Source: Alphaproteobacteria bacterium
GTDB lineage: Bacteria > Pseudomonadota > Alphaproteobacteria > Bin95
DNA: 32,336 nucleotides
Direction of reading: 5' to 3'
Assembly (NCBI GenBank): GCA_022826185.1
Contig: JAJDVH010000094.1
Location: 1 to 32,336, forward strand
A program made the position numbers and the translations under genes. This document shows positions 1 to 32,336 of the stretch, in pieces (position 1 is the stretch's first letter; the number at the start of each line of letters is the position of its first letter). Under the pieces are notes generated by a model. That model was not told the DNA's origin. It saw only the letters and a list, made by a program, of their open reading frames with translations, and made no database searches.

Positions 1-51
1 GCGTTTCTGCAGAAAGCGACCGGCTGGGGGCCGAAAAAGCCCCCGGCGTGA
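1..51 (+). CDS. possible 3' end of a gene entering from upstream
   Basis: Frame 1 reads through to a TGA at 49-51, giving the tail AFLQKATGWGPKKPPA. Third codon positions are mostly G or C, as in real genes of this window. Sixteen codons are too few to assign a family. The same bases contain a GGGGGC/GCCCCC stem (26-31 with 39-44) around an A-rich loop, so this may instead be a structured leader of the repeat that follows. Confidence 0.22.
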   Translation, partial: AFLQKATGWGPKKPPA

Positions 52-206
52 GCAAGCGCGAGAGGTGCGTGCGCCGTCTCGCGCGCGCAATCAGGTGCGC
101 GAACCGCGCCGGCGCCGACACCCGCCCGCGCCCGCGCGCCCGCCCGCGAAACGCGCGCAAAACAGGGACACCCCTCGTCCCGCCCTTTGCCCCGAAGGAG
201 GCATGC

Positions 207-332
207 ATGACCGAAACCGACCCCGCCCCGAACTGGCGGCGATGCCGGCCGCAAGGCTCGCGCCCGTCGCCGCAGGCCGACCGCGCCATGCGCGCCGGCG
301 ACCGGACCATGACAAAACATGACAAAACATGA
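207..332 (+). CDS. short ORF of the dispersed repeat (41 aa, MTKHDKT end)
   Basis: The ATG at 207 sits five bases after GAAGGAGG (194-201), a strong ribosome-binding site. The predicted 41-residue peptide is Arg/Pro-rich and ends in MTKHDKT, which is encoded by the phased TGTCATG array read on this strand. The inverted copy has an equivalent 28-residue ORF ending MTKHDIS. Conservation of a good ribosome-binding site and of the ending argues for translation, but the terminal motif is forced by the DNA repeat, so it could be coincidental. No function is recognised. Confidence 0.3.
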   Translation: MTETDPAPNWRRCRPQGSRPSPQADRAMRAGDRTMTKHDKT

Positions 333-334
333 CA
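308..334 (-). repeat. phased TGTCATG array 1
   Basis: Three copies of CATGACA start at 308, 318 and 328, exactly 10 bp apart; read on the minus strand they are TGTCATG. The inner spacers are AAA, so the unit is a perfect decamer here. Two further arrays with the same 7-mer and period occur at 9168-9194 and 9492-9518. The flank CCGGACC next to this array is shared with the array at 9168. Spacing of about one helical turn is what a cooperative DNA-binding protein would need. Bases 335-449 hold nothing I recognise. Confidence 0.7.
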
Positions 335-449
335 CCAGGGTGGAGTGGGCCCGGCAGCGGTGGCGGCCGACTTGCAATCGTTCGAGACCGTATCGCAGGA
401 CGGGGCGGGCGCTCCGCCTCGCCGGCGGCGGAAGCGGCTGCAACCGGCG

Positions 450-1049
450 TCAGCGGAACTGCCGGCTGCCGGGGCTTTCCGGCCAGGCGACGAGGCCGCC
501 CGTGGAGACGCGCTCCGGTCCGAAGACCAGCCACGGGTCGTCGACGGTGCCGATGACGGCATCCACGCGGAACCTTCCCGGATGGCGTTCGGCGAACTCC
601 AGGGTGGTCAGCCCGCTGTCATATCTTCCCTCCAGCAGGCCCTCCGCGATTCGCATGATCGAGCTGACAGGCACATGCTCCGGCCAGGCGGAAATGTCGG
701 CATAGCCGCGCGTGGCCGGCTGCAGCGCGAGCGTCCTGGGCCGGGCCACCTCCGCCCGCGTCAGGACGGCGAGCTCCCGGCTGGGTGAGATGAAGGTGTC
801 GATAATGCGGATGCCATGGTCGAAATGCGCTTTCGACACCACATCGGCGCAGTCGGGGTGGACCGCGACCTGCACCATGAAATCGGCCCGCCCGCCGGCC
901 ATCATCGCCAGGCCCTCGAAGAAGTCGTCAATGAGGACCACCTCCGCATCGTCGAGCTTGTGGAACGCCAGATATCTTCGGATGACGAGGTCGTGGTTGG
1001 TCCCGGCGGGGCCGAGCGTGACGAATCGCAACCTGTTTCGCCGGTTCAT
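450..1049 (-). CDS. prephenate-dehydratase-like protein of unknown function
   Basis: A 199-residue protein whose start (1049, AGAGGG upstream) lies four bases after the stop of the metal permease, so it is the last gene of the metal operon. The N-terminus carries LGPAGT (residues 12-17), the opening motif of the prephenate dehydratase catalytic domain, which has a periplasmic-binding-protein-like fold. A stretch with SPSRELAVLTRAE and LALQPATR follows. It lacks a C-terminal ACT regulatory domain and I do not see a clear catalytic Thr-Arg-Phe motif, so dehydratase activity is doubtful. Its place in a metal-uptake operon suggests a ligand-binding or metal-related role, which is inference. An in-frame upstream extension to 1211 would overlap the permease and is rejected. 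Confidence 0.7.
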   Translation of the reverse strand: MNRRNRLRFVTLGPAGTNHDLVIRRYLAFHKLDDAEVVLIDDFFEGLAMMAGGRADFMVQVAVHPDCADVVSKAHFDHGIRIIDTFISPSRELAVLTRAEVARPRTLALQPATRGYADISAWPEHVPVSSIMRIAEGLLEGRYDSGLTTLEFAERHPGRFRVDAVIGTVDDPWLVFGPERVSTGGLVAWPESPGSRQFR

Positions 1050-1053
1050 GGAA

Positions 1054-1962
1054 CTACCCTCTGCCGAGGCTTGCGGCGGCGCCCGCGAAGGAGTGTCGCC
1101 GCGGGCCGAACAGGGCCGCTGCGGCCACGGCGAGGCCGGAAACGGCGGCGATGCAGCCGGCGGCGTTGAGCGACCAGTCGGCCCCGAAGAACGCAGGCGC
1201 GAAACCGGCAAGCCCGTAGCCGGCGAAAGCCGAGCCCACGCCGAGCGCGGTGCTCAGCAGGATCTGCGTGCGGTAATCGTCGGTCATCAGGCGCGCCGCG
1301 GCCGGGGGGCAGATCAGCATGGCGATCACCAGGATCGAGCCGACAGCCTCGAACGAGGCGATGGCCGCCGCCGCCACGAACAGCACCAGGCCCAGATGGA
1401 GGAGGCCGGGGCGGAACCCGAGCGCCGCAGCGAATGCGGGGTCGAACACGGCGAGCCTGACCTCTTTCGCCAGCAGGAGGACCGCCGCGACCGCCACGGC
1501 GAACACGCCGGCGAGCGTCCAGACCTCGCGCGGCAGCGCGCTCACGTCCGGCGCGTCGAGCCAGAGGATGTCTTCCAGCTGGCCGTAGAGCACGCAGTCC
1601 GCATCGATATGCAGGTTCCGCCCGGCCGCCTGTTCCAGCATGAACACGCCGGTTGCGAACATGACGGTGAACACCGCGCCCATGGCCGCGCCGGGCTCGA
1701 TCCGCCCGAGCCGGCGCACGATGTGGATCGCGCCTGCCGCCACGAGCGCCGCGGCGAGCGCGCCCGCGAGCATGGCAGGGGCAGCGAGCGCGCCTGCGAG
1801 AACGAAACCGCCGACGATGCCGGGCAGCACGGCATGGGCGATGGCGTCGCCCAGCAGGCTTTCGCGCCGCAGAACGAGGAAATTGCCGAGCAGCGCACAG
1901 AGGCCCGAAGCGAGGCCGGCCGCCAGCAGCGCCGGGAAATCGACCTGCCAGAAGAGGCTCAC
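1054..1962 (-). CDS. metal ABC transporter permease (ABC-3 family), second subunit
   Basis: A 302-residue, highly hydrophobic inner-membrane protein of the ZnuB/TroD/MntB (ABC-3) family. Family features include the N-terminal LGNFLVLRRESLLGDAIAHAVLPG segment region, where the short cytoplasmic helix contacts the ATPase, and the EAVGSILVIAMLICPPAAARL block near residues 205-225. It overlaps the upstream permease by four bases (ATGA type), indicating translational coupling. With the neighbouring permease it would form the heterodimeric channel that receives Zn or Mn ions from the TroA-like binding protein. The length is normal for the family and it has no C-terminal extension, unlike its partner. 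Confidence 0.9.
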   Translation of the reverse strand: MSLFWQVDFPALLAAGLASGLCALLGNFLVLRRESLLGDAIAHAVLPGIVGGFVLAGALAAPAMLAGALAAALVAAGAIHIVRRLGRIEPGAAMGAVFTVMFATGVFMLEQAAGRNLHIDADCVLYGQLEDILWLDAPDVSALPREVWTLAGVFAVAVAAVLLLAKEVRLAVFDPAFAAALGFRPGLLHLGLVLFVAAAAIASFEAVGSILVIAMLICPPAAARLMTDDYRTQILLSTALGVGSAFAGYGLAGFAPAFFGADWSLNAAGCIAAVSGLAVAAAALFGPRRHSFAGAAASLGRG

Positions 1963-3107
1963 GGGCCGCGTTCCCCGAGGAGCGCAAGCGCCTCCGGCGG
2001 CAGCGGGTCAATGCCCCAGGCGAGCCCGGTCGGCAGCGCTTCGGGCGCCTCGACGAGGCAGCGGTCCCAGAGTGCGAGCCGGGCGACCGCTGCCGCGCCC
2101 CGCGCCGTGAGCCGGCCGTTGCGCCGCCAGCCGAGCAGCGCCGCGCCGGGATAGCTGCGCCCGGCCTGCAGCGCGCGGGCGGCGCGCAGCCGCCAGCCGG
2201 CGGTACCGCGCCGCAGTACTTCCGCGACGATGCCGCGCCGCGGCGCCGCCAGCAGGCTCGCCACAAAGAGGAGGCCAAGCGCCAGCACGATGGAAGCGCC
2301 GGTCGGAGCGCGGGACCAGACCGATGAGGCGCCCGCGCCGAGGAACGCCCCGCCTGCCCCGAAGCCGATGGAAAGCCAGAAAATGCCCGCGAGCCGCTCC
2401 GACCAGAACCGCGCCGCAACCGCCGGCAGGATCAGCAGCGCCACGACCAGCACCAGCCCGACCGTCTGGAGGCCCAGCACGGTGACCAGCACGCCGAGGC
2501 CGAGCAGCGCCGCATCCAGCCGCGCGGCGGGCCATCCGCCGGCGCGCGCATGCTCCTCGTCGAAGCAGAGCAGGCCGAGCGGACGGAACAGCGCCAGCAG
2601 CAGGCCGAGCGCCAGCAGCGCGGCGATGCCGAGCCCGGCCGCTTCCGCCGCCGACAGCGCCGCAGCCTGGCCGAGAATGAAACTCTCGAGGCCGCCCTGG
2701 CTGCCTGCCGGCAGGGTCTGGACCCAGGAGAGCAGCACGATGCCGACCGCGTAGAAGACGCTGAGCGCAATGGCGATGGCGGCGTCCGGGGCGAGGCGCG
2801 TGCTGCGGGTGAGCGCCTCGACGGCCATCATGCCGAGAATGCCGGTGAGCGCCGCTCCGGCAAGCAGCACGGGCAGGGCGCGTCCTTCGGCCCCGAGGAC
2901 GCCGGCGGCGATGAAGGCGAGCACGACGCCCGGCAGGGTCGCATGGCCGACCGCATCGACCGCCATGGCCCGCGCGCGCAGCAGGAGGAAGGCCCCGACG
3001 CCGCCGGCGGCCGCTCCCAGCGCCGCCGCGCCCGCCATGACCACGCCGGTATTGTAGCCGGCCCGGAAGGTCAGCGCCTCCAGCAGCCCGTCACCGGCGC
3101 CGGTCAC
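1959..3107 (-). CDS. metal ABC transporter permease with C-terminal winged-helix-like tail
   Basis: A 382-residue ABC-3 permease. The start is taken as GTG at 3107, whose G is shared with the TAG stop of the ATPase; a longer reading back to 3590 would run inside the ATPase. Residues 20-285 hold the membrane core, with RARAMAVDAVGHATLPG and LQTVGLVLVVALLILPAVAAR as family blocks (shown shortened). Residues about 289-382 form a soluble tail with a basic helix, the block NGRLTARGAAAVARLALWD and a Pro-rich end. This resembles the winged-helix and linker of DtxR/MntR-type regulators that some ABC-3 permeases carry. The tail would be cytoplasmic and could sense metal or contact the ATPase; that is inference. 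Confidence 0.88.
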   Translation of the reverse strand: MTGAGDGLLEALTFRAGYNTGVVMAGAAALGAAAGGVGAFLLLRARAMAVDAVGHATLPGVVLAFIAAGVLGAEGRALPVLLAGAALTGILGMMAVEALTRSTRLAPDAAIAIALSVFYAVGIVLLSWVQTLPAGSQGGLESFILGQAAALSAAEAAGLGIAALLALGLLLALFRPLGLLCFDEEHARAGGWPAARLDAALLGLGVLVTVLGLQTVGLVLVVALLILPAVAARFWSERLAGIFWLSIGFGAGGAFLGAGASSVWSRAPTGASIVLALGLLFVASLLAAPRRGIVAEVLRRGTAGWRLRAARALQAGRSYPGAALLGWRRNGRLTARGAAAVARLALWDRCLVEAPEALPTGLAWGIDPLPPEALALLGERGP

Positions 3108-3862
3108 TAGGCCGCCACGGCGCGCGGCCTCAATCCGGACGCATCGTAGGCGCGGCGCAGCGTGTCTTCGGCCAGGGCTTCGGCGGGCGGCCCGCTCGCG
3201 ACCACCACGGCGTTCAGCAGCGTCACATGGTCGAAATAGGCCGCGACCGTGCCGAGGTCGTGATGGATGCAGACGATATGCCGGCCCTCGCGTTCGAGTT
3301 CCGCCAGCACACCCAGTATGGCGGCTTCCGAGGCGGCGTCGATGCCGGAGAAAGGCTCGTCCAGCAGCAGCAGCTCCGCCTCCTGGGCAAGCGCGCGGGC
3401 GAGGAAGACGCGCTGTTGCTGGCCGCCGGAGAGGCGGCCGATCTGGCGGTGCCGGAAATCGGCAAGCCCCACCCGCTCCAGCGCGGCATCGGCGGCTTCC
3501 AGATGGCGCTTGCCGAGGCGGCGGAGCCAGCCGACCCGGCCGTAGAGCCCCATCGCCGCGACATCGCGCACGCTCACCGGAAAGTCCCAATCGACGCTGT
3601 TGCGCTGCGGCATGTAGGCGATGCGCCGGCGCACCCGCGCGGCCGGCTCGCCCAACAGGCGCACCTGGCCCGTGAGCACCGGGGCGAGGCCGAGAGCCGC
3701 CTTGATGAGGGTGGACTTGCCGGCGCCGTTGGGTCCGACGACCGCCGACATGCCTTGCGCGGGCAGGCGCAGATCCACGTTCCAGAGCACGGGCCGGCCG
3801 CCCCAGGCGACCGTGAGCCCGCTCGCGTCGAAGGGCGAGGCTGTTGGCTTATCGGCCGTCAT
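3107..3862 (-). CDS. metal ABC transporter ATP-binding protein
   Basis: A 251-residue ATPase of the ZnuC/TroB/MntA class. Motifs are Walker A GPNGAGKST (43-51), Q-loop Gln86 in YMPQRNSVDWDFP (typical of Mn/Zn importers), signature LSGGQ (144-148), Walker B LLLLDEP (165-170) and the switch His200/201. The start at 3862 has a purine-rich AGCTCAGGA upstream and overlaps the binding-protein gene by 14 bases; an in-frame Met at 3910 lies deeper in that gene and is less likely. The protein powers the two permeases immediately downstream. The operon order is binding protein, ATPase, permease, permease. Confidence 0.93.
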   Translation of the reverse strand: MTADKPTASPFDASGLTVAWGGRPVLWNVDLRLPAQGMSAVVGPNGAGKSTLIKAALGLAPVLTGQVRLLGEPAARVRRRIAYMPQRNSVDWDFPVSVRDVAAMGLYGRVGWLRRLGKRHLEAADAALERVGLADFRHRQIGRLSGGQQQRVFLARALAQEAELLLLDEPFSGIDAASEAAILGVLAELEREGRHIVCIHHDLGTVAAYFDHVTLLNAVVVASGPPAEALAEDTLRRAYDASGLRPRAVAA

Positions 3863-4763
3863 GGGTCCTGAGCTTTCCCTGCATTCCGCGTTCCGGCGCC
3901 CGGCCGCCAAGCGCCCGCGCGATGGTCGTCACATTGTGGTCGATCATGCCGATATAGGTCCCCTCATAGGTGCCCGCGGGGCCCATGGCGTCCGAGAACA
4001 GAAGCCCGCCGATGGCCACCCGGTGCCCGCGCGCCGCCGCGCCCTCGACAATGGCGCGGACATTGCGGTCGGATACGGTCGATTCGACGAAGACCGCGGG
4101 GAGCCTGTGGGCGACAACGGTCTCCACCGCCGCCTCGATGGCGCGGAGCCCCGCTTCGGACTCGGTGTTGACGCCCTGGATGCCGACCACCTCCAGCCCG
4201 TAGCGGCGGCCGAAATAGGCGAAGGCGTCGTGGGCGGTGACCAGCACGCGCGCGTCCGCGGGAATGCTGGCGATGCTGGCGCGCGCGTAGGCGTCGAGTT
4301 CGGCGAAACCCTCCGGCGGGGGCACGCCGAGGCGTCCGGCGGCCGTTTCCAGCGCCTTCGCCCAGAGCGCAGGGTCCATCCAGAGATGCGGGTCGGCGGC
4401 GCCCGCATAGCCGGCGGCGACCGGCAGGCGGTCCGCTTCGGCCACGGCCTCGCAGACGGCCGTTGCCGGCTTGCCGGACCGGGCCAGGCGCTCGACGGCG
4501 TCCAGCATCTTGCCTTCGAGGCCGAGGCCGCAATAGAGCAGGTGGGAGGCGCCGAGCAGCCGTGCGATATCGGTGCGCGTCAGCTTGTAAAGGTGCGGGT
4601 CCACGCCGGAGCCCATCAGGCTGTCTATGCCGAGCGGCTCGGCGATCATGGCGATCGTGGCGACCGGCCCCCGGTCGATAGCCGCCGAAACGGGTGGCGC
4701 GGCCAGGGCCGGCAGGGCGAGGAGGAGCGCCATGAGCCTTCGCATGACCGAATCAATTGGCAT
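3849..4763 (-). CDS. TroA-like periplasmic metal-binding protein
   Basis: A 304-residue cluster A-I solute-binding protein with an N-terminal signal sequence (about residues 1-28, ending ALAAPPVSAA). Metal ligands by family comparison are His57 in GSGVDPHLY, His126 in DPHLWMD, His178 in TAHDAFAYF and Asp275 in GMIDHN. Three His and one Asp is the TroA/ZnuA-type set; Mn-only proteins such as PsaA have Glu in place of the third His. There is no His-rich loop, unlike classical ZnuA. Zinc, or zinc plus manganese, is therefore the likely substrate. The start at 4763 follows a GAGG; an alternative Met at 4745 has a poorer site. Upstream, 4814-4828 is an AT-rich partial palindrome (GCAGAAAAATTATGC) that could be an operator, but it matches no metal-regulator box I know. 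Confidence 0.92.
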   Translation of the reverse strand: MPIDSVMRRLMALLLALPALAAPPVSAAIDRGPVATIAMIAEPLGIDSLMGSGVDPHLYKLTRTDIARLLGASHLLYCGLGLEGKMLDAVERLARSGKPATAVCEAVAEADRLPVAAGYAGAADPHLWMDPALWAKALETAAGRLGVPPPEGFAELDAYARASIASIPADARVLVTAHDAFAYFGRRYGLEVVGIQGVNTESEAGLRAIEAAVETVVAHRLPAVFVESTVSDRNVRAIVEGAAARGHRVAIGGLLFSDAMGPAGTYEGTYIGMIDHNVTTIARALGGRAPERGMQGKLRTHDGR

Positions 4764-4899
4764 GAATAAGCCTCGACGGCAATCTCCCGCCTCGACATAA
4801 AGTTACACGCAAAGCAGAAAAATTATGCCAAGGCTTCATTCTTGCCTTCCATACCGCCCGCAGGCATGTTTCCCGCCGCCTGACATGGAGAGCCGCCCG

Positions 4900-5910
4900 A
4901 TGACCGAGAACCGCCAGATCGTCCTGAAGAGCCGGCCCGTCGGCCTGCCGACGCCCGAGAATTTCGCCCTGGAGAGCGCGCCCGTGCCGGCGCCGGGCGA
5001 GGGCGAGATGCTGGTCCGCACGCTCTGGATGTCGGTCGACCCCTATATCCGCGGGCGCATCAGCGACCGGAAGAGCTATGCGCCGCCCTTCCGGATCGGG
5101 GAGCCGCTGGACGGCTATTTCGTCGGGCGCGTCGAGGAGTCGAAGGGCGGGCGTTTCCCGGCGGGCACGCATGTGTTCGGCACGGGCGGCGGCTGGCGCG
5201 ACTACCATGCCGCCGACGGCAAGGCGCTCCGGGCCGTCGATCCCGACATCGCGCCGCTCCAGGCCAATATCGGCGTGCTCGGCATGCCGGGGCAGACGGC
5301 TTATGTCGGCCTGCTGGACATCGGCCGGCCGAAGGAGGGCGAGACGGTGTTCGTCTCAGCGGCCTCGGGCGCGGTCGGCGCGGTCGTCTGCCAGATCGCG
5401 AAGCTGAAGGGCTGCCGCGTGGTCGGCTCGGCGGGCTCCGACGAGAAATGCGCCTGGCTGCTCGACGAGGCCGGCGTGGACGCCGCGATCAACTACAGGA
5501 CCTGCGGGGACCTCGAAGCCGCGCTCGCCGCCGCCTGCCCGGACGGCATTGATGTCTATTTCGAGAATGTGGGCGGCGAACATCTCCAGGCCGCGCTCTC
5601 GCAGATAAACTTTTTCGGCCGCATCGTCGCCTGCGGCATGATCGCGGGCTACAATGACAGCGCGCCGAGGCCGGGCCCGAACAATTTGTTCCTCGTCGTC
5701 GGGCGGCGCCTGCGCATAGAGGGCTTCATCGTCTCCGACCACCGCGAGCGCACCGACGATTTCCTGCGCGACGTCGGCGGCTGGATCGGCGAGGGCAGGC
5801 TCCGCTGGCGCGAGACCGTGGTGGAGGGCCTGGAGCGCGCCCCGGACGCCTTCATCGGCCTTTTCCACGGCGACAATTTCGGCAAGATGTGCGTGAAGGT
5901 GGCGGAGTAG
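4900..5910 (+). CDS. NADP-dependent MDR oxidoreductase (CurA/leukotriene B4 dehydrogenase-like)
   Basis: A 336-residue zinc-independent medium-chain dehydrogenase/reductase. The N-terminal half is GroES-like with LWMSVDPYIRGRISD, hallmark of the CurA/PTGR subgroup. The Rossmann half contains GMPGQTAYVGLLDIG, then VSAASGAVGAVVCQIAK for nucleotide binding and DVYFENVGG later. These enzymes reduce alpha,beta-unsaturated ketones and aldehydes with NADPH in the cytoplasm. The start at 4900 follows GGAGA; a longer reading from 4825 adds a Pro-rich, unconserved leader and is rejected. It is divergent from the metal operon, with 136 bases between them serving both promoters. The physiological substrate cannot be told from sequence. 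Confidence 0.92.
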   Translation: MTENRQIVLKSRPVGLPTPENFALESAPVPAPGEGEMLVRTLWMSVDPYIRGRISDRKSYAPPFRIGEPLDGYFVGRVEESKGGRFPAGTHVFGTGGGWRDYHAADGKALRAVDPDIAPLQANIGVLGMPGQTAYVGLLDIGRPKEGETVFVSAASGAVGAVVCQIAKLKGCRVVGSAGSDEKCAWLLDEAGVDAAINYRTCGDLEAALAAACPDGIDVYFENVGGEHLQAALSQINFFGRIVACGMIAGYNDSAPRPGPNNLFLVVGRRLRIEGFIVSDHRERTDDFLRDVGGWIGEGRLRWRETVVEGLERAPDAFIGLFHGDNFGKMCVKVAE

Positions 5911-5990
5911 GGGCGGCCATGCCGGGTTCGGCCTGACAGGGGATTGTGCTATGAAGCCGCAGTCACGACCCTTCAGGAGGCAGCGGGACG

Positions 5991-6215
5991 ATGCTTGCAG
6001 TCAGGTTGCCGGCCGATGTGGAAGCGCGCCTCGATTCGCTGGCGAAGGCGACGGGCCGGACCAAGTCCTTTTATGCCCGCCAGGCGATCCTGCAGCATCT
6101 GGACGATCTGGAGGACCTCTATATCGCTGAACGGCGTCTGCGCGACTATCGCGACGGCAAGGAAGACACGGTGCCGCTGGAGGAGGTGATGCGGCGCCAT
6201 GGCGTGGAGGATTGA
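5991..6215 (+). CDS. RelB-family antitoxin (ribbon-helix-helix)
   Basis: A 74-residue protein starting after AGGAGG at the right spacing. The N-terminus MLAVRLPADVEARLDSLA followed by TGRTKSFYARQAI is a typical MetJ/Arc (TraY-like) ribbon-helix-helix DNA-binding fold. The C-terminal half, ending EEVMRRHGVED, is the toxin-binding segment of RelB/DinJ-type antitoxins. The gene overlaps the following RelE reading frame by 17 bases, the normal layout of a type II toxin-antitoxin operon in which antitoxin dimers bind the promoter. The toxin is interrupted by a stop codon, so this antitoxin may now be an orphan. Confidence 0.88.
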   Translation: MLAVRLPADVEARLDSLAKATGRTKSFYARQAILQHLDDLEDLYIAERRLRDYRDGKEDTVPLEEVMRRHGVED

Positions 6216-6474
6216 GTTTCTCCGCTCCGCCGAACGCGACCTGAACAGGCTGGACTGACCGGTCCGGAAGCGTGTCCTCTCGTTTCTGCACGGGCGTCTC
6301 GCGCCGATGCGGGACCCGCGCACCATCGGCGCTGCTCTCCGGGGCTCCGATATGGGAGAGCTTTGGCGTTACCGCGTCGGCGACTGGCGTATCGTCACCC
6401 GCATAGAAGACGATGCCGTGCGGGTTCTTGTCGTTCGGATCGACCACCGCAGGAACGTCTGCCGGTCCGCCTGA
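6199..6474 (+). pseudogene. RelE-family toxin interrupted by an in-frame TGA
   Basis: Read through one stop, 6199-6474 encodes a 91-codon RelE/ParE-superfamily protein of normal length. It starts MAWRIEFLRSAERDLNRLD, and after TGA at 6256-6258 continues PVRKRVLSFLHGRLAP, then a LRGSDMGELWRYRVGDWRI block and RIEDDAVRVLVVRIDHR. The frame is intact on both sides, so a single substitution, for example CGA to TGA at the position where relatives often have Lys or Arg, explains it. The 19-residue peptide made would be inactive. Reinitiation at the ATG 18 codons past the stop would give an N-terminally truncated protein. A sequencing error is the main alternative. Confidence 0.85.
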
Positions 6475-6531
6475 GACATCCTTCGACAGCGCCCTGTCCC
6501 GCTGCTACCGTTTGCGGGGAGGAACGAAGCG

Positions 6532-7560
6532 TTGAAGACCGTCTATACCCCGGCGCATGAGCGCCACCGGCCGCCGACGATCCTGACGCGGGGCGTCGTA
6601 GTGCCGCACTGGGAGGTCGCCCGGCGCGCGGAGGAGCTGCTGGCCGCCGTGCAGCGGGACGGGCACGAGGTCGTCGAGCCGGCGGATTACGGGCGCGCGC
6701 CCCGGGCCGCCGTCCACGATCCCGGCTATCTCGCCTTCCTGGAAAGCGCCTGGATACGCTGGCAGAAGCAGGAGAACCCGACGCCGGCGGTGCAGCCCTA
6801 CGCCCATCCCGGCCGCCACATGCACGGGCGCCCGACCGGCATAGACGGCCAGGCCGGCTACTACATGGCGACCGGCAGCGCGCCCATCGTCGAGGGCACC
6901 TGGGAGGCCGCGATGGCCGCCGCCCATGCCGCGACCCACGCCGCGCGCCTCGTGCTCGACGGCGAGGACGCCGCCTATGCGCTCTGCCGCCCGCCCGGCC
7001 ACCATGCCTTCTCCGACCTCGGCGGCGGCTTCTGCTACCTCAACAACATCGCCATCGCCGCGGACTATATGCGCCGCGAGCGCGGCCGCGTCGCGATCCT
7101 CGACTTCGACGTCCACCACGGCAACGGCACGCAGGGCATCTTCTGGCGCCGGCGCGACGTGCTGTTCGTCTCGCTGCACGGCGACCCGTCCGACTATTTC
7201 CCCTTCTTCGCCGGCTATGCCAACGAGATCGGCGAGGGCGACGGGCTGGGCTTCAACCTCAACCTGCCGCTCGCGCCGGGCGCGGACGACGCGGCCTTTC
7301 TCGACGCGCTCGACCGGGCGCTGGAGGCGGTCCGCCATTTCGCGCCGGAAGCGCTGCTGGTCTCGGTTGGCTTCGACGCCTTCGAGGCCGACCCGATCGG
7401 CGTGCTGCGCGTGACCACGCCCGGCTTCGGCGAGATCGGCCGGCGGATCGGCGCCGTCGGCCTGCCGACCGTGCTGGTGCAGGAGGGCGGCTACAACCTG
7501 GAGGCGCTCGGCGCCAACCTCTCCGCCTTCCTCGGAGGCTTCGCCGGGGCGCGCGGGTAG
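6532..7560 (+). CDS. HDAC-family deacetylase, acetylpolyamine amidohydrolase-like
   Basis: A 342-residue class II histone-deacetylase-fold enzyme. Catalytic features are the His pair in RPPGHHAF (157-158), zinc ligands Asp193 and His195 in DFDVHHGNGTQ, the third ligand Asp282 in VGFDAFEADPIG, and the transition-state Tyr321 in QEGGYN. The length is close to bacterial acetylpolyamine amidohydrolases, which remove acetyl groups from acetylputrescine, acetylspermidine and similar substrates. The start is TTG at 6532, nine bases after GGGAGGA; no better ATG exists before the conserved N-terminus. The MFS exporter 22 bases downstream may be co-transcribed. Other small acetylated amides remain possible substrates. 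Confidence 0.93.
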   Translation: MKTVYTPAHERHRPPTILTRGVVVPHWEVARRAEELLAAVQRDGHEVVEPADYGRAPRAAVHDPGYLAFLESAWIRWQKQENPTPAVQPYAHPGRHMHGRPTGIDGQAGYYMATGSAPIVEGTWEAAMAAAHAATHAARLVLDGEDAAYALCRPPGHHAFSDLGGGFCYLNNIAIAADYMRRERGRVAILDFDVHHGNGTQGIFWRRRDVLFVSLHGDPSDYFPFFAGYANEIGEGDGLGFNLNLPLAPGADDAAFLDALDRALEAVRHFAPEALLVSVGFDAFEADPIGVLRVTTPGFGEIGRRIGAVGLPTVLVQEGGYNLEALGANLSAFLGGFAGARG

Positions 7561-7582
7561 CGCCCGGCTTGACCCCCCTGCC

Positions 7583-9136
7583 TTGACCGACGAGACCGTC
7601 GAGGCCCTCTACGCGCGGTTCGGCCCGGCCTACCGGTGGCTGGCGACCTTCACCGGCATGACGGCCTCCTTCACCATGGTGCTGACCGGCACGGTGGTGG
7701 CGGTCGCGGTGCCGGACGTGATGGGCGCCTACGGCGTCGGGCAGGACCGGGCGCAGCTGCTGACCACGGGCTTCATCGTCGCCATGACGGCGAGCCAGCT
7801 CCTCAACGCCTGGTTCGTCGCGCGCTTCGGCCAGCGCCACACCTTCCTGATCGTCATCGCGCTCTTCTTCGCCGGCGGCCTGATGGCGGCCCTCGGCCCG
7901 ACGCTGGATTTCATCATCGCCGGGCGCGTCATCCAGGGCTTCGCCTCGGGCGTGGTGCAGCCGCTGGTGATGGTCACGGTCTTCCAGGTCTTCCCGGCCG
8001 ACCGGCGCGGCACGGCCATGGGCATCTACACCATGGCGCTGGCGCTCGCGCTCGGCATCGGCCCGGTGGTGGGCGGCGTCACCATCGACCTGCTCTCCTG
8101 GCGGCATATCTTCATCGTCACGCTCCCCTTCGTCGCCATTTCCTTCTTCCTCGGCATGGTGTTCATGCCGCAGGTGCGCCCGCGCCCGCCCTTCCCGCGT
8201 TTCGACTGGTCGGGCTATGCGCTGCTCTGCACGGCCCTGTTCTGCCTCATGTCCGTGCTCTCGACCGGGCTCCGCCTCGGCTGGACCTCGGACGCGATCC
8301 TCTTCCAGACGGCGCTCGGCGCGGTCTGCGGGGCGCTGTTCCTGGCCTCGCAGATGCGCGCGCATGCCTCCCTGCTGGACCTCTCGCTGCTGCGCAACAG
8401 GGCGTTCGCCTCGGCGGTCGCCATCGCGGTCGTGTTCGGGGCCGGCAATTTCGCCACCAGCTACGCCATCCCCGTGTTCGGCCAGCTTGTGCAGAACCAG
8501 ACCGCGACCGAGGCCGGCCTGCTGCTGCTGCCGGCGAGCCTGCTGGTGGTGGCGATGCTGCCGCTGACAGGCCGCGCCTCGGACATCGCGCCTACCTGGA
8601 TCCCGGTCATGGGCGGGCTGCTCTGCTTCGCCGCGGGCGCGGCGCTGCTCTCGGTTGCGGACGCGAACACGCCCTACTGGTCTCTGGTGTTCTTCGCCGG
8701 CATCAGCCGCTTCGGCATGGCCTGGATCAACCCGGCGCTGATGACCGCGGCGCTGTCCGCCCTGCCGCAGGGCCGGCTCAACCAGGCGGGCGGGGCGATC
8801 AACTTCTTCCGCCAGCTCGGCGGCAGCACCGGCACGGCGCTGATCGTGCTGCTGCTGGAATCGCGCATCCTGGTCTATTCCGAGGCGCTGGCCACCACGC
8901 AGACGCCCGACAACGCCGCCTCGCGGGACCTGCTGGCCGGCCTCGCCCGGCTGCTGGACCCGGCCGGCCTGCCGGAAGCCGAGACCCGGCAGGCGGCGCT
9001 CGACTGGCTCGGCCGGGCCGTGCAGGCGCAGGCGACCGCCTTCAGCTTCCAGGACGGCTTCCTCGCGCTCGCCGCCGTCTTCGTGCTGGCGCTGCTGCCC
9101 GCCTGGGCGCTCGCGCGAGCGGTGCGGGGGCGGTGA
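7583..9136 (+). CDS. MFS multidrug exporter, DHA2 (EmrB/QacA) family
   Basis: A 517-residue polytopic inner-membrane protein, the right length for a 14-helix DHA2 drug:proton antiporter. Recognisable are the N-terminal LTTGFIVAMTASQLLNAWFVARFGQRHTF region, corresponding to family motif A between helices 2 and 3, and ALALGIGPVVGGVTIDLLSWRHIF, motif C and its extension. Sequence homologous to relatives begins at or just after the TTG at 7583, which has no convincing ribosome-binding site; translation may be coupled to the deacetylase gene ending at 7560. No partner membrane-fusion protein gene is adjacent, so it probably acts alone in the inner membrane. The substrate is unknown. Confidence 0.9.
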   Translation: MTDETVEALYARFGPAYRWLATFTGMTASFTMVLTGTVVAVAVPDVMGAYGVGQDRAQLLTTGFIVAMTASQLLNAWFVARFGQRHTFLIVIALFFAGGLMAALGPTLDFIIAGRVIQGFASGVVQPLVMVTVFQVFPADRRGTAMGIYTMALALALGIGPVVGGVTIDLLSWRHIFIVTLPFVAISFFLGMVFMPQVRPRPPFPRFDWSGYALLCTALFCLMSVLSTGLRLGWTSDAILFQTALGAVCGALFLASQMRAHASLLDLSLLRNRAFASAVAIAVVFGAGNFATSYAIPVFGQLVQNQTATEAGLLLLPASLLVVAMLPLTGRASDIAPTWIPVMGGLLCFAAGAALLSVADANTPYWSLVFFAGISRFGMAWINPALMTAALSALPQGRLNQAGGAINFFRQLGGSTGTALIVLLLESRILVYSEALATTQTPDNAASRDLLAGLARLLDPAGLPEAETRQAALDWLGRAVQAQATAFSFQDGFLALAAVFVLALLPAWALARAVRGR

Positions 9137-9167
9137 GCGCGCGGGACGGGGCCCGCTCCACGCGGGA

Positions 9168-9194
9168 TGTCATGGAATGTCATGTTTTGTCATG
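9168..9194 (+). repeat. phased TGTCATG array 2
   Basis: TGTCATG starts at 9168, 9178 and 9188, again a 10-bp period, followed by GTCCGG as in array 1. It lies 31 bases downstream of the MFS stop. It could be the retained 3' end of another copy of the dispersed repeat, since the upstream part is not recognisable here. Confidence 0.7.
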
Positions 9195-9278
9195 GTCCGG
9201 TCGCGCCGCAGGCCTCCAAACCATTGCGCTGTCGTCCTTTTCGTCACCCTCGACGCCCCTTTCGACACCCCGGACCCG

Positions 9279-9441
9279 CCTGCCCCCGCGAAGGCGGGGG
9301 ATCCGGGGTCCATCCCTGATTCGCGCCACCGCCGCAGCCGGTGCAGAGCAGGTCGAACCGCCGGAGCCTGCTCCGGGCCCCGATCCGAAGCTGCCGAGAG
9401 AGCCGAGGCTGGGCCCCGGATCAAGTCCGGGGCGACGGGTG
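9279..9441 (+). repeat. alphaproteobacterial palindrome-bounded intergenic repeat, copy 1
   Basis: The left end is a CCCCCGC...GCGGGGG palindrome followed by ATCCGGGG, and the right end is CCCCGGATCAAGTCCGGGG. Read on the minus strand these give the familiar spurious peptide pieces APDLIRGP and GSPAFAGAGG seen across alphaproteobacterial genomes. The core, including CCCTGATTCGCGCCACCGCC and AGCCGGTG followed by AGAGCAGG, is nearly identical to the inverted core at 14450-14520. Any minus-strand reading frame over 9170-9448 is an artefact of this repeat. Confidence 0.75.
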
Positions 9442-9491
9442 GGAACATGCGGCGCGATTCCGGAAGAGCGGCCCGGAGACCCCCTGCGGCG

Positions 9492-9518
9492 TGTCATGAG
9501 ATGTCATGTTTTGTCATG
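9492..9518 (+). repeat. phased TGTCATG array 3
   Basis: TGTCATG starts at 9492, 9502 and 9512, the same 10-bp period as the other two arrays. It forms the distal end of repeat copy B and overlaps the 3' end of its short minus-strand ORF. Confidence 0.7.
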
Positions 9519-9580
9519 CGCGCCCGGCGCCGCCCCCTCTCCGGCCGCCCCGTCGGGCTCCTGTTGTGTGCGTCCTGCAT
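9494..9580 (-). CDS. short ORF of repeat copy B (28 aa, MTKHDIS end)
   Basis: The ATG at 9580 follows GAAGGAGG at a workable distance on the minus strand. The 28-residue peptide is Arg-rich and ends MTKHDIS, encoded by phased array 3. It parallels the ORF at 207-332, with the same ribosome-binding site and ending but a different middle. Lack of conservation in the middle suggests that the act of translation, or the DNA array, matters more than the peptide. No function is assigned. Confidence 0.3.
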   Translation of the reverse strand: MQDAHNRSPTGRPERGRRRARMTKHDIS

Positions 9581-9799
9581 GCGTTTCCTCCTTCGCGTTT
9601 CGTTCCGTCCACGCTCCCGGCCGCCGGGCCGGGGCGCGGACCCTGTTTCGCGCGTATCGCGCGCCCGCCTGCGCCCGGGCGCGGGCGGGCGTTTCGCGGC
9701 GGCGCGGTTCGCGCGCCTGATTGCCCGCGTGCGACGCGGGCGCAGGACGCACCTCTCCCGTCGGTTCCTCAGGGTTCTTTTTTCGCGCCGGCGCGAAAC

Positions 9800-9840
9800 G
9801 GAAAGGGAGGCGGCCCCGCGCGGACACCGCCTCCCTTTCC
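9800..9840 (-). terminator. 14-bp perfect stem-loop (leader hairpin or terminator)
   Basis: GGAAAGGGAGGCGG at 9800-9813 is the exact reverse complement of 9827-9840, with a 13-base loop. It abuts a perfect 18-bp palindrome at 9781-9798 (TTTCGCGCCGGCGCGAAA). No T-run follows on either strand, so a classical intrinsic terminator is unlikely. Its place just downstream of a minus-strand promoter makes a structured RNA 5' end more plausible. Confidence 0.5.
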
Positions 9841-9846
9841 TAACTC

Positions 9847-9873
9847 ATTGTAGCACACTTATCTGAAACGCAA
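9847..9873 (-). promoter_or_regulatory. extended -10 promoter for repeat copy B
   Basis: On the minus strand, TGCTACAAT is an extended -10 (TGn plus a five-of-six match to TATAAT) and TTGCGT lies 15 bases upstream as a weak -35. Initiation would fall near 9840, so the transcript would begin with the 14-bp hairpin and then enter the repeat leader and short ORF. Confidence 0.5.
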
Positions 9874-10170
9874 GTGCCTGGAGAAGAAATTTTACCGATT
9901 TCCGGAATCGACAGGATGCCATGCCGCTCGACTGCCCCGGCGAGATCGGCTGGCGGGCCTGTGACGGGAGGCTTTGACCGGCGCCCATGCCTTCCGAACC
10001 GTCTGTGCGCGGGAGCGGGAACAACAGGGAGGCCCGGACATTGCCGTCGCGGCTATTAAGTTTTTCGCGGAAAAATTGAATAACGCGCGCCGCTATTAAG
10101 CGAACCGCAACAGGCTGCTCTGCTACGACCGTTATCTCTCCATCCTAGCCGAAGGTACGGAGGTCTCCTG
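9874..10170. other. non-coding transition zone before the AT-rich island
   Basis: No convincing gene or RNA is seen. It holds a 9-bp direct repeat GCTATTAAG at 10052-10060 and 10092-10100, with starts 40 bp apart. A palindrome TTTTTCGCGGAAAAA (10061-10075) lies between the two copies. This could be a protein-binding site or a scar of an integration event. Composition begins to shift from GC-rich toward the AT-richer island. Confidence 0.35.
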
Positions 10171-10590
10171 ATGAGGGGCCTCGGCCGGACGTCGATGCAA
10201 CCGGCGGCGTCCAGACCGTTCAGTCGTGGCGACCGTGGGCGACGGGGCCTGGAACTGTTTCTCGGCGAGCTGGCCACCTTACGCAATCTCGGCCTCGCCA
10301 TCCCCATTCTCGTCTTCGCTGACGCGCAGCTCGACCTGAACGAACTGAAGCAGCGCACATCCCAACCCCCGAACCTCGCCTTGGACTTCCGCGCCGTCGA
10401 CTTCCCGCCGTCGCAAGGGCGCTCAGCCGCGAGGATACCCGCGGTCCGCAACCGCGCCGCGCTCGCATGGGAACTGGAGGCCGCGACCGCTTCACGATCA
10501 TCGCTGCCGATATCGGCCGGCAGGCTTCTGACGGGCGGATTTGACGGCCGCCGAATCAGGCGCAATTCTACCATCACAGCTTTGAGATGA
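10171..10590 (+). CDS. hypothetical protein, doubtful
   Basis: A 139-codon frame beginning with ATG six bases after GGAGGT. The middle (about residues 25-100) has G/C-rich third positions and a plausible globular composition, for example LELFLGELATLRNLGLAIPI, but both ends look unstructured. I recognise no domain. It lies between repeats and the AT-rich island and may be the remains of a gene truncated when the island arrived. Opposing minus-strand frames look less gene-like. Bases 10591-10775 hold nothing recognisable beyond AT-rich sequence in which the promoter of the next gene must lie. Confidence 0.3.
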   Translation: MRGLGRTSMQPAASRPFSRGDRGRRGLELFLGELATLRNLGLAIPILVFADAQLDLNELKQRTSQPPNLALDFRAVDFPPSQGRSAARIPAVRNRAALAWELEAATASRSSLPISAGRLLTGGFDGRRIRRNSTITALR

Positions 10591-10775
10591 AACCGAGACA
10601 GGCGATACCGGACTGCTGCGCTAAGCCGGGCAAGGGCAGGATACCGCCAAAATACGGAGTACACTGACGACATGTATCCAACATCCACTCGAAATCCACA
10701 CTCTCCCTTCACCTAGTTGCTAAAGAATGTCATTGACTTTCGTCACTGTCTGTTGACCCGTAGGATTTACGCCGA

Positions 10776-12104
10776 ATGATTGATTACAAACTCTCGTCGC
10801 TTAATGAGGCAGTAAATGCCTTAGAAAACCCTGACTCCCTATCAATACTAAATATTGACGAAGATCTGCTCAACTCGCCTTCTACAACATTAGAGTATCT
10901 AGACCGATGCCGCTCGTGGATGCTACTTCGAAGTATTGCTAGAACAATTCCCGACCTTCTCAGGCAACCAGATAGCATTGCCCTAGTCGGCTTCCTTGGA
11001 CACTTTAGCTCCGGTAAGTCTAGCCTAATTAATGCCATATTAGGGGTCTCAAATGCGGAAAATCCAGGTTATAAACGAGAAGTTGGCTTGCATCCTACGG
11101 ATACTGCCATTACGATCATAACACATCGCGATCACGCTCAATTGGTAAAGAAATCTGCATACACTGCCATTGATATGGTTGATGTAATACACGGCCCTGC
11201 TCTAAATTTCCTTGAACATGCCGCGCTTGTAGATACCCCTGGACTTGGAAACGAGGTCGCAGAGCATGAGGCTGTGACCCGATTTCTGCATCTTTGTCAC
11301 GTTCTCGTAATCACGATTGATGGCCGACGACCATTTGCAGACAAAGATAAAGATTTTGATTTACTTAATACTGCGTTCAACAAGCTCGCGGGTGTCCCGA
11401 AGGTTTTGGCAATAACTAGCGCCGAGGAATTTCTGACTTCTCGCAAGGGAGATTTTTCCACAGACTGGCAACCGGCTTTGGCAGACGCATTCTGGAATGA
11501 AGCTGTGGAGAGGTTGCGGCGTGATTCTAGGTTTCGAAACCATATCGATAGGCTACAAACCGCCCCTAGGTTCTTTGTTGACTCTAAAGAAGGCTTTGGA
11601 GTGGATCGGGTAAAAAGTGAACTAACACCCATTGTGACCGACGACACCCAACGATTGCGAATAAGGCAAGCTCAAGGCGAGTATGTTTTATCTACTGCTG
11701 CCGATGCGTTAGACATTTTACTTGGATATATAAATTCTCGCAGTAAAAATTTGAACCGGTTGTTGCGAGAGGCTCAGAGTCGCGCTGATGGAACTGTTAC
11801 TGCGGTGGAGCAACTTCTTGAATCTCTCGCATCCTCTTTGGCACTAGAAAAACGAAAATTACTAGAATCCCGTCAACGTACGCCGAGCAATATATTCGCA
11901 GTTGAAGATATTATTACGCCACAGGCGGTCAGTGCTAACCAAGGGGCAGCGTTATATAAGCTAGAAGGAGAAATAAAAAAACGGTGCAGCAAGAGTTGCA
12001 ATGGGCGCGAGGCCGAACTTGGCAGAGTGTCCATAAGCACTCCAAAGCTAGGCTACGGAGATGGTTTCGAGCAACGAAAGGCTTACACCTTGGCGCAACA
12101 TTGA
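10776..12104 (+). CDS. dynamin-like GTPase, N-terminal GTPase part (zero frame)
   Basis: A 442-residue zero-frame product. GTPase motifs are G1 GHFSSGKSS (75-83), G2 region PTDTAIT (107-113) and G3 DTPG (153-156). The usual [NT]KxD G4 is replaced by something like ITSAEEF (213-219), which is often variable in bacterial dynamin-like proteins. A helical segment follows to about residue 402. The last 40 residues, after the A-run at 11975-11981, look random and end at 12104, whereas the -1 frame continues as a long open frame. The gene is much richer in A/T and in codons such as ATA, TTA and AGA than its neighbours, a sign of horizontal acquisition. Such proteins bind and remodel membranes on GTP hydrolysis. 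Confidence 0.85.
   Translation: MIDYKLSSLNEAVNALENPDSLSILNIDEDLLNSPSTTLEYLDRCRSWMLLRSIARTIPDLLRQPDSIALVGFLGHFSSGKSSLINAILGVSNAENPGYKREVGLHPTDTAITIITHRDHAQLVKKSAYTAIDMVDVIHGPALNFLEHAALVDTPGLGNEVAEHEAVTRFLHLCHVLVITIDGRRPFADKDKDFDLLNTAFNKLAGVPKVLAITSAEEFLTSRKGDFSTDWQPALADAFWNEAVERLRRDSRFRNHIDRLQTAPRFFVDSKEGFGVDRVKSELTPIVTDDTQRLRIRQAQGEYVLSTAADALDILLGYINSRSKNLNRLLREAQSRADGTVTAVEQLLESLASSLALEKRKLLESRQRTPSNIFAVEDIITPQAVSANQGAALYKLEGEIKKRCSKSCNGREAELGRVSISTPKLGYGDGFEQRKAYTLAQH
11965..12000 (+). promoter_or_regulatory. candidate programmed -1 frameshift site
   Basis: Three elements sit together at the frame junction. AAGGAG, a Shine-Dalgarno-like sequence, is at 11965-11970. A AAA AAA is at 11975-11981 in exactly the zero-frame register of a canonical X XXY YYZ slippery heptamer. 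A small hairpin TGCAGC-AAGA-GTTGCA (one G-T pair) is at 11985-12000. A -1 slip changes codons from AAA AAA CGG to AAA AAA ACG and joins residue 402 to the downstream frame. The same AAGGAG could alternatively serve re-initiation at GTG 11984, although 13 bases is long. Confidence 0.6.
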
Positions 12105-13420
12105 GTCCGAAATTTAGCGTGGATGAGCATAAGCAGGAGCTAATTAGTACTTCTACGAAGTGTGCACGAGCAGTCCTTCGCATCGTAGACCAGCAGTTGG
12201 CCAATGTAATCGCTAACGCTCAACAGCATATACGAACTCGGTCCGAGGCTTGGGAAATAGGGTCTAGGCAGCATGCCATCGAGTCTGCGCTGGAGCTATT
12301 CGAGCGCGTACACGACGACGGCATTAAGTCCTTCTACGCCTACATTTCGGCACCGGCGTCGAGTGATTTGCTACGTGAGCATGGATTTGTGGGATTTGAT
12401 GAATCTGGTGATCAGGCGGTGCGTACAGAGTCAGTGAACGCCTTGCGGTGTTCGGCGGTGGTGGCGGTTCATCAGATGGCTGAAAAGTGTAAGCAGCAGC
12501 TCAGGCAGCTTGAAAAGGGAGAGCCGAGGGAGCCCGGTAGGGTTGAAAGAGATGAGGCTCGACCAGTTGACGGTACGGATACAGATGCGGATATGGATGA
12601 TCAACATTTTGAGTACTTGGAGGCTTATATTGTCGATAGCTGTCAGAGTAAGCTAGACACACTTGTCGCGGGGTTGTCGAAATATATCGAGGAATATGAA
12701 GAGGAAGTTAGCGCCGAGCAGGAGCGGTTTGCAATGCTGAAACATCGTATTTGGAAGGCACGAGCGGCTTTTGCTGGCCGGATTTTTTTGGTCGGCGGCG
12801 TGCTTGTGCTGTTGGGAGGGATATTGAGTCAGGCTGCACCGCAGTACTTTGGAGAGTTGTTGGGGGTGTTTTCTCAGGATCTTTTGGATAAAATCTTGGT
12901 AGGCGCGGCCTCAACGGTTATGGTGTTGTTGATGGCGTATATAGTGACTGGGAGTCGAAACAGAAATGTACGGCGAGCCTTGCGACCTATTTTATTCGAA
13001 AGATTGAAGTCGTATTCGAAGCGAAAGAGCTCAGCAGATGCACTTAGAGCGAGTTTTGAAGAATGTTATGATAAGGTGATTGACGACGTGAAGAGCCAGC
13101 CTCTGGAGTTGGACAAGGCGGTCGCGCGAGGAGTCGTGCGATGGTTAACGAAGCACGCGCAGTCGTATCAGAAAAAGATGCGAGAACTTGAGGCGTTGCG
13201 AGAACTCATTAGAGCACGCTCAGGAGTGATTGACGAATATATAAATGTGGTTAATGAACGACTGGATGAGATACCTAAACAATTACAGGATGCTTCGGAC
13301 AATATAAAGAAGGGTGCTATTGAAGAACACTTGGGGAGGATTCGGACTGCGGCAGAGGCTGTGGAGCGAGTTAGAGTACAGGTTCAGATTGCAGCGGATA
13401 TTGCGATGCCGGTTAGGTGA
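11984..13420 (+). CDS. dynamin-like GTPase, C-terminal membrane and stalk part (-1 frame)
   Basis: A 478-codon frame, open from just after a stop at 11957, so the junction must lie between 11957 and 12104. It begins with helical sequence and has an acidic low-complexity linker (about 178-206). Two adjacent hydrophobic segments follow at about 267-284 and 304-323, then a long coiled-coil tail (about 390-460). A GTPase head followed by helices, a paired membrane insertion and a coiled coil is the layout of BDLP/mitofusin/FZL-type dynamins. Joined by a -1 shift the whole protein is 881 residues. On its own this half has no GTPase domain. Codon usage is as AT-rich as the first half, so both belong to one acquired gene. 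Confidence 0.8.
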   Translation: MQQELQWARGRTWQSVHKHSKARLRRWFRATKGLHLGATLSPKFSVDEHKQELISTSTKCARAVLRIVDQQLANVIANAQQHIRTRSEAWEIGSRQHAIESALELFERVHDDGIKSFYAYISAPASSDLLREHGFVGFDESGDQAVRTESVNALRCSAVVAVHQMAEKCKQQLRQLEKGEPREPGRVERDEARPVDGTDTDADMDDQHFEYLEAYIVDSCQSKLDTLVAGLSKYIEEYEEEVSAEQERFAMLKHRIWKARAAFAGRIFLVGGVLVLLGGILSQAAPQYFGELLGVFSQDLLDKILVGAASTVMVLLMAYIVTGSRNRNVRRALRPILFERLKSYSKRKSSADALRASFEECYDKVIDDVKSQPLELDKAVARGVVRWLTKHAQSYQKKMRELEALRELIRARSGVIDEYINVVNERLDEIPKQLQDASDNIKKGAIEEHLGRIRTAAEAVERVRVQVQIAADIAMPVR

Positions 13421-13656
13421 AGTCGGAGACCGGGATGTGTGGTGGCAAATTCCCGCACGACAAATTGGACATCTATGCAAGCTGTGGGCAACGGGGGGGG
13501 GGGGTGAGTTTCGGACGCTTGTAAAAAGGCGGAAAGCTTACGGATGCTCCTGCTCGGCGAGACTGGTCCCTGGCAGGCTTTTCCGGCAAGTGGGAGAGGG
13601 TCTTTCGGCGGTGATGGGCGCGGGTTTCAATCGACGATCGGTGATGATCGGTAGCG
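13421..13656. other. non-coding stretch with a 12-G homopolymer
   Basis: No gene is seen. A run of twelve G residues occupies 13493-13504. The composition moves back from the AT-rich island to GC-rich flank across this stretch. The run is not inside a supported gene, so phase variation is not indicated, but its length call may be unreliable. Confidence 0.5.
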
Positions 13657-13739
13657 TTACGCAAAAGCTGCGCCGGCCCTCGTAGCCCGCGGATACAGCC
13701 GATAGCGCCCCGGCGCGACGCCCGCCGGCGGCGCTGGAC
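13657..13739 (-). pseudogene. diverged duplicate of the methyltransferase C-terminus
   Basis: The minus strand reads PAGVAPGRYRLYPRAT before stopping at 13657, matching PEGVAPGRYRLYRRA at the end of the intact methyltransferase. The nucleotide match is imperfect, so this is an old paralogous remnant or the displaced original end of the gene, not a fresh target-site duplication. Confidence 0.55.
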
Positions 13740-13835
13740 TCATGGGAGCACGCTGGTCATGCACACCTCGAATTTCAGCGCCACCTCGCGGTAGCTCATG
13801 CTCCGCTCCAGCACCGCCGCCACCGGCCCCGTCAA
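13740..13835 (-). pseudogene. IS630-type transposase helix-turn-helix fragment
   Basis: Immediately after the methyltransferase stop, the minus strand reads VAAVLERSMSYREVALKFEV followed by CMTSVLP and a stop at 13740-13742. This resembles the N-terminal helix-turn-helix of IS630-family transposases (pattern: VxxVxxGxSxRxAAxxFxVSxxSV). The catalytic DDE part is absent. It lies between the methyltransferase and the duplicated copy of its 3' end. Confidence 0.5.
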
Positions 13836-14327
13836 TCAGCTCCCCACCGCCCGCCTGTAGAGCCGGTATCGTCCCGGCGCCACCCCCTCCGGCAGCGGTT
13901 CCTCCGTCCAGCCGGGGAGCGGCATGGGCTGGTCGCTGGCGAGGATGGCGCCGGGGGTTGTCAGGCGGGGGAGGAGGGGGGCGAGCGCCCTTGCCAGCGC
14001 CAGCGAGGCCTGCTTGTCGCCGGTGCCGATGTCTGCATGGACGAGGGCCGCGGGGGCCGGCAGCTGCACATGGGGCAGGGTGTCGAGGAAGTCGCCGGTG
14101 ATGAGGCGGTCTTCGGGCGGCGTGCAGTCGGGGTGGGCGGCGGGCCGGCGCTCGAACACGAAGATGTCGCGGCCGGGCAGGCGGGCGCGGAGATGGTCGT
14201 AGGTGCGCCCGTTGCCGAGGCCGAGCTCCAGCACCGGGCCGGGCACGCCCGCGACCAGCGCCGCCGCCCGGTCCAGGCAGGCGCGCTGGGCCAGCAAGCG
14301 GCGGATGGCGCTGTCGAGCCGGGTCAT
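13836..14327 (-). CDS. small class I SAM-dependent methyltransferase
   Basis: A 163-residue protein with SAM-binding motif I VLELGLGNGRTYDHL (about residues 32-46), an acidic motif region around RDIFVFERR, then HADIGTGDK and ILASDQPMPLPGW. This matches the short alphaproteobacterial methyltransferase family (Pfam Methyltransf_17 type), whose substrate is unknown. Members usually end in GVAPGRYxLYRR, as here. The last residues may have been supplied by inserted transposase DNA, since a second copy of the ending lies downstream. The start at 14327 has a weak ribosome-binding site but matches the conserved MxRLDSxIRRLLAQRACL opening. Confidence 0.85.
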   Translation of the reverse strand: MTRLDSAIRRLLAQRACLDRAAALVAGVPGPVLELGLGNGRTYDHLRARLPGRDIFVFERRPAAHPDCTPPEDRLITGDFLDTLPHVQLPAPAALVHADIGTGDKQASLALARALAPLLPRLTTPGAILASDQPMPLPGWTEEPLPEGVAPGRYRLYRRAVGS

Positions 14328-14416
14328 GCCGGGGCGTCCGGGGACGTGCGGACACGCCCCCCTCCCGCGCGGCCCGGCAACGCCGCGCTCCGCGCCTCGC
14401 CTGCTCCCGCGGCCCT

Positions 14417-14552
14417 TTCGTCACCCCGGCCCCCGAGCCGGGGTCCAGCTCCGGATTTCTCGGCAGCCCCAGGCGGTTGAGCCTGCTCTCCACCGGCTGC
14501 GGCGGTGGCGCGAGTCAGGGATGGGCCCCGGCTCGGGGGCCGGGGTGACGAA
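14417..14552. repeat. palindrome-bounded intergenic repeat, copy 2, with 27-bp terminal inverted repeats
   Basis: The ends 14417-14443 and 14526-14552 are exact reverse complements (27 bp), beginning TTCGTCACCCCGGCCCCCGA. The core matches, inverted, the core of the repeat at 9279-9441. A third partial end (GGGGCCGGGGTGACGG) follows at about 14557-14572. There is no coding capacity, so it is a MITE- or REP-like element typical of alphaproteobacterial intergenic DNA. The rest of 14328-14622 contains no gene. Confidence 0.8.
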
Positions 14553-14622
14553 GAGCGGGGCCGGGGTGACGGTTTGGGGCCATCCGGCAATCGGCGCGGG
14601 GGTCGGTCCACGGGTCCGGCGC

Positions 14623-15081
14623 TTACCCGGCGGCGAGCTGGGCGCGGGCCTCGCGGAGGTCGGCGGTCGTCCTGTCGAGGCGCTGGGCGAGCTCGCGCAT
14701 GATCTCCACCGCCATTTGCGGGAACTCCTCCACCAGGCGGAAGAACAGCTCCTTGGAGATGCGCAGCGCCGTCACCGCCTCCGTGGCGCGCACCGTCGCC
14801 GTGCGCGGCACGTCGATCAGGATCGCGATCTCGCCGATGATGTCGTTGCGGCCGAGCTCCGCCACCCTGAGCGGGCCCTGGGGCGTCTTGACCAGCACCT
14901 CGGCCCGGCCCTCCAGCACGATGTAGGCGGCATCGCCGATGTCGCCCTCCCGCACCACGAGGTCGTCCGGCTCGAAGCGCACGCGCTCGCTGGTGAAGGC
15001 CAGCAGGCGGAGCCTGGACGCCTCGATGCGCTGGAACAGCGGGATCGCCCTGAGGGCCTCGACTTCCTCGTTCAACGCCAT
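14623..15081 (-). CDS. cyclic-nucleotide-binding domain protein
   Basis: A 152-residue single-domain protein: the CAP-type beta-barrel with FEPDDLVVREGDIGDAAYIV and the phosphate-binding-cassette region GEIAILIDVPRTATVRA (the usual E and R/TAT are present), then a C-terminal helix ending AQLAAG. There is no helix-turn-helix or enzymatic domain, so it is a stand-alone sensor. It lies 16 bases after the stop of the ABC exporter-like gene on the same strand and follows GAGGA, so the two are probably co-transcribed. It may regulate or dock with that protein; this is inference from position. Confidence 0.88.
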   Translation of the reverse strand: MALNEEVEALRAIPLFQRIEASRLRLLAFTSERVRFEPDDLVVREGDIGDAAYIVLEGRAEVLVKTPQGPLRVAELGRNDIIGEIAILIDVPRTATVRATEAVTALRISKELFFRLVEEFPQMAVEIMRELAQRLDRTTADLREARAQLAAG

Positions 15082-15097
15082 GATCCGGTCCTCTTCG

Positions 15098-17746
15098 CTA
15101 TTGCCGCAGGAGCCGGGCGAACGGGCCGCCGGCCTCCTTCAGCGCCTCGTAGCCGCCGTCCTCGACGGTGCGCCCCTCCTCGACCATGACGGTGCGGGAG
15201 AAGCCTTCCGCCAGCTCCGGGGCTTCCAGCACCCAGATGACGCCGCGCCCCTCCATCGCCGTGCGCACCGCCAGGAAGAGCATCTCGCGCGCCACGCGCT
15301 CGACGCCGGCGGTCGCCATGTTGACCACCAGCAGCGCCGGGCGCTTGAGCAGCGCGCGGGCGAAGGCGAGCTTCTGGCGCTGGGTCTGGGTGAGCCGGCT
15401 GCCGGCGATGCCGACCTCGAAGGCGAGCCCCGCCTCCATCACCGCCTCGCGGATGCCCACCTCGTCGATGACGTCGGCCAGCAGCGCGCTCACCCTGGCC
15501 GCGCCGTGGGCCTGGCCGTGGCGGATGCGCCCGAACAGGATGTTGTCCTGTAGGCTGGCGCGGGCCGTGTAGCGCCCGGCGTCGAAGAACTCGACCGAGG
15601 CGCGGTCCGCCTCCGGCAGGCGCTCGCGGAAGAGGCGCCGCGCCGTGAGCAGGTCCGCGCGGACCTCGTCGTCGATCAGGCCGAGGCGGTGGCGCTCCGG
15701 GATCAGCAGGAAGGGCAGGCCGAGCAGCCGCTCGCGCTCCTCCGCCTCCAGCCCCGCCAGCCCCAGCCGGTCGGCGCGCGCGGCGATGGCGCGGAAGTCG
15801 GGCAGGTCGTCGGCCTCGATGAAGCTGTATTGCTGGAACAGCTCGTGGCCGGGGTCGATGTCGGCGAACAGCTCCACCATGATCTTCGCCACCTGGAGGC
15901 CGACGCCCTCCAGCCGGTCGAGCAGCCCCGCTTCGGCCAGCACGCTGCGCACGAAGGGATGGCCCGCCAGGTTGGCGACCGCGAAGGCCGGGCCGATGGG
16001 CGCGCCGAACAGCAGGTTCTCCGCGACCGTGGCGTTGACATTGTAGGCGTCCGCATCGAAGGGCTCGATGGGGGCGGCGGCGCCCGGCGCGTCGAGGCGC
16101 GAGCGGAGCGCGGCCCGCGCCTCCAGCACCCGCTCGGCAAGGCCGGCATGGGCCTCGGGGTCCAGCACGCCGCGCAGCCCCAGCGTGTAGAGGTCCTCGT
16201 CGAGGCCGACGGCGGCCAGCACCTCCACCATGCGCCGCACCATCTCCTGTCCGGGGCCGGCGCCGGCGGCGTCGTAGTCCACCCAGTCCGCGCCGAAATC
16301 GGCGTCGCTGTTGCCGGAGCGCCGGGCCTCGGCCGCCCGGGCCTCGCGGCGGGCCGCCTCTTCCGGGCCGGCGTCGGCGGGGCGGAGCGGGCGGTGGCGC
16401 AGCCCGAACAGCAGGTTCTCGCCGAGGCTCGCATTGAAGAGGCTGGCGTTCGGCCCGACATAGGCCGCCTGGCGCCCGAACACCGCCTGCGGGAGTTCCG
16501 CCAGCGCCCTGCCGTCCAGATGCGCGCGCCCGCCCGTGACAGTGGCCAGCCGGGCGGCGAGCAGGCCGAGCTCCTCCTTGCCGCCGCCGCTCGGGCCGAC
16601 GATGGCGACATGCTCGCCAAGGCCGACGGAGAAGGTGGCGCTGCGCACGGGCTGCGAAATCTCGTCCTCCGCATAAGCGGCGTTCTCGAAGGCCAGCCGG
16701 CTGTCCGGCCCGATCTGCGGCAGCGCCTCCGCCTCCTCCACCTGCAGCGACTCCTCGATCATGCCGGGCGGGTCGAACTGCTGGACGACCTGGTCGTATT
16801 TGATGCGCGCGTCGGCCTGCTGCTGGTAGTAGGCGAGCAGCTCCTTCCAGGGCGCGGACATGTCCTTGTGGGCGGCGAGCACCGCGACGAGCGCGCCGAT
16901 GCTCAGCTGCCCCTCGATAACCAGGTAGCCGCCGATGGAGTAGAAGAAGAAGGGGGTGAGCTGCGCCAGGAAATTGTTGAGGAACTTGATGAAGAACTTG
17001 CGGCGGAAGATCTCGTAGCGGACGTCGTAGATGCCGCCGAGACGCTCCGCGATATCGGCGCGCAGCCGGTTGGAGCCGTCATCGGCGTGGACGGCCTCGA
17101 TGGTCGAGATCGACTCGCCGATCCGGTCGGAGAGGCGGCGTACATACTGGACCCGCTGCTTGGCGAGCGCGTTCACCTTCCGCTGGAGCTTGGGGATCGC
17201 ATACATCTGGAACGGGTAGAGCGCGATTGCGGCAAGGCCCAGAAAAGGCTCCTGGATGAGCATGAAGGCGGCGATGGTGACCAGGATGCCGAACTGATAG
17301 ACCGGCTGGGCCAGCGCATCGCCCATGAAGCCGCCGAGCGGCTCCACCTCCTGCGTCACCATCGGGATGATCTCGCCCTGGCCCACGCGCTTGAACACCG
17401 GCAGCGGGAAGCGCAGCAGGCGCGAATAGAGGTTGTACCGCAGGCGCCGCAACAGCCGCTCGCCGAGGCGGCCCTTGCCGGTATTGATGTTGAATTTGAA
17501 GGCGCCATTCGCCAGCACGAGGACGAGGAACGTCAAACACAGCACTGCAAGATAGGGGTAGAGTTCCAGTTCCACGCCGAACAGCATTCGGGGACTCTTG
17601 TCGCCGCTCAACGCATCGTCGATGATGATCTTGGGCACTTCGTAGAACACGTAAAGCACCGGAAAAGATACTACCGTCAGCGCCAGCAGGACGAACTGCT
17701 GCCGCAGGCTGTGGCGGAACACGAAGCCGTAGATCGTCTTTTCCAT
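15098..17746 (-). CDS. ABC exporter-like membrane protein with degenerate ATPase domain
   Basis: An 882-residue protein, far longer than the usual ~600 for a half-exporter. Residues 1-320 form a six-helix type I exporter membrane domain. The nucleotide-binding region retains the fold but loses its catalytic residues. Walker A is GPSGGGKEE (384-392), with EE for the Ser/Thr pair; the signature is LTQTQ (785-789) in place of LSGGQ; Walker B is LLVVNMAT (805-812), with N and M for Asp-Glu; the switch His is absent. The segment normally found once after the Q-loop occurs three times: NASLGENLLFG (438-448), NATVAENLLFG (571-581) and RASLQDNILFG (729-739). The start at 17746 follows GGGAG; in-frame Mets further upstream have poorer sites. 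Confidence 0.88.
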   Translation of the reverse strand: MEKTIYGFVFRHSLRQQFVLLALTVVSFPVLYVFYEVPKIIIDDALSGDKSPRMLFGVELELYPYLAVLCLTFLVLVLANGAFKFNINTGKGRLGERLLRRLRYNLYSRLLRFPLPVFKRVGQGEIIPMVTQEVEPLGGFMGDALAQPVYQFGILVTIAAFMLIQEPFLGLAAIALYPFQMYAIPKLQRKVNALAKQRVQYVRRLSDRIGESISTIEAVHADDGSNRLRADIAERLGGIYDVRYEIFRRKFFIKFLNNFLAQLTPFFFYSIGGYLVIEGQLSIGALVAVLAAHKDMSAPWKELLAYYQQQADARIKYDQVVQQFDPPGMIEESLQVEEAEALPQIGPDSRLAFENAAYAEDEISQPVRSATFSVGLGEHVAIVGPSGGGKEELGLLAARLATVTGGRAHLDGRALAELPQAVFGRQAAYVGPNASLFNASLGENLLFGLRHRPLRPADAGPEEAARREARAAEARRSGNSDADFGADWVDYDAAGAGPGQEMVRRMVEVLAAVGLDEDLYTLGLRGVLDPEAHAGLAERVLEARAALRSRLDAPGAAAPIEPFDADAYNVNATVAENLLFGAPIGPAFAVANLAGHPFVRSVLAEAGLLDRLEGVGLQVAKIMVELFADIDPGHELFQQYSFIEADDLPDFRAIAARADRLGLAGLEAEERERLLGLPFLLIPERHRLGLIDDEVRADLLTARRLFRERLPEADRASVEFFDAGRYTARASLQDNILFGRIRHGQAHGAARVSALLADVIDEVGIREAVMEAGLAFEVGIAGSRLTQTQRQKLAFARALLKRPALLVVNMATAGVERVAREMLFLAVRTAMEGRGVIWVLEAPELAEGFSRTVMVEEGRTVEDGGYEALKEAGGPFARLLRQ

Positions 17747-17872
17747 GCCGGCTGCTCCCGCGCCTCGACCGGAAACGCGCATCATGGGCCTATCGGGCGC
17801 AATTGAAAGTGCGGCCTCGGCACACGACATTCAATGGAGCAGCGTTTCCGGAGATATGCGATAGTCGGTCCC

Positions 17873-19078
17873 ATGCGAGGCAAGCGTATCCTCATCTACA
17901 GCCATGACAGCTTCGGGCTCGGCCATCTGCGCCGCTGCCGGACGATCGCGCATGCGCTGGTCGGCAGGCGCCGCGACCTCTCGGTGCTGATCCTGTCGGG
18001 CTCGCCGATCATCGGCAGCTTCGACTTCCGCACGCGGGTCGATTTCGTGCGCGTGCCGGGCATGATCAAGCTGCGCAACGGCGACTACACGCCGCTCAAC
18101 CTCAACATGGCCCCGGAAGAGACGCTGGCCATGCGGGCCTCGATCATCCGGCACACGGCGGAGATCTTCGACCCGGACCTGTTCCTGGTGGACAAGGAGC
18201 CGCTCGGCCTGCGCGGCGAGGTGGCGGAAACGCTGGAAATCCTGCGCCGGCGGGGCGCGCGCCTCGTGCTCGGCCTGCGCGACGTGATGGACGAGCCGGA
18301 AATGCTGGCGCCGGAATGGGAGCGCAAGAAGGTCGCCCCGGCGCTTGCGCGGCTTTACGACCAGATCTGGATATACGGCCTGCCGCAGATCTGCGACCCG
18401 CTGGAGGGGCTCGGCCTGCCGGAGCAGGTGCAGCGCAAGGCGGTCTATACCGGCTACCTGCCGCGCAGCGTGCCGGATGCGCCGCTCTCGCCGGAGGCCG
18501 AGCGCGCGGCCGACGAGCCCTTCGTGCTGGTGACGGCCGGCGGCGGCGGCGACGGCGACGAGTTGATCGACTGGGTGCTGCGCGCCTATGAGCAGGCGGG
18601 GCCGATGCCGTGGCGGGCCGTGCTGGTGTTCGGACCCTTCATGCCGTCGGAGCGCCAGGCGGAGTTCCGCCAGCGGGCGGCGGCGCTGCCGCAGGTCTCG
18701 ACGCTGGTGTTCGACGCGCATCTGGAGGCGTTGATGGAGCGCGCCGCCGGCGTGGTCGCGATGGGCGGCTACAACACGTTTTGCGAGATCCTCTCGCTCG
18801 ACAAGCCGGCCGTGATCGTGCCGCGCACCCGGCCCCGGCTGGAGCAGCGCATCCGCGCCGAACGCGCGCAGGAGCTTGGCCTCGTGCGGATGCTCGATCC
18901 CGACTATCTCGCCGACACCCGCGCCATGGCGGCGGCGATCCGCAATCTCGCCGTGCAGAACCGTCCGTCCGACGTGGTCGTGCCGGGCCTGATGGACGGC
19001 GTGGAGAGCATCGCGCGGCTCACCGACCTGGCGCTGGAGCGGCCGGCGGCCGAGCCGCTCAGGCTCGTGCAGCCTTGA
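17873..19078 (+). CDS. MurG-like GT-B glycosyltransferase (first)
   Basis: A 401-residue GT-B protein. The N-terminal SHDSFGLGHLRRCRTIAHAL carries the GxGH loop of MurG/GT28-type enzymes, and the C-terminal half has VTAGGGGDGDE and MGGYNTFCEILSLDKPAVIV, the nucleotide-sugar-binding region. A Met at 17834 gives 13 extra, unconserved residues; I prefer 17873 because the conserved N-terminus begins there, though neither start has a good ribosome-binding site. A possible -35 TTGAAA near 17800 lies in the divergent intergenic region shared with the ABC gene. It is the first gene of a tightly overlapping run of six. The acceptor and donor are unknown; surface glycan or glycolipid synthesis is inferred from context. 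Confidence 0.87.
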   Translation: MRGKRILIYSHDSFGLGHLRRCRTIAHALVGRRRDLSVLILSGSPIIGSFDFRTRVDFVRVPGMIKLRNGDYTPLNLNMAPEETLAMRASIIRHTAEIFDPDLFLVDKEPLGLRGEVAETLEILRRRGARLVLGLRDVMDEPEMLAPEWERKKVAPALARLYDQIWIYGLPQICDPLEGLGLPEQVQRKAVYTGYLPRSVPDAPLSPEAERAADEPFVLVTAGGGGDGDELIDWVLRAYEQAGPMPWRAVLVFGPFMPSERQAEFRQRAAALPQVSTLVFDAHLEALMERAAGVVAMGGYNTFCEILSLDKPAVIVPRTRPRLEQRIRAERAQELGLVRMLDPDYLADTRAMAAAIRNLAVQNRPSDVVVPGLMDGVESIARLTDLALERPAAEPLRLVQP

Positions 19079-20307
19079 CCGTCGCGACCGTCGTCAAGGG
19101 CTGGCCGCGCCTCTCCGAGACCTTCATCGCGCAGGAAATCCTGGGTCTTGAGGAACGCGGCGTCGCCCAGCGCATCGTCTCGCTGCGCCGCCCGACCGAT
19201 CCGGCCCGCCACCCGATGCACGAGCAGATCGCGGCCCCGGTCCACTACCTGCCGGAATATGTCCGCGAGGAGCCGGTCCGCGTCTGGCGCGGCTGGCAGA
19301 GGGCGCGCCGCCTGCCGGGCTACCGCGCCGCGCGCGCCGCCTGGCTCGCCGACTGGCGGCGCGACCCGACGCCGAACCGGGGACGGCGCTTCGCCCAGGC
19401 GGCGGTGCTGGCGGCGGAACTGCCGGCGGACGTCGAGCGTTTCCATGTCCATTTCCTGCACACGCCCGCTTCGGTCGCCCGTTATGCGAGCCTGATGACC
19501 GGCCTGCCCTGGTCCTGCTCGGCCCATGCCAAGGACATCTGGACGACGCCCGAATGGGAGAAGCGCGAGAAGCTCGCCGGGTGCGAATGGCTCGCGACCT
19601 GCACAAGCGTGGGCGCGGCGCATCTCAAGTCCCTCGCGCCCGCTCCCGAACGGGTGATGCTGGTCTATCACGGCCTCGATCTCGGCCGTTTCCCCTCCCC
19701 GCCGGAGCGCGATGCGCCCGACGGCAGCGACCCGGCCCGGCCGGTGGTCATTGCGTCGGTCGGCCGCCTTGTGGAGAAGAAGGGCTACGACGTTCTGCTC
19801 GCAGCGCTGCGCCTGCTGCCGGCGGCGCTCAACTGGCGCTTCGTGCATATAGGCGGCGGCCGGCTCGCCGGTCCGCTGGCGCGCGCCGCGGAAGGCCTGC
19901 CGGTTTCGTTCCTGGGCGCGCAGCCGCAGGGCCGGGTGATCGAGGAGCTTCGCAAGGCGGACCTCTTCGCGCTCGCCTGCCGGATCGCGCCCGACGGCGA
20001 CCGCGACGGCCTGCCCAATGTGCTGATGGAGGCAGCCTCGCAGGGCCTGCCGGCCGTTTCCACGCGGGTCTCGGCGGTGCCCGAGTTCGTGCGCGCCGGC
20101 GAGACCGGGCTGCTGGTCGAGCCGGAGGACCCGCAGGCCCTTGCGGCGGCGCTCGCCGCACTCATCCGCAACCCGGCGGAGAGGGCCGCCATGGGCCGCG
20201 CGGCCCATACGCGCGTCCGCACGGCCTTTTCCTTCGAGGCCGGCATCGACCGGCTGGCAGAGCGCTTCGAGTCGCCGACATGCGCATTGCGTTCTATGCG
20301 CCGCTGA
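19075..20307 (+). CDS. GT4-family glycosyltransferase
   Basis: A 410-residue GT-B glycosyltransferase. The start is a TTG at 19075 overlapping the previous TGA (TTGA), giving TVATVVKGWPRLSETFIAQE as in relatives that open with a KxxPxxSETF motif. The C-terminal domain has SVGRLVEKKGYDVLLAAL and GDRDGLPNVLMEAASQGLPA, the donor-binding E-x7-E region of GT4 enzymes. It probably acts at the cytoplasmic face of the membrane on a lipid-linked acceptor. Its coupling to the first glycosyltransferase suggests sequential steps in one glycan. It overlaps the next gene by 28 bases. Confidence 0.88.
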   Translation: MTVATVVKGWPRLSETFIAQEILGLEERGVAQRIVSLRRPTDPARHPMHEQIAAPVHYLPEYVREEPVRVWRGWQRARRLPGYRAARAAWLADWRRDPTPNRGRRFAQAAVLAAELPADVERFHVHFLHTPASVARYASLMTGLPWSCSAHAKDIWTTPEWEKREKLAGCEWLATCTSVGAAHLKSLAPAPERVMLVYHGLDLGRFPSPPERDAPDGSDPARPVVIASVGRLVEKKGYDVLLAALRLLPAALNWRFVHIGGGRLAGPLARAAEGLPVSFLGAQPQGRVIEELRKADLFALACRIAPDGDRDGLPNVLMEAASQGLPAVSTRVSAVPEFVRAGETGLLVEPEDPQALAAALAALIRNPAERAAMGRAAHTRVRTAFSFEAGIDRLAERFESPTCALRSMRR

Positions 20308-21323
20308 AACCGCCGGACCATCCCGTACCTTCGGGCGAAAGGCAGATTGCGCGGCTCTTCCTGCGCGCGCTGGAGGCGGCGGGCCACGAGCCCTTCCTCG
20401 CCTCGCGCTTCCGCCCGCTGGACAAGCGGGGCGACCCGTGCCGCCAGCAACGCCTCCGGACGCTCGGGGGCAGACTCGCCGAACGTCTGGAGGCGCGCCT
20501 GCCCGCCTTCGACGTCTGGTTCACCTACCATCTCTACTACAAGGCGCCGGACTGGCTCGGGCCCCGCCTCGCGGCGGCGCGCGGCGCGGCCTACTGGGTG
20601 GCCGAAGCGTCGCACGCCCCGAAGCGCGCCGGCGGCCCCTGGGACATCGGGCATCGCGCGGTCGGGGACGCGATAATCCGCGCAGACCGCCTCTTCTGCC
20701 TCAACCCGAACGACCGCGCCTGCCTCGCGCCGCTTGCTGCGCCGGACCGCCTCATCGACCTGGCGCCGTTTCTCGACGCCTCCGCCTGGCGGGCGGCGTC
20801 CTGCCGGGGCGACCCGCCTCTGCTGGTGACGGTCGCGATGATGCGCGAGGGCGCCAAGCTCGCCTCCTACCGCCGGCTGGGCGCGGCGCTGGCGGCGTTG
20901 GACGACCTGCCCTGGCGGTTGCTCGTCGTGGGCGACGGGCCAGCGCGGGAGCAGGTCGAGGCGGCATTGCCGGCCGGGCGCACCTGCTGGCTCGGCAGGC
21001 GGAGCGAGGCCGAATTGCCGGCGATCCTGGCGAATGCGGACCTCTTCGTCTGGCCGGCGGAGCGCGAGGCCATCGGCATGGCCCTGCTGGAGGCCGCGGC
21101 CGCCGGCCTGCCGGTCGTGGCGGCGGACACGGACGGCGTGCCGGCGGTGGTGGCGCACGGCGAAACCGGCCTGCTGGCGCCGGCGGGCGATGCGGGCGCA
21201 TTTGCCGATTGCCTGCGTGCGCTCCTGGCGGACCCGGACCGGCGGCGGGAGATGGGCGCGGCGGCCAGGAAGCGCGTGCTTGCCCGCCACGACATCGCCC
21301 GGGCGGCAGCGGTGCTGGCATGA
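20280..21323 (+). CDS. GT4-family glycosyltransferase
   Basis: A 347-residue protein starting MRIAFYAPLKPPDHPVPSG, typical of GT4 N-termini. The C-terminal half has LLVVGDGPAREQVEAAL and FVWPAEREAIGMALLEAAAA, the donor-site region with two Glu residues seven apart. The ATG at 20280 lies inside the end of the previous gene, and the stop overlaps the next ATG (ATGA), so translation is coupled. The N-terminal domain resembles those of small alphaproteobacterial transferases with no known substrate. Confidence 0.87.
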   Translation: MRIAFYAPLKPPDHPVPSGERQIARLFLRALEAAGHEPFLASRFRPLDKRGDPCRQQRLRTLGGRLAERLEARLPAFDVWFTYHLYYKAPDWLGPRLAAARGAAYWVAEASHAPKRAGGPWDIGHRAVGDAIIRADRLFCLNPNDRACLAPLAAPDRLIDLAPFLDASAWRAASCRGDPPLLVTVAMMREGAKLASYRRLGAALAALDDLPWRLLVVGDGPAREQVEAALPAGRTCWLGRRSEAELPAILANADLFVWPAEREAIGMALLEAAAAGLPVVAADTDGVPAVVAHGETGLLAPAGDAGAFADCLRALLADPDRRREMGAAARKRVLARHDIARAAAVLA

Positions 21324-21907
21324 CGCTGCTCGGCCTCATCCGTCACGGGCCTACCGTCTGGAACCGGGAAAAACGGGTCCAGGGGCGGCGCGACATACCC
21401 CTCGATGCCGAGGGCGTGGCGGAGGTTGCGCGCTGGAAATTGCCGCCGGCCTTCTCCTCTTTCGACTGGGCGGCGAGCCCGCTTGCCCGCGCGCGGCGCA
21501 CGGCGGCGGTGCTGGCCGGCGGTGCGGTTCCGTGTGCGCCGGCGCTCATCGAGATGGACTGGGGCGACTGGGAAGGCCGGCGGTTGGCCGAACTCCGCGC
21601 CGAACTCGGGCCTGAGATGGCCGAAAACGAGGCGCGCGGCCTCGACTTCCTGCCGCCCGGCGGCGAGAGCCCGCGCATGGTCCAGCGCCGTCTCGCGCCC
21701 TGGCTCGGGGAGGTCGCCCGCCGCGGCAGGCCGACAGTCGCGGTCGCGCATCGCGGCGTGATTCGCGCGCTCTACGCCGCAGCCGCCGGATGGGACATGC
21801 TGGAACCGCCGCCCCGCGCACTCTCCTCGCCGGCGGCACATCTGTTCGAAGTCGCGCCGGGCGGGCGGCCGCGGGTCCGCAGCCTCGATGTGCAGGCATT
21901 CCGATGA
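21320..21907 (+). CDS. histidine phosphatase family protein
   Basis: A 195-residue member of the phosphoglycerate-mutase-like superfamily, branch 1. The catalytic motif LIRHGPTVWNREKRVQG lies at residues 6-22, the acid/base Glu region is ALIEMDWGDWEGR, and the second His is in VAVAHRGVIRAL. Enzymes of this type dephosphorylate sugar phosphates or other small phosphoesters. Embedded between glycosyltransferase genes with 4-base overlaps on both sides, it likely serves the same pathway, for instance by trimming a phosphorylated precursor; that is inference. Confidence 0.9.
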   Translation: MTLLGLIRHGPTVWNREKRVQGRRDIPLDAEGVAEVARWKLPPAFSSFDWAASPLARARRTAAVLAGGAVPCAPALIEMDWGDWEGRRLAELRAELGPEMAENEARGLDFLPPGGESPRMVQRRLAPWLGEVARRGRPTVAVAHRGVIRALYAAAAGWDMLEPPPRALSSPAAHLFEVAPGGRPRVRSLDVQAFR

Positions 21908-23034
21908 AGGTCTTTTTCTGGGTCCAGCACCTGCTCGGCATCGGCCATCTGCGCCGGACGCTGTCACTGGCGAGGGCAACGGCCGCGGCCGGGCTCGAAA
22001 CCGTCGTCGCCTCGGGCGGCCTGCCGGTGCCCGGCGCCGATCCCGGCGGGGCGAAGCTGGTGCAGCTTCCTGCGGTGCGCGCCGTGGACCGCTATTTCAA
22101 GCAGCTGGCGGACGAGCGGGACCGGCCCATCGACGACGCCTGGCGCGGCAGGCGAAAGGCGGCGCTGTTCGAGGCCTATGAGAAAGCGCGGCCGGATGTG
22201 CTGGTTACGGAGCTCTTCCCCTTCGGCCGGCGGCAATTGCGGTTCGAACTGGAGCCGCTGCTGGCGCGGGCGAAGGCCGACGGTTGCGCGACCGTCTCCT
22301 CGGTGCGCGACATTCTGGTCGAGCCGGACAAGCCTGAGCGCATCGGCGAGATGCTGGAGCGGGTGAAGCGCTGGTACGATCTGGTGCTGGTCCACGGCGA
22401 CCCGGCTTTCGTGCCCTTCGATGTGACCTTTCCGGGCCTTGGGGAGATCGCGCCGCTCGCGCGCTATACCGGCTACACGGTGGACCGGGCCGACGCCCCG
22501 CCTTGCGGCGACGGGGAGGGCGAGGTTCTGGTTTCCGCCGGCGGCGGGGCGGTGGGCGAGCCGCTGCTGCGCGCCGCGCTCGCCGCCCGCCCGCTCTCGG
22601 CCGCCCGCAGCCGCCGCTGGCGCTTCCTCGTCGGCGAGGGGCTGCCGGACGCTGTGTTTTCCGATCTCGCGCGCGCCGCGCCTTCCGGCGTGATCGTCGA
22701 GCGCGCCCGCTCCGATTTCCAGGCATTGCTCGGCCGCGCCCATCTCTCGGTCTCGCAGGGCGGCTACAACACGGTGATGGAGGTGCTCGCCGCCGGACTC
22801 CGCGCCGTGGTCGCGCCCTATGCGGGCGGGCATGAGAGCGAACAGACGCTGCGCGCGGGCGCGCTTGCCGAGCGCGGCGCCTTGCAGGTCGTAGCCGAGA
22901 ACGGGCTGTCGCCGGAGAGCCTCGCTGCGGCCATAGACCGGGCGCTCGCCGGCCCGCCGCTCTCGGCCGCCGGCATCGACCTGGGCGGCATCCCGGCGAC
23001 CGTCCGGCTGTTGCAGGGCCTCGATGGCCGCTGA
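21904..23034 (+). CDS. MurG-like GT-B glycosyltransferase (second)
   Basis: A 376-residue protein paralogous in layout to the gene at 17873. It has WVQHLLGIGHLRRTLSLARA at the N-terminus and VSQGGYNTVMEVLAAGLRAV near the C-terminus; the latter aligns with MGGYNTFCEIL of the first. The SAGGGAVGEPLL block marks the start of the second Rossmann domain. The start codon overlaps the phosphatase stop (ATGA) and the end overlaps the deacetylase by 11 bases. Two related MurG-like enzymes in one operon suggest a repeating or two-sugar structure. Donor and acceptor are unknown. Confidence 0.87.
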   Translation: MKVFFWVQHLLGIGHLRRTLSLARATAAAGLETVVASGGLPVPGADPGGAKLVQLPAVRAVDRYFKQLADERDRPIDDAWRGRRKAALFEAYEKARPDVLVTELFPFGRRQLRFELEPLLARAKADGCATVSSVRDILVEPDKPERIGEMLERVKRWYDLVLVHGDPAFVPFDVTFPGLGEIAPLARYTGYTVDRADAPPCGDGEGEVLVSAGGGAVGEPLLRAALAARPLSAARSRRWRFLVGEGLPDAVFSDLARAAPSGVIVERARSDFQALLGRAHLSVSQGGYNTVMEVLAAGLRAVVAPYAGGHESEQTLRAGALAERGALQVVAENGLSPESLAAAIDRALAGPPLSAAGIDLGGIPATVRLLQGLDGR

Positions 23035-23734
23035 CCCCTGGCAGGCGCTGGCCGACGAACTCGACCTCTGGCCGGAGCCCGCGGACTTCTGGTGGCGCGA
23101 TGACGATGCGGAGGCCTGGACGCCTGCGCTGGAACGGCTGGCCGAGGCGCTCGACGGCGTTCCTTTCGCGCTTGCGGTGGTGCCGGCCGAGGCAGCCGCC
23201 GACCTGCCGGGCGCGATCCTCCAGCATGGATGGCGTCACCTGAACCATGCAGGACCGGGGGAAAAGAAGGCGGAGTTCGGCGGACACAGAGCGCAGGAGA
23301 CGATGCTGGCCGAGCTCGAAGCCGGGCGGGAGCGGCTGCACGCGCTTTACGGCCGGCGCTTCCTGCCCGTCCTCGCGCCGCCCTGGAACCGGATCGATCC
23401 GGCGCTGGCGGCGCGGCTGCCGGAGGCGGGCTGGCGGGGCCTCTCCGTCTTCCGTCCGCGCCGGGGCCCGTTCGAGACCAACGCCCATGTCGATCCCGTC
23501 GCCTGGCGCACGCATCGCGGCTTTCGCGGCGAGACGGAGGTGCTGGGCGACATCGCCGCCCATCTGCGCGTCCGGCGGGAGGGCCGGGCGGACCTGCACG
23601 AGGCGACCGGCATCCTCTCGCACCACCCGGTCGCCGACGAAGCCAGTTTCACCTTCTTCCGCGAACTGGCCCGATTCATCGCCGTTCACCCCCGCGCCCG
23701 CTGGCGGGACCCCGCAACGCTCTGGCCGGGGTGA
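23024..23734 (+). CDS. NodB-type polysaccharide deacetylase family protein
   Basis: A 236-residue protein with a carbohydrate esterase 4-like layout. FWWRDDDAE (22-30) corresponds to the catalytic Asp motif, QHGWRHLNH (67-75) to the zinc-binding HxxxH, APPWNR (118-123) to motif 3, and GILSHHPV near the C-terminus supplies the last His. It has no signal peptide, so deacetylation would be cytoplasmic, on a lipid-linked or nucleotide-linked amino sugar. It ends the overlapping six-gene run and supports the view that the glycan contains N-acetylated sugars that are deacetylated. Confidence 0.85.
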   Translation: MAADPWQALADELDLWPEPADFWWRDDDAEAWTPALERLAEALDGVPFALAVVPAEAAADLPGAILQHGWRHLNHAGPGEKKAEFGGHRAQETMLAELEAGRERLHALYGRRFLPVLAPPWNRIDPALAARLPEAGWRGLSVFRPRRGPFETNAHVDPVAWRTHRGFRGETEVLGDIAAHLRVRREGRADLHEATGILSHHPVADEASFTFFRELARFIAVHPRARWRDPATLWPG

Positions 23735-23743
23735 ACGGCGCCC

Positions 23744-23774
23744 GACTGCAAATACCCGGGCAGGATTTGCAGTC
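23744..23774. promoter_or_regulatory. 10-bp perfect inverted repeat between glycan operon and Rrf2 regulator
   Basis: GACTGCAAAT (23744-23753) and ATTTGCAGTC (23765-23774) are exact reverse complements around an 11-base spacer. It lies 10 bases after the deacetylase stop and 100 bases before the regulator start, with no T-run. It could be a terminator-like hairpin for the glycan operon or an operator for the regulator; its symmetry and centre spacing of about two turns favour a dimer-binding site. Confidence 0.45.
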
Positions 23775-23873
23775 CTGCGCCGAACCGCTATATGTCCTTC
23801 CCTGCACCTTCGTGTGGTGACAATGTGCGGGTTGTCGGATCGGACGGGCGCGACACTCGACGGAGCCTTTCCC

Positions 23874-24326
23874 ATGCAATTGACACGTTTCAGCGACTAT
23901 TCCCTGAGGGCTCTCATCTATCTGGGGCTCAACCGCCACCGGCGTTGCACCATCAGGGAAATAGCCGACGCCTACGGCATCTCCCAGAACCATCTGGTGA
24001 AGCTGGTCCATCATCTGGGCCGGAACGGTTTCGTTGCAACGACCCGGGGAAAGAACGGCGGCCTCGAGCTCGCAAGGCCGGCGAGCGAAATCAATCTGGG
24101 CGCGGTTTTCCGGGCGACCGAGGGAAATTTCCATCTGGTCGAGTGTTTCGGGGACACAAACACCTGCCCGATAGCGGGGCCCTGCGTGTTGAGCCGGGTC
24201 CTCGACGAGGCGCTGCAGGCCTTCATGGAGGTTCTCGACCGGCATACGCTTGAGGACCTCCTGGCCCCGTCGCATGCGCTGAACCGCATCTTCGCGGCCG
24301 GGCAGGCGAACGTCATTCCGGCGTGA
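23874..24326 (+). CDS. nsrR: Rrf2-family regulator, NsrR-like
   Basis: A 150-residue Rrf2 transcription regulator. It opens MQLTRFSDYSLRALIYLGL, with a winged helix (IREIADAYGISQNHLVKLVH, then the wing TTRGKNGGLELARP). Three cysteines, Cys91, Cys98 and Cys104 in ECFGDTNTCPIAGPC, match the cluster-binding positions of NsrR, the iron-sulfur nitric-oxide sensor. The spacing of the first two is slightly longer than in Escherichia coli. The start at 23874 follows GGAG. No nitric-oxide detoxification gene is nearby, so targets are probably elsewhere, and the symbol is assigned by family resemblance only. Confidence 0.82.
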   Translation: MQLTRFSDYSLRALIYLGLNRHRRCTIREIADAYGISQNHLVKLVHHLGRNGFVATTRGKNGGLELARPASEINLGAVFRATEGNFHLVECFGDTNTCPIAGPCVLSRVLDEALQAFMEVLDRHTLEDLLAPSHALNRIFAAGQANVIPA

Positions 24327-24341
24327 AGACTCTGCCGGCCG

Positions 24342-24600
24342 CTACAGGTCCCGGACCACGCGGAAGCCGAAATTGCCGGGCATGGGCCTGATCGAGCAGC
24401 CGCCGCTTCCGATGTCGCGCACGAAGATCGGCATGAAGCTCCGGTGCTCGCCCTGCAACACGCGGACGCCGCAGTTCCGGCGGGAAACCAGGTCAACTCC
24501 GGTTTCATGGGTTCGCCGACCCGCCCGCTCGCGGTCCGCTCCCAAACATTCCCACCGGTGAGCGCGCCAACCTTGCCGTTCATCACGACACGGGTGGGCA
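24342..24600 (-). pseudogene. remnant of a formylglycine-generating-enzyme (FGE-sulfatase) domain
   Basis: The minus strand encodes the end of an FGE/SUMF1-type domain in two frames. One reads LTGGNVWERTAS near 24520-24560, matching the family GNVWEWT motif. The other runs through RVLQGEHRSF to NFGFRVVRDL with a stop at 24342, matching the conserved GFRVV ending. A frameshift between the pieces and loss of the N-terminal part make this a decayed gene. 24601-24800 holds nothing else I can support. Confidence 0.6.
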
Positions 24601-24800
24601 CGAGCGTCCGCATTACGTCCGGCACGTCCGCCATTGCGTCGCTGCATGGCACGTGCGGCTTGTAGTTGCGTCGGCGTTCCGCGGCGCGTAACAGCCCTGT
24701 TTGTCTGGCCGGACGCGCCCGCCCGAAGCGGAATTGCGGCGGCGGGCCAAATCGCGCAGACTCGAAAAGGTCCGGGACAGAAGGGGGCCGCGCGATCTCG

Positions 24801-25340
24801 ATGACGGCGGAAACGGCCGCGCCCGGCGGAGGCGTGGCGCTGGCTTACCCGGTCCGCTCGCTCTGGCCGGACTATACGCGCGCGGGCATCGGGCTGGCGA
24901 TTGCGCTGCTGCCCATGCCGTGGGTGCCGCCCGGCAGTTTCGGCAATTGGCTGCTCGGCCTGCTGGCGCTGCTGTTCGGCGGGTTCGCCGCGATGACCTG
25001 GGTGAAGCACCGCTCGACCGTGCAGATGAACCCCGCGGGCATACGGATTCTCGGACCCGTCGGCCGCAAAATCTCCTGGGACGCGCTCGACCGGCTGGCG
25101 CTGCGCTTCTACTCGACCCGCAAGGAACGCGGCCATGGCTGGATGCAATTGAAGCTTTCCGGCGGCGGGGCGTCGATCACCATCGATTCGAACCTCGACC
25201 GCTTTAGCCTCGTGGCCGCGCGGGCGGCGCGGGCGGCGGCCGAAAACGCACTCTCGCTCGACCCGACGACGCTCGCCAACCTGGAGGCGCTCGGCGTCTG
25301 GCCGGTCGAACTCGAGGCGGGCGGTGAGCACGCGCACTAG
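24801..25340 (+). CDS. small membrane protein with PH-like cytoplasmic domain, function unknown
   Basis: A 179-residue protein: a short N-terminus, two hydrophobic segments (about residues 28-46 and 49-67), then a soluble domain. The pattern STVQMNPAGIRILGPVGRKISWDAL (residues shown in part) is typical of bacterial PH-like domains that follow two membrane helices. The start at 24801 is the first Met before the conserved hydrophobic region; the ribosome-binding site is weak. It ends 12 bases before the ABC ATPase and may be co-transcribed with the transporter. Its role is unknown. Confidence 0.7.
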   Translation: MTAETAAPGGGVALAYPVRSLWPDYTRAGIGLAIALLPMPWVPPGSFGNWLLGLLALLFGGFAAMTWVKHRSTVQMNPAGIRILGPVGRKISWDALDRLALRFYSTRKERGHGWMQLKLSGGGASITIDSNLDRFSLVAARAARAAAENALSLDPTTLANLEALGVWPVELEAGGEHAH

Positions 25341-25352
25341 GGGAGTTGCGCG

Positions 25353-27236
25353 GTGAGCGCGCTGCTGGAAATCGACAATCTCGCGGTCGATTTCAACACT
25401 CCGGGCGGAGCGGTCACGGCCGTGGACGGCGTGTCCTTCTCAATTCCGCACGGCCGGACGGTCGCCCTGGTCGGGGAATCGGGGTCCGGCAAGTCGGTGA
25501 CGGCGCAGGCGGTCATGGGCATCCTGCCGCGCGCCGCTACCATCCGCTCGGGCGCGATCCGCCTCCGGCGCGAAGGCCTGCCGGAGGTCGATATCGCCGC
25601 GCTCGACCCGGACGGCCGCCAGATGCGCCGGCTGCGCGGCGGCGCGGTCTCGATCATCTTCCAGGAGCCGATGACCTCGCTTTCGCCGCTGCACACCGTG
25701 GGCGACCAGGTCTCCGAGGCGCTCGGGCTGCACAGCGAAACGACCGCGAAGCGGCTGCGCGCCGAGACGGCCGACATGCTGCGCCTGGTCGGCTTCCCGG
25801 ATCCGGAGCGCGCGCTCGACACCTATCCCTTCGAACTCTCGGGCGGCCTGCGCCAGCGGGCGATGATCGCCATGGCGCTGATCTGCCGCCCGGCGCTGCT
25901 GATCGCGGACGAGCCGACCACCGCGCTCGATGTGACCGTCCAGGCGCAGATCCTGAAACTCGTCAAGGACCTCCAGGGCGAGCTCGGCATGGCGGTGCTG
26001 ATGATTACCCACGACCTCGGCGTCGTCGCCAACATGGCCGACGAGCTGGTGGTGATGTATCACGGCCGCATTGTCGAGGCCGGCAGCGCCGAGGACGTGT
26101 TCCGGCGCGCCGGGCACCCCTATCTGAAGGCGCTGCTGCGCGCCGTCCCCCGCTTCCACATGGCCGAGGGCGAACGGCTGACCCCGATCCGCGAGGTCCG
26201 TCCGGAAACCGGCGGGCTGCTCGCCGGGGAAAACCGCGCTGAGCCGGAGGCGCCCGCCGCCCGCCCGCTGCTGGAGGTTCGCGGCCTCACCAAGCGTTAC
26301 GGCAGCCGCAAGGCGGGCCTTTTCGGCGGGGCGGCCGAGGAGGGCGTGCTGGCGGTGGACGATGTCAGCTTCAGTATCGAGCGCGGCGAATGCCTGGGCC
26401 TGGTCGGGGAGAGCGGCTGCGGCAAGAGCACGCTCAGCAAGATCGTCATGCGCGCGCTGACGCCCGACCGGGGCGAAGTGCTGTTCGACGACAACGGCGC
26501 CGCGGTCGATCTGCTGCGGCTGCCGCAGAAGCGCCTGCTCCCTTACCGCCGGCGCATCCAGTATGTGTTCCAGGACCCGTTCAGCGCGCTCAATCCGCGC
26601 ATGACGGCGTTCGACATCGTGTCGGAGCCGCTGGTCGTGCATCGCCTGGCCGGGCCGGAGGAGCGCCGCGGGATCGTGCGCGAGCTGATGAGCCTTGTCG
26701 GCCTCGACGAACGCCATCTCAACCGCTATCCGCACAGCTTTTCGGGCGGCCAGCGCCAGCGCCTCGGCATCGCCCGCGCCCTTGCGCTCAAGCCGGAACT
26801 GCTGCTTTGCGACGAGCCCGTCTCGGCGCTCGACGTCTCGGTGCAGGCGCAGATTCTCAACCTGCTGAAGGACCTGCAGAAGGCGCTCGGCCTCACCTAC
26901 CTGTTCGTGTCGCACAATCTGGCGGTGGTCGATTACATGGCCGGGCGCATCGCCGTGATGTGCGCCGGCAGGCTGGTGGAGCTTGCGCCGCGCGAGGTGC
27001 TGTTCCGCAATCCGCGCCACCCCTATACCAGGGCGCTGCTGGCCGCCGTGCCGGAGCCGGACCTCGACTATCCGCTGGACTTCAAGGCGCTCGCCGACGA
27101 ACGGGCTTCGAAGCCGGAACTCTGGCCGGGCCCCTACCGGCTCGCCGGCGGCGCGAGAGGCGTGTTCGAGGAGATCGAGGAGGGGCATTTCGTCCGCCTC
27201 GGGGAAAACGCCGCGCCCGGCGGGCTCGCCGCGTGA
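25353..27236 (+). CDS. peptide ABC importer, fused double ATPase (DppD-DppF/YejF type)
   Basis: A 627-residue protein with two complete ABC ATPase domains. The first has Walker A GESGSGKS (41-48), signature LSGGL (162-166) and Walker [11 protein letters not shown] (184-193). The second has Walker [10 protein letters not shown] (352-360), signature FSGGQ (463-467) and Walker [10 protein letters not shown] (486-494). Each is followed by an oligopeptide-transporter C-terminal segment ([26 protein letters not shown]). The start is GTG at 25353 after GGGAG. It is the first gene of a four-component importer and overlaps the binding-protein gene by four bases (GTGA). Fusion of the two ATPases is as in YejF-type systems. 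Confidence 0.93.
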
Positions 27237-29107
27237 AGCCGCGGGCCGTCCTGTTCGCGCCGCTCGCCCTCATTGCGGGCGCGTCCCTGGCGGCCCCTGT
27301 CGAAACGCCGTCCCTCGCCGAACAGGTTCGCGCCGGCGCGCTGCCCCCCGTCGAACAGCGCCTGCCGGCCGTCCCGCATCTTGACGGGAAAGCCGGGCCC
27401 GGCCGGCATGGCGGAGACCTGCGGGTGCTGATGGCCAAGGCCAAGGATACGCGCCAGCTGGTCGTTTACGGCTATGCGCGCCTCCTCTGCTACACGCCGG
27501 AGCTCCTGTTGGAGCCCGACATTCTGGAGCGCGTGGAGGTGCAGGAGGGGCGCATCTTCACGCTCCATCTCCGGCCCGGCCACAAATGGTCGGACGGCCA
27601 TCCGTTCACCGCCGAGGACTTCCGCTACTGGTGGGAGGATGTCGCCAACAACGAGGAACTCTCGCCGACCGGGCCGCCGGCGGCGATGCTGGTTGACGGC
27701 GAACCGCCCCTCTTCGAGGTGCTGGGCGACAGGACCGTCCGCTACAGCTGGGCGACGTCCAATGCGGGGTTCCTGCCCGCGCTGGCCGGCGCGCGGCCGC
27801 TCTACATCTACCGCCCGGCGCACTACCTGAAGCGCTTCCACGCGGCCCATGCGCCGCCGGAGGAACTGGCCCGGGCCGTGGAAGAGGCGCGCCGGCGAAG
27901 CTGGGCCGCGCTGCACAACAAGCTCGACAGCCAGTACAAGAACGACAATCCGGACCTGCCGACCCTGCAGCCCTGGGTTCCCTTGACCCGCCCGCCGTCC
28001 GACCGCTTCCTCTTCGCCCGCAACCCCTTTTACCACCGCGTGGACAGCGGCGGCCGCCAGCTTCCCTATATCGACCGCGTGGTGATGAACATTGCGGCGA
28101 GCGGCCTGATACCGGCGAAGACCGCCGCCGGCGCCAGCGATCTCCAGGCGCGCTACCTCAGGTTCGACAATGTGACCTTCCTGAAGCGCGGCGAGGAGCC
28201 GGGTGGCTACAAGGTCCGCCTCTGGCGCACGGGCAAGGGCGCGCATGCGGCGCTTTACCCGAACCTCAATGCCGCCGACCCCGTCTGGAGGTCCCTGTTC
28301 CGGGACCGCCGGGTGCGCCGGGCGCTGTCGCTCGGCCTCTACCGGGAGGAAGTCAACGAGGTCATCTATTTCGGGCTCGCGCTCACCGGCAACAACAGCC
28401 TGCTTCCGGGAAGCCCGCTCTACGACGAGGCGGTCCGGCAGCGCTGGGCGGCCTACGACCCCGATGCGGCCAATGCCCTGCTGGACGAGGCGGGGCTCCG
28501 ATGGGGCGATGACGGGCTGCGCCTGCTGCCCGACGGCCGCCCGGCGGAGCTGATCGTCGAGACCGCCGGCGAGAGCACGGAAGAGACGGACATACTCGAA
28601 CTCGTCCGCGACAGCTGGCAGAAGCTGGGGATTGCGCTGCACACCAAGCCGCTCCAGCGCGAGCTGCTGCGCAACCGCATCTTCTCCGGCCAGACGCTCA
28701 TGTCGGTCTGGTCGGGCTGGGAAAACGGGCTCGCCTCCGCCGATATGAGCCCGGCCGAGCTCGCACCCACCAGCCAGCAGCAACTGCAATGGCCGAAATG
28801 GGGCCAGTATCACGAGACCCGGGGCGCAGCGGGCGAACCGGTCGATATGGAAACGCCGCGGCGGCTCTACGCGCTGAACGAGGCCTGGCGCCACGCCCGC
28901 GACTCCGGGGAGCGCCGGCGCATCTGGCGCGAAATGCTGGAGATCCATGCCGAGGAAGTGTTCATGCTGGGAATCGTCGGCGGAATCCGCCAGCCCGTGG
29001 TCGTGTCCGACCGCCTGAGGGGCGTGCCGGAAGAGGGCTATTACAACTGGGAGCCGGGCGCGCATTTCGGCATATTCCGGCCCGACCGGTTCTGGCTGGC
29101 GAACTGA
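27233..29107 (+). CDS. peptide ABC importer, periplasmic binding protein (SBP family 5)
   Basis: A 624-residue family 5 solute-binding protein. The N-terminus [20 protein letters not shown] is a signal peptide without a lipobox Cys, so a soluble periplasmic protein is expected. Family blocks are TLHLRPGHKWSDGHPFTAEDF, in shortened form GHKWSDGHPFTAEDFRYWW, and FRDRRVRRALSLGLYREEVN. The size is at the large end, close to YejA-type proteins. The GTG start overlaps the ATPase stop. It would deliver peptides or similar ligands to the two permeases downstream. The ligand cannot be predicted. Confidence 0.9.
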   Translation: MKPRAVLFAPLALIAGASLAAPVETPSLAEQVRAGALPPVEQRLPAVPHLDGKAGPGRHGGDLRVLMAKAKDTRQLVVYGYARLLCYTPELLLEPDILERVEVQEGRIFTLHLRPGHKWSDGHPFTAEDFRYWWEDVANNEELSPTGPPAAMLVDGEPPLFEVLGDRTVRYSWATSNAGFLPALAGARPLYIYRPAHYLKRFHAAHAPPEELARAVEEARRRSWAALHNKLDSQYKNDNPDLPTLQPWVPLTRPPSDRFLFARNPFYHRVDSGGRQLPYIDRVVMNIAASGLIPAKTAAGASDLQARYLRFDNVTFLKRGEEPGGYKVRLWRTGKGAHAALYPNLNAADPVWRSLFRDRRVRRALSLGLYREEVNEVIYFGLALTGNNSLLPGSPLYDEAVRQRWAAYDPDAANALLDEAGLRWGDDGLRLLPDGRPAELIVETAGESTEETDILELVRDSWQKLGIALHTKPLQRELLRNRIFSGQTLMSVWSGWENGLASADMSPAELAPTSQQQLQWPKWGQYHETRGAAGEPVDMETPRRLYALNEAWRHARDSGERRRIWREMLEIHAEEVFMLGIVGGIRQPVVVSDRLRGVPEEGYYNWEPGAHFGIFRPDRFWLAN

Positions 29108-29123
29108 TGGCGGGGCGGGAAGG

Positions 29124-30122
29124 ATGCTGACCTATATCTTCCGGCGCCTGTTCATCGCGGTCCCGACGCTCGCGGTGGTCAGCGCCATCATCTTCGTCAT
29201 CATCCAGCTTCCGCCGGGCGACTACCTCACCACCTACATCGCCGAGCTGCAGTCCCAGGGCGAGTCCGCGGACAGCGGCAAGATCGAGTTCCTGCGCAAG
29301 CAATACGGCCTCGACCAGCCGCTGTGGAAGCAATATGTCTTCTGGGTCCTCGGCATGTTCCAGGGCGATTTCGGCTATTCCTTCGAATACGACCTGCCGG
29401 TCTCCGATGTGGTCGGCGACCGGCTCTGGCTCTCGCTGCTGCTCAACTTCTCGACCGTCATCTTCATCTGGGTCGTCGCCTTCCCGATCGGCTTCTACTC
29501 CGCGACGCACCAGTACTCCTGGGGCGACCACGGCCTTACCTTCCTCGGCTTTCTTGGCCTCGCCACGCCGAATTTCCTCCTCGCGCTCGTGCTCATGTAT
29601 TTCCTCAGGATCGAGTTCGGCATCTCCATCGGCGGGATGATGGACCCGCAATATGCCGAGCAGCCCATGTCCTGGGCGAAGACGGTGTCGATAGCGGAGC
29701 ACCTGATCGTGCCGGTGGTGGTGATCGGCACGGCCGGCACCGCGGGCATGATCCGCCGGCTCCGCGCCAACCTGCTGGACGAGTTGCAGAAGCAGTATGT
29801 CGTGACCGGCCGCGCCAAGGGGCTGCCCAATCTGCGCCTGCTGCTGAAATACCCGGTGCGGATGTCGCTCAACCCCTTCGTGGCCGACATCGGCAACATG
29901 CTGCCGCAGATCGTCTCCGGGTCCGCGATCGTGGCCATGGTGATGAGCCTGCCGACCACGGGGCCGATGCTGATCGACGCGCTGCGCAGCCAGGACATGT
30001 ATCTCGCCGGCTCCTTCCTGATGTTCCTCTCGGTGCTCACCATCGTCGGCATGCTGCTGTCCGACCTGGCGCTCGCCCTGCTCGACCCGCGCATCCGGCT
30101 CGGGGGCCGCGCCCAGCGATGA
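29124..30122 (+). CDS. peptide ABC importer permease (DppB/YejB type)
   Basis: A 332-residue permease. It starts MLTYIFRRLFIAVPTLAVVS, the conserved DppB opening, and carries the ATPase-contacting EAA-like loop near RLRANLLDELQKQYVVTGRAKG. Between helix 1 and helix 2 there is a periplasmic stretch with RKQYGLDQPLWKQYVFWVLG, typical of the family. The ATG at 29124 follows GGGAAGG, 16 bases after the binding-protein stop. The stop overlaps the next start (ATGA). Confidence 0.93.
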   Translation: MLTYIFRRLFIAVPTLAVVSAIIFVIIQLPPGDYLTTYIAELQSQGESADSGKIEFLRKQYGLDQPLWKQYVFWVLGMFQGDFGYSFEYDLPVSDVVGDRLWLSLLLNFSTVIFIWVVAFPIGFYSATHQYSWGDHGLTFLGFLGLATPNFLLALVLMYFLRIEFGISIGGMMDPQYAEQPMSWAKTVSIAEHLIVPVVVIGTAGTAGMIRRLRANLLDELQKQYVVTGRAKGLPNLRLLLKYPVRMSLNPFVADIGNMLPQIVSGSAIVAMVMSLPTTGPMLIDALRSQDMYLAGSFLMFLSVLTIVGMLLSDLALALLDPRIRLGGRAQR

Positions 30123-31279
30123 ACGACCGGCCCGAACATTTCGTCGATACCGCGCCTTGGGACCCGCACGCGGTCGAGGCGCTGACGCCCGAACAGGAGC
30201 GCTACTACCTCGCGACGCAATGGCAGCTGATGTGGTGGAAGCTGAAGCGCCACAAGCTCGCCGTCGCCTCCGGCATCGTGCTGCTCCTGCTCTACGCTTC
30301 CGTCCTCGTCTCCGAGTTCCTTGCGCCCTACAACCTGCACAGCCGCAACATCCACCATATCCTCGCGCCGCCCCAGACCCTGCATCTCTTCCATGAGGGC
30401 GAGTTCATCGGGCCGTTCGTCTATGGCTATTCCCGCTCGCTCGACCTTGCGCAGCTGAAGCGCGTCTATGTCGAGGACCCGGAAAAGGTCTATCCGCTGC
30501 GCTTCTTCTGCCGGGGCGACGACTACCGCTTCTGGGGCCTGTTCGAGGCTGACCTGCATCTCGTCTGCCCGGCGGACCGGGGGGGAGCGACGCTGTTCCT
30601 GCTCGGCACCGACCGGCTCGGGCGCGACGTGCTCTCGCGCATCATCTACGGCGCGCGCATCTCGCTTACCGTGGGCCTGTTCGGCATCCTGATTTCCTTC
30701 GCGCTGGGCATCGTCATAGGCGGCCTCGCCGGTTATTACGGCGGCTGGGTGGACAGCCTCTCGCAGCGGGTCATCGAGATCGTGCGCTCCTTCCCGGAGC
30801 TGCCGCTCTGGATGGCGCTCTCGGCCGCCCTGCCGGTCACCTGGTCTCCCGTGCTGGTCTTTTTCGGCATCACCGTCATCCTGGGCCTGCTCGACTGGAC
30901 CGGGCTTGCGCGCGCCGTGCGCTCCAAGCTGCTGGCGCTTCGGGAGGAGGATTTCTGCACTGCCGCGCAGCTTATGGGCGCCAGGCCCGGGCGCATCATC
31001 GGCCGGCATCTCCTGCCCGGCTTCGCGAGCCACATCATCGCGTCTGCGACTCTCTCGATCCCGTCCATGATCCTCGGCGAGACCGCGCTCAGTTATCTGG
31101 GCCTCGGCCTCCGGCCGCCGGTCACGAGCTGGGGCGTGCTGCTGACGGAGGCGCAGAACATGAATGTCGTGGTGCTCTATCCCTGGCTGATGCTGCCGGT
31201 GGTGCCGGTCGTGGTGACGGTACTCGCTTTCAACTTCCTCGGCGACGGCTTGCGCGACGCCGCCGATCCCTACAAGTAA
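30119..31279 (+). CDS. peptide ABC importer permease (DppC/YejE type) with long periplasmic insert
   Basis: A 386-residue permease, longer than typical DppC (about 300). After a cytoplasmic N-terminus and helix 1 (HKLAVASGIVLLLLYASVLV), about 100 residues lie before the conserved GTDRLGRDVLSRIIYGARIS. This insert includes HHILAPPQTLHLF and FCRGDDYRFWGLFEADLHLV and should lie in the periplasm near the binding protein. The ATPase-contacting loop contains REEDFCTAAQLMGARPGRII. It forms a heterodimer with the preceding permease and closes the operon. Confidence 0.92.
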   Translation: MNDRPEHFVDTAPWDPHAVEALTPEQERYYLATQWQLMWWKLKRHKLAVASGIVLLLLYASVLVSEFLAPYNLHSRNIHHILAPPQTLHLFHEGEFIGPFVYGYSRSLDLAQLKRVYVEDPEKVYPLRFFCRGDDYRFWGLFEADLHLVCPADRGGATLFLLGTDRLGRDVLSRIIYGARISLTVGLFGILISFALGIVIGGLAGYYGGWVDSLSQRVIEIVRSFPELPLWMALSAALPVTWSPVLVFFGITVILGLLDWTGLARAVRSKLLALREEDFCTAAQLMGARPGRIIGRHLLPGFASHIIASATLSIPSMILGETALSYLGLGLRPPVTSWGVLLTEAQNMNVVVLYPWLMLPVVPVVVTVLAFNFLGDGLRDAADPYK

Positions 31280-31318
31280 GGGCGGCGAACGACTGGGCGA
31301 ATCACGAGAGGGGCTCTC

Positions 31319-32116
31319 ATGGCGGAAATGGACGGAAAGGTCGTCCTCGTGGCGGGGGCGGGCGCCGTCGATCCGGACGGCATCGGCAACGGCCGCGCGG
31401 CGGCGATCCTGATGGCGGAGGCGGGCGCGCGCATCATGTGCGTGGACCGCGACCTCGCGCTTGCCGAGCGCACGGTCGAGATGATCGCCGGGCGCGACGG
31501 CGAGGCGGCGGCCTGCGCCGCCGACATCACCCGGGACGAGGATTGCGCCGCCATGGTTGCGGCGGTGCTGGAACGGTTCGGGCGGCTCGACGGGCTCGAC
31601 AACAATGTCGGCATCTCCTCGCGCGGCTCCGTGGTCGAGGAGACCGAGGAGGCGTGGGAGCGGGTGATGGAGGTGAATGTGAAGGGCATGTTCCTCGCCG
31701 CCAAACACGCCATTCCGGCAATGGTCTCGACGGCAGGCGGCGGGGCGGTCGTCAATGTGTCGTCGATCTCGGCGCTGCGCCCGCGGGGCCTCACCGCCTA
31801 TTCGGCCTCGAAGGGCGCGGTGATTGCGCTCACCCGCGCCATGGCGGTGGACCATGGCGGCGAGGGAGTGCGCGTCAATTGCATAGCGCCGGGGCCGGTC
31901 TATACGCCCATGGTCTATCAGCGCGGGCCGGGCATGAGCGACACGGCCCGCCGGGCGCGCGCCGATGCCTCGCTGCTCAAGACCGAGGGCACCGGCTGGG
32001 ACATCGGCGAGGCGGTGCGCTTCCTGCTCTCGGACCGCTCCCGGTGGATTACCGGGCACACGCTCGTGGTGGATGGCGGCGCTTCCGTCCGCGGTCCGGA
32101 AAGGGATACCGTCTGA
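31319..32116 (+). CDS. SDR-family oxidoreductase
   Basis: A 265-residue classical short-chain dehydrogenase/reductase. The N-terminal nucleotide-binding turn is AGAGAVDPDGIGNGRA, longer than the usual TGxxxGIG; DNNVG (94-98) replaces NNAG. The catalytic set is Asn120, Ser148, Tyr161 and Lys165 (YSASKGA), and the C-terminus has the family's GHTLVVDGGAS. The start follows GAGAGGGG at good spacing. It begins 39 bases after the transporter operon and overlaps the next gene by one base, so it may belong to a catabolic unit that processes the imported compound. The substrate is unknown. Confidence 0.92.
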   Translation: MAEMDGKVVLVAGAGAVDPDGIGNGRAAAILMAEAGARIMCVDRDLALAERTVEMIAGRDGEAAACAADITRDEDCAAMVAAVLERFGRLDGLDNNVGISSRGSVVEETEEAWERVMEVNVKGMFLAAKHAIPAMVSTAGGGAVVNVSSISALRPRGLTAYSASKGAVIALTRAMAVDHGGEGVRVNCIAPGPVYTPMVYQRGPGMSDTARRARADASLLKTEGTGWDIGEAVRFLLSDRSRWITGHTLVVDGGASVRGPERDTV

Positions 32117-32336
32117 TGGCCCGCATTCCCCTGCTCGAAGAAACCGACCTGGCGCCCGAAGACCGCGATGTGCTCGCCCGGCCGATCAACCTCAACAAGG
32201 CGCTCGCCCACAGCCCGGAAGGGGCAAGGGCGTTCGGGGGGCTCGGAAGCTGGATCCGCTGGCAGTGCAAGCTGGACCCGCGCCTGCGCGAGCTCGCCAT
32301 CCTGCAGGTCGGCTGCCTGGCGAAGTCCGAGTACGA
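32116..32336 (+). CDS. carboxymuconolactone decarboxylase family protein (5' part, cut by window end)
   Basis: The first 73 codons are visible. The start ATG at 32116 shares its A with the TGA stop of the SDR gene. The sequence includes HSPEGARAFGGLGSWIRWQC and LDPRLRELAILQVGCLAKSEYE (in part), the typical entry into the AhpD/CMD helical fold just before the catalytic Cys region. Members are decarboxylases or peroxidase-like redox proteins. Co-occurrence with an SDR enzyme is common in catabolic operons. The active-site cysteines are beyond the window. Confidence 0.8.
   Translation, partial: MARIPLLEETDLAPEDRDVLARPINLNKALAHSPEGARAFGGLGSWIRWQCKLDPRLRELAILQVGCLAKSEY

Follow-up and report, generated by a model that had tools for sequence, protein, structure and literature searches.

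The ABC-exporter-like protein encoded on the minus strand of the window, a 32,336-nt stretch of an alphaproteobacterial contig, belongs to a family whose nucleotide-binding domain (NBD) has been remodelled around an atypical ATP site. Its members in rhizobia, roseobacters and Azospirillum currently carry the annotation 'ABC transporter ATP-binding protein' or 'ABC transporter transmembrane domain-containing protein'. They are thus annotated as ordinary ABC transporters, yet the full set of normal ATP-site motifs was present in none of the 86 relatives examined. Most likely, the NBD has become a regulatory gate, since the transmembrane domain (TMD) can persist without an NBD, and the NBD itself is constrained, non-canonical, self-enlarged and tied to a cyclic-nucleotide-binding (cNMP) domain. 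We tentatively propose, giving it somewhat less than an even chance, that the protein is an ABC-exporter-fold transporter uncoupled from normal ATP hydrolysis, with the remodelled NBD and the cNMP protein together forming the gate. We found no account of this family in the open-access literature; one may exist elsewhere.

The minus-strand reading frame is open from 17830 (910 aa) and gives 882 aa from the methionine at 17746, a start that relatives use too; the plus frame over 15098-17746 is interrupted by a stop. An exporter TMD is followed by a C-terminal NBD fold, as in ABCB-like exporters, with matches to PF00664 (ABC_membrane; residues 39-291, E 4.1e-22, 79.6 bits vs. a cut-off of 28) and PF00005 (ABC_tran; residues 369-471, E 1.4e-9, 39.1 bits vs. 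a cut-off of 25). In an AlphaFold2 model based on 28 sequences (mean pLDDT 78.3, with most blocks between residues 350 and 860 at 80-94), the predicted NBD keeps its overall fold and superposes on the ComA NBD (3vx4) with a Z of 25.8 and an rmsd of 2.5 over 229 of 239 residues. An earlier note on this DNA, made from the sequence, had named a second complete ATP site as an observation that would speak against a degenerate NBD; the model holds one NBD core with one site, and the second is absent. Features of the locus are collected in Table 1.

Table 1. Features of the ABC gene and its neighbours in the window.
Feature	Position	Strand	Basis or remark
ABC-exporter-like protein, 882 aa	15098..17746	-	ORF opens at 17830
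Transmembrane domain, residues 1-322	16781..17746	-	Pfam and family alignment
Altered Walker A GPSGGGKEE, residues 384-392	16571..16597	-	
First post-Q-loop segment GENLLFG, residues 442-448, canonical place	16403..16423	-	
Insert, residues 449-728	15563..16402	-	Family alignment
Second copy AENLLFG, residues 575-581	16004..16024	-	
Third copy QDNILFG, residues 733-739	15530..15550	-	
Signature place LTQTQ, residues 785-789	15380..15394	-	Stands for LSGGQ
Altered Walker B VVNM, residues 807-810	15317..15328	-	
Glu at switch-His place, residue 841	15224..15226	-	
Cyclic-nucleotide-binding-domain protein, 152 aa, next gene downstream	14623..15081	-	PF00027 E 1.3e-20
Divergent glycosyltransferase, GT28 C-terminal type	17834..19078	+	PF04101
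GT4-type glycosyltransferase	19060..20307	+	PF00534 E 2.4e-28
ORF, 3' part is second GT4-type glycosyltransferase	19554..21323	+	PF00534 E 2.2e-29, residues 445-574
Histidine phosphatase	21320..21907	+	PF00300 E 2e-37
Second glycosyltransferase, GT28 C-terminal type	21901..23034	+	PF04101 E 1.6e-11

None of the four canonical motifs (Walker A, signature, Walker B DE, switch His) is present in the window protein (0/4), whose signature place reads LTQTQRQK in full (residues 785-792). The earlier note had reported these four changes and the three repeated segments, and all of its motif letters and repeat positions proved accurate. Its description of the motifs as degraded is right in that they have changed and too strong in that they are altered, not erased, since the protein retains K390, the lysine of Walker A, together with the P-loop glycines. 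By comparison, in the six best-matching other ABC exporters of the source genome, GxxxxGK[ST], DE and the switch His were each found in all six, and xSGG[QKE] matched in five. Walker A and the signature are 104 residues apart in those five and 401 apart in the window protein, which carries about 297 extra residues between the two motifs. None of the six has more than one xENLLFG-like segment.

The family alignment comprised 118 rows of at least 820 aa (query included, some genes present twice, shorter frames dropped), thinned of near-identical rows to 86; also dropped were L099 and L146 (contig ends) and L071 after residue 459, where it looks chimeric, and L035 and L036 are one gene. All four main motifs occurred together in no row, and 46 of the 86 had none of the four. 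The abnormal ATPase site is therefore a property of the family, and the homologues with canonical Walker motifs that had been expected to contradict it do exist in part: 16 rows have a canonical Walker A (14 of them from Thalassospira), 15 have the Walker B DE and 14 have both, whereas a canonical signature ([ST]GG[QEK]) was found in none of the 86. The switch His is present in 24 rows and missing in 62, and Gln occupies the Q-loop place in 13. Residue 390 is Lys in 60 rows and Arg in 24 (Lys/Arg kept in 84/86), an acid (Glu or Asp) replaces the usual Ser/Thr at residue 391 in 60, Asp is absent from its Walker B place in 62, and residue 810 is the Walker B Glu in 51. The 14 Thalassospira rows combine SGKS with DE and are without the switch His and the canonical signature. 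Conservation of the EE, NM and LTQTQ substitutions across the family, which the note had raised as a check, was not observed; KEE, NM and LTQTQ occur together only in the window protein's near relatives (L038-L044). Judged from the aligned residues, no row has a typical ATP site, the departures from the norm differ between rows, and some of the nucleotide-binding apparatus is often retained. ATP binding and some turnover are possible because of the near-constant Lys/Arg, the frequent Walker B Glu and the SGKS and DE of the Thalassospira rows.

These retained residues bear on a rather unlikely alternative, in which the protein is still an ATP-driven exporter with unusual active-site chemistry, the metal-binding role of the Walker B Asp (now Asn) having passed to the Walker A acid. 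Consistent with such an exchange, an acid at residue 391 accompanies Asn at residue 809 in 40 rows and Ser/Thr accompanies Asp in 14, while mixed pairs are few (acid-Asp in seven, Ser/Thr-Asn in three; other letters in 22 of the 86). The Walker A Lys/Arg and the complete NBD fold of the model would also fit. However, the 391/809 pairing reduces to two independent pairs on starred tree branches, a number at which no significance is possible, and the non-canonical signature in 86/86 rows, the loss of the switch His in 62 and the existence of relatives without an NBD argue against an ATP-driven mechanism.

Another feature of the family is the long stretch between the first post-Q-loop segment and the signature place, which spans 316-415 residues in all 86 rows. 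The earlier note had described a tripled Q-loop-like segment; the triplication (at residues 442, 575 and 733) stands, with the repeated stretch lying just after the Q-loop. Profiles of copies 2 and 3 matched each other with an E of 1.8e-11 (probability 97.6), and with 2.5e-15 (98.5) when wider slices were used. The link of copy 1 is weaker, since its profile probabilities are lower: copies 1 and 3 gave E 6.4e-6 (67.8), or 5.9e-5 (65.3) with wider slices, and copies 1 and 2, whose slices share one residue, gave E 3.3e-5 (46.0), the wider comparison being left out as only the slice overlap matched. In twelve controls that used reversed or unrelated segments, E values were 0.02 to 0.66. Residues 416-450 of NdvA were matched twice by the query, by the end of stretch 88-466 and by the start of stretch 721-881, and a strand-helix-strand pattern recurs in the AlphaFold2 model at residues 427-455, 560-583 and 718-741. 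The internal repeats suspected between Walker A and the signature are borne out by the profile comparisons, the double NdvA match and the model pattern, all of which indicate that the post-Q-loop unit of this NBD is repeated within the insert. Conservation around copies 2 and 3 (majority fraction 0.67 and 0.64) is among the higher values for parts of the NBD. With the insert modelled alone (residues 450-728, mean pLDDT 78.7), the best Foldseek match had an E of 2.2 and a second fold comparison gave a best Z of 3.2, to ABCF1, which is within noise and no proof of a new fold.

A search of 60 genomes gave relatives in 26 (own included; E ≤1e-40), one of 385 genomes of the source's class gave them in 131 (own included; E ≤1e-60), mostly at full length, and one of 398 genomes of the phylum in 28, 27 of them from the same class (own included) and one from outside it (G499). 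At least eight of the 131 hold only pieces, contig-end halves, a stop-bearing frame (G221) or the membrane domain alone (G334). A plasmid collection yielded 323 records with a relative, 144 named Rhizobium and 80 Sinorhizobium, and in 260 of the 323 a single place covered at least 80% of the query. The TMD has the highest family-wide mean majority fraction of the large domains (0.67 vs. 0.49-0.60). In four same-genus pairs, dN/dS ranged over 0.21-0.30 in the TMD and 0.23-0.29 in the insert; the part with the third copy and the signature gave 0.18-0.26 and the two remaining NBD parts 0.11-0.45, so that TMD, insert and NBD are all under purifying selection. The suggestion that the altered motifs reflect selection and not decay is thus upheld, because 131 of the 385 class genomes hold a relative, in most cases at full length, and dN/dS is well below 1 in every part, the NBD included.

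That the gene is decaying or an assembly artefact is accordingly extremely improbable. Such a reading could draw on the single stop inside the G221 match and on the Sinorhizobium meliloti 1021 pSymB copy, which lies in two frames near its start, and is contradicted by the 118 rows of at least 820 aa and by the dN/dS values; conservation refutes decay for the family, and a single strain's copy may be broken. The pSymB relative (L141) lies at about 842 kb; most other Sinorhizobium rows listed are aligned from residue 1, unlike L141. Its identity with MsbA2 was considered and rejected, since the MsbA2 operon is placed near 938 kb of pSymB (PMC3687685).

The next gene downstream encodes a small cNMP-domain protein in which no Pfam domain besides PF00027 was found. 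It carries an intact cassette, GEIAILIDVPRTATVRA, which we take to resemble the phosphate-binding cassette of CAP-type domains. A cNMP-domain homologue lies near the ABC gene, or is fused with it, in 50 of 51 loci (the exception is L114), a sample that is not fully independent, as L042 and L101 are one genome and several loci come from one genus. Neighbours were counted by homology search; a simple ORF chooser missed some small or out-competed genes, including the cNMP gene of the window. The annotation of Rhizobium sp. CIAT894 lists a 'cyclic nucleotide-binding domain-containing protein' as the next gene, and in 22 Thalassospira loci the cNMP match falls inside the ABC frame (one was scanned with Pfam). 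These 22 loci (L049-L070) have in common an upstream metallo-beta-lactamase gene, a representative of which matches Apyc1 (PF23023, E 1.7e-27), whose members are cyclic-nucleotide phosphodiesterases. A voltage-gated-type ion channel gene was also seen upstream of the ABC-cNMP fusion in 18 Thalassospira loci (PF00520 E 1e-40 in L050).

Nine further proteins of about 345-434 aa share this membrane domain and stop 8-47 residues beyond it (L145 has its start cut by a contig end). All nine match PF00664, and one of the nine, L096, matches SbmA_BacA (E 0.021) below the cut-off (14.6 bits vs. 24 in the longer frame of this protein). Sixty-five TMD positions are conserved in ≥93% of 89 rows with an NBD; 47 of these are kept in at least eight of the nine, including E133, E135, G139, K294, D295, P299, E302 and L303. 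Searches for an NBD in L096-L098 gave no match better than E 0.30, and G334 and G499, in which the full-length form was not found, have no place matching residues 470-731. In a quick tree, from which two outgroup rows (L003 and L007) were dropped, a branch with an SH-aLRT of 88 set the nine apart, L098 and L145 being on long branches. The proteins without an NBD are thus probably a sister clade of the NBD-bearing family; the tree is unrooted for the direction of change, whether loss or regain of canonical letters or loss of the NBD, because of the great length of the outgroup branches. Evidently, such a membrane domain can persist in the absence of an NBD. No cNMP domain was found in L096-L098 (best E 0.67), which suggests that the cNMP link goes with the NBD and not with transport as such; at another locus without an NBD (L148), a cNMP-domain gene lies about 4.9 kb away. 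On plasmids of the Roseobacter strains Phaeobacter P66, Pseudosulfitobacter SC1-26 and Sulfitobacter SK025 (L142, L147 and L148), the NBD-less gene sits among copper genes, and two of these three plasmids are typed as conjugative.

The NBD-less relatives would also fit if the window protein were an SbmA-like secondary transporter with a vestigial NBD, retained as a structural remnant, and an incidental cNMP protein. There is precedent for such a history, as SbmA is described as proton-driven and evolved from an ABC TMD (PMC13316013), and for proton-coupled transport by an ABC exporter in LmrA (PMC2704374). We nevertheless consider it quite unlikely that the NBD is vestigial, given that the NBD and insert are about as constrained as the TMD, that the insert is present in every row (86/86) with well conserved regions around copies 2 and 3, and that a cNMP domain occurs in 50 of the 51 loci.

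NBD-bearing and NBD-less members occur together in four genomes (G119, G388, G714 and G717). Known heterodimeric exporters often have one degenerate site, and this coexistence could point to a protein that is the degenerate half of such an exporter, with a partner bearing a working NBD elsewhere in the genome. This seems very unlikely: no gene next to the ABC gene was recognised as a second exporter, the relative was a single match in 24 of the 26 genomes that have one, and, while the source genome holds other exporters, the best-scoring of them is 24% identical over residues 73-450.

The plus-strand genes beyond the ABC gene suggest a connection with saccharides that is common, not universal. 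Of the 29 non-Thalassospira loci, 20 have a homologue of the first GT28-type glycosyltransferase and 21 have one of the GT4-type enzyme at 19060..20307; the former is found in none of 22 Thalassospira loci. Some loci are cut by contig ends. One of the NBD-less genes (L098) also sits at the glycosyltransferase locus. Farther on, beyond the glycosyltransferases, the window encodes an oligopeptide-type ABC importer at 25353-30122 (a GsiA/YejF-like double ATPase and an OppB-like permease), homologues of whose ATPase gene were present in 17 of 55 loci compared. On the other side, the stretch 10776-13420 has a GC content of about 0.48-0.51, compared with about 0.70 for the window, and was perhaps acquired horizontally, to judge by its composition. 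It holds an ORF for a dynamin-like GTPase (PF00350 E 1.4e-8; PADLOC LeoA E 3e-7), overlapped in another frame by a second ORF without a Pfam match at cut-off.

A regulated transporter fits this neighbourhood better than the scaffold, channel or receptor that had been suggested for the protein. From its anatomy we infer that the protein works as a homodimer, in which the remodelled NBD, perhaps still holding nucleotide, would serve as a docking and gating platform without hydrolysing ATP. The cNMP domain would bind a cyclic nucleotide and, through contact with the NBD, open or close the transporter. Transport itself might be downhill or ion-coupled, by analogy with SbmA, and in lineages with the glycosyltransferase cluster the cargo may be a saccharide-bearing product of that locus. 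It is conceivable, if unlikely, that the family is a second lineage, besides SbmA, in which an exporter membrane domain has been released from ATP in graded stages, with a cyclic nucleotide replacing ATP as the gating ligand in the NBD-bearing stages. The stages would be the near-canonical Walker letters of Thalassospira, the fully altered NBD with its self-repeated subdomain (the window protein and most relatives) and the absence of an NBD. If the proposed reading of a gated transporter uncoupled from ATP hydrolysis holds, the family would offer a natural series in which to study how a primary pump turns into an ATP-free transporter, and a bacterial example of second-messenger gating in an ABC protein; its NBD-bearing and NBD-less relatives make both ideas directly testable.

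Among known systems, the MsbA, NdvA and Sav1866 exporters (PF00664 and PF00005) share the membrane domain and overall NBD fold of the window protein, and NdvA and Sav1866 are among its best-scoring solved relatives. It differs from all three in its four altered NBD motifs, long insert and cNMP partner, and it falls below the cut-off for all of the best 25 of 112 NCBIfam families matched, of which MsbA_lipidA is the best listed (144.9 bits vs. 602); for the cyanophycin-associated ABC family (NF052233) it scores 68.3 bits vs. a cut-off of 880. A cNMP-domain protein is also tied to an ABC exporter in the bacteriocin-type pair TIGR03896 (cNMP) and TIGR03796 (ABC), of which neither the window partner (46.5 bits vs. 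161.05) nor the ABC protein (139.4 bits vs. 853.3) is a member. Like SbmA, the NBD-less relatives are exporter membrane domains without an NBD; the window protein, unlike SbmA/BacA-like (SLiPT) proteins, has an NBD and gave no match to PF05992 at E 0.01. CFTR and SUR are ABC-fold proteins whose NBDs gate rather than pump, but in them one ATP site or more still works, and they are not known to have a cNMP-binding subunit, unlike the window family. Rad50/SMC proteins and UvrA, like the window protein, carry an insert between Walker A and the signature. In those proteins it consists of coiled coils, or of zinc and DNA- or protein-binding modules, whereas that of the window protein contains repeats of the NBD's own segment.
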